From Betaproteobacteria bacterium GR16-43 (GTDB lineage: Bacteria > Pseudomonadota > Gammaproteobacteria > Burkholderiales > Usitatibacteraceae), in contig CP019169.1 of the NCBI GenBank assembly GCA_001953215.1, forward strand, positions 868,001-932,000: DNA of 64,000 nt. The letters run 5' to 3'. The position numbers and the translations under genes were made by a program. Below the pieces are notes generated by a model, which made no database searches, was not told the DNA's origin, and saw only the letters and a program-made list of their open reading frames with translations. This document shows, piece by piece, positions 1 to 64,000 of the stretch. How positions within the stretch are numbered: position 1 is the stretch's first letter; each line of letters starts with the position of its first letter.

Positions 1-45
1 GGCCAGATCCTGCGGCGCATCGCGACCGTGCGGCGCCCGAGCTAG
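1..45 (+). CDS. lptE: LptE, C-terminal end (partial)
   Basis: Only the last 14 codons and a TAG stop are present, reading GQILRRIATVRRPS. The QxLRR-type ending followed directly by holA fits the LPS-assembly lipoprotein LptE, which precedes holA in many betaproteobacteria. LptE plugs the LptD barrel in the outer membrane. The assignment rests mostly on gene order, because almost none of the protein is visible. Confidence 0.5.
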   Translation, partial: GQILRRIATVRRPS

Positions 46-46
46 C

Positions 47-1048
47 GTGAAGCTCGCCGCGCGCACGCTGGACGCGCACCTGAAGAAGGGCCTGGGCTCG
101 CTCTACGTGATCTACGGCGCCGAGGCGCTGGTCGCCCTCGAGGCCTCCGATCGCATTCGCGAAGCCACGCGCGCCGCCGGCTATTCGGAGCGCGAAGTGT
201 TCACGGCGGAGCCGGGTGCGGACTGGGGCAAGCTCGCGGCCTCGGCTTCGAACCTTTCGCTCTTCGCGTCGAAGCGGCTCTACGAGATCCGCATCCCCAC
301 CGGCAAGCCCGGCACCGAGGGATCGAAGGCGCTCGTGGCCTACTGCGCGCGCCTGCCCGAGGACACGATCACGCTCATCTTCCTGCCCGAGCTCGACTGG
401 CAGCAGTTGAAGTCCACGTGGTTCACGGCGCTCGAAGCCGCGGGGGCGATGGTCGAGGCGAAGCCGGTCACGCGAGAGGAGCTGCCCGACTGGCTCGCCA
501 CGCGCCTGGCGAAGCAGAAGCAGCACGCCGCGATCGAGACGCTCGAGTGGCTCGCCGACCGCACCGAGGGCAACCTGCTCGCCGCGCGCCAGGAAGTGGA
601 GAAGCTCGGCTTGCTGCTGCCGGAAGGGGAGATCACGCTGGAGGCGATTCGCGACGCGGTGACGGACGTCTCGCGCTTCGAGCGCGAAGCGCTCCTCGAC
701 GCGGTGCATGCGGGCGATCGCGCCAAGGTCGTTCGCATCGTGGCGTCGCTCGAAGCCGAGGGCGAGCCGCTGCCGTTGCTGCTCTGGGTGCTCGCCGAGG
801 AACTGCGCCACATGATGGCGCTCTCGGCCAACCAGCGTCCCAAGCGCTTCCTGCCCCCCGAACGCATGCAGGCCCTGAACAAGACGGCTCGGCGCCACAA
901 CCCCGCCAGCTTCGCGCGCGAACTCTTGCGAGCGCACCGGATCGACCGCATGATCAAGGGCGTCGAGACCGGCGACCCCTGGGACAGCATGCTCGAACTG
1001 TCCCTGGGCCTCGCGGGAATGCCGGTCCTGAACGAGCAAGCCGCATGA
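47..1048 (+). CDS. holA: DNA polymerase III subunit delta
   Basis: Delta subunit of the clamp loader, which opens the beta sliding clamp during replication. The 333-aa length is normal for the family. The N-terminal region carries the [19 protein letters not shown] segment typical of the AAA-like fold, and residues ~210-320 form the helical collar domain. It starts with GTG two bases after the preceding TAG. Its stop overlaps the proA start as ATGA, so the two are translationally coupled. Confidence 0.95.
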
Positions 1049-2334
1049 ACATGCCCAACGACCTCCAGGCCCCCAACGAAGAACTGCGCGCCGCGATGCT
1101 CGCCGTGGGCGAAGCCGCGTGTGCGGCCGCCACGAGCCTCGCCCGCGCCTCCACGGCCGCGAAAAACGGCGCGCTCATGGCCGCAGCCAAGGCGCTGGAA
1201 GAGCGCGAGAAGACGATCCTCGCCGCCAATGCGCGCGACGTGAAGGCCGCGCGCACCGAAGGCAACGACGACGCTTTCATCGACCGCCTGACGCTCACGG
1301 CGAAGGCCGTCGACGAAATGGCGGCGGGCCTGCGCCAGATCGCCACGCTGCCCGATCCGGTCGGCGCCATCACCGACCTCACCTACCGGCCCTCCGGAAT
1401 CCAGGTCGGCAAGATGCGCGTGCCGCTGGGCGTGGTGGCGATCATCTACGAATCCCGCCCCGACGTGACCGCCGATGCAGGCGGCCTGTGCCTCAAGGCC
1501 GGCAACGCGTGCATCCTGCGCGGCGGCAGCGAGGCGATGCACTCCAACCTGGCCATCGCCGCCTGCCTCGCCGAAGGGTTGAAGGAAGCGGGGCTGCCCG
1601 CCGCGGCGATCCAGCTGGTCGAGACCACGGACCGCGCCGCCGTGGGCGAGCTGATCACGATGGAAGGACACATCGACGTGATCGTGCCGCGCGGCGGCAA
1701 GGGGCTGATCGAGCGCATCTCGAAGGACGCGCGCGTGCCCGTCATCAAGCACCTGGACGGCGTGTGCCACGTGTACGTGGACGCGAGCGCCGACGTCGCG
1801 ATGGCCGTGCGCATCGCCGACAACGCGAAGACGCAACGCTACGGCACCTGCAACACGATGGAGACGCTGCTGGTCGATCGCCACATCGCCAGCGCGTTCC
1901 TGCCCGAGATCGGCAAGGTCTACGCCGCGAAGGGCGTGGAGATGCGCGGCTGCGCCGAGACGCGCAAGTACCTCCCCGAATCGAAGCTCGCCTCGGAAGA
2001 CGATTGGTACGCCGAGTACTTGGCACCCATCATCGCCATCCGCGTGGTGGCCGGCCTGGACGAGGCCATGGCGCACATCGCGACGTTCGGCTCGCAGCAC
2101 ACCGACGCGATCGTCACGGGGAACTTCGCGCATGCGCAGCGCTTCCTGCGGGAAGTCGATTCCGCGAGCGTGATGGTGAACGCCTCGACCCGCTTCGCCG
2201 ACGGCTTCGAATTCGGGCTGGGCGCGGAGATCGGCATCTCGACCAACAAGCTGCATGCCCGCGGGCCGGTCGGCCTCGAGGGGCTCACGTCGCTGAAGTG
2301 GGTCGTGCTGGGCGACGGGCACGTCCGCGGCTGA
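1045..2334 (+). CDS. proA: Gamma-glutamyl phosphate reductase
   Basis: Reduces L-glutamyl-5-phosphate to glutamate semialdehyde with NADPH in proline synthesis. The frame is open further upstream inside holA, but homology begins at MNMPNDLQ and ATG 1045 gives 429 aa, the usual size. Family signatures include [29 protein letters not shown] and the region with the catalytic Cys, [13 protein letters not shown]. The last enzyme of the pathway, proC, lies separately at 33.4 kb. Confidence 0.96.
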
Positions 2335-2335
2335 C

Positions 2336-2992
2336 TTGGCCCCAATCGGACTCTTCGGCGGGACGTTCGACCCGATCCATTTCGGGCACCTGCGCCTCGC
2401 CACGGAACTCGCGGAGGGCTTCGGCCTCGAGAAGGTCGTGTTCCTCCCGGCCGGCCTTCCCTACCATCGCGGCCGCGATTCGCACGCAACCAACGAGCAA
2501 CGCCTCACGATGGTGAAGCTCGCCACGCAACGCGACTCGCGCTTCGACGTCGATGACCGCGAGTTGAAGCGCGACGGCCCGACCTACACCTACGACACGC
2601 TCTGGGAGTATCGCCAGGAACGCGGCGCCGACCAGCCGATCGTGTTCCTCATCGGCTCGGATGCGTTTGCCCAGATCAACACGTGGCACAAGTGGCAATC
2701 GCTCTTCGGCCTCGCGCATTTCGCCGTGGCCATCCGGGCCGACGATGCGGCCTGGCAATCGAAGGGCCCGGGCGCATTCCCGCCCGAGGTGGGTCCGCGC
2801 GTGACGCTGAACCGCCGCGAGCTGCTCGCTTCCCCCGCGGGCAAGGTGATGACGTTCTCGATGACCCCGCTCGCCATCTCCTCGACAGCCATCAAGAATC
2901 TCGCGCACGATGGAGCCTCGATCCGCTACCTCACGCCCGACCCGGTTGCCGAGTACATTCGGTCCCACAAGCTCTACACCCCCGCCTCCTGA
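2336..2992 (+). CDS. nadD: Nicotinate-nucleotide adenylyltransferase
   Basis: Transfers AMP to nicotinate mononucleotide in NAD synthesis. The nucleotidyltransferase signature GLFGGTFDPIHFGHLRLA opens the protein. The GSDAFAQINTWHKW segment and the SSTAIKNL motif near the C-terminus complete it. The start is TTG at 2336, one base after the proA stop. The 218-aa length is typical. nadD-rsfS-rlmH is a conserved block. Confidence 0.95.
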   Translation: MAPIGLFGGTFDPIHFGHLRLATELAEGFGLEKVVFLPAGLPYHRGRDSHATNEQRLTMVKLATQRDSRFDVDDRELKRDGPTYTYDTLWEYRQERGADQPIVFLIGSDAFAQINTWHKWQSLFGLAHFAVAIRADDAAWQSKGPGAFPPEVGPRVTLNRRELLASPAGKVMTFSMTPLAISSTAIKNLAHDGASIRYLTPDPVAEYIRSHKLYTPAS

Positions 2993-3001
2993 AGAAAACC
3001 C

Positions 3002-3577
3002 ATGCTCTCCACACCCGCCAAGAAGAAACTCGTCGTCGATGCCCTGGACGACATCAAGGCCCGCGACATCCTCGCCATCGACGTGCGCAAGCTCACCTAC
3101 GCCTTCGACTGGATCGTGGTCGCCACGGCCGAATCGGCCCGCCAGACCAAGTCGCTCGCCAAGCACGTGTACGACAAGTTGCGCGAGAAGGGCGCGACCG
3201 TGATCGGCATGGAGGGCGAAGGGTCCGGTGAATGGATCCTCGTGGACGCGGGCGACGTTGTCGCGCACATCATGCAGCCGGTCACGCGCAGCTACTACAA
3301 CCTGGAAGAGCTCTGGAGCGAGGGCAAGAGCGACCCGGTCGTGAACTCCTCGGAGCCGGTCGAGATGACCATCCCGGTGCCGACGCGCCCGCCGCGCGAA
3401 GCGAAAGCCCCGAAGAAAAAGGCGCCGGTGAAGAAGAAGGTCGTGGCCGAGAAAAAAGCGCCCGCCAGGAAGAAAGCCGTGGCCACGAAGAAGCCCGCCG
3501 CGAAGAAGCCTGCCACGAAGAAACCCGCCGCGAAGAAGCCTGCCGCGAAGAAGAAGCCGGTCGCCAAGAAGTCCTGA
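3002..3577 (+). CDS. rsfS: Ribosomal silencing factor RsfS with a long Lys/Ala-rich tail
   Basis: RsfS binds ribosomal protein uL14 and blocks subunit joining when nutrients are scarce. Residues ~1-115 match the family (DALDDIKARDILAIDVR, FDWIVVATAESARQTKSLA, GEGSGEWILVDAGDVVAHI). The family normally ends near residue 105-120, but this protein continues to 191 aa. The tail is highly basic and repetitive, with AKKPA and ATKKPA units that resemble the tails of histone H1-like or AlgP-like proteins. Confidence 0.93.
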   Translation: MLSTPAKKKLVVDALDDIKARDILAIDVRKLTYAFDWIVVATAESARQTKSLAKHVYDKLREKGATVIGMEGEGSGEWILVDAGDVVAHIMQPVTRSYYNLEELWSEGKSDPVVNSSEPVEMTIPVPTRPPREAKAPKKKAPVKKKVVAEKKAPARKKAVATKKPAAKKPATKKPAAKKPAAKKKPVAKKS

Positions 3578-3579
3578 AG

Positions 3580-4050
3580 GTGCGTGTTTCGATCCTCTCG
3601 GTCGGCCACAAGATGCCCGCCTGGGTGCAGGAGGGCTACCAGGAATACGCGAAGCGCATGCCGCCCGAGATCCGCCTGGACCTGGTCGAGCTGAAGCCCG
3701 AGGACCGCACCTCCGGCAAGACGACCGAGAAGGCCAAGGCGCTCGAAGGCGAGCGCATCCTCGCGGCGGTTCCCGAGGGCGCCTCGCTGATCGCCCTGGA
3801 CGAAAAAGGCCGCGCCATCACGACGCAGGGCTTGTCCGTGCTCCTCACCGAATGGATGCGCGACGGCTCGCACCCGGCGTTCGTCATCGGCGGTGCGGAC
3901 GGGCTCTCCGACGAAGTGAAGCAGCGGGCCGGCAAGCTCGTCTCGCTCTCGTCGCTCACGTTGCCGCACGCGATGGTGCGGGTATTGCTTGCAGAGCAGC
4001 TCTACCGCGCGTGGTCGATCCTCGCGCGGCACCCCTACCACCGTGAGTGA
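3580..4050 (+). CDS. rlmH: 23S rRNA pseudouridine-1915 N3-methyltransferase
   Basis: SPOUT-class methyltransferase that modifies pseudouridine 1915 in helix 69 of 23S rRNA. GTG 3580, two bases after the rsfS stop, gives 156 aa, matching the family length. The knotted SAM site is seen in the HPAFVIGGADGLSDEV segment and the C-terminal LTLPHAMVRVLLAEQLYRAW. The frame is open far upstream inside rsfS, but that part is rsfS read out of frame. Confidence 0.95.
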   Translation: MRVSILSVGHKMPAWVQEGYQEYAKRMPPEIRLDLVELKPEDRTSGKTTEKAKALEGERILAAVPEGASLIALDEKGRAITTQGLSVLLTEWMRDGSHPAFVIGGADGLSDEVKQRAGKLVSLSSLTLPHAMVRVLLAEQLYRAWSILARHPYHRE

Positions 4051-4057
4051 AGCCCGC

Positions 4058-4663
4058 ATGATCTACCTCGCCTCCCGAAGCCCGCGCCGCCGCGAGCTGC
4101 TGCAGCAGATCGGCGTGAAGTACGAGCCCCTCCTCTTCCGCGAGGGCTCACGCCTGGACACCGAGACGAGCGAAGACGCCCTCCCCGGCGAGCAGCCCGA
4201 CGACTACGTCCGCCGCGTGACCGAGCTGAAGGCCGAGGCAGCCTGGGAGCGCGTGGTGATGCGCCGTGGCCTGCAGAGGAAACCCGTGCTCGCCGCCGAC
4301 ACCACCGTGGCGCTTGCCGGCGAGATCCTCGCCAAGCCCGTGGACAAGGCCGACGCCGAGCGCATGCTGAAGCTGCTCTCGGGCAGGCAGCACCGCGTGC
4401 TCACCGCGGTCGCCCTCAAGTTCGAGGACCGCTTCCGGCTGGAAGTGAGCGAATCCCTGGTGACCTTCGCGCCGCTCGACGACGAGCGGATCGCCGCCTA
4501 CATCGCCTCGGGCGAGCCCTTCGACAAGGCCGGCGGCTACGGCATCCAGGGCAAGGCGGGCGCTTTCGTGCAACGCCTCGAAGGCAGCTACACTGGGGTC
4601 ATGGGCCTGCCCTTGTTCGAGACGGCCCGCCTTTTGAGAGAATTCGGAGTGACGGTGCCGTAA
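4058..4663 (+). CDS. maf: Maf-like nucleotide pyrophosphatase
   Basis: Hydrolyses non-canonical or modified nucleoside triphosphates (dTTP/UTP-type in the YhdE group). MIYLASRSPRRRELLQQIG is the classic N-terminal signature and supports ATG 4058 over the open frame upstream. The conserved AADTTVAL, the LLSGRQHRV stretch and the FDKAGGYGIQGKAG motif are all present. 201 aa is normal. A palindromic repeat element follows it before rng. Confidence 0.94.
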   Translation: MIYLASRSPRRRELLQQIGVKYEPLLFREGSRLDTETSEDALPGEQPDDYVRRVTELKAEAAWERVVMRRGLQRKPVLAADTTVALAGEILAKPVDKADAERMLKLLSGRQHRVLTAVALKFEDRFRLEVSESLVTFAPLDDERIAAYIASGEPFDKAGGYGIQGKAGAFVQRLEGSYTGVMGLPLFETARLLREFGVTVP

Positions 4664-4684
4664 GGCGACCGACCCAAAAAGCTT

Positions 4685-4831
4685 AGGGGACACAGATGAA
4701 CACAGATCAACACCGATGGACTGATTTCCTGGGAGGCAGCGCCGCCTAGAGCCATTTCGTGGACGAGCATCGAAGCCCCGGAAACTCATGCCGGGGTTAT
4801 CTGTGTTCATCTGTGTTCATCTGTGTCCCCT
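4685..4831. repeat. Palindromic element A (CAGATGAACA family)
   Basis: The left arm 4685-4717 begins AGGGGACACAGATGAACACA. Its near-perfect reverse complement lies at 4799-4831, with two mismatches in 33 nt. About 80 nt of unrelated sequence sits between. The arms are made of tandem CAGATNAACA-like units, like the elements at 25.8 and 37.2 kb. It fills most of the gap between maf and rng. Confidence 0.85.
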
Positions 4832-4853
4832 GGCTTTATCGCCGGGAGGCCAG

Positions 4854-6308
4854 ATGAACGAGCAAATCCTCATCAACATCACCCCGCAGGAGACGCGGGT
4901 CGCCCTCACCGAACAGGGTTCGGTGCAGGAGCTCCACGTCGAGCGCGATTCGAGCCGCGGCCTGGTGGGCAACATCTACCTGGGCCGCGTGTGCCGCGTG
5001 CTGCCGGGGATGCAATCGGCCTTCGTCGAGATCGGCCTCGCCCGCGCGGCGTTCCTGCACGTGGCCGACATCTGGACCGCGCGCAACGGCGGCGGCGACG
5101 TCCGGCCGATCGAGCGCATCCTCTCCGAAGGCCAGACACTCCTCGTGCAAGTGGTGAAGGACCCGATCGGTTCCAAGGGCGCGCGGCTTTCCACGCAGGT
5201 CTCGATCGCCGGGCGTCTGCTGGTCTACCTGCCGCAGGACCCGCACATCGGCATCTCGCAGCGGATCGAGGACGAAGTCGAGCGGGAGCACCTGCGCGAG
5301 AAGGTGCACGCGCTGATCCCGCAGGGCGAATCCGGCGGCTTCATCGTGCGCACCGTGGCCGAGACGGCGAGCGACGCCGAGCTGGGCTCCGACATCGAAT
5401 ACCTCATCACGCTGTGGAAGCAGATCCAGCAGTCGGCGACCACGGCGGCACCGCAGGCGCTGCTCTACCAGGACCTCTCGCTCGCCGCGCGCGTGCTGCG
5501 CGACCTGGTCACGAGCACGACCGAGCGGATCATCGTCGACTCGCGCGAGGTCCACCAGAAGCTGGTGGAGTTCGCGACGAAGTACACGCCCAAGGTGCTG
5601 CCGGTGCTGGAGCACTACCAGGGCGAGCGGCCGCTCTTCGACCTCTTCGCGGTCGAGGACGAGATCGAGCGGGCGCTTTCGCGGCGCGTGGACCTGAAGA
5701 GCGGCGGCTACGTGATCCTCGACCAGACCGAGGCGCTCACCACCGTGGACGTGAATACGGGCGGGTTCGTCTCGGGCCGCTCGTTCGACGACACGATCTT
5801 CAAGACCAACCTCGAGGCCACGCAGGCGATCGCGCGGCAACTGCGGTTGCGGAACCTCGGCGGCATCATCATCGTCGACTTCATCGACATGGATTCGCAG
5901 GAGCATCGCGACGCGGTGCTCTCGGAATTCAGGAAGGCGCTCTCCCGCGACCGCACGCGCATCACGCTGAACGGCTTCACGCAGCTCGGGCTGGTGGAGA
6001 TGACGCGCAAGCGCACGCGCGAATCGCTCGCGCACCTACTCTGCGAGGCGTGTCCCGTGTGCAAGGGGCGAGGAGAACTGAAGACCGCGCAGACGATCTG
6101 CTACGAGATCCTGCGCGAGATCCTGAGGGCCGACCGGCAGTTCAGCGCGAAGGAATACCGCATCCTCGCGTCACAGCAAGTGATCGACCTCTTCCTCGAC
6201 GAGGAATCACAGGGCCTCACGTCGCTCGGCGACTTCATCGCCAAGCCGATCTCCATGCAGGTGGAAACGACGTACATGCAGGAGAACTACGACGTGATCC
6301 TGGTGTAG
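4854..6308 (+). CDS. rng: Ribonuclease G
   Basis: Endoribonuclease of the RNase E/G family that matures the 5' end of 16S rRNA and degrades mRNA. MNEQILINITPQETRVAL, the S1-like domain at ~35-125 and the catalytic region LTTVDVNTGGFVSG with GGIIIVDFIDM are present. The Zn-link CEACPVCKGRG follows. 484 aa matches RNase G rather than RNase E, which has a long C-terminal scaffold. The start is the ATG preceded by GGGAGG. Confidence 0.95.
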   Translation: MNEQILINITPQETRVALTEQGSVQELHVERDSSRGLVGNIYLGRVCRVLPGMQSAFVEIGLARAAFLHVADIWTARNGGGDVRPIERILSEGQTLLVQVVKDPIGSKGARLSTQVSIAGRLLVYLPQDPHIGISQRIEDEVEREHLREKVHALIPQGESGGFIVRTVAETASDAELGSDIEYLITLWKQIQQSATTAAPQALLYQDLSLAARVLRDLVTSTTERIIVDSREVHQKLVEFATKYTPKVLPVLEHYQGERPLFDLFAVEDEIERALSRRVDLKSGGYVILDQTEALTTVDVNTGGFVSGRSFDDTIFKTNLEATQAIARQLRLRNLGGIIIVDFIDMDSQEHRDAVLSEFRKALSRDRTRITLNGFTQLGLVEMTRKRTRESLAHLLCEACPVCKGRGELKTAQTICYEILREILRADRQFSAKEYRILASQQVIDLFLDEESQGLTSLGDFIAKPISMQVETTYMQENYDVILV

Positions 6309-6401
6309 AAATAATTGGGGTCAGACTCCCATTAAGTTAATTCTCGCGATGCGGTGCGCCGCATCCGAATTAACTTAATGGGAGTCTGACCCCAATTATT
6401 T
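6309..6401. repeat. Palindromic element B (GGGGTCAG family, subtype 1)
   Basis: Two perfect 34-nt inverted arms, 6309-6342 and 6368-6401, contain AATTGGGGTCAGACTCCC. The 25-nt loop holds its own stem, GATGCG/CGCATC. The element sits between the convergent ends of rng and the dynamin-like gene, so it could end transcription from both sides. The element at 31.9 kb has nearly the same arms but a different inner stem. Confidence 0.9.
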
Positions 6402-6403
6402 CG

Positions 6404-8860
6404 CTAGTTCTTCAGGTTCTGCAGCAGCCGCTTGGCTTCCTGGAGGCGCTGGATGGAGTTGTCCAGGCGCTGCGTCGTCGACGGATCCTTCTCCGTCTCC
6501 GTGCCCGGGGCGGGCATTTGCTGCGTCACGTCGGGGCGATAGTTCGGGTCGAGCGCCGGGATCTGCACCGTCCTGTCGCCGGCCGCGGACGGAAGGCGCT
6601 GCGTGCGCTGCTGGTCCGCCGGGGGATCCATGGCCGCGAGGCGCTGCGTGCTCATGGCTTCGAACGGAGCTTCGACGCGCTGCGTGTCCTCTGCGCCGGG
6701 AGCTCCGGGAAGCGCGGCGATGTCCGAGAGGAAATCGTCCGAGACCATCGGCGCGGCGGGCACGGGCGCCGGCTTGGCGGCCGGGGCGGGCTTCGGGGCG
6801 GCGGGCATGGCCGAAGGAGCCAGCGGCGCGGGCGAGCCCGGCCCCGCGGCCTGCATCATCTCGGACGGTGTGATCGTCGTTTCCGGGCGCGGCATGGGCG
6901 TGCCGACCATGTCGGGGATCGGCGTGCGCGATTCGCTCGCGGACACGCGGTCGATCAGGCCCTGGATCATGTCGCGCTGCTTCTTGAGATCCGCCTCGAT
7001 GGTTTTCAACGCCGCCATCTGCTCGTTGATCGAGGAGGTCTTCTCGTTGATCTTGGCGAGGTTGTCGAGGCGCGACTGCAGTTGCTGCTTGTGGTCCTTC
7101 ATCTGCGTCTCGAGCGGCATCACCACCGCCTGCACCCAGCGCTCGGCCTGCGTCTTGGCGTCCATGAAGGTGGAGCGCGCCTGCTTCACGACCGTGTTGT
7201 AGAACTTCTTGATGAACGGGCCGGTCGGGTGGGCGATGTTGATCGGATCGCGCACGAACGCGTCGGCCTCGTGCACCAGCAGTTGCAACTTGGTGCGCTG
7301 GGGATCGAGGTCGAGGGACGGCAGGTTCATTTTCTGGAAGGCGAACTTCTGGATGAACGTGTTGTAGACGCCCTGCATCAGCTTCTTGATGTCCTCGCTC
7401 GCGACGTAGACGGCCTCGAAGTCCGCGCTCATGAGGCGCGACATCTCGCGCATCGAGCGCTGCAGGCCCACCGTCGTCCACGAGGATTCCATCGCCGCCT
7501 CGCTCTTCGCCATGATCTGGTCGAGGTGGGCTGGATTCAGCCGGTCCATCAGCGCCGAGCGCTTGGCGTTGAACTGGGCGTTGTTGATCTTGTATTCGGC
7601 GAGGGCCGTGTTGTACTGGTTCTTCTCCAGCGTGATCTTCTGCCAGAGCTTGGTCACCACGTCGCGGCTCTTGCCCTGCAGGCCCTGCAGTTCGGCCACG
7701 CCCGCCTGGTTGGCTTCCTGCTTCTTCGCCACCAGCGCGCGCGAGGAGGCCATCATGCCGCCGATCTCGCTCACCACGGCCTTGCAGAGGATCGCGCGCT
7801 TCATCGGCACGATCTCGTCGGCGAGGAATTTCTCGAGGGGCTGGATGCCGCTGCGCTTGATCAGCGGCTCGTCCTCGCGGATCTTGGCGAGCAGGGCCTT
7901 CTGGGCCGACAGCGCGAAGATGCGTTCGCGCGGGAGGTTCAGGTGCGTGCCGGTGGTATCCACCATGCGCTGGATGGCGCGGTCGATCTCCGGCAGCGTC
8001 TTCAGCTCGTCCCACATGAGGTCGATCTTGTTCAGCACCGCGATCTTCTGCGGCAGGCCCGGGCGCACGTAGCGGTCCCAGATCTCGAGGTCGCTCTTGG
8101 TGACGCCCGTGTCGATCGACAGCAGGAACAGCACCGCATGCGCGCTCGGGATGGTGCTCACCGTGAGCTCGGGCTCCATGCCCAGGGCGTTCAGGCCCGG
8201 CGTATCGAGGATGGAGAGCCCGTTGGTGAGCAGCGGGTGCGGGAAATTGATCATGGCGTAGCGCCATGCGGGCACTTCGACCAGCTCTTCCTCGCCGGGG
8301 AGCTCGCCGTTCTCGTTCAGCATCGGCGAGAGGCCCAGCATGCGGGCTTCGAGCGCGTAGACCTTCTTGGTTTCCACCAGGGCCGTGAGCGCCTTGCGCA
8401 TGTCGACCGTGGAATTGATGTTCAACCGGACCTTGCTCCACTCCACCGGCATGTTCTTCAGCTGGGAGATGGACTCGTCGCGGTAGCGCGTCTCGACCGA
8501 CAGGAGCTTCAGGTACGGCTCCTCGTTCGGGTCGTGGAAGATTTCGGTGGGGCACATCGTGGTGCGGCCCACGTCGGAGGGCAGCAGCCGCTCCTTGAAG
8601 CTCGAAAAGAAGAGCGCGTTGATGAGCTCGGACTTGCCGCGCGAGTACTCCGCGAGGAAAGCGAGCATCAGCCGGCCCTTGTTCAGGTTCTCGAGCAGGT
8701 CGTAGAAGCGGATGGACTGCTGGACGTCCAGGTGCCCGTTGCTCTCCAGCCAGTCGTGGTACTCGTGGACGGACTTGGTGAGCTCATCGCGCCACTGGTT
8801 GTAGCGGGCGATTTCGGACTCGAAGCGGGTCGAGTTGGCGGGCGCGGGAGCGGCGGACAT
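6404..8860 (-). CDS. Dynamin-like GTPase family protein
   Basis: 818-aa large GTPase. The P-loop is AEYSRGKSELINALF, G3 is ILDTPGLNALG and G4 is LNKIDLMWDE. A long helical region (~370-640) is followed by a low-complexity Ala/Pro segment and a C-terminal coiled coil ending EAKRLLQNLKN. Bacterial relatives act in membrane remodelling or fission, but the substrate is unknown. It is a single-gene unit with no partner dynamin nearby. Confidence 0.85.
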   Translation of the reverse strand: MSAAPAPANSTRFESEIARYNQWRDELTKSVHEYHDWLESNGHLDVQQSIRFYDLLENLNKGRLMLAFLAEYSRGKSELINALFFSSFKERLLPSDVGRTTMCPTEIFHDPNEEPYLKLLSVETRYRDESISQLKNMPVEWSKVRLNINSTVDMRKALTALVETKKVYALEARMLGLSPMLNENGELPGEEELVEVPAWRYAMINFPHPLLTNGLSILDTPGLNALGMEPELTVSTIPSAHAVLFLLSIDTGVTKSDLEIWDRYVRPGLPQKIAVLNKIDLMWDELKTLPEIDRAIQRMVDTTGTHLNLPRERIFALSAQKALLAKIREDEPLIKRSGIQPLEKFLADEIVPMKRAILCKAVVSEIGGMMASSRALVAKKQEANQAGVAELQGLQGKSRDVVTKLWQKITLEKNQYNTALAEYKINNAQFNAKRSALMDRLNPAHLDQIMAKSEAAMESSWTTVGLQRSMREMSRLMSADFEAVYVASEDIKKLMQGVYNTFIQKFAFQKMNLPSLDLDPQRTKLQLLVHEADAFVRDPINIAHPTGPFIKKFYNTVVKQARSTFMDAKTQAERWVQAVVMPLETQMKDHKQQLQSRLDNLAKINEKTSSINEQMAALKTIEADLKKQRDMIQGLIDRVSASESRTPIPDMVGTPMPRPETTITPSEMMQAAGPGSPAPLAPSAMPAAPKPAPAAKPAPVPAAPMVSDDFLSDIAALPGAPGAEDTQRVEAPFEAMSTQRLAAMDPPADQQRTQRLPSAAGDRTVQIPALDPNYRPDVTQQMPAPGTETEKDPSTTQRLDNSIQRLQEAKRLLQNLKN

Positions 8861-8910
8861 TCGGCCACTATAGCCGAATTGCCGAAATGAATCCGTGAGT
8901 TACCGCACAG

Positions 8911-8943
8911 AAAAAAAAGGCGTTATTGGCTTTGCCGTACCCA
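8911..8943. repeat. Left target duplication and terminal inverted repeat of the transposon
   Basis: 8911-8918 is an A8 tract. 8919-8943 is a 25-nt terminal repeat beginning GGCGTTATTGGCTTTGCCG. The same 25 nt occurs in perfect inverted orientation at 12771-12795, again flanked on its outer side by A8. A direct 8-bp duplication outside a perfect inverted repeat is the hallmark of transposition. Confidence 0.9.
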
Positions 8944-8947
8944 GCAT

Positions 8948-9571
8948 TTACGCAGGAGGGGCATACGGGGCTGGCCGAGCAATGGCCGCTCCATCCGCGT
9001 CGAGCAACGTTTCAGGTAGCAAGGAGCGTTCTAGGTGAACATCCTTGATCTTGGCGAGCTTGTCGGCAATTTCGCTTAGCTCCTTGCTGTGACGGCGACC
9101 GGGAGGGGCAATTACCTTGATCGTCTTCTTGGGGAAGTCGGCCTTGATCATTCGAACCGACGGCGCAATGTCGGAGTCACCGCAGATGAGGAACGCTTCG
9201 TCGTACTCGTCGCGGTACGCGCCCCGCACCATGCTCAGAGCGAGATTCACGTCGCTCTCCTTTTCCTCATGCGCGGTCCATCCGGCCCCGCACTTGTTGC
9301 AACCCCTCTCCTTCTCTTTGAAATTCCCGAGAAGCGGAGTCACCCCAGAAACTGACAGCGCCTTGACGTAGGCTTGATGACGTTTGTGAGCGCTTTCAAG
9401 CCACGTCGCATATGCGGAGAAGTAGTAGACCCCAACGAGGTCATGCACTTTGGGATCAAGGAAACAGAGAATGACCTTGCGTAGATCGACCCACTTGAGA
9501 TGGGGTCGCTTCAGGTCTTGTATCGCGTGATACAAGTTGAAGCCGTCAATGAATGCGGCAACTCGTATCAC
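8948..9571 (-). CDS. NYN-domain (DUF88/LabA-like) predicted ribonuclease
   Basis: 207-aa PIN-like NYN protein. The acidic active site is visible: AFIDGFNLYH (D9, N12), EKESDVNLALSM (D107) and LICGDSDIAPSVR (D132, D134). A small insert with CNKCGAGW (C91, C94) may bind zinc. NYN domains are usually metal-dependent RNases, but this target is unknown. It starts with GTG. It lies 119 nt downstream of the 318-aa predicted DNA-binding gene on the same strand, so the two probably form one passenger operon inside the transposon. Confidence 0.85.
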   Translation of the reverse strand: MIRVAAFIDGFNLYHAIQDLKRPHLKWVDLRKVILCFLDPKVHDLVGVYYFSAYATWLESAHKRHQAYVKALSVSGVTPLLGNFKEKERGCNKCGAGWTAHEEKESDVNLALSMVRGAYRDEYDEAFLICGDSDIAPSVRMIKADFPKKTIKVIAPPGRRHSKELSEIADKLAKIKDVHLERSLLPETLLDADGAAIARPAPYAPPA

Positions 9572-9690
9572 GGGGAAAGGGGTGCCGCGAACCGTAGCCC
9601 GCGGCGGGCGCCTAGGTGTTGGCCCAGGCGGGATGACTCACTTATCATCATATGCCCAAACCCCTTGAATTTCAAGCCCATGGGCGAGAA

Positions 9691-10647
9691 CTAAAGGCCC
9701 GACGCCCGCTTGATCTTGCGGAGTTGAAGTTCGATCCAGTCTTGAAATTCTTCGAAGCTCTCCTTGCTCATTCCCTCCGGCCACTGAAGGATTACTGAGC
9801 CCCCATCCGCGAAGTTGTAAACGTCCTGTTTGAATCCACGCGTTGGCTGAACGGGCTGCTGAATCGCAGCGGCAGGGGTTGGCGCAACTGGCACCGCTGG
9901 TTTCGCTTCCATGACCGTGACCTCTCCAATTGGGACACCGGACCCCTCGCCTTCAACAAAGGCGAATTTTCCGTCGTCACTAAACCCCACGACACGGCGC
10001 GGCTGCTGAAATTGAACCACCCCTCCGGATTCCCACTGAATCAGCGAACCAATCCGGACGTTGGGCGGATTCGCCTCAACGGCCACTTCACTACCAGCCG
10101 CGCTCTCCGTAGAAGGCAATATATCAGAACTGACAAGTTGGGCATATCTGATGGATTCCCGAAAACTCTTAATACAAGCCTCGGCGCCGCTTGGATTAAA
10201 GCCTTTTACAGTTACCAGATAGTGGGCAATCGTTTGATTTGATGGAAGATTTTTTGGATCAAACTGACGAAGCAAGTCGGCGAAGACCTTGGGCTTTTGA
10301 ACCGTTTCCTTGAGCTTTTGCACCCGAAAGTCGGCATTAGGCGCCATCATGAGGTCAACGCCCAAGGGCGTAAGCTTTACGAGGCGACTCGCATTAGCGC
10401 CCCTATCAGTCATCAATCCGAAGTTCAGCATCGCAGCCACCGTGAGACGAGCGCCGCTGCTCTTAGGCCCGTAGCCCCAGTGTTGGAATGCGGAGGTCAG
10501 CGGGGCCTCGTACTTAGATTCCCCGTCCCAAAACTGCTTGGCGCGATTCACCGCCGTCTCCAGGTTGATCGACGGATAGGAAGCGCTTCGGCCACCGCCA
10601 CGCGCTTCGACCTCCACCTTTTCTACCGCCGTCTCCTTGGCCGCCAT
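9691..10647 (-). CDS. Uncharacterised protein with predicted N-terminal winged-helix region
   Basis: 318 aa from ATG 10647, preceded by AAGGGG. The frame stays open another 2 kb upstream, but that part is antisense to the transposase. Residues ~20-110 look like a helix-rich winged-helix domain (SAFQHWGYGPKSSGARLTVAAM, then RLVKLTPLGVDLM). The middle (~200-270) has a beta-rich VRIGSLIQWESGGVVQF segment. The C-terminus (ILQWPEGMSKESFEEFQDWI) is a short helical motif. No named family is recognised with certainty. A candidate promoter lies at 10678-10706. Confidence 0.75.
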   Translation of the reverse strand: MAAKETAVEKVEVEARGGGRSASYPSINLETAVNRAKQFWDGESKYEAPLTSAFQHWGYGPKSSGARLTVAAMLNFGLMTDRGANASRLVKLTPLGVDLMMAPNADFRVQKLKETVQKPKVFADLLRQFDPKNLPSNQTIAHYLVTVKGFNPSGAEACIKSFRESIRYAQLVSSDILPSTESAAGSEVAVEANPPNVRIGSLIQWESGGVVQFQQPRRVVGFSDDGKFAFVEGEGSGVPIGEVTVMEAKPAVPVAPTPAAAIQQPVQPTRGFKQDVYNFADGGSVILQWPEGMSKESFEEFQDWIELQLRKIKRASGL

Positions 10648-10677
10648 CACAGACCCCTTTGAGTAGGTACGGCGCCC

Positions 10678-10706
10678 AAGGTACACCCAAGGAAGAACTG
10701 AGTCAA
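10678..10706 (-). promoter_or_regulatory. Candidate sigma70 promoter for the 318-aa gene
   Basis: On the minus strand TTGACT (10706-10701) is followed after 17 nt by TACCTT (10683-10678). This lies about 30 nt upstream of the ATG at 10647, leaving room for a short leader with the AAGGGG ribosome site. It is a sequence match only. Confidence 0.45.
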
Positions 10707-10750
10707 GGCTACAAGCCTCGGGACGTTTTCCGCATATGTCTAAAAATGTC

Positions 10751-10779
10751 TTGACAAGGGTTTCCGGCGGAGGGAAACT
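10751..10779 (+). promoter_or_regulatory. Candidate promoter for the transposase
   Basis: A perfect -35 hexamer, TTGACA (10751-10756), is followed after 17 nt by a weak -10, GAAACT (10774-10779). AGGA at 10794-10797 then precedes the GTG start at 10807. It lies back-to-back with the minus-strand candidate at 10678-10706. Confidence 0.4.
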
Positions 10780-10806
10780 GGCTGCGTCCATACAGGAACC
10801 AGCGCC

Positions 10807-11745
10807 GTGACCTCTATCCTCTCCGCCCCGTACTTCCATGACGAACAGGCTGCCTACGACTTCATCGAAGGGCGCATCTGGGCCAACGGTCGCGTCTGCC
10901 CGAAGTGCGGAGTGATTGGCGAAAGCGGCAAGCTCAACGGCAAGTCCACGCGCATCGGCGTGTATAAGTGCTACGCCTGCCGTAAGCCCTTCACGGTCAA
11001 AGTCGGCACCGTGTTTGAGTCCAGCCACATCCCCATGCGCCTCTGGCTGCAAGCCATCTTCCTGATCGCATCGAGCAAGAAGGGGATCAGCACGAACCAG
11101 TTGCAGCGCACCCTTGGCATCACGATCAAGGCCGCGTGGTTCCTCACCCATCGCATCCGTGAGGCAATGAAGGATGGCAGCGTGGACATGTTCGGCGTGG
11201 ATGGCGGAGCGGTCGAGGTAGATGAAACCTTTATCGGGCGCGACTTCCGCAAGAAGCCCAAGGGAGAGAAGCGCGGGCGCGGCTTCTACCATAAGAGCAA
11301 AGTTGTTTCCCTCGTTGATCGCTCTACGGGTCGCGCCCGTAGCATCGTGGTCGATAGACTCCGCGCGAAGACCCTCTATCCGATCCTCAACGCGAACATT
11401 GCGCGCGAAGCCCGGCTCATGACGGACGAGGCGAGCTACTACCAGACCATCGGCAAGATGTTTGCTCAACACGGCTGGACGCTTCACGGCCAGGGAAACT
11501 ATGTGAATCGGAAAGACAACACGATTCACACCAATACCGTTGAAGGCTTCTTCTCCATCTTCAAGCGGGGCATGAAAGGCATCTACCAGCACTGCAACCA
11601 CAACCATCTGCATCGCTACGTCACGGAGTTCGATTTCCGCTATAACAACCGTGCTGCGAACGGCGTGGATGACGTGCAACGCGCCGAGATTTTGCTTCGT
11701 GGCGTGGTTGGCAAGCGACTCACCTACAGGACAGTTGCTTGCTGA
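10807..11745 (+). CDS. IS1595-family transposase (ISXO2-like)
   Basis: 312-aa transposase. The N-terminal zinc ribbon (CPKCGVIG ... YKCYACRKPF) is followed by a helix-turn-helix region (KKGISTNQLQRTLGITIKAAW). The RNase H-like core has D139 (EVDETFIG), D207 (TDEASYY) and N243/E246 then K252 (NTVEGFFSIFK), matching the family's DD(N/E)K pattern. GTG start with AGGA upstream. No frameshift or stop interrupts it, so it appears intact and possibly active. Confidence 0.93.
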   Translation: MTSILSAPYFHDEQAAYDFIEGRIWANGRVCPKCGVIGESGKLNGKSTRIGVYKCYACRKPFTVKVGTVFESSHIPMRLWLQAIFLIASSKKGISTNQLQRTLGITIKAAWFLTHRIREAMKDGSVDMFGVDGGAVEVDETFIGRDFRKKPKGEKRGRGFYHKSKVVSLVDRSTGRARSIVVDRLRAKTLYPILNANIAREARLMTDEASYYQTIGKMFAQHGWTLHGQGNYVNRKDNTIHTNTVEGFFSIFKRGMKGIYQHCNHNHLHRYVTEFDFRYNNRAANGVDDVQRAEILLRGVVGKRLTYRTVAC

Positions 11746-11777
11746 GTTCAAACACCGCAAGCGCAAGGTGACTGCCG

Positions 11778-11951
11778 ATGCCAGCAAAACCCACGAAGCC
11801 CCCCGCGAAGAAAAAGCGAAGCACCCGGACGAAAGACCCGGCGCAGTCGGCTCGCTTTTTGGAGACGGCGAAGAAGCTTGAGGCCGACGAGAGCGGAGAA
11901 GCCTTCTCCCGTGTCCTTGACGTTGTTGCGCCGAAGCCCAAGGGAAAATAG
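11778..11951 (+). CDS. Small basic protein downstream of the transposase
   Basis: 57-aa frame starting 32 nt after the transposase stop. The N-terminus is Lys/Pro/Ala-rich (MPAKPTKPPAKKKRSTRTK). The second half, DPAQSARFLETAKKLEADES, looks like an amphipathic helix. The composition and the position directly behind an ISXO2-type transposase suggest an accessory transposon protein. I recall similar small proteins beside such transposases but cannot verify this. No function is assigned. Confidence 0.6.
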   Translation: MPAKPTKPPAKKKRSTRTKDPAQSARFLETAKKLEADESGEAFSRVLDVVAPKPKGK

Positions 11952-11978
11952 GAGAGCGCCATGAGGACATAGCGCAGA

Positions 11979-12067
11979 GGCTCGCGGTTACAACGCCACC
12001 GGACGCGAGCCCAAATGGAAAACGGCCCAAACAGTTCACACCTTGCAGGGAGAGGACTGTTTGGGCC
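11979..12067. other. Two tandem perfect hairpins in the transposon
   Basis: Hairpin 1 pairs GGCTCGCG (11979-11986) with CGCGAGCC (12004-12011). Hairpin 2 pairs GGCCCAAACAGT (12024-12035) with ACTGTTTGGGCC (12056-12067), a perfect 12-bp stem with a 20-nt loop. No U-tract follows either, so they are not standard intrinsic terminators. They fill the 163-nt gap before the GIY-YIG gene and could form a structured leader RNA or a protein-binding site. Confidence 0.6.
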
Positions 12068-12114
12068 GGGCGTGGCGAGTAGTAACCCCCACTCACAACG
12101 TAAGGAATCCTATC

Positions 12115-12402
12115 ATGCCGTTTCCGAAACAGAATGCCCGGGCCTTTACGCGGGCGAACATCGAAGGAATCAGCCCCGGGCAGAACGGTTGCTATGGGCT
12201 TTTCGTCAACCAGGGCGGTTGGGTTTATGTCGGCAAGGGCGACATTCGCACACGGTTGATGGAGCACCTGAGAGGCGACAATCCCGATATCACTCGCGCG
12301 GGTCCGACCCACTACGTTGACGTCATTACGCCGGATATGGACGCCGAGGAAAAACGCTTGATTGTCGAGCTTCAGCCGTCCTGCAACAAGAAGGTGGGCT
12401 AG
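12115..12402 (+). CDS. Small GIY-YIG domain protein
   Basis: 95 aa, essentially a bare GIY-YIG nuclease domain. GCY (25-27) and YVG (38-40) form the two signature strands. R45/R47 in KGDIRTRLMEHL, E78/E79 in DAEEKRLIVE and N91 in LQPSCNKK match the catalytic Arg, Glu and Asn. There is no attached DNA-binding domain, so targeting would need a partner. ATG 12115 is preceded by GTAAGGAATCC. Its end overlaps by 4 nt the end of the convergent 96-aa gene. Confidence 0.75.
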   Translation: MPFPKQNARAFTRANIEGISPGQNGCYGLFVNQGGWVYVGKGDIRTRLMEHLRGDNPDITRAGPTHYVDVITPDMDAEEKRLIVELQPSCNKKVG

Positions 12403-12689
12403 ACGTTGCCACCTGCGCCGTCGTACTTGCCTGTTGTCCGGTCGAAATAGAAGTCGCGTCCATTCACCGAAATGCAGGTGTAGAACACGCCGACGCGAAT
12501 CTGTACCTCTTGGCCGGTGAGGGAGTCTTTGATGGTCGTGTCCCTCACCGCGCCAGGAGTCCCAAGGCGGTTCAAGAGCGTCCCAAAGGCTTCGCGGGCG
12601 CGACCCTTCCAGATATCCCAACGGGACGCACCGGTAGACGCCGGGCGGCGCACCGGAAACAGCAATAGTTTGGCCATAGGTCTGCCCAT
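12399..12689 (-). CDS. Hypothetical protein, 96 aa
   Basis: Small protein with a basic N-terminus and a C-terminal beta-rich stretch, VFYTCISVNGRDFYFDRTTGKYDGAGGNV. ATG 12677 (MAKLLLF) is an alternative start. Codon use and the orderly C-terminal motif suggest a real gene, the last one before the right terminal repeat. I do not recognise a family. Confidence 0.55.
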   Translation of the reverse strand: MGRPMAKLLLFPVRRPASTGASRWDIWKGRAREAFGTLLNRLGTPGAVRDTTIKDSLTGQEVQIRVGVFYTCISVNGRDFYFDRTTGKYDGAGGNV

Positions 12690-12770
12690 TCATTCAGAGT
12701 AGACCGGGGTCTGTAGACCCAATGCCCGGAACAGGCGGATTCGAGGGTAGGACTTCATCACCTGCCCCCT

Positions 12771-12803
12771 TGGGTACGGCAAAGCCAATAACGCCAAAAA
12801 AAA
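12771..12803. repeat. Right terminal inverted repeat and target duplication of the transposon
   Basis: 12771-12795 is the exact reverse complement of 8919-8943. 12796-12803 is A8, identical to 8911-8918. Beyond 25 nt the two ends diverge. The A8 is also the T-tract of the adjoining minus-strand terminator. Confidence 0.9.
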
Positions 12804-12825
12804 GGCCGGGCACAAGGGCCCGGCC
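12796..12825 (-). terminator. Intrinsic terminator of the small membrane-protein gene
   Basis: Read on the minus strand, an 8-bp perfect GC stem (GGCCGGGC/GCCCGGCC, 12804-12825, loop 6 nt) is followed by T8 (12803-12796). It lies 43 nt past the stop at 12868. The transposon inserted exactly in the T-tract, and the target duplication restored it. Confidence 0.85.
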
Positions 12826-12867
12826 ATCGGGATGCTGCGAGCGTTGGAGACCGAGGAGCGGCGGTTC

Positions 12868-13089
12868 CTACGCAGCGCGGCGGAAATGCTCGTCGTTCGC
12901 GGGCTCGTCGCGGGGCACGTTGTGGCGCTCGCGGGGAGCCTGGCTCGGCGTCCAGTCGGTGCTGGGGAACATCAGGGTGCCGCGCTCGCCTTCCAGCAGC
13001 AGGAAGAGGTTCATCGCGAACAGCACGACCAGCGGGGTGGCTACGGCGAACAGCAGGGCGAATTCGTTCACAAGATTCAGGGTGTTCAT
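12868..13089 (-). CDS. Small single-pass membrane protein (paralogue of 32442-32696)
   Basis: 73 aa from ATG 13089, with GGAG five bases upstream. One hydrophobic segment (FALLFAVATPLVVLFAMNLFLLL) is followed by the motif GERGTLMFP and a polar tail. A second gene at 32442-32696 has the same plan (LLFAITAPVAAVAALHVWLAL, then GERGSLLLP). The function is unknown. A strong terminator follows at 12796-12825. Confidence 0.65.
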   Translation of the reverse strand: MNTLNLVNEFALLFAVATPLVVLFAMNLFLLLEGERGTLMFPSTDWTPSQAPRERHNVPRDEPANDEHFRRAA

Positions 13090-13152
13090 GGTGGTCTCCA
13101 GGGCTCGTTTTCGGGTTGTCTGCGCCTTGTTCCTGCAGCGCATGACCGCACT

Positions 13153-13326
13153 CTAGGAGCGCGCCCGGGGCCCTGCCAGCGGGATGCGACGAAACGGAGA
13201 AACCGGGGGGCGAAATGCGGCCGGCGCGGCGGTTTCGGCTTCCCGGGCGATGGCCAGGAAGCGTTCCCGCCAGGCGGAGCGGCGGGCGAAGGCGGTCGAA
13301 ACGAGGGTCTGGAGGGGGCTCTTCAT
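13153..13326 (-). CDS. Possible small protein, 57 aa
   Basis: Short frame just upstream of the small membrane-protein gene and on the same strand: MKSPLQTLVSTAFARRSAWR, then ERFLAIAREAETAAPAAFRP and a Pro/Arg-rich end. It has no clear ribosome site and no family match, so it could be chance in GC-rich DNA. The remaining bases up to the repeat at 13372 hold nothing else recognisable. Confidence 0.3.
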   Translation of the reverse strand: MKSPLQTLVSTAFARRSAWRERFLAIAREAETAAPAAFRPPVSPFRRIPLAGPRARS

Positions 13327-13371
13327 GGACAGCCACGATAGCGGCCGTCCATGACAAATTCGTGTGAATAG

Positions 13372-13482
13372 TAATCGGGGTCAGGGTAGAAATAACTTCA
13401 TATTTCTACCCTGACCCCGATTTCAGAGATATTTCTACCCTGACCCCGATTTCAGAGATATTTCTACCCTGACCCCGATTAT
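13372..13482. repeat. Palindromic element C (GGGGTCAG family, subtype 2, tandemly expanded)
   Basis: One left arm (AATCGGGGTCAGGGTAGAAA, from 13373) faces three copies of the complementary right arm (13401-13423, 13429-13452, 13458-13481). The right arms form two tandem 29-nt direct repeats at 13421-13449 and 13450-13478. It sits just downstream of the iclR stop. Element F at 63.7 kb has the same arm. Confidence 0.85.
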
Positions 13483-13484
13483 TC

Positions 13485-14306
13485 CTAGAAGACGCCCCCG
13501 GTGGCGACCAGCACCTGGTCCCGGAGGGCGAGGAGGCGGGGCCCGACGTCCTGGATGATCCGCTGGCGGGTCATGTCGAAGATCGGCCCGCTGCAGTTGA
13601 GGGCCAGGACTCGGTGGCCTTCGCGGGAAACCATCGGCACGCCCACGGCCCAGACGTCCTTCACCCATTCGCCGACCGACAGGCAGAAGCCGAAGCGCTC
13701 GTAGTCGCGCACCGCCTTCTCGATCCCCGCTTCGATGGCCTCCCACTGCGGGCGCGGGGTCATCTTGCGGTAGGCGATGAGCCTTTCCTCGCGCGCCGGC
13801 TGCGGCAGGGCCGCCAGGTAGGCCCGGCCCATCGCCGTCCACCCGTGCGGCACGCGCGAGCCCACGTCGAGGCTGATGTGGAACATCTGGCCCGAGCCCT
13901 GGCAGATCTCGAGGAAGACCATGTGCTCGCCGCTGGGATCCGGTGCCCCGAGCGACACCGAAGCGTGCACGTCGTCCGCCAGTTGCTGCATGAGGGGACG
14001 CGCCACGTTGCGCACGTCGAGCGTGCCGAGATAGGAGTGGCTGAACGACAGCACGCCGACCGAGAGCGCGTAGCGCCCGGTCTCCGGGGAATAGGTGAGG
14101 TAGCCGAGTTGCGTGAGCGTGAACGTGAGGCGGCTCACGGTCGGCTTGGCGAGGCGCGTGCGCTTCGCGATCTCGGCATTGCCCAGCTCGCGATCCTTGC
14201 GCGAGAAACAGCGCAGGATGTCCAGCCCGCGCGCGAGCGCGGTGACGAAGCGCCGGTCGAGCTGCGGCGAGCGCGTGCGCAGGACCGGGACGTGGGCGCG
14301 CTTCAC
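13485..14306 (-). CDS. IclR-family transcriptional regulator
   Basis: 273 aa from GTG 14306, overlapping the oxidoreductase stop as GTGA. The winged helix-turn-helix lies at ~20-80 (LDILRCFSRKDRELGNAEIA, then TRLAKPTVSRLTFTLTQLGY). The IclR effector domain follows, with VGSRVPHGWTAMGRAYLAAL and SVGEWVKDVWAVGVPM. It is the last gene of the six-gene minus-strand acyl-CoA operon and probably regulates it. A palindrome at 18780-18794 upstream of the operon is a candidate site. Confidence 0.9.
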   Translation of the reverse strand: MKRAHVPVLRTRSPQLDRRFVTALARGLDILRCFSRKDRELGNAEIAKRTRLAKPTVSRLTFTLTQLGYLTYSPETGRYALSVGVLSFSHSYLGTLDVRNVARPLMQQLADDVHASVSLGAPDPSGEHMVFLEICQGSGQMFHISLDVGSRVPHGWTAMGRAYLAALPQPAREERLIAYRKMTPRPQWEAIEAGIEKAVRDYERFGFCLSVGEWVKDVWAVGVPMVSREGHRVLALNCSGPIFDMTRQRIIQDVGPRLLALRDQVLVATGGVF

Positions 14307-15277
14307 GGATTCACCACCACTTTGCCGAGCACCTTGCGGTCCGACATGCGCGCGATCGCATCGGCCACGCCTTCGAGGCCCACGCGTTCCGTGATGGCGG
14401 GGCGCACCTTGCCTGCAAGCATCCAGGCCACGAGGTCCTTCATGTTGCGGGCGTGGCCTGCCGGATCTTTCCGCGTCCAGTCGCCCCAGTACACGCCGAG
14501 GATCTGCCGCTCCTTCAGCAACGCGAGGTTCAGCGGCAGCTTCGGGATCTCGCCCGCCGCGAAGCCGATCACGAGGAAGCGGCCGCGCCATCCGGTCGCG
14601 CGCAGGGCCGGCTCCGAGTGCGGCCCGCCCACCGCGTCGAAGACCACGTCGACGCCCTTCTTGCCCGCGATCGCGTCGAGGCGCGCGCGGAGGTCTTCCT
14701 TCAGATAGTCGATCGTCTCGTCGGCGCCGTGCTTGCGGCAAAGGGCGAGCTTCTCCTCGCTGGAGGCACACGCGATGACGCGAGCGCCCATCGCCTTGCC
14801 GCATTCGATCGCGGCGATGCCGGTGCCGCCGGACGCACCCAGCACCGCGAGCGTTTCGCCCGGCTGGAGGTTGGCGACCTCGCGCAAGGCGTGCAGCGCC
14901 GTGCCGTACGTGAGCGCGAACGCCGCGGCGTCATCGAAGCCGATGCCCTCGGGCAACGGCATCGTGCGCGCCGCATCGACCACGCAAAGCTGTGCACACG
15001 CGCCATGCCCGGAGAGGCCGATCACCGAGTCGCCCACGCGCGGGCGTTCGACGCCCTCGCCCACCGCACGCACGATGCCGGCCAACTCCGCGCCCGGCGA
15101 AAACGGCAGCGGCGGCTTCACCTGGTACATCCCGCGCACCATCAGGGCATCGGGAAAGTTGAGCGAGGCCGCGCGCACCTCGACCACGACCTGGCCGGGG
15201 CCGGGCTTTGGATCGGGGAGTTCGCCCACCGCGAGCGCCGCGGGGCCTTCGAGCTTCGAACAGATCACCGCTTTCAT
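14303..15277 (-). CDS. Zinc-free NADPH:quinone oxidoreductase (MDR family)
   Basis: 324-aa medium-chain reductase. The GroES-like N-terminus (residues 1-125) is followed by a Rossmann fold with LAVLGASGGTGIAAIECGKA, typical of quinone oxidoreductases. GNDG-type zinc ligands are absent. SLNFPDALMVRGMYQ matches the QorA-like group. It overlaps iclR and comB by 4 nt on each side, so it belongs to the acyl-CoA operon. The substrate is unknown; it may be an enoyl-CoA reductase-like or quinone reductase. Confidence 0.85.
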   Translation of the reverse strand: MKAVICSKLEGPAALAVGELPDPKPGPGQVVVEVRAASLNFPDALMVRGMYQVKPPLPFSPGAELAGIVRAVGEGVERPRVGDSVIGLSGHGACAQLCVVDAARTMPLPEGIGFDDAAAFALTYGTALHALREVANLQPGETLAVLGASGGTGIAAIECGKAMGARVIACASSEEKLALCRKHGADETIDYLKEDLRARLDAIAGKKGVDVVFDAVGGPHSEPALRATGWRGRFLVIGFAAGEIPKLPLNLALLKERQILGVYWGDWTRKDPAGHARNMKDLVAWMLAGKVRPAITERVGLEGVADAIARMSDRKVLGKVVVNP

Positions 15278-16008
15278 GCAGCCCTCCTCGCATCGCGCAG
15301 CCGCCCGGCCTCGAGGCGCGGGACGACCTGCAGGATGTCCTTCGATGCGGCGTAGGCGACTTCGTCGTCCAGGCCGCGGGAAAGCATCATCCGGCCCACG
15401 CGTGAATCGCGCAGGCATTCGTCGGCGGACGTGCCGTCGTGGAGCTTCATCGCGGCGATCGCGGCATCCGTGAGGTCCACGTCGCCGGCGCGCGAGAAGA
15501 GCTTCGCGAGGTGGCCGGCCCCGTGGAAATCCTCGAGGTTGAAATTCTCGACGGACCCCGAGCAGGCGAGCAGCACCGTTTCCCCCGGGTGTTGCGCCTC
15601 GACGAACTCCACGACCGCGCGGCCGTTCACGAGCGCGGCGGCGTACACGTGGTTCGCGCCCGCCGATTTCATGAGGGCCACCGTTCCGTTCGTCGTCGAG
15701 TAGATGAGCGTGTTGCCCGCGAGCGGCGCGGAGCGCGTGAGCGCCAGCGGTGAAGGATGGTGGAAGCCCGCGAGCGTCTCGGCCCGCAGTTCGCCGGACA
15801 GCACGTAGCTGCCCGCGGCACGACCCTTCGCGGCTTCGCGCGCGGCGTCGCCATCGAGCGTGGGGATGACCTCGGCCGCGCCGGCCGCGAACGCCGCGGC
15901 GATCGTCGTGGTGGCGAAGAGCACATCGAGCACGATCACCACTTTTCCCGGAAGGCGCTCGGCGTCGAGGTCTTCCTTGCGCATGAGCACGTGCACGCGC
16001 CGCGTCAT
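15274..16008 (-). CDS. comB: 2-phosphosulfolactate phosphatase family protein (ComB-like)
   Basis: 244 aa matching the ComB family: VVIVLDVLFATTTIAAAFAA, LSGELRAETLAGFHHPSPL, LIYSTTNGTVALMKSAG, LLACSGSVENFNLEDFHGAG. In methanogens ComB removes phosphate from 2-phosphosulfolactate on the way to coenzyme M. Bacterial members are widespread and mostly of unknown role. Its place in an acyl-CoA degradation operon, overlapping both neighbours by 4 nt, is unexpected. Confidence 0.85.
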   Translation of the reverse strand: MTRRVHVLMRKEDLDAERLPGKVVIVLDVLFATTTIAAAFAAGAAEVIPTLDGDAAREAAKGRAAGSYVLSGELRAETLAGFHHPSPLALTRSAPLAGNTLIYSTTNGTVALMKSAGANHVYAAALVNGRAVVEFVEAQHPGETVLLACSGSVENFNLEDFHGAGHLAKLFSRAGDVDLTDAAIAAMKLHDGTSADECLRDSRVGRMMLSRGLDDEVAYAASKDILQVVPRLEAGRLRDARRAA

Positions 16009-16421
16009 GAGACGGGGTTCGCGATGGCGAAGACCCCGCTCGCGCGCAGGATCGCCTTGCCTTCGACCTTGAGCAGGCCCTGGGCGTACACGAGGCGCTT
16101 GCCCGTGCGCAGGATGTCCACGTGCGCCTCGATCCAATCGCCTTCCTTGGCCGATTGCAGGTAGTCGCAACTCAGGTTCACCGTCACCGTGGACAGCCGC
16201 GGTTCGCGCGTGAGCCCGATCACGATGCCGAAGGCGGTATCGACAAGCGCGGCCAGCACGCCGCCGTGGACGACGCGGCGCAGGTTCAAGTGCTTGTTCA
16301 GCGCGCGCATCGCGACGATGTTGCGGACGTTCGCGTCGCTCGGCAGGTAGAGCGGGCCCAGGACTTCGAGGAATGGGCCCGGGCGCCCGAGGGGCGCGAA
16401 GCCCTGCGGCGCGTCGCTCAA
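16005..16421 (-). CDS. PaaI-type hotdog thioesterase
   Basis: 138-aa single hotdog domain. NLRRVVHGGVLAALVDTAFGI carries the HGG motif and the catalytic-side Asp of the PaaI/YdiI group. It hydrolyses acyl- or aryl-CoA, probably to recover CoA from stalled intermediates of the operon. It overlaps comB and the downstream-coded dehydrogenase by 4 nt each. Confidence 0.85.
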   Translation of the reverse strand: MSDAPQGFAPLGRPGPFLEVLGPLYLPSDANVRNIVAMRALNKHLNLRRVVHGGVLAALVDTAFGIVIGLTREPRLSTVTVNLSCDYLQSAKEGDWIEAHVDILRTGKRLVYAQGLLKVEGKAILRASGVFAIANPVS

Positions 16422-17566
16422 GCCTTCTCGCCCAGCAACCGGTCGCTGAAGAGCCCGAGGTGGTGCTCGGCGTCGCCGAACGTCGCGTTCAGGATCGCGA
16501 GCCGCTTGAACCAGTGGCTCACGATGAGTTCGTCGGTGACGCCGATGCCGCCGTGCAATTGCACCGCCTGCTGGCCCACGTAGCGCGCGCCCTGGCCGAT
16601 GTGCGCCTTCGCGGCACTCACCATGCGGCGGCGCTGGGCCTGGTCGGGGTGGTTCGCGCCCGCGGCCGCGACGATCGCCATCGAGCGCGTCTCCACGGCG
16701 CGGATCGTCATGTCGACCATGCGGTGCTGCAGCGCCTGGAAGCGGCCGATGGGCTGGCCGAATTGCTGCCGGGTCTTCAGGTATTCGAGCGTGGCTTCGT
16801 TCAGCGCGTCGATGATGCCGAGCGCTTCGGCACAGAGTGCGGCGATGCCGCGATCGACCGTGCGCTCGAGGATCGGAAACGCGCCGTCCGCCGCGCCGAC
16901 GAGCGAATCCGCGCCGACGGCGACACCCGACAGCGAGACCTCCGCGGCGCGCCCGCCATCCTGCGTCGCGTAGCCGCGCATCGAGACGCCCTTCGCCTTC
17001 GCATCGACGAGGAAGAGCGAGATGCCGCCTTCGTCCTGCGCGCCACCGGCGGTGCGTGCGGAAACCAGGATCGCATCGGCCGAGGGCGCATCGCGGACGA
17101 CGGCCTTCTTCCCGTCGAGCTTCCAGCCGGTGCCGTCGCGCTTCGCGGTCGTTTCGACGTGGGCGAGCGCGTAGCGCGAGCGGGGTTCGCCGTGCGCGAA
17201 CGCCATCAACTTCTCGCCGCCGACGATCGCCGGCAGCCAGGCTTCCTTCTGCGAGGCGCTGCCCGCGGCCGCGAGGGTTCCGCCACCCAGCACCACGGTG
17301 GAGACATAAGGTTCGACCACGAGGGCGCGCCCCAGCGCTTCCATCACGACCATCGTGTCGAAGGCGTCGCCGCCCAGGCCGCCGTCATCTTCGGGGATGG
17401 CGATGCCGAGCAATCCGAGCTCGGCCAGTTGCGCCCACGTCTCGCGCGAGAAACCTTCGGGGGATGCGGCGCGCGCGCGGCGCGATTCGAACCCGTATTC
17501 CTTGGAGAGGAACTTGCGAAGCGAATCCTGCAGCATGCCCTGCTCGGGCGTGAGGTTGAAGTCCAT
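16418..17566 (-). CDS. Acyl-CoA dehydrogenase (small partner)
   Basis: 382-aa flavin acyl-CoA dehydrogenase. MDFNLTPEQGMLQDSLRKFL sets the start. FAHGEPRSRYALAHVE occupies the flavin-binding strand, and LKTRQQFGQPIGRFQALQHR with QLHGGIGVTDE closes the C-terminal domain. The frame continues upstream inside the neighbouring dehydrogenase but without homology. It sits 2 nt after that gene, typical of the heteromeric pairs that act on unusual acyl-CoAs such as steroid or aromatic side chains. Confidence 0.9.
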   Translation of the reverse strand: MDFNLTPEQGMLQDSLRKFLSKEYGFESRRARAASPEGFSRETWAQLAELGLLGIAIPEDDGGLGGDAFDTMVVMEALGRALVVEPYVSTVVLGGGTLAAAGSASQKEAWLPAIVGGEKLMAFAHGEPRSRYALAHVETTAKRDGTGWKLDGKKAVVRDAPSADAILVSARTAGGAQDEGGISLFLVDAKAKGVSMRGYATQDGGRAAEVSLSGVAVGADSLVGAADGAFPILERTVDRGIAALCAEALGIIDALNEATLEYLKTRQQFGQPIGRFQALQHRMVDMTIRAVETRSMAIVAAAGANHPDQAQRRRMVSAAKAHIGQGARYVGQQAVQLHGGIGVTDELIVSHWFKRLAILNATFGDAEHHLGLFSDRLLGEKA

Positions 17567-17568
17567 GG

Positions 17569-18771
17569 TTACAGTCCGAGGGAGAGCTGCGCGACGATGT
17601 TCTTCTGGATCTCGTTCGACCCGCCGTAGATGGAGGTCTTGCGCATGTTGAAGTAGTGGCCCGAGAGCGGCGCCGCGTAGTCGGCGCCCACGCCTTCGCC
17701 CGTCCAGCCGGCATCGAGCGCTTCGGGAACGTACGGGATGCCGTAGACGCCCACGGCCTGCATCATCAATTCGGAGAGCGCCTGCTGGATCTCGGTGCCG
17801 CGCACCTTGAGGATCGAAGCCTCCGGCCCCGGCGCCCGCTTGCCTTCGCCTTCGGCCGAGAGCACGCGCAGGTTCGTGAACTCGAGCGCCATCAGGTCGA
17901 TCTCGACTTGCGCGATGCGGTCGCGGAAGCGCGTGTCCTCGATCAGGGGACGCCCGCCGCCGCCGGGTTCCATGCGCGCGATCTCCTTCAGCCGCTTCAG
18001 CTCGCGCTTGCACGCGCCCACGCCCGCGATGCCGGTGCGCTCGTGGCCCAGCAGGAATTTCGCGCACGTCCAGCCCTTGTTCTCTTCGCCGACCAGGTTC
18101 GCGACGGGCACCTTCACGTCCTCGAACCACACTTCATTGATCTCGTGCTCGCCATCCAGCATGCGGATCGGGCGCACGGTGATCCCCGGCGTCTTCATGT
18201 CCACGAGCAGGAACGAGATGCCTTCCTGCGGGCGGCCTTCGGTGGCGGTGCGCGCGAGCACGAAGATCCAGTCGGCGAACTGCCCCAACGTGTTCCAGGT
18301 CTTCTGGCCGTTGACGATGTAGTGGTCGCCGCGGCGGACGGCTTTCGTCTTCAGCGACGCGAGGTCCGAGCCCGCGCCCGGCTCCGAATAGCCCTGGCAC
18401 CACCAGTCCTCGCCGGAGAGGATGCGCGGCAGGAAGTGCTGCTTCTGCGCGGCGTTGCCGAACCGCATGATCACCGGCGCCACCATCTTCACGCCGAACG
18501 GCAGGATGCGCGGCGCTCCGGCGGCGGCGCATTCCTCGTCGAAGATCTGCTGCTGCACGGCGGTCCAGCCGGGGCCGCCGAACTCCGTCGGCCAGCCCGG
18601 AGCGACCCAGCCCTGTTTCGCGAGCGTGCGATGCCAGCGCATGTAGTCTTCGCGACCGAGGCGCTTGCCTCCGTGCACCTTGGCGGAGATTTCCGCGGGC
18701 AGGCTTTTCGCGATGTAGGCGTGCACTTCCTGGCGGAACGCCTGTTCTGCGGCAGTGAATTCGAGGTCCAT
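17569..18771 (-). CDS. Acyl-CoA dehydrogenase (large partner)
   Basis: 400 aa starting MDLEFTAAEQAFRQEVHAYI. WWCQGYSEPGAGSDLASLKTK is the flavin motif, QKTWNTLGQFADWIFVLART the substrate region, and YGGSNEIQKNIVAQLSLGL the C-terminus with a family GGSxEI. It heads the minus-strand operon. The start is 95 bp from the divergent ABC-importer gene, and a 15-bp palindrome sits just in front. Confidence 0.92.
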   Translation of the reverse strand: MDLEFTAAEQAFRQEVHAYIAKSLPAEISAKVHGGKRLGREDYMRWHRTLAKQGWVAPGWPTEFGGPGWTAVQQQIFDEECAAAGAPRILPFGVKMVAPVIMRFGNAAQKQHFLPRILSGEDWWCQGYSEPGAGSDLASLKTKAVRRGDHYIVNGQKTWNTLGQFADWIFVLARTATEGRPQEGISFLLVDMKTPGITVRPIRMLDGEHEINEVWFEDVKVPVANLVGEENKGWTCAKFLLGHERTGIAGVGACKRELKRLKEIARMEPGGGGRPLIEDTRFRDRIAQVEIDLMALEFTNLRVLSAEGEGKRAPGPEASILKVRGTEIQQALSELMMQAVGVYGIPYVPEALDAGWTGEGVGADYAAPLSGHYFNMRKTSIYGGSNEIQKNIVAQLSLGL

Positions 18772-18779
18772 GGCGGTTG

Positions 18780-18794
18780 TTCCGCGAAGCGGAA
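18780..18794. promoter_or_regulatory. Candidate IclR-type operator
   Basis: TTCCGCGAAGCGGAA is a perfect palindrome (6-bp arms, 3-bp centre) in the 95-bp divergent promoter region. IclR-family operators are commonly 15-bp palindromes with TTCC/GGAA ends. The operon reading left encodes an IclR regulator as its last gene. The site is 8 nt upstream of the dehydrogenase start, so binding would block that transcript and perhaps the importer. The assignment is inferred. Confidence 0.5.
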
Positions 18795-18866
18795 TGTTGT
18801 TCTGCGATCGATTGCGGGAGCTTATATCGGGCGCTATGCTTCGCGCAAAGACCAACGAGGAGAGAC

Positions 18867-20105
18867 ATGGCTACCCGCAAACTGCTGGGGGCGATGCTGG
18901 CGGCTTTCGCCCTTGCATCCCCGACCCTCGCAAACGCCCAGGTCCGCATCGCCTACATCGACCCGCTCTCCGGCGCGATGGGCGCCACGGGCGAGCACGG
19001 CCTTCGCGAGCTCGAATTCGCCGTCGAGGCGATCAACGCGAAAGGCGGCGTGCTCGGCCAGAAGCTGGTCGTCGTGCCGATGGACAACAAGCTCTCCGCG
19101 CAGGAGAGCCTGATCCTGCTGAAGAGCGCGATCGACCAGGGCATCCGCTACATCTCGCAGGGCAACGGCTCCTCGGTCGCCGGCGCGCTGATCGACGCGA
19201 TCAACAAGCACAACGAACGCGAGCCGGCGAAGTCGATCGTCTTCCTCAATTACGCGGCGGTCGATCCGGACTTCACCAACGACAAGTGCAGCTTCTGGCA
19301 CTTCCGCTTCGACGCCAACACCGACATGAAGATGGCGGCGCTGACGGACTATTTGAAGGGCCAGAAGAAGGTCTCGAAGGTCTACCTGCTGAACCAGGAC
19401 TACTCGCACGGCCACCAGGTCTCGAAGGTCGCCAAGGCGATGCTCGCCGAGAAGCGCCCCGACGTGAAGGTGGTCGGCGACGAGCTGCACCCGCTCGCGC
19501 GCGTGAAGGACTTCGCGCCCTACATCGCGAAGGTCCAGGCTTCGGGCGCGGACACGGTGATCACGGGCAACTGGGGCACGGACCTCTCGCTGCTGGTGAA
19601 GGCCGCGAAGGACGCGAACCTCAAGGCCGACTTCTACACGTACTACGGCGGCACCGTGGGCGTGCCTCCCGCGATGGGCGACGCGGGCATCGACCGCGTG
19701 AAGGTCGTGAGCTACTGGAGCGCCAACTCCGCGAACGCCGCGGGCCAGGCGGTGCAGGACGCCTACCGCAAGAAGTACGGCGCCGACCAGGATCCGTATT
19801 CGCAATCGATCCGCATCTCGGCCGAATTCCTGGTGCGGGCGATGGAGAAGGCGAAGAGCACCGACCCGGTCGCGGTGGCGAAAGCGATGGAAGCGATGAA
19901 GATCGACGGCCCGTTCGGCGAGATCACGATGCGCGCCGAGGACCACCAGATCATCCAGCCGATGTTCATCGCCACCTTCGTGAAGGGCGGGGGGGCGTTG
20001 AAGTACAGCGCCGACGGCACCAACGACTACGCCTTCCGGGCGGATGCGCGCGTCGAGGCGGCCGCGGCGGCACGGCCCACGACCTGCAAGATGAAACGGC
20101 CGTAA
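18867..20105 (+). CDS. ABC transporter substrate-binding protein (branched-chain amino-acid type)
   Basis: 412-aa periplasmic binding protein. The signal peptide MATRKLLGAMLAAFALASPT ends near ANAQ, and the mature part begins VRIAYIDPLSGAMGATGEHG, typical of the Leu/Ile/Val-binding superfamily. Start ATG 18867 follows AGGAGAGAC. It heads the five-gene importer operon. The neighbours suggest the cargo may be an organic acid fed into acyl-CoA breakdown rather than an amino acid. Confidence 0.9.
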   Translation: MATRKLLGAMLAAFALASPTLANAQVRIAYIDPLSGAMGATGEHGLRELEFAVEAINAKGGVLGQKLVVVPMDNKLSAQESLILLKSAIDQGIRYISQGNGSSVAGALIDAINKHNEREPAKSIVFLNYAAVDPDFTNDKCSFWHFRFDANTDMKMAALTDYLKGQKKVSKVYLLNQDYSHGHQVSKVAKAMLAEKRPDVKVVGDELHPLARVKDFAPYIAKVQASGADTVITGNWGTDLSLLVKAAKDANLKADFYTYYGGTVGVPPAMGDAGIDRVKVVSYWSANSANAAGQAVQDAYRKKYGADQDPYSQSIRISAEFLVRAMEKAKSTDPVAVAKAMEAMKIDGPFGEITMRAEDHQIIQPMFIATFVKGGGALKYSADGTNDYAFRADARVEAAAAARPTTCKMKRP

Positions 20106-20109
20106 GCCG

Positions 20110-21006
20110 TTGGAGCTGTTCTTCACCTCGCTGCTGAACGGAGTGACCTACGGGTTGCTCCTGTTCATGCTGTCCTCGGGGCTCACGCTCATCTTCAGCA
20201 TGATGGGCGTGCTCAACTTCGCGCACGCGAGCTTCTACATGCTGGGCGCGTACTTCGGCTACGTGATCAGCTCGTACGTGGGGTTCTATCCGGCGCTGCT
20301 GCTGGCGCCCCTCGCCGTGGGCGCGATCGGCGCGCTGATCGAGCGCTACGGCATGCGAAGGGCGCACGCCTCGGGCCATCTCGCGGAGCTGCTCTTCACC
20401 TTCGGCCTCGCGTTCCTCATCGAGGAGGTCGTGCACCTCGTGTGGGGGAAATCTCCCGTGCCCTACCGCGTGCCGCCTTCGCTCGACGGCCCGCTCTTCA
20501 CGCTGTTCTCGGCCACGTTCCCCACCTACAAGGCCTTCATGATGGCGGTGTCGGTCGGGATGCTCGCCGCGCTCTATGCCCTGCTCACGCGCACGCGCGT
20601 GGGGCTGCTGGTGCAAGCGGCCCTCAGCAAGCCGGACATGGTGGAAGCGCTGGGCCACAACGTGCCGCGCCTCTTCATGCTCGTGTTCGGCGGCGGTGTC
20701 GGATTGGCCGCGCTCGCGGGCGTGATCGGCGGCAACGCGTTCGTCACCGAGCCGGGCATGGCCGCGGCGGTGGGTTCGATCGTGTTCGTGGTGGTCGTGG
20801 TCGGCGGGCTGGGTTCGATCACCGGAGCGTTCGTGGCATCGCTCGCGATCGGCATCCTGCAGACGTTCGCGGTGGCGGTGGACTACAAGCTGCCGTTCTT
20901 CGATCGCGTGACCGTTTCGCAGACCGCACCCGTGCTGCCCTACCTCATCATGGTGCTCATGCTGATCGCGCGGCCGCGCGGGCTCATGGGCACGCGCGAA
21001 ACATGA
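20110..21006 (+). CDS. Branched-chain amino-acid-type ABC permease, LivH-like
   Basis: 298-aa inner-membrane permease with about eight hydrophobic segments. FTSLLNGVTYGLLLFMLSSG at the N-terminus, and LGHNVPRLFMLVFGGGVGLA with VVVVGGLGSITGAFV further on, are LivH hallmarks. It starts with TTG 4 nt after the binding-protein stop and overlaps the next permease as ATGA. Confidence 0.9.
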   Translation: MELFFTSLLNGVTYGLLLFMLSSGLTLIFSMMGVLNFAHASFYMLGAYFGYVISSYVGFYPALLLAPLAVGAIGALIERYGMRRAHASGHLAELLFTFGLAFLIEEVVHLVWGKSPVPYRVPPSLDGPLFTLFSATFPTYKAFMMAVSVGMLAALYALLTRTRVGLLVQAALSKPDMVEALGHNVPRLFMLVFGGGVGLAALAGVIGGNAFVTEPGMAAAVGSIVFVVVVVGGLGSITGAFVASLAIGILQTFAVAVDYKLPFFDRVTVSQTAPVLPYLIMVLMLIARPRGLMGTRET

Positions 21007-22181
21007 CGCGCTCCCGCCTGGCGCTCTGGGCCGTCACGCTCCTCGTGCTGGTGGTGGCCCCGCTCGTCTTCAGCAAGGGCTTCGCGCTCTCGCTGCTCTG
21101 CCAGATGGGCATCCTCGTGGTGTTCGCGCTCTCGTACAACATGCTGCTCGGCCAGACGGGGCTGCTGTCCTTCGGCCACGCGGTGTACTACGGCCTGGGC
21201 GCGCTCTTTGCGATCCACGTGCTGAACCTGAACAAGGTGCCCACGCCGTTCATCCCGCTCGTGGGCGGGCTGGCCGGGCTCGCGTTCGGCCTCGTGTTCG
21301 GCTACATCACCACGCGCCGCGCCGGCACGACGTTCGCGATGATCACGCTGGGCGTCGGCGAAATGGTCGCCGCGAGCTCGCTCATGTTTCCCGCGTTCTT
21401 CGGCGGCGAAGCGGGCATCTCGGGCAACCGTTCGCAGGAGCCGTTCTTCGGGCTCACGTTCGGCCCGCAGATCCAGGTGTACTACCTGATCGCCGCGTGG
21501 CTGGTGATCTGCGTGGTCGCGATGCACGCCCTCACGCGCACGCCGCTCGGCCGCATGGCGAACGCGGTGCGGGACAACCCCGAGCGCGCGCAATTCGTGG
21601 GCTACGATCCGCAGCGCGTGCGCTTCCTCATGGTCGCGCTTTCGGGTTTCTTCGCGGGCGTGGCCGGCGGGCTCGCCACGCTGAACTACGAGATCGTCTC
21701 GGCCGAATCGCTCTCGGCGCTCACCTCCGGCATGGTGCTGCTCGCCACGTTCGTGGGCGGCGTCGGTTTCTTCGCCGGGCCGATCCTGGGCGCCATCGTG
21801 ATCACGCTCATGTCCACGGTGCTCGCGGGCTACACGAAAGCGTGGCCGTTCTACTTCGGGCTGCTCTTCCTCTCGACGGTGCTCTTCGTGCCCGGCGGGC
21901 TCACCGGCGTGGTCGTGCTGCAGAAGCGGCTCTGGGATGCGGGCCTGCTTTCGCGCGTGGCGCCGGTGTACGTGCGCATGGCGGTGCCGGGCCTCGTGTT
22001 CGTGGGCGGGGCCGTCGTCGCGGTCGAGATGGCGTATCGCGGCGTCCGCTTGCCGGGCGCGTGGCTGGGCACGTTCGCGGCGATGGCCGTGGGCCTGCTC
22101 GCGGCGCGCTGGCTTTGGCGCCGCGAATCCGACCGCTGGGCCGCAGCCCTCGAAGCGCTCGCCGGAAAGGCCGCGCCGTGA
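21003..22181 (+). CDS. Branched-chain amino-acid-type ABC permease, LivM-like
   Basis: 392-aa permease. YNMLLGQTGLLSFGHAVYYG, GRMANAVRDNPERAQFVGYD and FVGGVGFFAGPILGAIV are LivM motifs. The C-terminus has two extra hydrophobic stretches after ~residue 315 (MAVPGLVFVGGAVVAVEMAY onward), somewhat longer than the basic family. It overlaps livH by ATGA and livG by GTGA. Confidence 0.9.
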   Translation: MTRSRLALWAVTLLVLVVAPLVFSKGFALSLLCQMGILVVFALSYNMLLGQTGLLSFGHAVYYGLGALFAIHVLNLNKVPTPFIPLVGGLAGLAFGLVFGYITTRRAGTTFAMITLGVGEMVAASSLMFPAFFGGEAGISGNRSQEPFFGLTFGPQIQVYYLIAAWLVICVVAMHALTRTPLGRMANAVRDNPERAQFVGYDPQRVRFLMVALSGFFAGVAGGLATLNYEIVSAESLSALTSGMVLLATFVGGVGFFAGPILGAIVITLMSTVLAGYTKAWPFYFGLLFLSTVLFVPGGLTGVVVLQKRLWDAGLLSRVAPVYVRMAVPGLVFVGGAVVAVEMAYRGVRLPGAWLGTFAAMAVGLLAARWLWRRESDRWAAALEALAGKAAP

Positions 22182-22930
22182 CAGCCGCCTTGGCCCTCAC
22201 GGGCGTGCGCAAGCGCTTCGGCGCGACCGAGATCGTGCGCGGCGTGGACCTCGAAGTGCGCGCGGGCGAGCGCCACGCGATCATCGGGCCGAACGGCGCG
22301 GGCAAGTCGGTGCTGTTCAACCTCATCACCGCGCGCTTCGCACCCACCGAGGGCAAGATCGCGCTGAACGGAGGCGAGATCACGGGCCGCAAGCCCCACG
22401 AGATCAATCGCCTCGGTCTTTCGCGCAGCTTCCAGGTGACGAACCTCTTCCACCGCATGACCGTGTTCGAGAACGTGCGCTGCGCGGTGCTCTGGTCGCT
22501 GGGCCACGGCTACGCGTTCTGGAAATTCGTCGATCGCCTGCGCGATGCGAACGAGCGCGCGCGGGAGATCGTCGAGCGCGTGGGCCTGGCGGAACGCGCC
22601 GCGTCGCCCGCGGGAATCCTCTCCTACGCCGAACAACGCGCGCTCGAGATCGGCATCACCATCGCGGGCGACGCGAAGGTGATCCTGCTGGACGAACCCA
22701 CGGCGGGCATGAGCCGCACGGAAACCGAAGCGGCCGTGGCCCTCATCCGCAAGGTGACCGAGGGCCGCACGCTGGTGATCGTCGAGCACGACATGAGTGT
22801 GGTCTTCGGCCTGGCGGACCGCATCTCGGTGCTGGTGTACGGACAGGTCATCGCCACCGGCACGCCGGCGGAGATCCGCGCGAATGCGGCCGTGCGCGAG
22901 GCGTACCTCGGGAGCGCCGCCCATGCTTGA
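22178..22930 (+). CDS. ABC transporter ATP-binding protein, LivG-like
   Basis: 250 aa. The Walker A is GPNGAGKS, followed by VLFNLIT rather than the usual TLFN. The signature region reads ILSYAEQRALEIGITIA and Walker B is VILLDEPTAGMS. GLSRSFQVTNLFHRMTVFENV is the LivG-type Q-loop region. The signature is SYAEQ instead of LSYGEQ, a mild variant. GTG start overlapping livM; it ends 8 nt into the livF start region. Confidence 0.9.
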   Translation: MTAALALTGVRKRFGATEIVRGVDLEVRAGERHAIIGPNGAGKSVLFNLITARFAPTEGKIALNGGEITGRKPHEINRLGLSRSFQVTNLFHRMTVFENVRCAVLWSLGHGYAFWKFVDRLRDANERAREIVERVGLAERAASPAGILSYAEQRALEIGITIAGDAKVILLDEPTAGMSRTETEAAVALIRKVTEGRTLVIVEHDMSVVFGLADRISVLVYGQVIATGTPAEIRANAAVREAYLGSAAHA

Positions 22931-23615
22931 AGTGCGCGGACTGCACGCGTGGTACGGCAAGAGCCACATCCTCCAGGGCGTGGACCTCGACGTGCGCGAG
23001 GGCGAGATCGTGAGCCTGCTGGGCCGCAACGGCGTCGGCCGCTCGACGACGGTGAAGGCGATCATGGGACAGGTGAATGCACGCGGGAACGTGCGCTTCC
23101 GCGGCGAGGAATTGGTCGGCCGCAAACCCTACGAGATCGCGCGCTCCGGCGTCGGCTACGTGCCCGAGGACCGGGCGATCTTCGCCGACCTCACCGTGCG
23201 GCAGAACCTGGCACTCGGCCGCAAGGCGAAGGCGGCTTCGAAGTTCGACGAGGCCGAGGCCTTCGAACTCTTTCCGCGCCTGCGCGAGCGCGCCGACGTC
23301 GCCGCGGGCGTGCTCTCCGGCGGCGAGCAGCAGATGCTCACGTTGTGCCGTACGCTGATGGGCGACCCGAAGCTCGTGATGATCGACGAGCCCACCGAAG
23401 GCCTGGCGCCGATGATCGTGGCGCTCGTCGCGCAGTTCCTCGACCAGGTGCGCAAGCGCGGCATCCCGATCCTGCTGGTGGAGCAGAAGCTCGACATCGC
23501 CCTCGAGCTTTCCGAGCGCGTCTACGTGCTCGGGCATGGGAAGGTTGTTTTCGAGGGCACGCCCGCGGAGTTGCGGGCGCGTCCGGAAATTCGCAAGGAA
23601 TGGTTGGAGGTCTAG
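22923..23615 (+). CDS. ABC transporter ATP-binding protein, LivF-like, with Walker A Lys replaced by Arg
   Basis: 230 aa. LHAWYGKSHILQGVDLDV and VGYVPEDRAIFADLTVRQNL are LivF signatures. The signature motif is LSGGEQQM and Walker B is VMIDEPTEGLAP. The P-loop reads GRNGVGRSTT, so the invariant Lys is Arg40 (codon CGC at 23040-23042). All other nucleotide-binding motifs are intact. ATG 22923 overlaps livG by 8 nt. A palindromic element follows the stop. Confidence 0.9.
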   Translation: MLEVRGLHAWYGKSHILQGVDLDVREGEIVSLLGRNGVGRSTTVKAIMGQVNARGNVRFRGEELVGRKPYEIARSGVGYVPEDRAIFADLTVRQNLALGRKAKAASKFDEAEAFELFPRLRERADVAAGVLSGGEQQMLTLCRTLMGDPKLVMIDEPTEGLAPMIVALVAQFLDQVRKRGIPILLVEQKLDIALELSERVYVLGHGKVVFEGTPAELRARPEIRKEWLEV

Positions 23616-23620
23616 GTCAT

Positions 23621-23690
23621 TGAATAAAGGGGTCAGACTCCTTTATTGATGCTTGCTTTGTTCAATAAAGGAGTCTGACCCCTTTATTCA
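23621..23690. repeat. Palindromic element D (GGGGTCAG family, subtype 3)
   Basis: Two perfect 29-nt arms, 23621-23649 and 23662-23690, with a 12-nt loop. Each arm contains AATAAAGGGGTCAGACTCC. It lies between the livF stop and the next gene, both on the plus strand, and can fold as a long hairpin behind the importer operon. Confidence 0.9.
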
Positions 23691-23711
23691 GTGATTTTTC
23701 CGGGAGGCATT

Positions 23712-25808
23712 GTGGACACGAAGAGCAACACAGCACGGTACGAAACGAAGGGCAACATCGCCCTCATCACCTTCGACAACCCGCCGGTGAACGGCCTGGG
23801 CTATCCGGTGCGCAGCGCCGTCGTGGCCGGCATCGAGCGCGCGCTGTCCGATCCCGCGATCCAGGCGATCGTCGTCACCGGCGCCGGCAAGGCGTTTTCC
23901 GGCGGCGCCGACATCAAGGAGTTCGGCACGCCGAAGGCTGCGGCCGAGCCCACGCTGCACACGATGATCCGCGTGGCGGAGAGTTCGACGAAGCCCGTGA
24001 TCGCCGCGATCCACACCGTGTGCATGGGCGGCGGGCTCGAGTTCTCGCTCGCGTGCCACTTCCGCGTCGCGGCCCCCGGAGCGCAGATCGCGCTGCCGGA
24101 AGTGAAGCTGGGCCTCGTGCCCGGCGCCGGCGGCACGCAGCGCCTGCCGCGGGCCGTGGGCCTCGAGACCGCGTTGAACATGATCGTGTCGGGCAATCCC
24201 GTTCCTTCCGAGTCGCTGAAAGGAACGGCGCTCTTCGACGAGATCATCGAGGGCGATTTCGCGGCCGGTGCGCTCGCCTTCGCCGCGAAGGTCGTCGCCG
24301 AGAAACGCCCGATGAAGAAAGTGCGCGACCTCAAGGTGAACCCGATGAACGCCGAAGCGTTCCTCGATTTTGCGCTCAATACGGTGAAGACGGTCGCCAA
24401 GAACTTCCCGGCGCCCGCGAAGTGCGTGGAAGCGATCGCCGCTTCCGTCGACAAGCCGTTCGAGGAAGGCCTCAAGATCGAACGCGACATTTTCCTGGCC
24501 CTCATGCAGTCGCCGGAATCGCGCGCGCTGCGCCACGCGTTCTTCGCCGAGCGCGCCGCCTCGAAGATCCCCGACATCCCCGAAGACACGAAGCCGCGCA
24601 AGATCGACAAGGTCGCGGTGATCGGCGCCGGCACCATGGGCGGCGGCATCACGATGAACTTCCTCAACGCCGGCATCCCGGTCACGATCCTCGAGACGAA
24701 GCAGGAAGCGCTCGACAAGGGTCTCGCCACCATCCGCAAGAACTACGAGGGCACGGTGAAGAAGGGCCGGCTCACGGCGGAGAAGATGGAGCAGCGCATG
24801 GCGCTCCTCAAGCCCACGCTCTCCTACGACGACCTGAAGGACGCCGACCTCATCATCGAGGCTGTGTTCGAGGAGATCGGCGTGAAGGAGCAGGTGTTCA
24901 ACAAGCTGGACGCCGTCGCCAAGCCCGGCGCCATCCTCGCTTCCAATACCTCCACGCTCGACGTCGACAAGATCGCGTCGTTCACCAAGCGCCCGCAGGA
25001 CGTCGTGGGCATGCACTTCTTCAGCCCCGCCAACGTGATGAAGCTGCTCGAGGTCGTCCGCGGCAAGAAGAGCGCGCCCGACGTGATGGCCACCGTGATG
25101 GGCATCGGCAAGAAGATCAAGAAGACCGCCGTGGTCTCGGGCGTGTGCGACGGCTTCATCGGCAACCGCATGCTCAAGTACTACGGCCGCATGGCCAACG
25201 AGCTGGTGGAGGAAGGCGCCTCGCCCCAGCAAGTGGACCGCGCGATGGAGAAGTTCGGCATGGCGATGGGTCCGTTCCGCGTGGCCGACCTCGCCGGCAA
25301 CGACATCGGCTTCGCCATCCGCAAACGCCTCTACGCCGAGGACCCGAAGGCGAAGAAGCTGCCGATCGCCGACAGGATCTGCGAGATGGGCCGCTTCGGC
25401 CAGAAGACCGGCGCGGGCTGGTACCGCTACGAGCCGGGCCAACGCGCGGCGATCCCCGATCCCGTCGTGGACAAGGTGATCGAGGAAGTGCGTAAGGCCA
25501 ACGGCGTCACGCCCCGCAAGATCGGCGACGATGAAATCATTGAAAGGTGCGTCTACGCGCTCGTGAACGAAGGCGCTCGCATCGTCGAGGAGGGGATCGC
25601 GGCTCGCGCTTCCGACGTGGACATGGTCTACCTCACCGGTTACGGCTTTCCGCTGTTCCGCGGCGGACCGATGCTCTATGCGGATATGGTGGGGTTGCCC
25701 AATGTCGAGCGCGCGATGCGGAAGTTCCGCGCGCAGACCGGGGATGCCTTCTGGGAACCCGCTGCCCTCCTCTCCCGCCTCGCGGCGGAAGGAAAGAGCT
25801 TCAACTGA
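23712..25808 (+). CDS. Bifunctional enoyl-CoA hydratase / 3-hydroxyacyl-CoA dehydrogenase
   Basis: 698-aa two-step beta-oxidation enzyme. Residues ~10-190 are a crotonase domain (GAGKAFSGGADIKEFG oxyanion loop, LPEVKLGLVPGAGGTQRLPR with the catalytic Glu). From ~295 comes the NAD domain (VAVIGAGTMGGGITMNFLNA), then HFFSPANVMKLLEVV and a C-terminal pair of dehydrogenase helices. The domain order and length match the FadJ/peroxisomal-type group. GTG 23712, preceded by GGGAGG, is preferred over GTG 23691, which lies at the edge of repeat D. Confidence 0.93.
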   Translation: MDTKSNTARYETKGNIALITFDNPPVNGLGYPVRSAVVAGIERALSDPAIQAIVVTGAGKAFSGGADIKEFGTPKAAAEPTLHTMIRVAESSTKPVIAAIHTVCMGGGLEFSLACHFRVAAPGAQIALPEVKLGLVPGAGGTQRLPRAVGLETALNMIVSGNPVPSESLKGTALFDEIIEGDFAAGALAFAAKVVAEKRPMKKVRDLKVNPMNAEAFLDFALNTVKTVAKNFPAPAKCVEAIAASVDKPFEEGLKIERDIFLALMQSPESRALRHAFFAERAASKIPDIPEDTKPRKIDKVAVIGAGTMGGGITMNFLNAGIPVTILETKQEALDKGLATIRKNYEGTVKKGRLTAEKMEQRMALLKPTLSYDDLKDADLIIEAVFEEIGVKEQVFNKLDAVAKPGAILASNTSTLDVDKIASFTKRPQDVVGMHFFSPANVMKLLEVVRGKKSAPDVMATVMGIGKKIKKTAVVSGVCDGFIGNRMLKYYGRMANELVEEGASPQQVDRAMEKFGMAMGPFRVADLAGNDIGFAIRKRLYAEDPKAKKLPIADRICEMGRFGQKTGAGWYRYEPGQRAAIPDPVVDKVIEEVRKANGVTPRKIGDDEIIERCVYALVNEGARIVEEGIAARASDVDMVYLTGYGFPLFRGGPMLYADMVGLPNVERAMRKFRAQTGDAFWEPAALLSRLAAEGKSFN

Positions 25809-25813
25809 CTACT

Positions 25814-25928
25814 GCGAAAGGCGTCCTCCGCAGATAAACACAGATAAACGCCGATAAACCAAAGACAAGAATTGGTTTGGCCTTTCATCTGCGTTTATCT
25901 GTGTTTATCTGCGGAGAGCGCCTTTCGC
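25814..25928. repeat. Palindromic element G (CAGATAAACA family)
   Basis: Left arm 25814-25855 and right arm 25887-25928 are 42-nt near-perfect inverted copies, starting GCGAAAGGCG and containing tandem CAGATAAACA units. The centre has a small AAACCA/TGGTTT stem. It occupies the gap between the bifunctional hydratase/dehydrogenase and the thiolase. The arms closely match element H at 37.2 kb. Confidence 0.88.
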
Positions 25929-25960
25929 CTTTGACTTGGCCTTTGCTTTAGGAGAACCAC

Positions 25961-27139
25961 ATGCGTGAAGCAGTGATCGTGTCGACGGCCCGCACGGGCC
26001 TCGCGAAGAGCTGGAAAGGCGCCCTCAACATGACCCACGGCGCGACCATGGCGGGCCACGTCGTGAAGGCCGCCGTCGAGCGCGCGAAGGTCGACCCCGC
26101 CGAGGTCGAGGACATCATCATGGGCTGCGGCTACCCCGAGGGCGCCACGGGCGTGAACGTCGCCCGCCAGGCGGGCCTGCGCGCGGGCCTGCCCGTGACC
26201 AGCACCGGCGTCACCGTGAGCCGCTTCTGTTCTTCGGGACTGCAGGCGATCGCGATGGCGGCGCATGCGGTGATCGTCGACGGTTCGCCCGTCATGGTCG
26301 CGGGCGGCGTCGAGTCGATCTCGTGCGTGCAGCAGCACGCGAACCAGCACATGCGCCGCGAAGGCTGGCTCCTGGAGAACAAGCCCTCGCTCTACATGAC
26401 GATGCTGGAGACCGCCGAGAACGTGGCCAAGCGCTACAAGATCCCGCGCGACGTGCAGGACGAATATGGCGTGCGCTCGCAGTTGCGGGCCGCCGGCGCG
26501 GCCGCCGCGGGAAAGACCCGCGACGAGATCGTCCCCTTCCCCACCATCATGGGCATGGGCGACAAGGACAGCGGCAAGCTCTTCTCGAAGGAAGTCGTGC
26601 TCGATTCCGACGAGGGCATCCGCGCCGACACGACGCTGGAAGGGGTTTCGAAGATCAAGTCCGCGGTCCCCGGCGGCGTGGTGGCCGCGGGCAACGCGAG
26701 CCAGTTCTCCGATGGCGCCTCGGCGTGCGTGCTCATGGATTCGAAGCTGGCCGAGAAGCGCGGCATCCAGCCCCTCGGGATCTTCCGCGGCTTCGCGGTC
26801 GCCGGCTGCGAGCCCGACGAGATGGGCATCGGCCCGGTGTTCGCGGTGCCGCGCCTGCTCGAGCGCGCGGGCCTCAAGGTCGCCGATATCGGGCTCTGGG
26901 AATTGAACGAGGCCTTCGCGGTGCAGGTGCTCTACTGCCGCGACAAGCTCGGCATCCCCGACGATCGCCTCAACGTGAACGGCGGTTCGATCGCCGTCGG
27001 GCACCCCTTCGGCATGACCGGTGCGCGGCTCGTGGGCCACGCGCTGATCGAGGGCAAGCGCCGCGGCGTGAAGTACGTGGTGGCGACGATGTGCGTCGCC
27101 GGCGGCATCGGCGCCGCGGGCCTGTTCGAGGTGGCGTGA
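25961..27139 (+). CDS. Acetyl-CoA acyltransferase (thiolase)
   Basis: 392-aa degradative-type thiolase that cleaves 3-ketoacyl-CoA. The nucleophilic Cys lies in [15 protein letters not shown]. The second site has [20 protein letters not shown] with His, and [14 protein letters not shown] with the acid/base Cys. ATG 25961 follows TTTAGGAGAACC. It heads a tight operon with an SDR and a phosphotransferase; its stop overlaps the SDR start by one base. Confidence 0.93.
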
Positions 27140-27912
27140 TGGGCGCGCGCGATCTCTTCGACTTGAAAGGCCAGGTGGCACTCGTCACGGGCGGCTCGCG
27201 CGGGCTGGGCCTGCAGATCGCCGAAGGCCTGGGCGAGATGGGCTGCAAGGTCGCGATCACGGCGCGCAAGGCCGACGAGCTGGCCGAAGGCAAGGCGCGC
27301 CTGGAGAAGCTCGGCATCGAAGTCCTCACCGTCGTCGGCGACCTCGGCAAGCCCGAGGGCATTCCCGCGCTGGTCGATGCGGTGCTCGCGAAGTTCGGCA
27401 CGATCGACATCCTCGTGAACAACGCCGGCGCCACCTGGGGCGCGCCCGCCGAGGCCTATCCCGACGAGGCGTGGCACAAGGTCATGAACCTGAACGTGAA
27501 CGCGATGTTCTTCCTCTCCCGCGAAGTGGCGAAGAAGGCGATGATTCCGAAGAAGGGCGGGCGCATCATCAACGTGGCCTCGATCGCGGGGCTGCGCGGC
27601 GGTCCGCCCGACATGCACACCGTGGCCTACAACACCTCGAAGGCCGCGGCGATCAACCTCACCCGCGCGCTCGCCTCCGAGTGGGGCCACTTCGAGATCC
27701 GCGTGAACGCGATCTGCCCGGGCTTCTTCCCGTCGAAGATGGCGAGCGGCATCCTGGAGAAGATCGGCGATCGCGTCGTGAAGAACACGCCGCTGGGCCG
27801 CCTGGGCGGCGACGAGGACTTGAAGGGCGCCGCGATCTTCCTCGCGTCGAAGGCTTCGCGCCACATCACCGGCCAGCACATCGTCGTCGACGGGGGCATC
27901 AGCATCGCATGA
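27139..27912 (+). CDS. Short-chain dehydrogenase/reductase
   Basis: 257-aa classical SDR. The NAD(P) motif is TGGSRGLGLQIA, NNAG is present in DILVNNAGATWG, and the catalytic Ser-Tyr-Lys is in INVASIAGLRG and YNTSKAAAIN. It probably oxidises a 3-hydroxyacyl-CoA or related alcohol. It overlaps the thiolase by one base and the phosphotransferase as ATGA. Confidence 0.9.
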   Translation: MGARDLFDLKGQVALVTGGSRGLGLQIAEGLGEMGCKVAITARKADELAEGKARLEKLGIEVLTVVGDLGKPEGIPALVDAVLAKFGTIDILVNNAGATWGAPAEAYPDEAWHKVMNLNVNAMFFLSREVAKKAMIPKKGGRIINVASIAGLRGGPPDMHTVAYNTSKAAAINLTRALASEWGHFEIRVNAICPGFFPSKMASGILEKIGDRVVKNTPLGRLGGDEDLKGAAIFLASKASRHITGQHIVVDGGISIA

Positions 27913-28970
27913 GCTTCGAGAAATTCACCGGCACGCGCCCGGTCGCCCCGCAGCATGCGTTCGACGCGAACCGCCTCGCGGAGTGGATGCGCGCGAACGT
28001 GGACTCGGCCATCGGCCCGCTGGAGATCGCCCAGTTCAAGGGCGGTCAATCCAATCCCACGTACCTCGTCTCCGGCGGAGGCAAGCGCTATGCATTGCGC
28101 CGGAAGCCACCGGGCAAGCTCCTGCCCTCCGCGCACGCCGTCGATCGCGAGTACCGCGTGATGACGGCGCTCGGCAACACCGATGTTCCCGTGCCGAAGA
28201 CCTACGCGCTGTGCGAAGACCCCGAGGTGATCGGCACCGCGTTCTTCCTCATGGACTACCTCGAGGGCCGCGTGCTCTGGGACCCGCAGCTCCCGGGGTT
28301 CACGCCGGCCGAGCGCGCCGCGCACTACGAGGAGATGGGCCGCGTCATCGCGGCGCTGCACAAGGTGGACGTCCAGGCCGCGGGCCTCGAGAGCTACGGC
28401 AAGAGCGGCAACTATCTTTCGCGCCAGATCGATCGCTGGAGCAAGCAGTACCGCGCCTCGGAGACCGAGACCATCGAGGCGATGGATCGACTCATCGAAT
28501 GGCTGCCCGCCAACATTCCCGCCGGCGACGAGACTTCCGTCGTGCATGGCGACTATCGCATCGACAACGTGGTGTTCCATCCCACCGAGCCGCGCATCCT
28601 CGGCGTGCTCGACTGGGAGCTCTCGACGCTGGGTCATCCGCTCGCCGACTTCGCCTACCACTGCATGACGTGGCGGATGCCGGGCGGGGCTCACGCGCGC
28701 GGGCTGCTCGATGCCGACTTCGCGGGACTGGGGATTCCCGACGAATCGGCGTACGTCGCGGCGTACTGCAAGCGCACGGGCCGCGACGGCATCGAGAACT
28801 GGGACTACTACCTCGCCTTCAACATGTTCCGCCTTGCCGCGATCCTGCAAGGCGTCATGGCGCGCGCGCTGCAGGGGAATGCAGCGAGCGCGGAAGCGCT
28901 GGAAGCGGGCAAGCGCGCGCGTCCGATCGGCGAAGAAGGCTGGCGGCAAGCGCAGCGACTCATCAAGTAA
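27909..28970 (+). CDS. ACAD10-type phosphotransferase (APH family)
   Basis: 353-aa kinase-fold protein. [24 protein letters not shown] forms the nucleotide-binding lobe. [15 protein letters not shown] carries the catalytic Asp and [20 protein letters not shown] the metal-binding Asp. Relatives are fused or adjacent to acyl-CoA dehydrogenases and are thought to phosphorylate 4-hydroxyacyl-CoA during beta-oxidation. Here it precedes an acyl-CoA dehydrogenase by 13 nt, which supports that role. Confidence 0.88.
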
Positions 28971-28983
28971 GGGGGGGCGGGAC

Positions 28984-30201
<1,218 letters not shown>

Positions 30202-30213
30202 CGAGGCCAGTCC

Positions 30214-31890
30214 ATGACGAACCTGCACCATGCCGTGTGGCCCCGCGAAGTTCCGAAGCACCTGGAGCTTCCCGAGACGAGCGTTTGGTACAACCTCGAA
30301 GTCTCGGCGAGGCGGTATCCGCGGAAGGCCGCGTTCATCTGCTACGACAACACGCTGACGTACGCGCGCCTCCAGTCCGAGGCCGAGGCGATGGCGGGTT
30401 TCCTGCAACAGGACCTGAAGGTGGCCAAGGGCGACCGCGTGCTGCTCTTCATGCAGAACAGCCTGCAGTTCGTGATCGCCTACTACGCGATCCTGCGCGC
30501 CGACGCGGTGGTGGTGCCGATCAACCCGATGAACCTCACCGAGGAGTTGCGCCACTACGTGAAGGATTGCGGGGCGAAGGTGGCCGTGGTCGCGCAGGAG
30601 TTGTGGCCGCAGGCCGCGCCGCTCGCCGCGCCAGATGCGCTCGGGCACGCTGCGATCGGCCATGCGATCGTCGCCGCGTACGCCGACTACCTCACCGAGC
30701 CCACGGACCTCAAGGTTCCCGATGCGTTCAAGCTGCCGCGGCAGGCGATCGCGGGGCCGAACATCACGCTTTGGTCCGATGCGATGGGCAAGCGTCGCGC
30801 GCCTGGCGTGCACACGGCGAAGCCCGACGACCTCGCGGTGATGCCGTACACGTCGGGCACCACCGGGCAACCGAAGGGTTGCATGCACTCGCACCGCACG
30901 TTGATGAGCACCGCGGTCTTCGGCGTCGAGTGGTTCAAGATTTCCCACGAGGTGAGCTACCTCGGCGTGCTCCCGTACTTCCACGTGACGGGCATGCAGA
31001 ACAGCATGAACACGCCGATCTTCAGCGGCGGCACCGTGATCCTGCTGCCACGCTGGGACCGCGAGGTCGCCGGGCCGCTCATCGCGCGCTACAACGTGAC
31101 CGCGTGGACGCTGATCCCGACGATGGTGGTGGACCTCCTCGCGAGCCCGAACGCCGCGAACTGGGACCTCTCGAGCCTGCAGCGCATGAGCGGCGGCGGC
31201 GCCGCGATGCCCGAGGCGATCGCCACCAAGCTGAAGGAGCTCTGCGGCATCGCGTTCGTCGAGGGCTACGGCCTCACCGAGACGATGGCGCCTTCGCACG
31301 TGAACCCGCCCGACCGCCCGAAGAAGCAGTGCCTCGGCATCCCGTTCATCGACACGGATTCGCGCATCGTCGATCCGGCCACGCTCGAGGAGCTGCCGGT
31401 GGGCGAAGTGGGCGAGATCGTCACGGCGGGCCCGCAGGTCTTCCTGGGCTACTGGGGAAACCCGAAGGCCACGGCCGAAGCGTTCTTCGAGCGCGACGGG
31501 AAGCGCTTCTTCCGCACGGGCGACCTGGGCCGCATGGACGAAGAGGGTTACTTCTTCCTGGTCGATCGCCTCAAGCGCATGATCAACGCGCACGGCCTGA
31601 AGGTGTGGCCGGCCGAGGTGGAGGCGCTGCTCTACGGCCACCCGGACGTGCAGGAAGCGTGCGTGATCGCCGCCAGGGACGCGCAGCGCGGCGAGACCGT
31701 GAAGGCGATGGTCGTGCTGAAGCCCGCCAGCCGCGGCAAGGTGGAAGCCGAAGCCATCACCACGTGGGCGCGCGAAAAGATGGCGGCCTACAAGGTGCCG
31801 CGCATCGTGGAATTCGTCGAATCGCTCCCGCGCTCGGCCACCGGCAAGATCCTCTGGCGCGAACTCCAGGAACGCGAGAACAAGAAATAA
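30214..31890 (+). CDS. Long-chain fatty-acid--CoA ligase (AMP-forming)
   Basis: 558-aa adenylate-forming enzyme that activates a carboxylic acid as its CoA thioester. The P-loop is PYTSGTTGQPKGCMHSH, the A5 motif is EGYGLTETM, A7 is FFRTGDLGRMDEEGY and the C-terminal catalytic Lys is in RSATGKILWREL. It closes the catabolic operon and supplies its substrates. The exact acid is not evident. Confidence 0.92.
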   Translation: MTNLHHAVWPREVPKHLELPETSVWYNLEVSARRYPRKAAFICYDNTLTYARLQSEAEAMAGFLQQDLKVAKGDRVLLFMQNSLQFVIAYYAILRADAVVVPINPMNLTEELRHYVKDCGAKVAVVAQELWPQAAPLAAPDALGHAAIGHAIVAAYADYLTEPTDLKVPDAFKLPRQAIAGPNITLWSDAMGKRRAPGVHTAKPDDLAVMPYTSGTTGQPKGCMHSHRTLMSTAVFGVEWFKISHEVSYLGVLPYFHVTGMQNSMNTPIFSGGTVILLPRWDREVAGPLIARYNVTAWTLIPTMVVDLLASPNAANWDLSSLQRMSGGGAAMPEAIATKLKELCGIAFVEGYGLTETMAPSHVNPPDRPKKQCLGIPFIDTDSRIVDPATLEELPVGEVGEIVTAGPQVFLGYWGNPKATAEAFFERDGKRFFRTGDLGRMDEEGYFFLVDRLKRMINAHGLKVWPAEVEALLYGHPDVQEACVIAARDAQRGETVKAMVVLKPASRGKVEAEAITTWAREKMAAYKVPRIVEFVESLPRSATGKILWRELQERENKK

Positions 31891-31894
31891 TCGA

Positions 31895-31993
31895 AATAAT
31901 TGGGGTCAGACTCCCATTAAGCTAATCGGTCCGGCTCTCTCGCTGCACGGCGAGAGGGCGGATTAACTTAATGGGAGTCTGACCCCAATTATT
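31895..31993. repeat. Palindromic element E (GGGGTCAG family, subtype 1)
   Basis: Arms 31895-31927 and 31961-31993 are 33-nt inverted copies with one mismatch and are almost identical to those of element B. The centre contains its own perfect stem, CTCTCGC/GCGAGAG, unlike that of B. It lies between convergent genes, right behind the CoA-ligase stop. Confidence 0.9.
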
Positions 31994-31994
31994 C

Positions 31995-32204
31995 TTACAG
32001 GTACTTCTGGTAGTCCGTGTACGACAGCCCGTAGACCATCCGGGTGCGCTCGATGAAGCGGCGCAGCTCGGCGGGGCCTTTCTTCGCGGCTTGCACGGCG
32101 AGTTGCTCGCCCGTGTTCGGCGTGGACTGCGCCTGCGCGACGGGAACCAGGGTGATGCCCGCGGCAACGGCGGCCGCGGCGAAACGAAGCGTGGAACGGT
32201 TCAT
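31995..32204 (-). CDS. Small exported protein of unknown function
   Basis: 69 aa. The N-terminal signal peptide MNRSTLRFAAAAVAAGITLV ends at AQAQ, leaving ~45 residues (TPNTGEQLAVQAAKKGPAEL, then RRFIERTRMVYGLSYTDYQK). ATG 32204 follows AGGAG at good spacing. Its stop touches element E. The 237 bases upstream of it hold no convincing gene. Confidence 0.65.
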   Translation of the reverse strand: MNRSTLRFAAAAVAAGITLVPVAQAQSTPNTGEQLAVQAAKKGPAELRRFIERTRMVYGLSYTDYQKYL

Positions 32205-32441
32205 CGTGATCTCCTGCGGTGACTGGGGGGACCGCAGGAACAAGGTTAGGCATCCGCCTTGGACGGCGCGACCTCCGTGCGACAGGATGCGCCGGCGCGG
32301 GAATGGACGGCGCCTGGAACCGGGTTTCGCGCCGGCAGCGGGCAAGACACTTTCGTGTCCACGCGCGCGCCGGCCGGCATGTTGTTGAACACCCACACCC
32401 GCGAGGGTGCGTGCCGGCCCCCGAAGAAGGCCTTGAGGAAA

Positions 32442-32696
32442 CTAGGCAGCTTCACGGGCGCTCTCGTCGTTGGCGGCTTCGGCGGTCCGCGCGGCTTCTT
32501 CGGCGCGGACACGGGCGTCGGCCTTCACGATCGCGCCCAGCACGCAGGCCGGAGAGGACGTGGACTCGATGGCGCCGAGGTGCGGGAGGAGCAGGCTGCC
32601 GCGTTCGCCGTTCAGGGCCAGCCAGACGTGCAGCGCGGCAACGGCTGCGACGGGGGCGGTGATCGCGAAGAGCAGGCTCAGGTTCTGGACTTCCAT
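32442..32696 (-). CDS. Small single-pass membrane protein (paralogue of 12868-13089)
   Basis: 84 aa from ATG 32696, with AAGGAAA upstream. One membrane segment (NLSLLFAITAPVAAVAALHV) is followed by NGERGSLLLP and an Ala/Glu-rich tail. The GERG-x-L-x-x-P motif at the membrane boundary matches the gene at 12.9 kb. Role unknown. Confidence 0.65.
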   Translation of the reverse strand: MEVQNLSLLFAITAPVAAVAALHVWLALNGERGSLLLPHLGAIESTSSPACVLGAIVKADARVRAEEAARTAEAANDESAREAA

Positions 32697-32849
32697 GGTG
32701 CGTTTCCTTTTTGGTGGGCGCGGTGTGTTTCGCGCTGGAACCCACTTTACGGATCGCACCCGCGCCAGTCCGTGGCGCGTTCTGCCGATTACAGATGAAA
32801 TTGTGGACACGGGAAAGTGCGCTTTGGCACAGTCCCTGCCCCCGGAGCC

Positions 32850-33440
32850 CTACGCCAGCAGGGCGGCCTTGATGGCGCCGGTGGCCTGCAGCTCCAGCCA
32901 CGTGACCGGCAGCATGATGACGAGCTGGCACGCGATCAGCACCAGCACCGGCGTGATGTCCACGCCGCCGATGTTGGGGACGACCTTCCGGAAGGGCTTC
33001 AGGAAGGGCCGGGTCAGCGCGTCGAAGAACGGCGCCACCGGATGGTAGGGATTCACCCAGGACAGCAGCGCCTGGATGAACACGGCGCCCATCACGATGT
33101 AGACCGAGAGCCGCACCAGCTTCACGAGCGCCAGGAAGAGCGCCGGCGTGAGCGCGCCGGGGTTGTCGGTGAGCTGGGCCCCGAAGAGCAACAGCAGGAC
33201 CACCTGCAGCAGGAATTCCCCGGCCCACGCCACCAGCAGCGAGGCGAGGTCCAGGCCCCACAGGCCCGGGATCACGCGGCGCAGCGGCTTCACCGCGAAA
33301 TCGGTGAGCGCCATCGTGAACTGCGCGATGGGATTGCGCGCGGGAGCCCGCAGCGCCTGCATCCAGAAGCGCACCAGCGCCGCAAGGATGAAGATGTGGA
33401 AGATGGCATCGACGACGAACGCCAGCGCGGTGATGAGCAT
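32850..33440 (-). CDS. yggT: YggT family membrane protein
   Basis: 196 aa with two tandem YggT repeats, each carrying hydrophobic helices and a PFRKVVPNIGGVDITPVLVL-like motif (the first copy reads PLRRVIPGLWGLDLASLL). YggT proteins are linked to cell-shape, division or osmotic functions. It follows proC and yggS on the same strand, a conserved order in proteobacteria. Confidence 0.9.
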   Translation of the reverse strand: MLITALAFVVDAIFHIFILAALVRFWMQALRAPARNPIAQFTMALTDFAVKPLRRVIPGLWGLDLASLLVAWAGEFLLQVVLLLLFGAQLTDNPGALTPALFLALVKLVRLSVYIVMGAVFIQALLSWVNPYHPVAPFFDALTRPFLKPFRKVVPNIGGVDITPVLVLIACQLVIMLPVTWLELQATGAIKAALLA

Positions 33441-33446
33441 CCCGGT

Positions 33447-34259
33447 TCAGCCTTTCCCGAATTCTTCGCCCAGCTCCCGCGAGCGCTCGGCTGCGGCCTT
33501 CACCGCTTCGACGAACTTCTCGCGCACGAGGTGGCCTTCCATCACCGAGAGGGCGCGCTCGGTGGTCCCACCCTTCGAGGTGACATTGGCGCGCAGCCGC
33601 GCCGGATCTTCGTTGCGTTCGACGGCGAGCTTGGCCGCGCCGACGAAAGTCCACAACGCGAGCGTGCGGGCCTTCTCGGGTGCGAGGCCCAGGTCGCGCG
33701 CCGCGGCCTCCAGCGCTTCCATCGCATAGAAGACGTAGGCCGGCCCGCTGCCGGAGACGGCGGTGACCGCATCGAGATCGCCTTCGCGATCGAACCAGAC
33801 CGTGGCACCCACGGCACCGAGAAGGTCGTTGGCCGCGCGCCGGTCCGCCTCGGCCACGCCCTCGGAGGCGAAGAGGCCGGTCACGCCGGCGTGCACGAGC
33901 GCGGGGGTGTTCGGCATCGCGCGCACGAGGCGCGTGTAGCCCCCCAGCCAGCGCGCGAGGTCGACCAGCCGGATGCCGGCCGCGATCGACACCACGAGTT
34001 GTTTCCGGAGATGCGGCCGGATGGAGGCCGCCGCCTCGCGCATCACCTGCGGCTTCACGGCGAGCACGATCACGTTGGCGTGCGCGATCTCCTCGCCCGG
34101 AGCCTCGACGGCGTTCACGTGGAAGTCCGCCGCGAGCTTTGCGCGGGCCGCGGCATTCGGCTCGACCACCAGCACGTCCTCGCCGCGCGTGCCCTTCGCG
34201 ACCAGCCCGCCGAGGATGGCCGCGGCCATGTTGCCGCCGCCGATGAATGCGACCTTCAT
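33447..34259 (-). CDS. proC: Pyrroline-5-carboxylate reductase
   Basis: 270 aa, last step of proline synthesis (NADPH). MKVAFIGGGNMAAAILGGLV is the Rossmann start. The family signature region covers ALVHAGVTGLFASEG, TAVSGSGPAYVFYAMEALEA and VTSKGGTTERALSVM. It overlaps yggS by 4 nt. proA lies 31 kb away in the same window. Confidence 0.95.
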   Translation of the reverse strand: MKVAFIGGGNMAAAILGGLVAKGTRGEDVLVVEPNAAARAKLAADFHVNAVEAPGEEIAHANVIVLAVKPQVMREAAASIRPHLRKQLVVSIAAGIRLVDLARWLGGYTRLVRAMPNTPALVHAGVTGLFASEGVAEADRRAANDLLGAVGATVWFDREGDLDAVTAVSGSGPAYVFYAMEALEAAARDLGLAPEKARTLALWTFVGAAKLAVERNEDPARLRANVTSKGGTTERALSVMEGHLVREKFVEAVKAAAERSRELGEEFGKG

Positions 34260-34939
34260 GCCGCCCTCTCCCGGCTCCCGAAAATCGCCGTGCCTATTCT
34301 CACCATGGTCGAGCCTTCCGCGATCGCAGCCTCCAGGTCGTCGGTCATGCCCATGGAGAGAGTGTCCAATGAATAGCCCGCATCGCGCAGGCCTTCGTAG
34401 AGGACGCGCAGCGTGGCGAACTCGCGGCGCTGGCGGGCGGTGTCCTCGGACGGCGCGGCGATGCCCATCAGGCCGCGCAGCTTGAGACCCGGGAGCGCAG
34501 CCACTGCCTCTGCGAGCGGCACGACCTCGTTCGCCTCCACCCCGCTCTTCGTGGCCTCGCCGCTGATGTTCACCTGGATGCAGACCTGCAGCGGTTCGCG
34601 GCCCGCCGGACGCGCCTTCGAAAGCGCCTCGGCGATCTTCACGCGGTCCAGGCCCTGGTACCAGTCGAAGGCCTGCGCCACGTCGCGCGCCTTGTTGCTC
34701 TGGAGGGGGCCGATGAAGTGCCAGCAGGCGCCCGCCTGCCCGATCGCGGCGATCTTGGGTATGGCCTCCTGCACATAGTTCTCGCCGAAATCCCGGCAGC
34801 CTGCGGCCAGGGCTTCGGAAATCATGTCGGGGGAACGGGTCTTGGACACGGCGACCAGGCGGACTTCGCGGCTATCCCCTTGTAATGCCTCGGAAATGCG
34901 CCGCCGTACACCTTGCAGGTTGGCGGCGATTGGGGACAT
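34256..34939 (-). CDS. yggS: PLP homeostasis protein (YggS/PROSC family)
   Basis: 227-aa single-domain PLP-binding protein without known catalysis that maintains pyridoxal phosphate and amino-acid balance. The PLP Lys is in LVAVSKTRSPDMI. GENYVQEAIPKI, WHFIGPLQSNKARDVA and SMGMTDDLEAAIAEGSTMVR are diagnostic. It is divergent from pilT with only 43 bp between, so the promoters must overlap. Confidence 0.95.
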   Translation of the reverse strand: MSPIAANLQGVRRRISEALQGDSREVRLVAVSKTRSPDMISEALAAGCRDFGENYVQEAIPKIAAIGQAGACWHFIGPLQSNKARDVAQAFDWYQGLDRVKIAEALSKARPAGREPLQVCIQVNISGEATKSGVEANEVVPLAEAVAALPGLKLRGLMGIAAPSEDTARQRREFATLRVLYEGLRDAGYSLDTLSMGMTDDLEAAIAEGSTMVRIGTAIFGSRERAA

Positions 34940-34982
34940 ACTAGGCTCGTTGTTCGAAGCGCAATTCTAACGGATCGACCCC

Positions 34983-36026
34983 ATGGACATCGCAGAGCTT
35001 CTCGCCTTTTCGGTCAAGAACAAGGCTTCGGACCTTCACCTCTCCGCCGGCCTGCCGCCGATGATTCGCGTGCACGGCGACGTGCGGCGCATCAACGTGC
35101 CCCCGCTCGAGCACAAGGACGTGCACGGGATGGTGTACGACATCATGAACGACTCGCAGCGCAAGGTTTACGAGGAAACGCTGGAGGTCGACTTCTCCTT
35201 CGAGATCCCCAACCTCGCCCGCTTCCGCGTGAACGCGTTCAACCAGAACCGCGGCGCCGGCGCCGTGTTCCGGACCATTCCGTCGAAGGTGCTGACGCTC
35301 GAGGAGCTGAACGCGCCGAAGATCTTCGCGGAGATCGCCAACCAGCCGCGCGGCCTCGTGCTCGTCACGGGCCCCACGGGTTCGGGCAAGTCGACCACGC
35401 TCGCGGCGATGGTCAACTACGTGAACGAGAACGAATACGGCCACATCCTCACCGTCGAGGATCCGATCGAATTCGTGCACGAAGCGAAGAAGTGCCTGAT
35501 CAACCAGCGCGAGGTCGGCCCGCACACCCTCTCGTTCTCGAACGCGCTGCGCAGCGCGCTGCGCGAGGACCCGGACATCATCCTCGTGGGCGAGATGCGA
35601 GACCTCGAAACCATCCGCCTCGCCATGACGGCCGCCGAAACGGGCCACCTGGTGTTCGGCACGCTGCACACGTCCTCGGCCGCCAAGACGGTCGACCGCA
35701 TCATCGACGTGTTCCCCGCCGCGGAAAAGGAAATGATCCGCGCGATGCTCTCGGAATCGCTGCGTGCGGTGATCTCGCAGACGCTGTGCAAGACCAAGGA
35801 CGGCACCGGCCGCGTCGCGGCGCACGAAATCATGATCGGCACGCCGGCCATCCGAAACCTGATCCGCGAGGCGAAGGTCGCGCAGATGTACTCCGCGATC
35901 CAGACCGGCCAGGCCATCGGCATGCAGACGCTCGACCAGAACCTGCTCGAACTCGTGAAACGCAACCTCGTCGCCCCGCCCGAAGCGCGCAACAAGGCGA
36001 TGAACAAGGACATGTTCCTCGGCTGA
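34983..36026 (+). CDS. pilT: Type IV pilus retraction ATPase PilT
   Basis: 347-aa hexameric AAA motor that disassembles pilin and drives twitching. The Walker A is TGPTGSGKST, the Asp box is TVEDPIEFVHEAKKC, Walker B is PDIILVGEMRDLETI and the His box is TGHLVFGTLHTSSA. The retraction-specific motif AIRNLIREAK is present near residue 295. pilU follows 25 nt later. Confidence 0.96.
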   Translation: MDIAELLAFSVKNKASDLHLSAGLPPMIRVHGDVRRINVPPLEHKDVHGMVYDIMNDSQRKVYEETLEVDFSFEIPNLARFRVNAFNQNRGAGAVFRTIPSKVLTLEELNAPKIFAEIANQPRGLVLVTGPTGSGKSTTLAAMVNYVNENEYGHILTVEDPIEFVHEAKKCLINQREVGPHTLSFSNALRSALREDPDIILVGEMRDLETIRLAMTAAETGHLVFGTLHTSSAAKTVDRIIDVFPAAEKEMIRAMLSESLRAVISQTLCKTKDGTGRVAAHEIMIGTPAIRNLIREAKVAQMYSAIQTGQAIGMQTLDQNLLELVKRNLVAPPEARNKAMNKDMFLG

Positions 36027-36051
36027 GGCCGACGGGACTGGAGGATCCACC

Positions 36052-37191
36052 ATGGAACGCGAACAGTCACTCAAGTTCATGCACGACCTGCTCCGCGCCC
36101 TCATCGCGCGCAAGGGCTCGGACCTCTTCATCACCGCGGGCTTCCCGCCGGCGATGAAGGTCGACGGCAAGGTGCAGCCCGTCTCGCAGCAGAGCTTGTC
36201 GCCGGTGCACTCGCAGGAGCTCGCCCGCTCGATCATGACGGACAAGCAGGCGGCGGAGTTCGAAGCCACGAACGAGTGCAACTTCGCGATCAGCCCCTCG
36301 GGCATCGGGCGCTTCCGCGTGAACGCGTTCGTGCAGCAGGGGCGCGTGGGCCTGGTGCTGCGCACGATCACCACCCAGATCCCGAAGTTCGACGACCTGG
36401 GCCTGCCCCACGTGCTGAAGGACGTGGCGATGACCAAGCGCGGCCTGGTCATCTTCGTGGGCGGCACGGGCTCGGGCAAGTCGACCTCGCTCGCCTCGAT
36501 GATCGGCCACCGGAACGAGAACAGCTACGGCCACATCATCACCATCGAGGACCCGGTCGAATACGTCCACGAGCACAAGAACTGCATCATCTCGCAGCGG
36601 GAAGTCGGCGTGGACACCGACAACTGGTTCGCCGCCCTGAAGAACACGCTGCGCCAGGCGCCCGACGTGATCCTCATCGGCGAGATCCGCGAACGCGAGA
36701 CGATGGAGTTCGCCATCGCCTTCGCGGAAACCGGCCACCTTTGCATGTCGACGCTGCACGCCAACAGCGCGAACCAGGCGCTGGACCGGATCATCAACTT
36801 CTTCCCGGAAGAGCGCCGCGCCCAGCTGCTGATGGACTTGTCGCTCAACCTGAAGGCCATCATCTCGCAGCGCCTGATCCCCAAGAAGGGCACCAAGGGG
36901 CGCGTGGCCGCGATCGAGATCCTGCTCAACTCGCCGCTCATGTCGGACCTCATCTTCAAGGGCGAGGTGCACGAGATGAAGGCGCTCGTGGCGCGCTCGC
37001 GCGAGCTCGGCATGCAGACGTTCGACCAGGCGCTGTTCGACCTCTTCGAGGCCGACATGATCACCTTCGAGGATGCGCTGCGGAACGCCGACTCGGTGAA
37101 CGACCTTCGCCTGAAGATCAAGCTCGAGAGCAAGAACGCGAAGAACCGCGACCTGGGTTCCGGCCTGGAGCACCTGGAGATCGTGAAGTAA
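36052..37191 (+). CDS. pilU: PilT-like ATPase PilU
   Basis: 379-aa retraction ATPase paralogue that assists PilT. Its P-loop is GGTGSGKSTSLASM, with TIEDPVEYVHEHKNC, PDVILIGEIRERETM and TGHLCMSTLHANSANQ. The C-terminal extension after ~345 is typical of PilU. Ribosome site GGAGGATCC. A long palindromic element with an embedded terminator follows one base after the stop. Confidence 0.95.
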   Translation: MEREQSLKFMHDLLRALIARKGSDLFITAGFPPAMKVDGKVQPVSQQSLSPVHSQELARSIMTDKQAAEFEATNECNFAISPSGIGRFRVNAFVQQGRVGLVLRTITTQIPKFDDLGLPHVLKDVAMTKRGLVIFVGGTGSGKSTSLASMIGHRNENSYGHIITIEDPVEYVHEHKNCIISQREVGVDTDNWFAALKNTLRQAPDVILIGEIRERETMEFAIAFAETGHLCMSTLHANSANQALDRIINFFPEERRAQLLMDLSLNLKAIISQRLIPKKGTKGRVAAIEILLNSPLMSDLIFKGEVHEMKALVARSRELGMQTFDQALFDLFEADMITFEDALRNADSVNDLRLKIKLESKNAKNRDLGSGLEHLEIVK

Positions 37192-37372
37192 GGGCAAAGT
37201 CAAAGGCGAAAGGCGTCCTCCGCAGATAAACACCGATAAACGCCGATCACTCCCTCCAGCAAACAGAAAGGACTTTGGGTTTAACCCAAGGTCCTTTTTA
37301 TTTGCTTGTGGTGGTCATCGGCGTGTATCGGTGTTTATCTGCGGAGGACGCCTTTCGCCTTTGACTTTGCCC
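37192..37372. repeat. Palindromic element H (CAGATAAACA family) enclosing a terminator
   Basis: Arms 37192-37247 and 37317-37372 are 56-nt inverted copies with a single mismatch, the longest in the window. They begin GGGCAAAGTCAAAGGCGAAA and contain tandem CAGATAAACA/CCGATAAACG units. The central 69 nt carry an independent terminator hairpin. It separates the convergent pilU and Crp-type genes. Confidence 0.92.
37268..37299 (+). terminator. Intrinsic terminator inside element H
   Basis: AAGGACTTTGGGTT pairs with AACCCAAGGTCCTT (14 bp, one G-U pair) and is followed by a short T-run. Outer AGCAAA/TTTGCT bases extend the stem. It would end pilTU transcription and, given its symmetry, perhaps the convergent crp-type transcript. 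Confidence 0.75.
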
Positions 37373-37377
37373 TTGCC

Positions 37378-38025
37378 CTACCACCGCGCAGGCGGTTTCC
37401 GGTGGATCACGATCCGCTCCGGTTCCACCGAGATGTAGTGGCCCTGCACCAGATCCTTGAAGATGCGGCTCACCATCTCGCGAGAGCAGCCGACGCGGCT
37501 CGCGATCTCGCTCTGCGTGAGGCGCTCGGGGATGAACTGCACGCCGTCCTTCGTGACCGCGCTGTCCAGCAGCAGCCGCGCCACGCGCCCGTAGGCATCC
37601 ATGAGCGCCAGGCTGCGGACGTTCTCGGTCAGCACGCGCACCTGGTGGATGAGCTTGCGGATGAAGCTCATCGCGAACGCGGGATTCCGCTTCACGAAGT
37701 CCGCGAACTCCTCGCGCGGCACCACCAGCATCCTGCAGGGCTCGAGGGTCGTCACGGAGGCTGAACGCGGGCCTTCGTCGAACGCGATGTCGCCGAAGTA
37801 TTCGCCCGGGCCCATGACCGACAGCACGACCTCGCGCCCGCCGGCGTCGCTCACGAAGGCGCGCGCCCGGCCCTCGACGATGATGTAGAGCGAATCGGTG
37901 TCCTCGCCCTCGGTCACGAGCACCGTGCGCGCCTTGAAGCTGCGCGGCACGGCGTGGCGGGAGATTTCAGCGAGCTCCTCGGGACTGAGGATGAGGCTCG
38001 CATCGGGCTTGACGTGGTCGTTCAT
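37378..38025 (-). CDS. Crp/Fnr-family transcriptional regulator
   Basis: 215 aa. The cyclic-nucleotide-binding-like N-terminal domain (residues ~20-130, with MGPGEYFGDIAFDEGPRSAS) precedes a winged helix with ERLTQSEIASRVGCSREMVSRIFKDL. The N-terminal Cys cluster needed for an Fnr iron-sulfur centre is absent, so it is CRP/Dnr-like. The PGEYFGDIAF-GPRSA pattern is compatible with cAMP-type ligand binding. The target is unknown. Confidence 0.88.
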   Translation of the reverse strand: MNDHVKPDASLILSPEELAEISRHAVPRSFKARTVLVTEGEDTDSLYIIVEGRARAFVSDAGGREVVLSVMGPGEYFGDIAFDEGPRSASVTTLEPCRMLVVPREEFADFVKRNPAFAMSFIRKLIHQVRVLTENVRSLALMDAYGRVARLLLDSAVTKDGVQFIPERLTQSEIASRVGCSREMVSRIFKDLVQGHYISVEPERIVIHRKPPARW

Positions 38026-38087
38026 CGGGAGGGATGGTACTCCCGATCGACCCTCTCCCCGGCCCTCTCCCAAGGGAGAGGGTGAAC

Positions 38088-38636
38088 TCAGGAGAGGTCG
38101 GCCATCAGGTCCGAGAGGTCGTCCGCGTGCTCTTCCTCGACGGCGAGGATGCCCTCGAGCATGCGCCGGGTGGTGTGATCGTCCTGCCCGATGTATTCGA
38201 TCATCGCGCGGTAGGAGTCGATCGCGATGCGCTCGGCGATGAGGTTCTCCTTGAGCATGTCCTTCAGCTTCGTGCTCGGCCGGTACTCGGCGTGGGCGCG
38301 ATTCTTCAGCGTCGCGGGATCCATGTCGGGCTCGCCCCCCAGCTGCACGATGCGCTCGGCGATCTGGTCGGCGTGGCCCTGCTCGGCGATCGAGTGCTCG
38401 AGGAACTCCTCGGCAGCGACCTTGGCCTTGATGCCGCGGGCCATGAAGTAGTCGTGGCGATAGCGCAGCACGCAGATGAGTTCGGTCGCGAGCGCCTCGT
38501 TGAGGAGCTTCACCACCTCTTCGCGGTTACCGACGTAGGTGGGCGTGACGGCCCCTTCCTCGATGTGCTTGCGCGCATCGCGGCGGAGCGTCTCGACGTC
38601 GGGCATGACCCGCTTCTGGATGGACTGGTCGTTCAT
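38088..38636 (-). CDS. Bacterioferritin-like protein
   Basis: 182-aa ferritin-like four-helix protein. LLNEALATELICVLRYRHDY, EFLEHSIAEQGHADQIAERI and LEGILAVEEEHADDLSDLM supply Glu and His residues for a di-iron site. The N-terminal ~30 residues extend beyond ordinary bacterioferritin, and the haem-binding Met region is not obvious. It probably stores or detoxifies iron. It lies 62 nt upstream of, and on the same strand as, the Crp-type gene. Confidence 0.85.
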   Translation of the reverse strand: MNDQSIQKRVMPDVETLRRDARKHIEEGAVTPTYVGNREEVVKLLNEALATELICVLRYRHDYFMARGIKAKVAAEEFLEHSIAEQGHADQIAERIVQLGGEPDMDPATLKNRAHAEYRPSTKLKDMLKENLIAERIAIDSYRAMIEYIGQDDHTTRRMLEGILAVEEEHADDLSDLMADLS

Positions 38637-38693
38637 GGAACCTCCCGGGGGGCGAATGGGGACAGGCCGTGCGAGCGCGCGGCCTGCCTGCCC

Positions 38694-39566
38694 TCATTCA
38701 ACCGTTTCGACGGGGGGTTCTCTGTAGGCGGGGGCAGAAACGTGTGTGGGAGCCGTCCGACGCCGCGGTGCGGCCAGGCGCGGCTGGTTCGACGGCGTGG
38801 GGGCGCGCATGCGAACCAGCTCGTCCAGCAGGCGGCCGACGAGCACGTCGTCGTCGGCGATGTGGGCCGACGGCGCGGCGAAGTAGTAGCCCTGCAGCAT
38901 GTCGGCGCCGGCCTCGATGGCGAGCAGCGCGCCGGCCGAATCCTCGATGCCTTCGACCACCACCCGCGCACCCATGCCATGCAGCATGTCGACCAGCGAG
39001 GGAAGCATGCGCCGCGCCTTCGCGTCGCCCACCGCGCGGGCGAGGATGGTGCGGTCGAGCTTCACGTAGTCGGGGCGCAGCGAGGCCACGCGGTCGAAAT
39101 TGGAGCGGGCGACGCCGAAGTCGTCCATTGCGATGGCCAGGCCCATCTCGCGATAGGCCGCGACGGCATCGACCAGGCGGCCTTCGTCCTCGCAGGTGTT
39201 CTCGAGGATCTCGTAGCAGACGCGCGCGGGCGTGAGGCCGAAGTAGCCGATGCGGTTGCGCACGGCGATGGCGGCTTCCGCGTCCGCCACGGCCGCGGCC
39301 GGATGCACGTTCAGGAAAAGCAGGGCGTGGCCCGGGTCCACCGAAGCGAAGCTGCGCAGGTGCAGCGTGCGCGCGGTGCGGTCGATCGAGACGATTTCGG
39401 CCGTATCCAGGCCTTCCAGGAGGTCGTTGGCGCGCACCGAGCGGCCGGGGCCGTCCACGGCCCGCAGCAGGCCTTCGTAACCGGCCAGGCGGCTCTCATG
39501 GACGTCATAGATCGGCTGGAAGGCCGAACTGAGGGTATGGCCGTTGAATGCGATGGTGGGCGGCAC
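38694..39566 (-). CDS. EAL-domain cyclic-di-GMP phosphodiesterase
   Basis: 290 aa, a stand-alone EAL domain. The signature reads YEGLLR (EGL instead of EAL). The other catalytic residues appear intact: FLNVHP (Asn), YEILE (Glu), MDDFGVARSNF (Asp-Asp), DYVKLDR (Lys), VVEGIED (Glu) and LQGYYFAAP (Gln). GTG 39566, with AGGA upstream, is preferred over GTG 39614. The last ~45 residues are Pro/Arg-rich. It may lower cyclic-di-GMP and so favour pilus-driven motility. Confidence 0.85.
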   Translation of the reverse strand: MPPTIAFNGHTLSSAFQPIYDVHESRLAGYEGLLRAVDGPGRSVRANDLLEGLDTAEIVSIDRTARTLHLRSFASVDPGHALLFLNVHPAAAVADAEAAIAVRNRIGYFGLTPARVCYEILENTCEDEGRLVDAVAAYREMGLAIAMDDFGVARSNFDRVASLRPDYVKLDRTILARAVGDAKARRMLPSLVDMLHGMGARVVVEGIEDSAGALLAIEAGADMLQGYYFAAPSAHIADDDVLVGRLLDELVRMRAPTPSNQPRLAAPRRRTAPTHVSAPAYREPPVETVE

Positions 39567-39670
39567 GGAGGCGGTCCTGGGTTTGCCGCCGGGGCATTCC
39601 GGCGAAGGGCCCACTTTGCCGCGCCGGAATTACGTCCGAATGACGCGTTTCCAGCCCTTCATTGCAACTG

Positions 39671-42160
39671 TCACCGGCCGGTCGGGAAGAATCCGGCAAG
39701 GGCTTCGGCGATCTCCGTCATCCGGTACGGCTTTTTCAGCACGCGGTTGATTCCGGCCGAAAGCGCGCGCGTCTCGAAGCCGGCGCCGCCGTAGCCCGTG
39801 GCGATCACGATCGGGATGGCCGGCTTCAGCCGGCGCAATTCCACGGCGAGCGTGGTGCCCGCCATCTCCGGCATCACCTCGTCGCTCACCACCGCGTCGA
39901 AGCGCTTGGGGTCGGCCTGGAATGCTTCCAGCGCCTCCTGGCTGCTGGAGAAGCCGGCGGGCTCGTAGCCGAGGTTGGCGAGCATCTCCTCGAGGGCCGC
40001 CAGCACCTGCACCTCGTCGTCCACGGCGAGGATGACCTGCCCCCGGCCCGGCAGCTTCGGCTCGGGCGGCGGCGCGGCGACGGCCGCTTCATCGTGCCTC
40101 GGGATCCACACCTTGAACGTGGTGCCCTTGCCCTGCTCGCTCTCCACGTCGAGCGAACCCTTGTGCTCCTTCACCACGGAGTGCACCAGCGCCAGGCCCA
40201 GGCCCGTGCCGCGGCCGGCGCGCTTGGTGGTGAAGAACGGCTCGAAGATGCGGTCGATCACCTCGGGCGCGATGCCGTGCCCGGAGTCCTTCACGGAGAG
40301 CGTCACGTACTCGCCCGGCGTGAGCTCGCCGATGCGCGTCATGCGGGTCTCCCCGACGTTCTCCACGCCCACGCGCACGTCGAGCGTGCCGCCCTCGGTC
40401 ATCGCGTGGATGGCGTTGGTGCAGAGGTTCATGCAGAGCTGGTGGATGCGCGTGGGATCGCCCATCACGGTGGCATCGGCCACGGCGGCCTCGAAATGGA
40501 CTTCCACGTCCACGGTCGAGCCGCGGATCAGGTCGCACGCCTCCTGCGCGATGGTCGGAACGATCACGGCGATGCGCTCGCCCGTGTCCATGCGGCTGTA
40601 CGAGAGGATCTGCGTCACGAGCGACTTGGCGCGGTTGCCCGCGTTCATGATCGTGTCGATGTAGCGCTTCATGTCCTCGTCCTTCGCCTTCAGCTGGGCC
40701 AGCTCGCCGTAGCCCAGGATGGCGCCGAGGATGTTGTTGAAGTCGTGCGCGATGCCGCCGGCCAGGTGGCCGACGGCCTCCATCTTTTCGGCCTGCTTCA
40801 ACTGCGATTCGAGGCGCTGGCGGTCTTCCTCCGACTTGATCTTCTCGGAGACGTCGGTCACGAAGCCGATCAGCCGGCGGCGCGGCGGCCCGAGGGCCAC
40901 CGGATCCTCGATCATGTAGCCGTTCACGCCGATGGGCACGTAGCTTCCGTCGTCGCGCTGCATGCGGTATTCGACGGAGACATGGCGCAGGCGCCCTTCG
41001 AGAACCGCTTCCTGCAGCCCGCGCAGCCGCGGCACGTCGTCCGGGTGCGCGCGCGCGTTCCACTGGCGCAGGTTGCTCACGTTCTCGGGCGCCACGCCGA
41101 TCACCTCCTGCGTGACGCCGTCCCAGAGGATCTCGCCGGTGGCGGGGTCCAGCTCATAGAGCAGGTTTCCGGAGGCGCGGATGACGGCCTCGTAGCGCCT
41201 TCGCCACGCCCGCGTGGTCTTGCCCGCCTCCTGGCGCTCGTTCAGCAGCGCCGCGGCGAAGAGCGTGGTCACCACGATGGTGGCGAGGTAGGCCTGCAGG
41301 TGCAGGATCGACTTCCAGTCGGCGATGCCGTCGATCGAGAACGGCCCGAAGCCCTGCGCGGTGTGCCAGTAGCAGATGAGGCCGAAGATCGCGAGGCCCA
41401 GCGTGGCGGCGCGCAGCCCGAAACCCAGCGCCGCCCAGATGAGGAATGGCGCGCAGAGATAGGCGAGCGGCGGGATGAAGCCCGAAGTCTGCGAGCGCGC
41501 GCTGAAGACGTAGTGGGCCGTGAAGATGAGGCCCGCGTAGAGCACGACCAGCTCGGGCAGCCGGGCCTTCGAGGCCTGCATCGCCTCGCGCCAGCCCTCG
41601 CGGCTCCAGGCGAGGATGAGCGGCGCGATCAGCATCATGCCGAGGATGTCGGAGACGAACACCACCGACCACTGCTCGCGGAACGGAGCCTCGAACTGGA
41701 TGTACGAGAAGATCGCGTCGAAGATCGAGAGCCCGGCCACGAGCGGCACCATGCCGATCAGGAGCGCGGCCAGGCCCTTCACCGTGTCGATCGTGACGCG
41801 CGGCTTGGCAAGTTGCTGCAGGCCGAGGGCCACGATGGCGGGTTCGGCCGTGTTGATGAAGGAAGCCGCGACCGAGCGGCCGATCGAGAATCCCAGGTCG
41901 TACCCGAGGTAGAGGTTCACCAGGAAGACGACGCCCAGGTAGACCGGCCAGCGCACCCGGGCGGCCACCAGCAGGGTGCCCAGCACCAGGCCGTCGGCGG
42001 GCCAGATGAAATGCGGAAATCGCGTCTGGACCGGGAGGTCCGTCGCGTAGGCCGACAGGGCGAAATAGAACGCGAAGAAGGAGAGATACGCGAGCGCCTG
42101 GCCCGCGGGGGTGGCGTTCCCCGTCCATTCCTCGACACCCCACCGTGTAGCTGAATTCAT
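39671..42160 (-). CDS. MASE1-containing hybrid sensor histidine kinase
   Basis: 829-aa membrane kinase. The N-terminal MASE1 sensor (~1-300, eight or so hydrophobic helices) is followed by a PAS domain (GNLLYELDPATGEILWDGV). The histidine motif is AGGIAHDFNNILGAILGYGE, and the ATPase boxes are CTNAIHAM, DSGHGIAP and GRGTGLGLALVHSVV. A C-terminal receiver has VDDEVQ and its phospho-Asp in AVVSDEVMPEMAG. It is divergent from an OmpR-type regulator 83 bp away. Confidence 0.92.
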   Translation of the reverse strand: MNSATRWGVEEWTGNATPAGQALAYLSFFAFYFALSAYATDLPVQTRFPHFIWPADGLVLGTLLVAARVRWPVYLGVVFLVNLYLGYDLGFSIGRSVAASFINTAEPAIVALGLQQLAKPRVTIDTVKGLAALLIGMVPLVAGLSIFDAIFSYIQFEAPFREQWSVVFVSDILGMMLIAPLILAWSREGWREAMQASKARLPELVVLYAGLIFTAHYVFSARSQTSGFIPPLAYLCAPFLIWAALGFGLRAATLGLAIFGLICYWHTAQGFGPFSIDGIADWKSILHLQAYLATIVVTTLFAAALLNERQEAGKTTRAWRRRYEAVIRASGNLLYELDPATGEILWDGVTQEVIGVAPENVSNLRQWNARAHPDDVPRLRGLQEAVLEGRLRHVSVEYRMQRDDGSYVPIGVNGYMIEDPVALGPPRRRLIGFVTDVSEKIKSEEDRQRLESQLKQAEKMEAVGHLAGGIAHDFNNILGAILGYGELAQLKAKDEDMKRYIDTIMNAGNRAKSLVTQILSYSRMDTGERIAVIVPTIAQEACDLIRGSTVDVEVHFEAAVADATVMGDPTRIHQLCMNLCTNAIHAMTEGGTLDVRVGVENVGETRMTRIGELTPGEYVTLSVKDSGHGIAPEVIDRIFEPFFTTKRAGRGTGLGLALVHSVVKEHKGSLDVESEQGKGTTFKVWIPRHDEAAVAAPPPEPKLPGRGQVILAVDDEVQVLAALEEMLANLGYEPAGFSSSQEALEAFQADPKRFDAVVSDEVMPEMAGTTLAVELRRLKPAIPIVIATGYGGAGFETRALSAGINRVLKKPYRMTEIAEALAGFFPTGR

Positions 42161-42243
42161 CGTTTTTCCGGGACCCCTTCGGATTCTACGGGCTCCGGCG
42201 GTAAAATGCGTTTGTCAGCCGGAGGAAGGGAACCGAAAAGCAC

Positions 42244-42954
42244 ATGGAAGCCCACATCCTGGTCGTCGACGACGACCCCGCAATCCGCGAGTTGATCCGC
42301 GAGTACCTGGCCGAAAACGACTTCAAGGTCTCGGTCGCCGAAACCGGTGGGGACATGGATCGCGTCCTCGCCGTCGAGGTCGTGGATCTCGTGATCCTCG
42401 ACCTGAAGCTGCCCGACGAGGATGGCCTCGCCATCGCGCGGCGGCTGCGCGAGTCGCTCGACCTGCCGATCATCATCCTCACCGGACGCAAGGACGAGGC
42501 GGACCGCGTCATGGGCCTGGAGCTCGGGGCCGACGACTACGTCACCAAGCCCTTCAGCCAGCGCGAGCTGCTGGCCCGAATCAAGGCGGTGCTGCGCCGG
42601 ACCGAAGGCAAGCGGGCGGCGCGGCGCGGCGAAAGCGTGCGGGCCTACATCTTCGCGGGCTGGGAGCTGAACACCGGCACGCGCCGCCTGAAGGCGCCGG
42701 ACGCCAACTCGGTGGAGCTCACCAACAGCGAGTACGCGCTGCTCGTGGCGTTCCTGCGCTCCCCGCAGCGCGTGCTCACGCGCGACCAGCTGCTCGAAGC
42801 GAGCCGCCTGCACGACGACATCTACGACCGCTCGATCGACGTGCAGATCCTGCGCCTTCGCCGCAAGGTGGAGGAGAGCCCCAACTCCCCGAACCTCATC
42901 AAGACCGAACGCGGAGCAGGCTACTACCTCAACTGCACCGTCGAGACGAAATAG
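42244..42954 (+). CDS. OmpR-family response regulator
   Basis: 236 aa. The receiver domain starts HILVVDDDPAIRELIREYLA, with the phospho-Asp in LVILDLKLPDEDGL and the conserved Lys in YVTKPFSQRELLARI. The OmpR winged helix covers ~135-235 (LTNSEYALLVAFLRSPQRVL, then RSIDVQILRLRRKVE). It directly abuts the SulP transporter and faces the hybrid kinase, so all three may form one signalling-transport unit. Confidence 0.93.
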   Translation: MEAHILVVDDDPAIRELIREYLAENDFKVSVAETGGDMDRVLAVEVVDLVILDLKLPDEDGLAIARRLRESLDLPIIILTGRKDEADRVMGLELGADDYVTKPFSQRELLARIKAVLRRTEGKRAARRGESVRAYIFAGWELNTGTRRLKAPDANSVELTNSEYALLVAFLRSPQRVLTRDQLLEASRLHDDIYDRSIDVQILRLRRKVEESPNSPNLIKTERGAGYYLNCTVETK

Positions 42955-44685
42955 ATGGCGCAGTCGCGGGCCGGCAGGATTGCCGCGTCCGCCCTGCGCT
43001 ACGTGAGCTTCAAGCCGCGGCTCATCCAGTCGCTGCGCCACTACACCCGCGACGACTTCATCGCCGACCTCGCCTCGGGCATCACGGTGGCGGTCATCGC
43101 GCTGCCGCTCGCGATGGCCTTCGGCATCGCCTCGGGCGTGCGGCCCGAGCAGGGCATCGCCACCGCCATCGTCGCGGGCTTCCTCATCTCGGCGCTGGGC
43201 GGCTCGCGCGTGCAGATCGGCGGGCCCGCGGGCGCCTTCGTGGCCCTGCTCTACTCGATCGCCGAGAAGTACGGCGTGCCCAACCTGCTGATCGCCACGA
43301 TGATGGCGGGCGTCTTGCTGTTCACGCTCGGTGCGCTGCGCATGGGAACGCTGATCCGCTATATCCCCGTGGCCATCATCACCGGGTTCACCTCGGGCAT
43401 CGCGGTGATCATCGCGCTGTCGCAGGTGCGCGATTTCCTCGGCCTCCACGTCGAGAAGATGCCGGCGAACTTCTTCTCGCAACTGGGCGTGATCGCCGAG
43501 CACGTGCACACGGCCAACCCGGTCGCGATCACGATCGGCCTGCTCTCGCTGCTGGCCATCGTGGTCTGGCCGGTGCGCACGACGGAGGCGAGGGGCTGGC
43601 GCAAACTCGCGGCCAAGCTGCCGGCCACCATCGCCGTGCTGGGGTTCTCCGCGCTCGCGGTGTGGGCGCTGGACCTGCCGGTGGAGACCATCGGAACCCG
43701 CTTCGGCCAGCTGCCGCGCGGGCTGCCCACGCCGGCCTTCCCCGCGTTCGAGTGGGCCACGGCGCAGAACCTGTTCGCGCCCACCCTCGCCATCGCGATC
43801 CTCTGCGCCATCGAATCGCTGCTGTGCGCGCGCGTGGCCGACAACCTCATCGACGAGCGCCATGACCCGAACCAGGAGTTGATGGCGCAAGGCATCGCCA
43901 ATTTCGTGAGCCCGTTCTTCGGCGGCATCGCGGCCACCGGCACCATCGCCCGCACCGTCACCAACGTGAAGAGCGGCGCGCGCACGCCCGTCTCCGGGAT
44001 CATCCACGCGGTGGTGCTCTTCCTCATCGTGCTGCTGCTGGCGCCTCTCGCGAGCTTCATCCCGCTGGCCGCCCTCGCCGCGATCCTGCTGTGGGTCGCG
44101 TTCAACATGGGCGAGTGGCGCGAGTTCCCGAAGATGCAGCAGTTCTCGCTCGCCTACCGCGCGACGATGCTCACCACGTTCGTCCTCACGGTGGCGCTCG
44201 ATGTCGCGGTCGCGGTGCAGGCGGGCCTCATCCTCGCGTGCCTCTTCTTCATCTACCGCATGTCGGCGCTGACCCGCATCGACCGCATGCCGATCCCCGC
44301 GAGCCTCGCAACCCGTCCCGACGGCCGGCGGGTGGAGGCGTGGCGCGTGTACGGTTCGCTCTTCTTCGGCTCGGTCACCAAGATCGAGGCGTTCGCGGAG
44401 CCGGGCGTCGAGCCGCCGGGCGTGCTGATCCTGGAGTTGCACCAGGTCATCAACATCGACAACACCGGACTCGAGGCGATGGAGCATGTGCTCTCCCACC
44501 TGCGGCGCCACAACGCGCGGCTGATCCTCGTGGCGCCCAACGACCAGCCCCTGAACATGCTGCGCCGGGGCGGGTTCCTCGATCGGCTGGGCCGGGCTCA
44601 CTTGTTCGGGACGCTGGAAGATGCCCTGGACGCGCTGGAGTCCGAGGCCGGGGACGAAGGCGACGCCCTCGAGGTCGCGCCCTAG
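42955..44685 (+). CDS. SulP-family anion transporter with STAS domain
   Basis: 576 aa. SGITVAVIALPLAMAFGIAS and GGSRVQIGGPAGAFVALLYS are SulP signatures in an 11-14 helix membrane domain. A C-terminal STAS domain follows (VLILELHQVINIDNTGLEAM). Substrates in the family include sulfate, bicarbonate and C4-dicarboxylates; nothing here decides which. The ATG begins immediately after the regulator's TAG, so they are co-transcribed. Confidence 0.92.
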   Translation: MAQSRAGRIAASALRYVSFKPRLIQSLRHYTRDDFIADLASGITVAVIALPLAMAFGIASGVRPEQGIATAIVAGFLISALGGSRVQIGGPAGAFVALLYSIAEKYGVPNLLIATMMAGVLLFTLGALRMGTLIRYIPVAIITGFTSGIAVIIALSQVRDFLGLHVEKMPANFFSQLGVIAEHVHTANPVAITIGLLSLLAIVVWPVRTTEARGWRKLAAKLPATIAVLGFSALAVWALDLPVETIGTRFGQLPRGLPTPAFPAFEWATAQNLFAPTLAIAILCAIESLLCARVADNLIDERHDPNQELMAQGIANFVSPFFGGIAATGTIARTVTNVKSGARTPVSGIIHAVVLFLIVLLLAPLASFIPLAALAAILLWVAFNMGEWREFPKMQQFSLAYRATMLTTFVLTVALDVAVAVQAGLILACLFFIYRMSALTRIDRMPIPASLATRPDGRRVEAWRVYGSLFFGSVTKIEAFAEPGVEPPGVLILELHQVINIDNTGLEAMEHVLSHLRRHNARLILVAPNDQPLNMLRRGGFLDRLGRAHLFGTLEDALDALESEAGDEGDALEVAP

Positions 44686-44718
44686 CGAAGCACCCACTTG
44701 TGCACGAACCCGGCAACA

Positions 44719-44755
44719 GGCCAAATATTGGCACGATCATGCTAATATGTTGGCC
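44719..44755. promoter_or_regulatory. Inverted repeat overlapping the start of the HTH-nucleotidyltransferase gene
   Basis: GGCCAAATATT (44719-44729) and AATATGTTGGCC (44744-44755) are inverted copies differing by one inserted base. The right half spans the first possible start codon. The encoded protein has an N-terminal HTH, so this is a plausible autoregulatory operator. Confidence 0.5.
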
Positions 44756-45346
44756 ATGTCCATGGCAGCAGCCCTCTTCTCCGACAGTCAGGCCCGCGTC
44801 TTCCGGTGGGTGTTCGGACAGCCGGAGCGCCGCTATCACCTGAACGAATTGCGGCGCCTGACCGGGCTCGGAAGCGCCTCTCTCCAGCGAGAGCTCGGAA
44901 AGCTGGCCGAGGCCGGACTGGTGCGATCGGAGAAGGTGGGTAACTTGCGCGTATTCCAGGCCAACACGGAAAGCCCCGTGTATGAAGAACTGGCCGGCCT
45001 CACGCGAAAGACATTGGGTGCGCAGCCCCAGCTACGGGAGGCCCTGGCGCCGATTCAAGCGAACCTCGACCTCGCCTTCATCTATGGCTCGATCGCAAAA
45101 GGAACGGACACCGCGGCGAGCGACATCGATCTCATGCTGGTCGGAAAGGGCCTGCTATTGAGCGAGATCCTCGAGCTGCTCCTTCCGGTGGAGTCGCAGT
45201 TGGGACGGAAGATCAACCCAACGTTGTACACGCCGGCGGATTACAAGCGCCGCCGCGCGGAAAGAGGCTCGTTCCTGAATCGAGTGTTGGCGCAGCCGGT
45301 GATTCCGTTGATCGGAGAAACGCTTGGCCCTGCCCGCTCTCGATAA
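44756..45346 (+). CDS. HTH-fused minimal nucleotidyltransferase (MNT) protein
   Basis: About 196 aa. Residues ~1-85 are an ArsR/MarR-like winged helix (VFRWVFGQPERRYHLNELRR, then LGSASLQRELGKLAEAGLVR). From ~95 comes a polymerase-beta-type fold with FIYGSIAKGTDTAASDIDLMLVG, giving the GS and DxD motifs. ATG 44747 and 44762 are alternative starts; none has a strong ribosome site. The next gene overlaps by 23 nt and encodes a HEPN protein, so the pair resembles MNT/HEPN toxin-antitoxin modules with the DNA-binding domain fused to the MNT part. Confidence 0.82.
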   Translation: MSMAAALFSDSQARVFRWVFGQPERRYHLNELRRLTGLGSASLQRELGKLAEAGLVRSEKVGNLRVFQANTESPVYEELAGLTRKTLGAQPQLREALAPIQANLDLAFIYGSIAKGTDTAASDIDLMLVGKGLLLSEILELLLPVESQLGRKINPTLYTPADYKRRRAERGSFLNRVLAQPVIPLIGETLGPARSR

Positions 45347-45752
45347 CCTCGTTCGCATCAAGCAGCTCAAAGCTGAATCTCCCGCGGAGGGGGAGGTGGA
45401 GAGGATGCTGCAAATGGCGCGCACCTTCCTTGCCGACGCCCAGCTCAAGGGTCCATCCCTGAACGGACGTTTCCTTGCGGTCTACAGCGCAAGTCACGCG
45501 GCGGCGCTAGCCGCGCTGCGATGGCATGGCTACCGCAGCGAGCACCGCTTCACCGTATTTCAGTGCCTCGCGCACACGGTGGAATGGGAGGCGGCACGCT
45601 GGCGCGCACTGGACTTGGCGCACCAGAAGCGCAATCTCGCGGAGTACGAAGGCTCCCTCGAGGTGGAAGAGTCCACGGTCGCGGAGTTGATCGCGCTCGC
45701 GAAGGAATTGATCGCCGATGTAGCGAAACTGACCCAACCGGGAAAGAAGTGA
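45324..45752 (+). CDS. HEPN-domain protein (partner of the MNT protein)
   Basis: 142-aa all-helical protein. The C-terminal AHQKRNLAEYEGSLEVEEST matches the HEPN-type Arg-Asn...Tyr motif, with Tyr where many members have His. SASHAAALAALRWHGYRSEH gives the core helix. It starts with TTG 45324 with GGAG six bases upstream, inside the MNT gene. In known modules the HEPN partner is the RNase toxin; the altered motif leaves its activity uncertain. Confidence 0.75.
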   Translation: MALPALDNLVRIKQLKAESPAEGEVERMLQMARTFLADAQLKGPSLNGRFLAVYSASHAAALAALRWHGYRSEHRFTVFQCLAHTVEWEAARWRALDLAHQKRNLAEYEGSLEVEESTVAELIALAKELIADVAKLTQPGKK

Positions 45753-45837
45753 ACGAAGCCGAAAACTGGACCAGGAGAAGCTGACCCCGTTGCTGCGCCT
45801 TCGCCGCTCCGCAAGCCGAGTCGGGGCCGGGGGAACG

Positions 45838-46398
45838 CTAGCGTTTCTTGTGCGCGCGGCGTTGAAAGACCTGGGCGAAATACTCGCGCAGCCCATAGAG
45901 AGCAACGAACACGAGCAAAGCCCAGCCGGAGACGGTGTACCAGAAGAAGTAGGAATCTTCCCGTACATCGATCCACCCTCCCCCCATCCGTCCGAGCGGA
46001 ACCCGGCCCTCATGCCCGGCCACCCAGAGGTCGTGCGTGCCAATTGCAGCGACGGCGATCGCCCAGACGACCAGGTCGAGCTCGAGCAACTTGACGACAA
46101 GCTTTCTGGGTCGTCCTTCGGGGACGATGACCGCCAGCCACAGGAGTGCGAGGAAAGGCGCTCCCACTGCAAGGGTGAATCGGCTCGCGCTATTGCTCGC
46201 AAACGCGGCAAGGACTCCAAGACACGTCACGACCAGCATGATCGTTGCGAACAGGGTCCTCTTCCAGCTGCGTGGGCCAAAAACGGCTTCGATGTCGGCT
46301 GCCTTGACAGGCAGTGATCCTGCGCGGGGAAGAATGAACGGACCCGCCAGGGCAACGATCGCCATGACGATGACCACCAGGCTATCGAGGGGCGTCAT
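45838..46398 (-). CDS. Membrane protein of unknown function
   Basis: 186 aa with four predicted hydrophobic segments (e.g. LVVIVMAIVALAGPFILPRA, TLFATIMLVVTCLGVLAAFA, LLELDLVVWAIAVAAIGTHD, FFWYTVSGWALLVFVALYGL). The C-terminus is basic (QRRAHKKR). No family is recognised. It is convergent with the HEPN gene and divergent from the ABC gene. The 206 bases between it and 46605 show no further gene. Confidence 0.65.
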   Translation of the reverse strand: MTPLDSLVVIVMAIVALAGPFILPRAGSLPVKAADIEAVFGPRSWKRTLFATIMLVVTCLGVLAAFASNSASRFTLAVGAPFLALLWLAVIVPEGRPRKLVVKLLELDLVVWAIAVAAIGTHDLWVAGHEGRVPLGRMGGGWIDVREDSYFFWYTVSGWALLVFVALYGLREYFAQVFQRRAHKKR

Positions 46399-46604
46399 TG
46401 CCGCTTTCGCACCCGACGATCGAGTCGGGCTTCGCCACCCATGTTAGAACGGATCGGGGTACGGGGCACCCCGTAACCGCCGACACTTCATCCCCCGGAA
46501 TCTGCATTTCGTCGCGTCCACCTCCTTTTCCTCGGCCCGAGGTTGCGCACCGCCGGCAGGACGCGGAGACTGCGCCCATCCAGAAAACCACAGGGGAGTT
46601 CCCG

Positions 46605-47516
46605 ATGCTCACGCTTCAAGGTGTCACCCACGTCTACCCCAACGGCACCCGCGCGCTCGAGAACGCGAGCCTCACGATCCCCACGGGGATGTTCGGCCTG
46701 CTGGGGCCCAACGGCGCGGGCAAGTCGACCCTGATGCGGTGCATCGCCACGCTGCAGGCACCGTCCGAGGGCAGCATCCGCTTCGGCGACATCGACGTGA
46801 TCCGCGAGCCGGAACGCCTGCGCGCCACGCTGGGCTACCTGCCGCAGGACTTCGGCGTCTACCCGCGCGTTTCGGCCTACGACCTTCTCGACCACCTCGC
46901 CGTATTGAAGGGAATCGCGACGAAAGGCGAGCGGAAGGAAACCATCGAGGCGCTGCTCCAGCAGGTGAACCTGTGGGACGTGCGCAAGAAGGCCGTCGCG
47001 GGATTCTCCGGCGGGATGCGCCAGCGCTTCGGCATCGCGCAGGCGCTGATCGGCAGCCCGAAGCTCATCATCGTGGACGAGCCCACCGCGGGCCTGGACC
47101 CCGAGGAGCGGAACCGCTTCAACAATCTTCTTTCGGAGATCGGCCAGAACGTGGTCGTGATCCTCTCGACGCACATCGTCGACGACGTGACCGACCTCTG
47201 CGAGAACATGGCCATCATCGTGGGCGGCCGGATCGTGCAGGTCGGAAAGCCGCAGGAACTGCTGGGGCAATTGCGCGGGCGCATCTGGACCAGCGTGATC
47301 GACAAGTCGGCCCTCGAGGACACGAAGCAGCGCCTGCAGGTCATCTCGACGCGCCTGCGCGCCGGGCACACCGAGGTCCACGTGGCGGCGGATGCGGCGC
47401 CGGCGGGATTCGAACCGGTGGAAGCGACGCTGGAGGACCTGTACTTCGCGACGCTGTCGAAGGAGCGGCGCGCCAACGCGGCCCGCGACACCGCCACGCC
47501 CGCCACCCCTTCCTAG
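46605..47516 (+). CDS. ABC transporter ATP-binding protein
   Basis: 303 aa. The Walker A is LLGPNGAGKSTLMR, the signature is FSGGMRQRFGIAQALIG and Walker B is LIIVDEPTAGLDPEE; the switch His is in ILSTHIVDD. ATG 46605 follows GGGGAG. It pairs with the next gene, an ABC-2 permease fused to an M1 peptidase, 9 nt downstream. The substrate is unknown. Confidence 0.92.
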   Translation: MLTLQGVTHVYPNGTRALENASLTIPTGMFGLLGPNGAGKSTLMRCIATLQAPSEGSIRFGDIDVIREPERLRATLGYLPQDFGVYPRVSAYDLLDHLAVLKGIATKGERKETIEALLQQVNLWDVRKKAVAGFSGGMRQRFGIAQALIGSPKLIIVDEPTAGLDPEERNRFNNLLSEIGQNVVVILSTHIVDDVTDLCENMAIIVGGRIVQVGKPQELLGQLRGRIWTSVIDKSALEDTKQRLQVISTRLRAGHTEVHVAADAAPAGFEPVEATLEDLYFATLSKERRANAARDTATPATPS

Positions 47517-47525
47517 GAGACCGCC

Positions 47526-50500
47526 ATGCTCGGACGCATCGCGGCCTTCGAGGTCCGCTACCAGCTGCGCGCGCCGCTCTTCGCGATCGCGTTCGCGCTC
47601 TTCTTCCTCCTCACGTTCGCCTCGGTCACGGTCGACACGGTCCAGATCGGCGGGCGCGGCAACGTGAACGTGAACTCGCCGTTCGCCATCTCGCTCACCG
47701 TGGCGACGATGTGCATCTTCGCGCTCTTCGTCGCCGCGGCGTTCGTCTCCAACGTGATCCTGCGCGACGACGAGACCGGCTTTGCGCCGATCCTGCGCGC
47801 CACCCGCATCACCAAGCGCGACTACCTCATCGGGCGGTTCTCGGGCGCCTTCCTGGTCGCGTTCCTGGTGGTGATGTCGGTGCCGCTCGCCATCCTCATC
47901 GGTTCGCACATGCCCTGGCTGGATCGCGAGAAGCTCGGGCCGTTCGTCGCCTCGCACTACCTCTACGCGTTGTTCGTGATGGCGCTGCCGGCGCTGCTGG
48001 TGATGTCGGCCGGCCTCTTCGCGCTCGCCACCGTCACGCGCTCGATGATGTGGACGTACGTGGGGCTGCTCGCCTTCCTCGTGCTCTTCATCACCAGCCG
48101 CGTGCTGCTGCGCGACCCGGCCTACGACACGATCGGCGCGCTCTCCGATCCGTTCGGCTTCAGCGCCCTGCAGCGCACCACGCGCTACTGGACCGCGGCC
48201 GACCGCAACACGATGCTGCCGCCGCTCGAGGGCCTGATGCTCGCGAACCGGCTGATCTGGCTCGGCGTCGCCGGAGTCCTCTTCGCGATCGCGTACTGGC
48301 GCTTCCGCTTCGAGGTCGTCGGCAAGGCGGCGAAGGATCCCGCCACGGCGGAACCCGCGGCCATGGCGGCGGCGAACGCGCTGCGCGAATTGCCCGCGCC
48401 GCGGGCCGACGTGCGGACGCGCTGGGGCCAGCTGATGGCGCTCACGCGCTTCGACGTGGCTTTCGTGTTCACGAGCCCGGCGTTCTTCGTGCTGCTGGCG
48501 CTGAGCGCCCTCAATGCGGTCGGCGGCCTGCTGGGCGTGGCTTCGAACCGCGGAATCGATTATTTCCCGGTGACGCGCGCCGTCGTCAATGCGTTGAACG
48601 GTTCGTTCAGCTTCTTCCAGGTCATCATCGCGATCTACTACGCGGGCGAGCTCGTCTGGCGCGACCAGGACCGGCGCATGCACGAGATCGTGGGCGCCAC
48701 GGCGGCGCCGGACTGGGCGTTCGCGCTCCCGAAGGCGCTCGCCATCTCGCTGGTGGTGACGGCCACGTTCCTGGCCGGCGCGCTGATGGGCGTGGTCTTC
48801 CAGCTCGCGCACGGCTACACCGACCTCCAGCTGAGCAGCTACTTCCTGTGGTTCGTGCTGCCGGGCGTGATCGCCGGCATCCAGCTCGCGATCCTGTCCG
48901 TGTTCGTGCAGGTCGTGGTCCCCAACAAGTACATGGGCTGGGCCGTGCTGCTGGTCTACGTGGTCGCGCTGACTTCGCTCGCCACCGCCGGTTTCGAGCA
49001 CAACCTCTACAACTACGCGTCGACGCCCATTGTGCCGATCTCCGACATGAACGGGCTCGGCCGCTTCTGGATCGGCGCGGCGTGGTTCCAGGCGTACTGG
49101 TTCGCCCTCGCGATGCTCCTGCTGGTATGTGCGCACCTGCTCTGGCGCCGGGGGACGGAGACTCGGCTGAAACCGCGCATGGTGCATGCCGTGCGGCGCC
49201 TGACGGCCGCGCCCGGGGCGTTCGCGGCACTCGGCCTCGTGGCCTTCGTGGGCTCCGGCGTATACATCTTCCACAACACCAACGTGCTGAATCGCTACGC
49301 CACGGCGCCCGATCGCGAGCACCGCCAGGCCGAGTACGAGAAGGCCCTGCTTCCCTTCGAGAAGGTGCCCCAGCCGCGCATCACGGACGTGAAGCTCGCC
49401 GTCGACCTCTACCCGAAACAGGCGCGGGCCGTGACGCGCGGCGAGTACGCGATCGAGAACAAGACCGGTGCGCCGCTGGACCACGTGCACGTGCGCTGGA
49501 ACACGGACGCGCGCCTGGCGATGACCGAGCTCACCGTCGAGGGCGCCGAACAGGAGAAGGACTACGGCGAATACAACTACCGCATCTTCCGCTTCGCGAC
49601 GCCGATGCAACCCGGCGAGCGGCGCACGCTCCGGTTCGGCAACACGCTGGAGGAAAAGGGCTTCGCGAACGCCGGGCCGCTCACGCGCATCGTGGACAAC
49701 GGCAGCTTCCTCGACACCATGCTGATCGCGCCCTTCCTCGGCATGTCCGAGCAGATGCTCCTCACCGACCGCGCCAAGCGCCGCAAGTACGGGCTGCCCG
49801 CGGAGCTGCGCCCGCCGAAGCTGGAGGACATGACCGCGGTCGGCAACCACTACCTCCGCCACGACAGCGACTGGGTGAACGCGGAGATCGCCCTCACCAC
49901 CGACGCCGACCAGGTGCCGGTGGCCCCGGGCCGCGTGGTCTCCGACACGACCGAGGGGTCGCGCCGGACGCTGCGCACGCGCACCGAGGCGCCGATCCTG
50001 CAGTTCTTCTCCATGCAGTCGGCGCGCTACGCGGTGAAGCACGACACGTGGAAACCGAAGGCGGGCGAGTCGGTGGCGCTCGCGGTGTACTACCACCCGG
50101 CGCACGAGCACAACGTGCAGAAGATGATGGATGCCATGAAGGTCTCGCTCGAGGTCTTCACCGAGCGCTTCTCGCCCTACCAGTTCCACCAGGCGCGCAT
50201 CCTCGAGTTCCCGGCCTACGAGAGCTTCGCGCAGGCGTTCGCAGGCACGATGCCGTACTCGGAGGCGATCGGCTTCATCCAGAACCACCCGAAGGACCCG
50301 GTCGCCGGCGACGAGAAGATCGACCTCGTCACCTACGTGACCGCGCACGAGATGGGCCACCAGTGGTGGGCGCACCAGGTGATCGGCGCCGACAAGCAGG
50401 GCATGACGATGCTCTCCGAGACGTTCGCGCAGTACTCGGCCATGCTCGTCATGGAGAAGCTCTACGGGCCCGAGATGGCGCGCAAGTTCCTCAAGTACGA

Positions 50501-51140
50501 ACTCGATTCGTACCTGCGCAACCGGGGCGGCGAGGTGGTGGAGGAACTGCCGAGCATCCGCGTGGAGAACCAGGGCTACGTCCACTACCGCAAGGGCACG
50601 CTCGTCATGTACTGGCTGAAGGAGATGGTGGGCGAGGACGCGGTGAACCGGTCGCTGCGCCGGCTGATCGCGCAATACGCCTTCAAGGCGGCGCCCTACC
50701 CATCGTCCTCCGATTTCGTGAAGATCCTGCGCGAGGAAGCCGGGCCGCAGCACGACGCGCTCATCACCGACCTCTTCGAGAAGATCACGCTCTACGACAT
50801 GAAAGCGAAGGAAGCCACGTCGAAGAAGCGCTCCGACGGCAAGTACGACGTTACCTTCACCATCGACGGCAGGAAGCTCTACGCCGACGGCAAGGGCAAG
50901 GAGACCGAGTCCCCGATGTCGGAGGCGTTCGAGGTGGGCGTCTTCACCGCGCAGCCCGGCAAGAAGGGCTTCTCGAAGAAGAGCGTGCTGATGGTGGAGA
51001 AGCGCGTCGTCGCCACGGGCGAGACGAAGGTGACGTACACCGTCGACCAGGAGCCGAAATGGGTCGGTGTCGATCCGTACAACAAGCGGATCGACCGCAA
51101 TTCGGACGACAACCTGACGGCCGTGAAGGCTGGCTCGTAG
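47526..51140 (+). CDS. ABC-2 permease fused to an M1-family metallopeptidase
   Basis: 1204 aa. The N-terminal half (~1-590) is an ABC-2-type permease, probably two sets of six helices (RYQLRAPLFAIAFALFFLLT; LGRFWIGAAWFQAYWFALAM). The C-terminal half carries a gluzincin domain with HEMGHQWW at 941-945 and a Glu at 965, a spacing of 19 instead of the classical 18. The peptidase is probably on the outer face of the membrane. Such fusions recur with a partner ATPase, as here. The role may be peptide export or processing. Confidence 0.9.
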   Translation: MLGRIAAFEVRYQLRAPLFAIAFALFFLLTFASVTVDTVQIGGRGNVNVNSPFAISLTVATMCIFALFVAAAFVSNVILRDDETGFAPILRATRITKRDYLIGRFSGAFLVAFLVVMSVPLAILIGSHMPWLDREKLGPFVASHYLYALFVMALPALLVMSAGLFALATVTRSMMWTYVGLLAFLVLFITSRVLLRDPAYDTIGALSDPFGFSALQRTTRYWTAADRNTMLPPLEGLMLANRLIWLGVAGVLFAIAYWRFRFEVVGKAAKDPATAEPAAMAAANALRELPAPRADVRTRWGQLMALTRFDVAFVFTSPAFFVLLALSALNAVGGLLGVASNRGIDYFPVTRAVVNALNGSFSFFQVIIAIYYAGELVWRDQDRRMHEIVGATAAPDWAFALPKALAISLVVTATFLAGALMGVVFQLAHGYTDLQLSSYFLWFVLPGVIAGIQLAILSVFVQVVVPNKYMGWAVLLVYVVALTSLATAGFEHNLYNYASTPIVPISDMNGLGRFWIGAAWFQAYWFALAMLLLVCAHLLWRRGTETRLKPRMVHAVRRLTAAPGAFAALGLVAFVGSGVYIFHNTNVLNRYATAPDREHRQAEYEKALLPFEKVPQPRITDVKLAVDLYPKQARAVTRGEYAIENKTGAPLDHVHVRWNTDARLAMTELTVEGAEQEKDYGEYNYRIFRFATPMQPGERRTLRFGNTLEEKGFANAGPLTRIVDNGSFLDTMLIAPFLGMSEQMLLTDRAKRRKYGLPAELRPPKLEDMTAVGNHYLRHDSDWVNAEIALTTDADQVPVAPGRVVSDTTEGSRRTLRTRTEAPILQFFSMQSARYAVKHDTWKPKAGESVALAVYYHPAHEHNVQKMMDAMKVSLEVFTERFSPYQFHQARILEFPAYESFAQAFAGTMPYSEAIGFIQNHPKDPVAGDEKIDLVTYVTAHEMGHQWWAHQVIGADKQGMTMLSETFAQYSAMLVMEKLYGPEMARKFLKYELDSYLRNRGGEVVEELPSIRVENQGYVHYRKGTLVMYWLKEMVGEDAVNRSLRRLIAQYAFKAAPYPSSSDFVKILREEAGPQHDALITDLFEKITLYDMKAKEATSKKRSDGKYDVTFTIDGRKLYADGKGKETESPMSEAFEVGVFTAQPGKKGFSKKSVLMVEKRVVATGETKVTYTVDQEPKWVGVDPYNKRIDRNSDDNLTAVKAGS

Positions 51141-51158
51141 CAAGCGAGGGAATACGTA

Positions 51159-51183
51159 GGCGGGCTCCCACACGGAGCCCGCC
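51159..51183 (+). terminator. Hairpin downstream of the permease-peptidase gene
   Basis: GGCGGGCTCC (51159-51168) pairs perfectly with GGAGCCCGCC (51174-51183) around a 5-nt loop, 18 nt past the stop. No T-run follows, so termination would be weak or factor-assisted. Confidence 0.45.
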
Positions 51184-51252
51184 CTCCGCCGACAGATCGG
51201 GCCCGGAGGCCGGGGGAAAATGCGGTTCCCCCACCGCATTCCGTCCACGACC

Positions 51253-52170
51253 ATGATCCGCTTCGACATTCGCTGCCAGCTCGACTACCAGGTCGACGGG
51301 CAGAGCGAGCTGATGTTCAACATCCAGCCCGCGCACACCCTCCAGCAGGCCGTGGACTCGGAATCGATCGCGTGGACGGGCGTGAACGACGTCGCGTCCT
51401 TCTCCGACCCGGGCCTGGGCAACCGCATGCTGAAGACGAGCGTGGCTTCGGGCCTCGTGCGCGTCGACTACAACGCCAGGGTCTCGATCGCGCACCACGT
51501 CGCGCATCCCCGCGACATCGAGGAAGTGCCCGTGGGCTCGCTCGCGCCCGAGATCCTTCCCTACCTGCTGCCGACGCGGTACTGCGAGTCGGACCAGCTC
51601 TCCGCGTTCGCGCAATCGCAATTCGGCCACCTGCCGCGCGGCTATTCGCGGGTGCAGGCGGTGTGCGATTGGGTGCATGGCCACGTGCGTTTCGCGCCGG
51701 GCGCCTCCGACTCGTGGACGTCGGCCACCGGCACGCTGCGCTCGGGCGCCGGCGTGTGCCGCGATTTCGCGCACCTCACGATTGCACTCCTGCGCGCACT
51801 CAACATTCCCGCGCGCTTCGTGGCCGGCTACGACTACGGCGCGGACCCGGCGCTGGGCCCGACGGATTTCCACGCGTACGTGGAAGCGTTCCTGCGCGAC
51901 CGCTGGTACATCTTCGATGCGTCGCGGATCTGCCCGCGCAAGGGTCTCGTGCGGATCGGCACCGGCTACGACGCGGCCGATGTCGCCTTCGCCACGATCT
52001 ACGGACCCACGCGTTTCCTGGGCATGAAGCTCGACATCGAGCCGTTCGACCTGCGCGGCCGCGCGCTCGCCGTGACGGACGATCCAGGCGTGGCGATCTC
52101 CACCGCTTCGCTCGCCGACATGCTGCCGGTCGTGACCAACGCCCTGGTGTTGCGTACCATGGCCGCGTGA
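51253..52170 (+). CDS. Transglutaminase-like family protein
   Basis: 305 aa. The papain-like triad is visible: Cys in SGAGVCRDFAHLTIALLRAL, His in TDFHAYVEAFLRDRWYIFD and Asp in the same strand. The N-terminal ~120 residues are beta-rich. ATG 51253 (MIRFDIRCQLDYQV) fits the family better than ATG 51220. Members are predicted proteases or transglutaminases, often near peptide-related genes. Confidence 0.85.
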   Translation: MIRFDIRCQLDYQVDGQSELMFNIQPAHTLQQAVDSESIAWTGVNDVASFSDPGLGNRMLKTSVASGLVRVDYNARVSIAHHVAHPRDIEEVPVGSLAPEILPYLLPTRYCESDQLSAFAQSQFGHLPRGYSRVQAVCDWVHGHVRFAPGASDSWTSATGTLRSGAGVCRDFAHLTIALLRALNIPARFVAGYDYGADPALGPTDFHAYVEAFLRDRWYIFDASRICPRKGLVRIGTGYDAADVAFATIYGPTRFLGMKLDIEPFDLRGRALAVTDDPGVAISTASLADMLPVVTNALVLRTMAA

Positions 52171-52189
52171 TCTCACCGCGTCCCGACTG

Positions 52190-52939
52190 ATGCCGGCCTG
52201 TCCTGTCTGCCAACAGGATTGCGCATTGCTGGGCGTGGTCGACTTCAACAAGACGTGCGAGGAAGCCCGCGGCAAGTTCCTGCCGCCGGCCGGCGTGCCC
52301 GTTGCGTATTTTCGCTGTGGCGATTGCGGCTTCACGTTCGCGCCCGAGCTGTGCGCGTGGACGCTGGAGGAATTCGAGGCGCGCATCTACAACGCCGACT
52401 ACGCCCTCGTGGACCCCGACTACCTCGACCTCCGGCCCCGCGCGAATGCGGCAAGCCTCGTCCCGATGCTGGGCGAACGGGGACGCGCGATCCGACACCT
52501 CGATTTCGGCGGCGGCAACGGGCTGCTCTCGCGGTTGCTGCGCGAAGCCGGCTGGCAGTCCACGTCCTACGATCCTTTCGTCGATCGCGACGTTTCGCTC
52601 GCGACGCTGGGCCGCTTCGACCTCATCACGGCCTTCGAAGTTTTCGAGCACGTGCCCGACGTCCAGCAGTTGATGGCGAGCGTCGCGTCGTTGCTTGCAC
52701 CCGATGGCGTCGTGCTGTTCTCGACGATGGCCTCCGACGGCCACCTGCACGCGGGCCAGCGCATCGACTGGTGGTACGCGGCGCCGCGCAACGGCCACAT
52801 CAGCCTCTACTCGCGGAAGAGCCTCGACATCCTCGCCGAACAGCAGGGCCTGAAGTTCGGCAGCTTCAACGAAGGCTTCCACGCGTACTTCCGCACCATT
52901 CCGGCCTGGGCGGCGCCGATCTTCGCGCCGAAGGGCTAG
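52190..52939 (+). CDS. Class I SAM-dependent methyltransferase with N-terminal zinc ribbon
   Basis: 249 aa. Residues 1-50 have two Cys pairs (CPVCQQDC and CGDCG), a likely zinc site. The SAM motif is HLDFGGGNGLLSRLLREAGW, then ITAFEVFEHVPDVQQLM. The C-terminal part matches methyltransf_23. The target is unknown. It sits 19 nt after the transglutaminase-like gene on the same strand. Confidence 0.85.
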   Translation: MPACPVCQQDCALLGVVDFNKTCEEARGKFLPPAGVPVAYFRCGDCGFTFAPELCAWTLEEFEARIYNADYALVDPDYLDLRPRANAASLVPMLGERGRAIRHLDFGGGNGLLSRLLREAGWQSTSYDPFVDRDVSLATLGRFDLITAFEVFEHVPDVQQLMASVASLLAPDGVVLFSTMASDGHLHAGQRIDWWYAAPRNGHISLYSRKSLDILAEQQGLKFGSFNEGFHAYFRTIPAWAAPIFAPKG

Positions 52940-52961
52940 CGGCAAACCCGAAAGGACAAAC

Positions 52962-53438
52962 ATGTTCAATCTCTCGGTCCCGTGGTGGGAGCTCGTCGTC
53001 CGGGCGCTCGCCGTCTATCTCTTCCTGCTGCTGGCCCTGCGCCTCACCGGCAAGCGCCAGGTGGGGCAGCTGGCGCCGTTCGACCTCGTGCTCCTGCTCG
53101 TGTTGTCGAACGCGGTGCAGAACTCGATGAACGCGGGCGACAACTCGCTCGGGGGCGGCCTCATCTCGGCGGCCACGCTGGTCGCACTGAACTACGGGAT
53201 CGGCGCGATGACGTATCGCAGCCGGAGCGTCGAGAAGTTCGTCGAGGGTGTGCCGCAGGTGTTGATCCACAACGGCAAGCTGAATCGCGCCGTGATGAAG
53301 AGCGCGCAGCTCACGCACGCCGAGTTGGAGAGCGCGCTGCGGCTGCAGGGATGCGACGGCATCGAGAATTGCATGACCGCCATCCTGGAGAACAACGGCG
53401 CGATCAGCGTCGGACACAAGCTGCCCGCGGCCACCTAG
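52962..53438 (+). CDS. DUF421/YetF-family membrane protein
   Basis: 158 aa. Three N-terminal hydrophobic segments (LAVYLFLLLALRLTGKRQVG; FDLVLLLVLSNAVQNSMNAG) are followed by a DUF421 cytoplasmic domain (VEGVPQVLIHNGKLNRAVMK, LEQ-type end). YetF relatives are membrane proteins linked to sporulation or acid stress in Firmicutes. The role here is unknown. It ends 4 nt into the convergent AllA-like gene. Confidence 0.85.
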   Translation: MFNLSVPWWELVVRALAVYLFLLLALRLTGKRQVGQLAPFDLVLLLVLSNAVQNSMNAGDNSLGGGLISAATLVALNYGIGAMTYRSRSVEKFVEGVPQVLIHNGKLNRAVMKSAQLTHAELESALRLQGCDGIENCMTAILENNGAISVGHKLPAAT

Positions 53439-54079
53439 GGGGCGAGGCGCACCCCGAGCAGCACGCCGAATTCCTTCGCGAAGTTGCAGCTGATGCGCGC
53501 GTGCACCTTGCCCTGCTCGTCGTAGAAGCGCGCCCGGTCGGCGATCGGGAAGACCGCCTCGTGCCAGATGTTCGGATGGATGTAGAGGCCCTTGCCGCCG
53601 TCGACGTGGAAGGCGACGAAGTCCTCGGGCTTCACGTCGTCGCCGGGTTTCGCGAGCGGGCAGACGAAGGCTTCGCCATTGCGCGGAAAGAAGAGCTGGC
53701 CGCCGTCCGGATGGTAGTTCGCATGCCAGAGCAGGACCTGCGAACGCGGCACGGTCTGGCGCTCGCGCTTCGCTTCCTTCGGATCGCACGACCAGCCGAA
53801 GAGATACTCGTTCGACGCCACGGCGTTGTTCTTGCCGAAGAGCACGTCGCCTTCCCACCAGAAGTCGAACTCTCCGTGCGTTGTCCCGCCTTCGTTGCCG
53901 GTGCCCTCGTCCATCGGCCGCCAGCCGGGTTGCGGCCACGTCACGATCTCGATCGCGCAATGCTTCGGGTCGTCGACCAGCCGGCCATAGCCCCGAAGGC
54001 TTTCCTCGGTCGCGCGCACGACGGGCACGTCGACCACGTCGAGCGTCTCGGGCAGCTCCGGGGCGAGGTAGCTGTCCAC
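53435..54079 (-). CDS. Ureidoglycolate lyase-like (AllA family) protein
   Basis: 214 aa from GTG 54079, 2 nt after the thiolase stop. The beta-barrel core EFDFWWEGDVLFGKNNAVAS and VAFHVDGGKGLYIHPNIWHE resembles AllA, which splits ureidoglycolate to glyoxylate and urea. No allantoin pathway genes are in the window, and the partner is a thiolase, so the actual substrate may differ. The frame continues far upstream but only as a shadow. Confidence 0.7.
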   Translation of the reverse strand: MDSYLAPELPETLDVVDVPVVRATEESLRGYGRLVDDPKHCAIEIVTWPQPGWRPMDEGTGNEGGTTHGEFDFWWEGDVLFGKNNAVASNEYLFGWSCDPKEAKRERQTVPRSQVLLWHANYHPDGGQLFFPRNGEAFVCPLAKPGDDVKPEDFVAFHVDGGKGLYIHPNIWHEAVFPIADRARFYDEQGKVHARISCNFAKEFGVLLGVRLAP

Positions 54080-54081
54080 GC

Positions 54082-55368
54082 TCAGCTCTCCAGCAGCGCG
54101 ACGGTCCCGAGTCCTCCGTCGGCGCAGATCGAGACGATGGCGCGCTTGCCCGGGCCTTTCGCCGCGAGCTCCTTCGTGGCCTGCGAAAGGATGCGCGCGC
54201 CGGTGGCACCGAACGGGTGTCCGATCGAGACGCTGCCGCCGTTCGGGTTCCAGCGTTCCCACGGGAACTTGCCCATCGGGGCGTCGACCTTCGCCTTCTC
54301 GCGCAGGAACGTCTCGTCCTCCAGCGCGGCCACGTTGCACAGCACCTGCGCCGCGAAGGCTTCGTGGATTTCCCAGAGGTCGATCGAGGCGAGCGTGAGG
54401 CTGTGGCGCGCGAGCAGGCGCGGGATCGCGTAGGCCGGCGCCATCAGCAGGCCTTCGTTGAAGAGGTCCACGGCGGCGACTTCCCAGTCGACGAGGCGCA
54501 CGCGGGGATGGCTGCCCGGCAGCCGGGAGACGCCCTCCGACGTTCCGACCCAGATCGCGGCTGCGCCATCGGTCAGCGGCGAGGCGTTGCCCGCGGTGAT
54601 CGTGCCCTTGCCGCTCGTGCGATCGAACGCGGGCTTCAGCGTGGCGAGCTTCTCGGGCGACGTATCGGCGCGCGGGATGCCGTCCTTCGCCATGCCTTCG
54701 ACGGGAATCACGAGGTCGTCGAAGAATCCCGCCGTCATCGCCGCGACCGCGCGGCGATGCGATTCGTACGCGATGCGGTCCTGGTCGGCGCGCGCGATGT
54801 TCCAGGCCTTGGCCATTTCCTCGCAATGCTCGCCCATGCTCTTGCCGGTGGCGCGGTTGGCCACGCTCGGCACGTGCAGCTTGATGTCCTTGCCGCGGAT
54901 CTCCAGGAAGCGGTCCACGCGCTCGCCGAAGCTGCGCGCCTGCGAGAGGCGGCGGATCCAGTCGGAGAGCCCCTGCGTGAGCGCGATCTGCACGCGGCTC
55001 ATGCTCTCCACGCCGCCGCAAACGGCGAGCTGGTGCTCCGCGCCCAGCATGCCCGCCGCCTCGAACACCGCGACCATGCTCGTGGAGCACGCCATCACGG
55101 TCGAGAAGGCCGGCACGGAGCGGTCGAGGCCCGCGTCGATCCACACCTCGCGCGCGATGTTGCTCCAGCCGAGGTTGGGCGCGACGCTGCCCCAGACCAC
55201 GAAGTCGATCGCGCCCGCGGAACAGCCGCCGGCCATGGCCTTCGCGACGGGAACGGAGAGCGCCACGGCGTCCAGCTTGCGAAGCGGGCCGTCGACGCGG
55301 GAGAACGGCGTGCGGACGCCGGGAACGAGGAAGATGTCGTGCGTATTCACGGAAGCTCGCCGAGGCAA
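54082..55368 (-). CDS. Acetyl-CoA C-acyltransferase (FadI-like thiolase)
   Basis: 428-aa thiolase. The nucleophilic Cys is in STVMACSTSMVAVFEAAG. The second site has SVSIGHPFGATGARILSQAT with His and IVSICADGGLGTVALLES with Cys. The length and insertion pattern fit the FadI branch. GTG 55350 is an alternative start. It works upstream of the AllA-like gene in a two-gene unit. Confidence 0.9.
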   Translation of the reverse strand: MPRRASVNTHDIFLVPGVRTPFSRVDGPLRKLDAVALSVPVAKAMAGGCSAGAIDFVVWGSVAPNLGWSNIAREVWIDAGLDRSVPAFSTVMACSTSMVAVFEAAGMLGAEHQLAVCGGVESMSRVQIALTQGLSDWIRRLSQARSFGERVDRFLEIRGKDIKLHVPSVANRATGKSMGEHCEEMAKAWNIARADQDRIAYESHRRAVAAMTAGFFDDLVIPVEGMAKDGIPRADTSPEKLATLKPAFDRTSGKGTITAGNASPLTDGAAAIWVGTSEGVSRLPGSHPRVRLVDWEVAAVDLFNEGLLMAPAYAIPRLLARHSLTLASIDLWEIHEAFAAQVLCNVAALEDETFLREKAKVDAPMGKFPWERWNPNGGSVSIGHPFGATGARILSQATKELAAKGPGKRAIVSICADGGLGTVALLES

Positions 55369-55377
55369 AACGCCAGT

Positions 55378-57156
55378 CTAGCCCCAACCCTCGGGGTGTT
55401 CCTTCTCGAACTTTTCGCGGTCCTGCCGGAACTGCGCCTCCAGCTCCTCGCGGCCCGATTTCGCGAGCGACATCAGGCGCTGCTGGTCGCGATAGTGCGG
55501 AAGCATCGAGTCCATGAGTGCCACGTTGTGCTGCCGGAACGCGTTGGCCATGTCGCGGGCGCGGAACGGCTCCACGCCCATCGCCTCGAGCGCGCGGCGG
55601 CCCGTGCGCAGCGATCCCTCGAAGAGTTCGCGCTCGACGACTTCGACACCGCGCAGACGCAGCTCGAAGTAGTGCGAGACGTTGCGGGCCCGCGCGATGA
55701 TGCGCAGGTTCGGGAAGTTGGCGCGCACGCGGTCGACGAGCGCCAGGCTGTCCTCCACGTTGTCGATGGCGTTCACGAGGAGTTTCGCGTCCGCCGCACC
55801 CGCCGCGCGCAGCAGATCCAGGCGCGAGGCGTCGCCGTAGAACACCGGGAAGCCAAAGTCGCGCAGCAGCTCGATCTGGTCGGGATCGTGGTCCAGCACA
55901 ACGGCGCGCATGCCGTTGGCGAAGAGCAGGCGGCCCACGATCTGCCCGAAGCGGCCGAAGCCCGCGATGATGATCGGTTCCTGCTGGTCGATCGTGTCGT
56001 CCTCGCGCTCGGTGCGCACCGCGCGCGCGATGAGCTTGTCGTGGATCACGAGCAGCAGCGGCGTGGCCGCCATCGAGAGGGCCACGACGATCGTGAGCAG
56101 GTCCTCCCATTCCGGCGTGAGCACGTGCGCGAGCTTCGCCACGCCGAAGACCACGAAGGCGAATTCGCCGCCCTGCGAGAGCAGGATGGCGAAGAGCAGG
56201 CGCTGTCGCTTCGTGATGTCGAGCGCGCGCGCGACGAGGTAGAGCGCGGCGAGCTTGAGCGCGAGGAACCCGGCCACGAGCAGGGCCACGTCGCGCGTCT
56301 GGCTCAGCAGCAGGCCGAAGTCGATCGTCATCCCCACGGCGATGAAGAAGAGGCCCAGCAGCAGCCCCTTGAAAGGCTCGATGTCGGATTCGAGCGCGTG
56401 GCGGAACTCGGAGCTCGCGAGCAGCACGCCGGCGAGGAAGCCGCCGAGCGCGGGCGAGAGTCCCGCCTCCTGGACGAAGAGCGCGATCCCGATCACGAGC
56501 AGCAGGGCGAATGCGGTGAAGACCTCGCGCAGGTTCACGCGGGCAATGAGGCGCAGCAGCGGCCGGAGCAGATACCGCCCGATGACGATGACCCCCGCGA
56601 TCGCCGCGAAGGCGATGCCGGCGCGTTCCCAGACCGTCAGCCCTCCGGCGTGCGGCACGTGGCCCAGCAGCGGAACCAGCGCGATCAGCGGCAGCGCGGC
56701 GATGTCCTGGAAGAGGAGGATGCCGAAGATCGATTGGCCGGTCGGCGTGGCGAGCTCGTTTCGCTCCTGCATCGTGGAAATGGCGATCGCGGTGGACGAG
56801 AGCGCCAGCGTGATGCCCGCGATCACGGCCGCCGTCGGCGGCACGCCGAACGCGTAGAGGCCCAGCGCCAGCACGACCCCACACGCCGCGATCTGCAGGC
56901 TGCCGCCCACGAAGACCGCGTGGCGCGTCGCCGCGAGGCGCTTCGGTTCGAGCTCGAGCCCGATCACGAAGAGCAGCAGCACCACGCCCAGCTCCGCGAG
57001 GTGCAGCGTCGATTCCACGTTCGAGATGAAGCGCAGGCCCCAGGGGCCGATGATGGCTCCGGCGATGAGGTAGCCCAGCACGCTCCCGAGCCCGAAGCGC
57101 TTGGCGATCGGCACGCAGAGTACCGTCGCGGCGAGGAAGATCAGCGCCTCTTTCAT
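55378..57156 (-). CDS. KefB/KefC-type monovalent cation:proton antiporter
   Basis: 592 aa. The CPA2 membrane domain (~1-380, about 12 helices, with QEAGLSPALGGFLAGVLLAS) is followed by a RCK/TrkA-N Rossmann domain (IIIAGFGRFGQIVGRLLFAN). It exports K+ or Na+ under electrophile or pH stress. The overlapping downstream-strand neighbour is a flavodoxin-fold partner like KefF. The overlap is 4 nt. Confidence 0.92.
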   Translation of the reverse strand: MKEALIFLAATVLCVPIAKRFGLGSVLGYLIAGAIIGPWGLRFISNVESTLHLAELGVVLLLFVIGLELEPKRLAATRHAVFVGGSLQIAACGVVLALGLYAFGVPPTAAVIAGITLALSSTAIAISTMQERNELATPTGQSIFGILLFQDIAALPLIALVPLLGHVPHAGGLTVWERAGIAFAAIAGVIVIGRYLLRPLLRLIARVNLREVFTAFALLLVIGIALFVQEAGLSPALGGFLAGVLLASSEFRHALESDIEPFKGLLLGLFFIAVGMTIDFGLLLSQTRDVALLVAGFLALKLAALYLVARALDITKRQRLLFAILLSQGGEFAFVVFGVAKLAHVLTPEWEDLLTIVVALSMAATPLLLVIHDKLIARAVRTEREDDTIDQQEPIIIAGFGRFGQIVGRLLFANGMRAVVLDHDPDQIELLRDFGFPVFYGDASRLDLLRAAGAADAKLLVNAIDNVEDSLALVDRVRANFPNLRIIARARNVSHYFELRLRGVEVVERELFEGSLRTGRRALEAMGVEPFRARDMANAFRQHNVALMDSMLPHYRDQQRLMSLAKSGREELEAQFRQDREKFEKEHPEGWG

Positions 57157-57689
57157 CGCTTCGCCCGCCAGTCGGCGAGCCGTTGCTTCAACGCGGCGGC
57201 CGAAGCCGCGAGGGCCTGCGCGCCGATCTCGTGCGAGCCGTGGACGATGAACGGATCGAGCCAGTGCATGCCGCAGTAGCGCGCGGTCTGCTCCACTGGA
57301 GGCGTGAAGTGCGCGAACACGTGGTGGTGGCGGCCTTCTGGCGTGTACGCGTCGTCGTTGCCGCCCGTGGTGGAAACCCAGAGGCAATCCTTGCCCGCGA
57401 GCGCGCCGCCGCCCTCGCCGTACGCCCAGCCCTTCGTGAGCACGACGTCGAAGTAGTGCTTGAGCATCCCGGGCACCGAGTACCAGTAGATCGGATGCAT
57501 CAGGACGACCAGCCCCGCGCGTTCCAGCACCGCACGCTCCGCGGCCACGTCGATCTCGAAGTCGGGATAGAGGTTGTAGAGCGAGCGCACCTCCACGCCG
57601 TCCAGCGTCGCGGCGGAATCCACCAGCGCGCGGCACGCGATCGAGCGGCGCGGGTACGGGTGCGCGTAGACGAGGGCTATCGTTTCCAT
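57153..57689 (-). CDS. KefF-like NAD(P)H oxidoreductase
   Basis: 178-aa flavodoxin-fold protein. ALVYAHPYPRRSIACRALVD and VVLMHPIYWYSVPGMLKHYF are diagnostic of the MdaB/KefF group. KefF activates KefB/C and acts as a quinone oxidoreductase; the 4-nt overlap with the antiporter supports that pairing. It overlaps ubiA by 13 nt. Confidence 0.9.
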   Translation of the reverse strand: METIALVYAHPYPRRSIACRALVDSAATLDGVEVRSLYNLYPDFEIDVAAERAVLERAGLVVLMHPIYWYSVPGMLKHYFDVVLTKGWAYGEGGGALAGKDCLWVSTTGGNDDAYTPEGRHHHVFAHFTPPVEQTARYCGMHWLDPFIVHGSHEIGAQALAASAAALKQRLADWRAKR

Positions 57690-58549
57690 TGGTCGAGGAC
57701 GATCCCCGCGAAGATCGCGGCGCCCAGCCAGTTGTTGTGCAGGAAGGCCTTGAAGCAGCCTTCGCGCGTGCGGTTGCGGATCAAGCGGTAGTGGTAGCCG
57801 GCGATGACGGAGGCCACGAGCAACCCGCCCGTGTAGAACGGCCCGTAGCCCTGCCAGATGCCGATGAAGAGCATCGCGAGCAGGAAGAGCGCGTAGCAGG
57901 TCATCACCGCGAGCACGTCGTGCTTGCCGAACAGCAGCGCCGAAGTCTTGATGCCCAGGCGCACGTCGTCGGCGCGGTCGACCATCGCGTACTCGGTGTC
58001 GTAGGCGATGGTCCAGAGCACGTGCGCGGCGAGCAGCGCCCAGCCCAGCGGCGGCACGACGCCCTGCAGCGCCGCGAAGGACATCGGAATGCCGAACCCG
58101 AACGCAACACCGAGCCAGGCCTGCGGGATGGCGAGGAAGCGCTTGGTGAACGGATAGGCCACGGCGAGGATGAGGGCCACGACGGCGAGGATCACGGTGA
58201 GCCGGTTCAGCTTCAGCACCATCGCGAATGCGACGGCGGCGAGCACCGCGGCCACCGCGAGCGCTTCCCACGGTTCGATGACGCCGGTGGCCAGCGGGCG
58301 ATTCTTCGTGCGTTCGACCTGCAAGTCGAACTTGCGGTCGGCGAAGTCGTTGATCGCGCAGCCCGCCGAGCGCATCAGCACCGTGCCCACGATGAAGATC
58401 CACAGCGCAAGCCACTGCGGCACGCCGCCCCCGGCGAGCCACAGGCCCCAGAGCGTGGGCCAGAGCAGCAGGAGGATGCCGATCGGCTTGTCGAGGCGGA
58501 TCAGCTTCTCGTAGGCGTCGAGGCGCGCGAGGAGCTTGCTCGTGCTCAT
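57677..58549 (-). CDS. ubiA: 4-hydroxybenzoate octaprenyltransferase
   Basis: 290-aa membrane enzyme that attaches the polyprenyl chain to 4-hydroxybenzoate in ubiquinone synthesis. The Asp-rich motifs NDFADRKFDLQVERTKNRP and YDTEYAMVDRADDVRLGIK bind the prenyl diphosphate. It follows ubiC with a 4-nt overlap, so the two steps are co-expressed. Confidence 0.95.
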   Translation of the reverse strand: MSTSKLLARLDAYEKLIRLDKPIGILLLLWPTLWGLWLAGGGVPQWLALWIFIVGTVLMRSAGCAINDFADRKFDLQVERTKNRPLATGVIEPWEALAVAAVLAAVAFAMVLKLNRLTVILAVVALILAVAYPFTKRFLAIPQAWLGVAFGFGIPMSFAALQGVVPPLGWALLAAHVLWTIAYDTEYAMVDRADDVRLGIKTSALLFGKHDVLAVMTCYALFLLAMLFIGIWQGYGPFYTGGLLVASVIAGYHYRLIRNRTREGCFKAFLHNNWLGAAIFAGIVLDQWKR

Positions 58550-59073
58550 GGGCGCAATTCCAGCAATGCGGGCAGGAAGACTTCGGTGACCATCAGCGGC
58601 CGCCCGTGCTTCACGAAGACCGAACGCCGCGCCCAGAGCGCCGGGAAGTCGCGCCCGAAGACCTGGCGGGCGCGCTTCCACAACGGGTGGCGAAATCCCA
58701 CGCGCAGGTATTCGAGGGGACGGCGCGAGACGAGCGGATCGGTGAACAACGCCTCGGCCAGCGGGCGGTTGCCGAGGCCGCGCAGGCTCCTCCACACGCC
58801 GAACAGGTCGCGGCGCGCGGCGATGGAGTGCGCGAGGACCACGGGTTGCCCGTTGGCATGCAGGATCACTTCGCGCACCAGGGCGCGCTTGTGGGCGGGA
58901 CGGCCGATCGCGCGGTATTCGTCGTCATTGGGATGGCGCAGCCGCTGCTGGATGCGTTCGACGCGGAAGCTCTTCGAGTGCGAGACGATGCGCCACGTGA
59001 GCGAGCCGCGCCAGGTGAGCCAGGGGCGCCAGGGGTCGGGGTGCGGGGGCGCGAGGCGCTTCCATCGGTTCAT
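58546..59073 (-). CDS. ubiC: Chorismate pyruvate-lyase
   Basis: 175 aa. Converts chorismate to 4-hydroxybenzoate plus pyruvate, the first committed ubiquinone step. LVREVILHANGQPVVLAHSI is the family signature, then the substrate Arg and Glu positions in PLEYLRVGFRHPLWKR and MVTEVFLPALLEL. It overlaps recG and ubiA by 4 nt each. Confidence 0.92.
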   Translation of the reverse strand: MNRWKRLAPPHPDPWRPWLTWRGSLTWRIVSHSKSFRVERIQQRLRHPNDDEYRAIGRPAHKRALVREVILHANGQPVVLAHSIAARRDLFGVWRSLRGLGNRPLAEALFTDPLVSRRPLEYLRVGFRHPLWKRARQVFGRDFPALWARRSVFVKHGRPLMVTEVFLPALLELRP

Positions 59074-61085
59074 GCCTTGAGGAAGAAGCGCTTGGTGCCG
59101 AGCCAGCGCTCCAGGTGGCGCGAGACCGCGGCATCGCCGGTCGCGATGAGTTCGTCGGCCACGTCGCGCGCCGACTCCAGCAGATCCGTGTCGCGTTCGA
59201 GGTCGGCGAAGCGCAGCAGCGGGGCTCCGCTCTGGCGGCTGCCGAGGAACTCGCCCGGGCCGCGCAGCAGGAGATCCTGGCGTGCGATCTCGAAGCCGTC
59301 GTCGTTCTCGTAGATGATCTTCAAGCGTTGCGTGGCCGCCTCGGACAACGGTCGATGATACAGAAGGATGGCCAGGCTCTTGCCGGGTCCGCGGCCCACG
59401 CGCCCGCGCAACTGGTGGAGCTGTGCAAGTCCCATGCGCTCGGCGTGTTCGATCACCATCAGCGTCGCGTTCGGCACGTCCACGCCGACCTCGATCACGG
59501 TCGTGGCCACGAGGAGCTGGATGCGCCGGGCCTTGAAGTCCTCCATCACCTGCGCCTTTTCCTCGGTCTTCAGGCGGCCGTGCACCAGGCCCACGGCGAG
59601 GTCGGGAAAGGTCGCCTGCAGCGTCTCGTAGGTCTCGATCGCGGTCTTCAGCTGCAGGACTTCGCTCTCCTCGATCAGCGGGCAGACCCAGTAGGCCTGG
59701 TCGCCTTCGGCGCAGGCGTCGCGCACGCGCGCCAGCACTTCGTCGCGGCGCGATTCGTCCACCAGCTTGGTGACGATGGGCGTGCGGCCCGGCGGCATCT
59801 CGTCGATCACGGAGACGTCGAGGTCGGCGAAGTAGCTCATCGAGAGCGTGCGCGGGATGGGCGTCGCGCTCATCATCAACTGGTGGGGCTCGACGCCTTT
59901 CGCGGCGAGGGCCAGGCGTTGCGCCACGCCGAAGCGATGCTGCTCGTCGACGATGGCCAGGCCCAGCTTCGCGAACTTCACGTCGTCCTGGAAGAGCGCG
60001 TGCGTTCCGATGGCGAGCTGCGTCTCGCCCGCGGCGATCGCCTCGAGCGCCTGCTTCTTCGCGCGCGCCTTGAGGCTCCCCGCGACCCACGCGACGCGGA
60101 TGCCGAGCGGCTCGAGCCAGTGCTTGAGCTTCAAGTAGTGCTGCTCGGCGAGGATCTCCGTCGGCGCCATGAACGCGACCTGCGCGGCATTCTCGACGGC
60201 TTGCACGGCGGCCAGCGCGGCGACGAGCGTCTTGCCGCTGCCCACGTCGCCCTGCAGCAGGCGGCGCATCGGATGCGGAAGGGCCAGGTCCTTCGCGATC
60301 GTGGCCGACGCCTTCTTCTGCGCGCGGGTGAGCGCGAAGGGCAGCGACTTCACCAGCGCGTTGGTGAGCGTGTGCTTCGCGGGAAGCTTCGTCGCGGCCT
60401 TGGAGCGCCGCTCGCGATAGGCGATGCGCATGGCGAGCTGCTGGGCGAGGAGCTCGTCGAACTTGAGGCGCCGCCACGCCGGGTGCGTGCGCTCCTCGAG
60501 GCTCGCGCGGTCGACCTTCGGCGGCGGGCGGTGCAGGAAGAGCACGCTCTCGCGGAAACGCCCGAGACGAAGTTGCGCGAGGAGCTCGGGTTCGAGCGTG
60601 TCCTCGAGGGCGAACTTGTCGAGCGCGCCGCCGATCCTCTCGCGCAGTTCGTTCTGGGAGAGTCCGGCGGTCGTCGGGTACACGGGCGTGAGCGAAGTCG
60701 GCAGCGGCGTGTCCTTGCCCACCACGCGGTACTTCGGGTGGACCATCTCGTCGCCGAAGAATCCGGGACGCACCTCGCCGAAGAGGCGCAGGCGCTTGCC
60801 CGCCTGCATCTGCTTCACCTGGCTGGGATAGAAATTCATGAAGCGCACCCAGAGGTCGCGCTCGCCGTCGGTGAGCTTCACGACCAGCGTCCGGCGCGGG
60901 CGGTACTTCACGTCGGCTTCGACCACCTCGGCTTCGACGACGACGGCGTCTCCCGTGCGCGCGTCCTTCAGCGCGGTGAGCTGGGTCTCGTCCTCGTAGC
61001 GCAGCGGCAGGTGCAGCACGAGGTCCAGCCTCGAGTGGATGCCGAGCTTCTCGAGCTGTTTTTCGACCTCGGGTCTGGAGGGCAC
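59070..61085 (-). CDS. recG: ATP-dependent DNA helicase RecG
   Basis: 671-aa helicase that reverses stalled forks and migrates branches. The OB-fold wedge domain (~35-130) precedes the helicase: Walker A GDVGSGKT, motif II VDEQHRFG, motif III SATPIPRTL, motif VI HQLRGRVGRG. It starts with GTG. The protein is slightly shorter at the N-terminus than E. coli RecG, which is common in this group. Confidence 0.95.
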   Translation of the reverse strand: MPSRPEVEKQLEKLGIHSRLDLVLHLPLRYEDETQLTALKDARTGDAVVVEAEVVEADVKYRPRRTLVVKLTDGERDLWVRFMNFYPSQVKQMQAGKRLRLFGEVRPGFFGDEMVHPKYRVVGKDTPLPTSLTPVYPTTAGLSQNELRERIGGALDKFALEDTLEPELLAQLRLGRFRESVLFLHRPPPKVDRASLEERTHPAWRRLKFDELLAQQLAMRIAYRERRSKAATKLPAKHTLTNALVKSLPFALTRAQKKASATIAKDLALPHPMRRLLQGDVGSGKTLVAALAAVQAVENAAQVAFMAPTEILAEQHYLKLKHWLEPLGIRVAWVAGSLKARAKKQALEAIAAGETQLAIGTHALFQDDVKFAKLGLAIVDEQHRFGVAQRLALAAKGVEPHQLMMSATPIPRTLSMSYFADLDVSVIDEMPPGRTPIVTKLVDESRRDEVLARVRDACAEGDQAYWVCPLIEESEVLQLKTAIETYETLQATFPDLAVGLVHGRLKTEEKAQVMEDFKARRIQLLVATTVIEVGVDVPNATLMVIEHAERMGLAQLHQLRGRVGRGPGKSLAILLYHRPLSEAATQRLKIIYENDDGFEIARQDLLLRGPGEFLGSRQSGAPLLRFADLERDTDLLESARDVADELIATGDAAVSRHLERWLGTKRFFLKA

Positions 61086-61104
61086 GGCGCTGGCGCGGCC
61101 CGCG

Positions 61105-61482
61105 TTACTCGCCGAGGTGCAGGATCGCGTCGATCTCGACCTGGGCGCCGCGCGGCAGCGAAGCGACTCCGATCGTCGCGCGCGCGGGGAACGGCGCCTT
61201 GAAGCGCGCGGCCATCATGTCGTTCACCGTCGAGAACTTGCCGAGGTCCACGAGGTAGATGGTGAGCCGGGCGACGCGCTCGAAGCTGCCCCCGGCGGCC
61301 TTGCACACGGCCTCGAGGTTGTCGAAGACCTGCTTCACCTGCGCCTCGAACCCTTCGACGATCTGCATCGATTTCGGATCCAGCGGAATCTGCCCGGAGA
61401 GGTACACGGTGTTGCCGGCGCGCACGGCCTGCGAGTAGGGGCCGATGGCGGCCGGGGCGTCGGGCGTGGAGATGGGTTTCAT
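61105..61482 (-). CDS. ridA: RidA-family enamine/imine deaminase
   Basis: 125 aa. Hydrolyses reactive 2-aminoacrylate-type imines. [20 protein letters not shown] and the active-site Arg in [19 protein letters not shown], with [10 protein letters not shown] at the end, are diagnostic. It lies between spoT (10 nt) and recG. Confidence 0.94.
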
Positions 61483-61492
61483 GTCGGCTTCG

Positions 61493-63688
61493 CTATTGTT
61501 TGCGCTTGAGTCGCGTGATGCGCACCACTTCGGGAATCCTGCGCAGGCGGCGGAAGACCTGTGCCAAGTGCATGCGGTTCTTCACCTGCACCGTGAACAC
61601 GATGGTGGTGAACGCCTGGTTCGCCTTCTGCTCGGTCTCGATGTGGTCGATGTTGGAGTCGGCTTCGGAGATCTCGGCCGCGAGGCGCGCGAGCACGCCG
61701 CGCTGGTTGGCCGCGGTCAAGCGTGCGTTCACGTCGAAGAGGCGCTGCGGGTCCGCGTCCCACTGCACGTCGACCCACTTCTCCGGATCGAAATGGAAGG
61801 GGTGGATCGCGGGGCAGTCGTGCGTGTGCACCACGAGGCCCTGGCCCTTCTTGATCTGCGCGATGATCGGGTCGCCGGGAATCGGGCGGCAGCAGGGCGC
61901 GAACTGCACCGCCATGCCTTCGGTGCCGCGGATGGTGATGGAATCGAGGTGATGGTGCTTGTGTTCCTCGTTCGCCTCGGCGTGTCCCTCGGGCGACGTG
62001 AGGAGCTTCTTGCCGACCACCACCGCCAGGCGCTTGCCCAGGCCGATCTCGGCCAGCACTTCCTCGCGCGAATGCGCGCTGTCGCCCTTGAGGAAGCGCT
62101 TCCAGTGCGCGTCGCCCACTTCGTCCGGGTTCGCCTTCAGCGAGCGCAGGGCCTGCACGAGGAGCAGTTCGCCCACCTCGGCCGATTCCTGCGACTGCAT
62201 GGTCTTCAGGTAATGGCGGATGTGCGAGCGCGCCTTGCCCGTGCCGACGTACGAGAGCCAGGCGGGATTCGGCCGCGCGCTGGGGTCGGTCACGATCTCG
62301 ACGCGGTCGCCGTTGCGAAGCACCGTGCCCAGCGGGACGGCCTCGCTGTTCACGCGCGCCGAGACGCAGTGGTTGCCCACGTCGGTGTGCACGGCATAGG
62401 CGAAGTCGATCGCCGTCGCTCCCTTGGGCAGCGAGAAGATCTTGCCCTTGGGCGAGAACACGTAGACCTCGTCGGGGAAGAGGTCGACCTTGATGTGCTC
62501 GAGGAACTCGAGCGCGTCGCCCGACTCGCTCTGGATCTCCAGCAGCGACTGCAGCCACTGGCTCTTCAGCTGCACGCCCTTCGCGTCGCTCTCGTCGGAC
62601 TTGTAGAGCCAGTGCGAGGCCACGCCGGCTTCCGCCACCTTGTGCATGTCCGCGGTGCGGATCTGGATCTCGAGCGGCATGCCGAACGGACCGAAGAGCG
62701 TGGTGTGCAGCGACTGGTAGCCGTTGGCCTTCGGGATCGCGATGTAGTCCTTGAACTTGCCCGGGATCGGCTTGTACATCGTGTGCAGCGCGCCCAGGGC
62801 CAGGTAGGCCTGCGGGATGTCGGGCACGATGATGCGGAAGCCGTAGATGTCGAGGACTTCGGAGAACGAGATGTTCTTCTCCTGCATCTTCTTGTAGATC
62901 GAGGAGATGTGCTTCTCGCGCCCGGTCACCTGCGCGTCGACCTTGAAGTCCTTCAGGCGGTCCTTGATCTGGTCGGCGATCTTGCCCACCGCGTCGCGCC
63001 GGTTGCCGCGCGCCTTCTTCAGCGCCTTGTCCAGCACCCGGAAGCGGTTGGGGTGCATGTAGCGGAAGCCCAGGTCTTCCAGCTCGTAGTAGAGCGACGA
63101 CAGGCCCAGGCGGTTGGCGATCGGCGCGTAGATCTCGAGCGTTTCCTTGGCGATGCGCTCCTGCTTTTCGGCATGCACGGCGTCGAGCGTGCGCATGTTG
63201 TGCAGGCGATCGGCGAGCTTGATGAGGATCACGCGCACGTCGCGCGCCATCGCGAGCAGCATCTTGCGGAAGTTCTCCGCCTGCGCGTGCTGCAGCGTCT
63301 CGAACTCGATGCGGTCGATCTTCGAGACGCCGTCGACCAGCTCGGCCACGGCCTTGCCGAAGCGCTTGGCGATCTCGTTCTTGGTGGTGGGCGTGTCCTC
63401 GACGACGTCGTGCAGCAGCGCGGCCATCATGGCCTGCGGGTCGAGGTGCCATTCGGCCAGGATCTTCGCCACCGCGAGCGGGTGGGTGATGTACGGCTCG
63501 CCGCTCTTGCGGAATTGCCCCGAGTGCGCGGAACGCGCCATCTCGTAGGCCTGCTCGATCGGGGCGATGTCCTCGCGCTTGAGGTAGCCGAGGGCGGAGG
63601 TCAGTTCTTCGGCGCCGGGTCCGGGTAGTGCGAGTCCACCGGCTTTGGAGCCGGTCGCGGTAGCCGCATGGACACCGAGCGTGGGCAT
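61493..63688 (-). CDS. spoT: Bifunctional (p)ppGpp synthetase/hydrolase
   Basis: 731 aa. The HD hydrolase domain ([26 protein letters not shown]) and the synthetase ([20 protein letters not shown]) are both intact. TGS ([20 protein letters not shown]) and a C-terminal ACT domain follow. Both catalytic halves look active, so it can make and degrade the alarmone. rpoZ lies just upstream, as in most proteobacteria. Confidence 0.95.
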
Positions 63689-63693
63689 GAGGA

Positions 63694-63770
63694 GAAAATC
63701 GGGGTCAGGGTAGAAATATCTCGCCGGGCCCCCGCCCGGTCAGGATATTTCTACCCTGACCCCGATTTTC
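63694..63770. repeat. Palindromic element F (GGGGTCAG family, subtype 2)
   Basis: Perfect 27-nt arms, 63694-63720 and 63744-63770, contain AATCGGGGTCAGGGTAGAAA, matching element C. The 23-nt centre holds a CCGGGC/GCCCGG stem. It separates rpoZ from spoT on the same strand and ends one base before the rpoZ stop codon. Confidence 0.9.
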
Positions 63771-63771
63771 G

Positions 63772-63993
63772 TTACAGCACCGGAGGTACAGGTGCCGGCG
63801 GGTTCAGCAGCTCGCGGCCCACTTTGCCGGCTGCGATTTCGCGCAGCGCGATCACGGTGGGCTTGTCCTTGTTCGGTTCCACGAGGGGCGTGGCGCCGAG
63901 CGCGATCTGGCGGGCGCGGTTGGTCGCGGCGAGCGTGAGCTCGAAGCGGTTGGGCATGAACTTGATGCAGTCGTCGACAGTGATGCGGGCCAT
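63772..63993 (-). CDS. rpoZ: RNA polymerase omega subunit
   Basis: 73 aa. [20 protein letters not shown] and [20 protein letters not shown] are the omega signature. It helps fold beta-prime and forms a ppGpp-binding site. It is complete and lies upstream of spoT. Confidence 0.95.
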
Positions 63994-64000
63994 GGCGCGT

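Follow-up and report, generated by a model that had tools for sequence, protein, structure and literature searches.

A 3877-bp IS1595-family element with passenger genes and its cargo-bearing relatives

Within a 64-kb stretch of the genome of Betaproteobacteria bacterium GR16-43 (hereafter the window), two copies of a 25-bp sequence in opposite orientation enclose a transposase gene together with several other frames. Do these form a single transposon, and are its passengers private to it or drawn from something wider? The initial annotation had read the segment as a complete IS1595-family transposon with exact ends, carrying passengers that did not form a familiar set.

The element, its ends and its landing site

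The two 25-nt arms, returned by an inverted-repeat search at 8919–8943 (forward strand) and 12771–12795 (reverse strand), are 100% complementary, agreeing at 25 of 25 positions, and are the longest inverted pair within 8500–13300; by a simple estimate about 2e-6 perfect inverted 25-mers are expected by chance in 64 kb. They delimit an element of 3877 bp, as first proposed, with a G+C content of 57.3% compared to 67.1% in the remaining window. Each is flanked on its outer side by A8 (8911–8918 and 12796–12803), and these two tracts are the only runs of at least seven A or T in the window. The A8 pair had been taken for an 8-bp target duplication, a reading strengthened by the relatives described below, which have ends of the same kind: inverted repeats matching at 19 or more of 25 positions occur with an exact 8-bp duplication at 52 of 80 genome loci; with the flanks reversed as a control, the count was 0 of 80.

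The transposase (312 aa, GTG start, 10807–11745, forward strand) matches the Pfam models DDE_Tnp_IS1595 (PF12762, E 3.1e-34) and Zn_ribbon_IS1595 (PF12760, E 3e-10), both above cut-off, and NCBIfam NF033547 at 185 bits (cut-off 75). In a 21-row alignment D139, D207, N243, E246 and K253 are invariant, as are the cysteines C31, C34, C55 and C58. The enzyme, with its catalytic and zinc-ribbon residues kept, looks as intact and ISXO2-like as had been claimed, and the element, judged by its sequence, is probably autonomous. Transposase models, zinc ribbon, catalytic residues, terminal inverted repeats and 8-bp duplications are all shared with the ISXO2-like IS1595 family. The transposase would recognise both 25-bp ends and insert with an 8-bp staggered cut, the footprint of which is seen in the ends, the duplication and an empty site.

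Such an empty site, proposed earlier as a check, is found in the congener G002 (locus L034), where the joined flanks align with 850 of 1048 columns identical and read through one A-rich tract with no insert. The alignment to G004 (L035) spans the junction at 73% with the tract diverged, and those to two further congeners (L036 and L037) stop short of it; the element itself was matched in none of the five congeners searched (G001–G005), and its own genome holds one full copy. When the whole element was searched against plasmids, 38 records were returned, and among the 20 matches listed only the transposase part was covered. That the repeat and A8 pairs arose by chance, with no element present, can be put aside: nothing was found in favour of it beyond the weakness of A8 taken alone (poly-A being of low complexity), and it is refuted by the perfect 25-bp repeat, the enclosed transposase, the empty site, the lower G+C and the matching ends of siblings. 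The conditions named earlier as refuting the element, a missing empty site or ends that fail to match other copies, did not arise.

The right-hand A8 is, on the minus strand, the T-tract of a rho-independent terminator whose stem-loop (12804–12825, minus strand; 8 pairs, all G-C, then T8) is kept in the empty site of L034. Because the element landed in this tract and duplicated it, the terminator retains its full T8 after insertion, which would spare the host. Among the relatives, insertion at rho-independent terminators was found at 11 of 57 sites compared to 23 of 905 controls (L058, with a short flank, was left out), and the bias was replicated at 3 of 38 compared to 7 of 818 controls. No such bias is mentioned in the literature searched, Siguier et al. 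2009 lying outside that search.

Relatives and the exchange of cargo

The window element is one member of a cargo-bearing IS1595 clade. Of the relatives, 54 of 80 in genomes and 38 of 80 on viral contigs could be delimited by inverted ends with an 8-bp duplication, while 26 and 42, respectively, were not delimitable; six genome loci with spurious ends (L056, L062, L070, L075, L082, L106) were discarded on visual inspection. The delimited elements (n=96) all measure between 1884 and 5055 bp (median 2583.5), compared to ordinary IS1595 members in Xanthomonas and Ralstonia, which passages of PMC11092175 describe as single-ORF elements of about 1000 bp. Insertion sequences that carry passenger genes are already a known kind, called transporter ISs (tIS) in an IS1595 context in a portion of PMC3129680 that cites Siguier et al. 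2009, and the window element resembles them, as sketched there, in carrying genes unrelated to transposition inside its ends (here the NYN, 318-aa and GIY-YIG genes). Beyond what that portion of PMC3129680 describes, and with Siguier et al. 2009 outside the comparison, are a small protein that is conserved, slots for cargo, defence-like cargo that recurs, and the terminator bias.

In all nine pairs compared, DNA similarity is limited to the left end with the transposase, the small gene and the right end, and on the tree the class of cargo changes 28 times (43 labelled rows, 10 classes). As the pairwise comparison shows, the clade is a modular platform, with a backbone made of the two ends, the transposase and the small protein, and with short cargo modules exchanged in slots between the backbone blocks. 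The cargo is rich in nuclease, toxin- and defence-like families. Among 104 cargo proteins, Pfam identifies DUF3800 in 9, PIN in 8, SocA_Panacea in 4, and GmrSD_N, MethyltransfD12 and HNH in 2 each, most of the proteins having no Pfam family; small ORFs, frames below 75 aa, L115 (with a nested IS3) and the window NYN protein were excluded from this list, and the window 318-aa and 96-aa frames are absent from it. Among the PADLOC matches listed, PD-Lambda-5 A and B are each found in 2 members. These PADLOC counts were rejected as a test of enrichment, because the matches listed cover at most 25 families and control proteins match as well (53 families). Each recognisable window passenger (HEC-09-type NYN, probable winged-helix, GIY-YIG) has a relative in a sibling element; the passengers are drawn from a clade-wide repertoire rather than a private one.

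Family membership suggests that the passengers are most likely anti-phage or addiction modules that would pay for the element's keep. They might instead be mainly addiction modules, nuclease toxins and partners that harm cells losing the element, with no anti-phage role, a reading we consider plausible while leaning against it. Several layouts assigned by eye are toxin-antitoxin-like (PIN with a constant partner, SocA-Panacea likewise partnered, BrnT-like pairs) and fit it, but the PD-Lambda-5 pairs, D12 methyltransferases and GmrSD-type proteins are of defence rather than addiction type, and the window NYN and 318-aa genes are not paired elsewhere.

Mixed cargo of this sort has a precedent in Tn7-like transposons, which carry defence and toxin-antitoxin genes, including PIN, according to sections of Benler et al. 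2021 (PMC8649781), in whose text the term IS1595 has no occurrence. Compared with the Tn7-like carriers outlined in those sections, the elements here are 2–5 kb long, with a single small DDE transposase and one or two modules. If our reading of the clade is correct, defence and toxin genes also travel on units of 2–5 kb that have a single transposase, well-defined ends and slots for exchangeable cargo, which would add to large islands, prophages and Tn7-like elements as carriers. Since such small units are easily delimited, their uncharacterised cargo would amount to a shortlist of candidates for defence genes.

The left arm

In the window element a 1.9-kb left arm extends past a possible relic of its original left end. 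This is atypical, as only 2 of 95 elements have their left end over 400 bp away from the transposase. The first gene of the arm (8948–9571, minus strand) encodes a 207-aa protein in which the NYN domain named earlier is firmly recognised by Pfam (E 1.5e-12) and which matches the PADLOC model HEC-09 over residues 1–202 (E 4.5e-54). HEC-09 is a candidate defence gene, here transposon-borne, which one study correlated with phage susceptibility in Pseudomonas, according to passages of PMC12447246. A relative is carried inside the sibling element L204, and relatives occur on 391 plasmid records.

The second gene (9691–10647, minus strand) encodes a 318-aa protein with no match to a Pfam, NCBIfam or PADLOC family. 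Its AlphaFold2 model (pLDDT 61 overall) is better at residues 22–171, where it runs helix-helix-helix-strand-strand plus helices, and fold matches are weak, the best being MarR-type regulators at E 0.01 with none at 0.001. The earlier proposal of a winged helix fits this part of the model, and the N-terminal part is probably of that type. A relative lies inside the sibling L196 (E 5.7e-22, 27% identity), and a search of viral contigs with this protein returned no relatives. A single system made of the NYN and 318-aa genes was considered but is not supported: they are found apart in other genomes (9 of 300 and 4 of 300) and together only in their own, so they need not be one system.

The possible relic (10738–10762, forward strand) is marked by TTGACA at 10751–10756, 56 bp ahead of the transposase start, the same place at which canonical elements have the TTGAC of their left end. 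This position is a better argument than the weight matrix, by which the highest value at the spacing expected ranks no better than the top 1% among 2000 host 25-mers and is exceeded at other positions in the arm. Most likely the left end would have re-formed farther out, for example by fusion with an inverted sibling minus its transposase. Alternatively, the arm could be host DNA trapped once through a chance right-end-like sequence and not mobile cargo at all, as might be argued from the single copy in this genome, from an arm nearly unique in the clade and from the occurrence of NYN and 318-aa genes outside such elements too. We think this rather unlikely, given that the two ends are identical at every position, that relatives of both genes also lie inside siblings and that the left-arm DNA is in no flanking congener; an outward-moved left end remains our preferred reading.

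The small protein and the right-hand frames

To the right of the transposase, at 11778–11951 on the forward strand, lies a frame of 57 aa that an HMM matches across the elements, in 53 of 58 of the genome set and 21 of 38 on viral contigs, with no match outside delimited elements in either set of loci. In the genome set it is always on the transposase strand (53/53), after the cargo in 34 and adjoining the transposase in 19. By a hand tally over 398 genomes of the phylum, a matching transposase is present within 6 kb for 14 of 19 matches; at E < 1e-8 this becomes 13 of 14, the lone exception adjoining a transposase fragment. The protein matches none of the known families. We regard it as a conserved part of the backbone and not as cargo; it most likely assists or regulates transposition, since it stays with the transposase while the cargo changes. 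With 5 of 58 elements of the genome set and 17 of 38 on viral contigs lacking it, it cannot be essential throughout the wider group. A small protein retained on the transposase strand while the cargo around it is exchanged was not encountered in the literature searched, from which Siguier et al. 2009 is again apart.

The protein might itself be cargo, an antitoxin or regulator of toxin genes, as its gene is frequently found between cargo genes or immediately behind them, and it is short and charged as many antitoxins are, with two helices predicted (pLDDT 73, pTM 0.33). This seems improbable, however, as one and the same family accompanies DUF3800, PIN, Panacea, GmrSD, PD-Lambda-5 and other cargo, its orientation and frequent position follow the transposase, and DNA similarity links its gene to the transposase block where the cargo is unrelated.

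With the small protein placed in the backbone, we infer transposition, defence and the role of this protein from sequence and hold it quite probable that the window contains a complete, probably autonomous tIS that landed on a terminator, belongs to a modular clade, had its left end moved outward and carries anti-phage or addiction cargo with a small-protein helper. More speculatively, and with clearly less confidence, the clade may be specialised in carrying single immunity or toxin modules that can be exchanged, its fixed backbone including a hitherto undescribed small protein that is required for transposition, for its control or for the exchange of cargo, and terminator T-tracts being preferred as safe sites; the window element would then be a rarer two-armed form with its left end moved outward. 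The conserved small protein raises the question of what a simple DDE transposase needs when it carries cargo.

The remaining two of the five frames counted earlier beside the transposase (NYN, 318 aa, 57 aa, GIY-YIG and a 96-aa frame) lie towards the right end. The first (12115–12402, forward strand; 95 aa from ATG 12115, or 119 aa from TTG 12043) had been called GIY-YIG; we label it only GIY-YIG-like, because it falls below the Pfam cut-off (E 0.064, 14.0 bits compared to 22.6), though a relative in element L100 (E 9e-7) has a clearer motif. A search of viral contigs with it returned no relatives. The second, an open reading frame of 96 aa (12399–12689, minus strand), has no Pfam, NCBIfam or PADLOC match, and a search of the element loci gave no relative.

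An Rfam search over 8000–13500 gave 8 matches to E 1 and none at gathering score. Between the small gene and the cargo is a non-coding stretch (11952–12114, forward strand) with a strong hairpin at 12023–12068. A general cargo-docking role for this leader hairpin was rejected, and we regard it as local because it is restricted to G000, G016 and G022 (3 of 28 family genomes); in an order sample of 300 genomes it occurs in its own genome only. Two same-family relatives have kept the stretch, and there, as in the window, it separates the small gene from a different cargo gene in each of the three elements.

A transposon at a terminator T-tract and its empty site

The 3877-bp element is genuine and belongs to a known kind. 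The initial annotation had assigned it 25-bp ends, a flanking A8 pair and a transposase, and all of these were confirmed: the inverted repeat at 8919-8943 and 12771-12795 is perfect across its 25 bp, the transposase lies at 10807..11745 (+), and the A8 copies (8911-8918 and 12796-12803) are the sole runs of seven or more A or T in the 64-kb window. The right A8 is also the T-tract of a minus-strand terminator, in which the stem GGCCGGGC/GCCCGGCC, with 8 G-C pairs, is followed by T8. The element has one full copy in its own genome and no match in any of five congeners. The empty site expected from the annotation was found in one of these, G002, which aligns over the junction of the joined flanks without the insert (850 of 1048 columns) and has just one A-rich tract, together with the terminator stem seen in the window. 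A second congener, G004, also spans the junction, at 73% and with a diverged tract, and two further alignments to the joined flanks (L036 and L037) end short of it.

Transporter ISs are known and were described together with the IS1595 family (PMC3129680); Tn7-like transposons bear defence and toxin genes (PMC8649781). The clade behind the window element has regular features of its own that are apparently undescribed. In the accessible literature on IS1595 and passenger genes, with few subscription papers and without ISfinder, we found no account of this clade's small protein, of its range of cargo or of its bias towards terminators, an absence that is correspondingly limited.

Sibling elements and their small protein

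Inverted ends with 8-bp duplications, by which the annotation had proposed that siblings be recognised in other genomes, delimit 54 of 80 genome loci that were collected by a scan with six aligned transposases; the rule was an 8-bp duplication with at most one mismatch and a 25-bp inverted end, six spurious calls being removed by eye. A stricter rule (ends agreeing at 19 or more of 25 positions, exact duplication) delimits 52 of the 80 and, in a control with the downstream half reversed, 0 of 80. A scan of viral contigs, a set that may include prophages or misassigned host DNA, delimits 38 of 80 loci. In total, including the window, L023, L024 and L025, there are 96 elements, which range from 1884 to 5055 bp with a median of 2583.5 bp; none is IS-sized.

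Nearly all genome-set elements share a small gene, represented in the window by the 57-aa product at 11778..11951 (+). Proteins of this family are about 45-75 residues long, apart from one call of 150. They cluster in 48 of 58 elements, and a profile search finds the family in 53 of 58, always on the transposase strand (53/53), directly behind the transposase in 19 and behind the cargo in 34. The genome set, from which this profile was made, is not an independent sample, unlike the viral contigs and a sample of the phylum. Of the 38 viral-contig elements, 21 have the small protein, 20 of these on the transposase strand, and the profile has zero matches outside delimited elements among both the genome-set and the viral-contig loci. 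In the phylum sample of 398 genomes, 18 carry a total of 19 matches, and by hand count 14 of the 19 have a transposase match no more than 6 kb away; at E <1e-8 the figure is 13 of 14, the exception (G633, L183 3221-4425) being a decayed element with a transposase fragment, a small gene and a gene resembling DUF3800, in which recognisable ends were not found. The window's small protein has no match in Pfam or NCBIfam, with only stray matches among 70 members, and no relative of solved structure was found; AlphaFold2 predicts a pair of helices whose ends are loose (pLDDT 73, pTM 0.33).

The small protein is absent with transposases more distant from the window's own, for example in L024 and L025. 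The former is a second, distant IS1595-type element in the window's own genome (G000:C1:2292129-2294012; L024 3130-5013), 1884 bp long with the duplication GCCTCTGA and carrying as cargo a 172-aa protein that includes an RHALVHG stretch, HEPN-like by eye.

Cargo repertoire and exchange

Pfam names among 104 cargo proteins include DUF3800 (9), PIN (8), SocA_Panacea (4), MethyltransfD12, GmrSD_N and HNH (2 each), and 17 more families with 1-2 members each, Cas2-like, PIN_10 and an N6_N4 methylase among them. In 104 flanking proteins no family exceeds two members among the matches listed, and DUF3800, PIN and SocA_Panacea therefore have at most one each; together the three account for 21 cargo proteins against at most 3 flanking ones among those matches (one-sided Fisher 6e-5). 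PD-Lambda-5 is an experimentally tested system. Among the PADLOC matches listed for cargo are its A component (two members, best E 3.3e-178), its B component (two members, best E 2.4e-116) and PDC-M04A (three members); from the gene clusters we assign the A/B pairs to L064 and L110. The control proteins matched 53 PADLOC families too, mostly helicase-like. Short Cas2/VapD-like proteins were also seen near the right end at L067 (9178-9441), L063, L074, L099 and L204, named from Pfam CRISPR_Cas2 (E 8.6e-6) for L067 and by eye for the others.

Three of the window's passengers have relatives inside siblings. That of the NYN protein (L204, E 5.3e-36) lies between inverted ends matching at 23/25 (5933-9396), with the small gene present and no target duplication; that of the 318-aa protein (L196, E 5.7e-22) is in an element that also lies at a terminator-like site and has ends of 20/25 and the duplication AAAAAAAT; and that of the GIY-YIG protein (L100, E 9e-7) is in an element with ends of 22/25. 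The 96-aa frame has no relative among the sibling element loci.

Within nine pairs of closely related elements of our choosing, the only similar DNA is the left end with the transposase (77-88%), the small gene, and the right end. On a quick tree, built from 57 transposases, cargo class has to change 28 times (43 rows labelled in 10 classes, some by eye), for which the theoretical minimum of 9 is the sole yardstick. The window matches L019 (G016) at 85% over 557 bp, ending just behind a hairpin, and again in the last 38 bp including the right end, the cargo between them being different. L021 matches the window at 74% over the stretch common to window and L019, and then has another, unrelated GIY-YIG-like gene; blastp between the two GIY-YIG-like proteins gives nothing at E 1. 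The hairpin (12023-12068; 46 bases, 15 stacked pairs) lies in a conserved non-coding leader, the folding z-score of 12000-12110 is -2.4, and at least one paired position is changed on both sides in L021. A possible role is as a regulatory RNA for the cargo gene. In L019, the sister element directly adjoins, at its right end, an IS (1159-2403) with 38-bp inverted ends and a 385-aa transposase, IS30-like by eye.

Target sites, the left arm and neighbouring repeats

The duplications are 81% A+T in the genome set and 60% in the viral set. Terminator-like sites, defined as a strong stem adjoining a T-tract with a score of at least 20 (a cut-off fixed before the controls), are found at 11 of 57 genome-set insertions, compared to 4 of 2240 random positions, 17 of 896 A/T-rich 8-mers and 23 of 905 A+T-matched intergenic positions (Fisher 1.2e-6 for the last), and at 3 of 38 in the viral set compared to 7 of 818 (0.008). 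With 11/57 and 3/38, this is therefore a bias and not a rule, and it could come from selection against harmful insertions as well as from target choice.

The window element is unusual in its 1.9-kb left arm, which carries the NYN and 318-aa genes. The left end lies 47-89 bp from the transposase in 55 elements, compared to 1888 bp in the window, and among 95 elements only the window and L212 (1386 bp) exceed 400 bp. The latter, at 4615-7268, is a second two-armed element, with ends of 25/25, the duplication CCCTGTAT and TTGAC 52 bp ahead of its transposase. Ends agreeing at 25/25 occur in both two-armed elements and in 9 of the 96 overall. Of 79 canonical elements, 63 have a TTGAC of their left end no more than 90 bp ahead of the transposase start, mostly at a distance of 45-56 bp, and the window has TTGACA 56 bp before its transposase though its present left end is far off; in host sequence, a 9-position slot would contain TTGACA with a probability of 0.00015, and a weight matrix of the whole 25-bp left end scores this site poorly. 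Our reading is that the window's left end was re-formed further out, by a route at which we can only guess.

Outside the element, at 13400-13480 and on the minus strand at 13373-13393, are tandem 29-bp units containing ATTTCTACCCTGACCCCGATT. This 21-mer has 57 forward and 59 reverse occurrences in the genome, frequently as close inverted pairs, with 0 for the backwards control, and the repeats look like a REP-type family.
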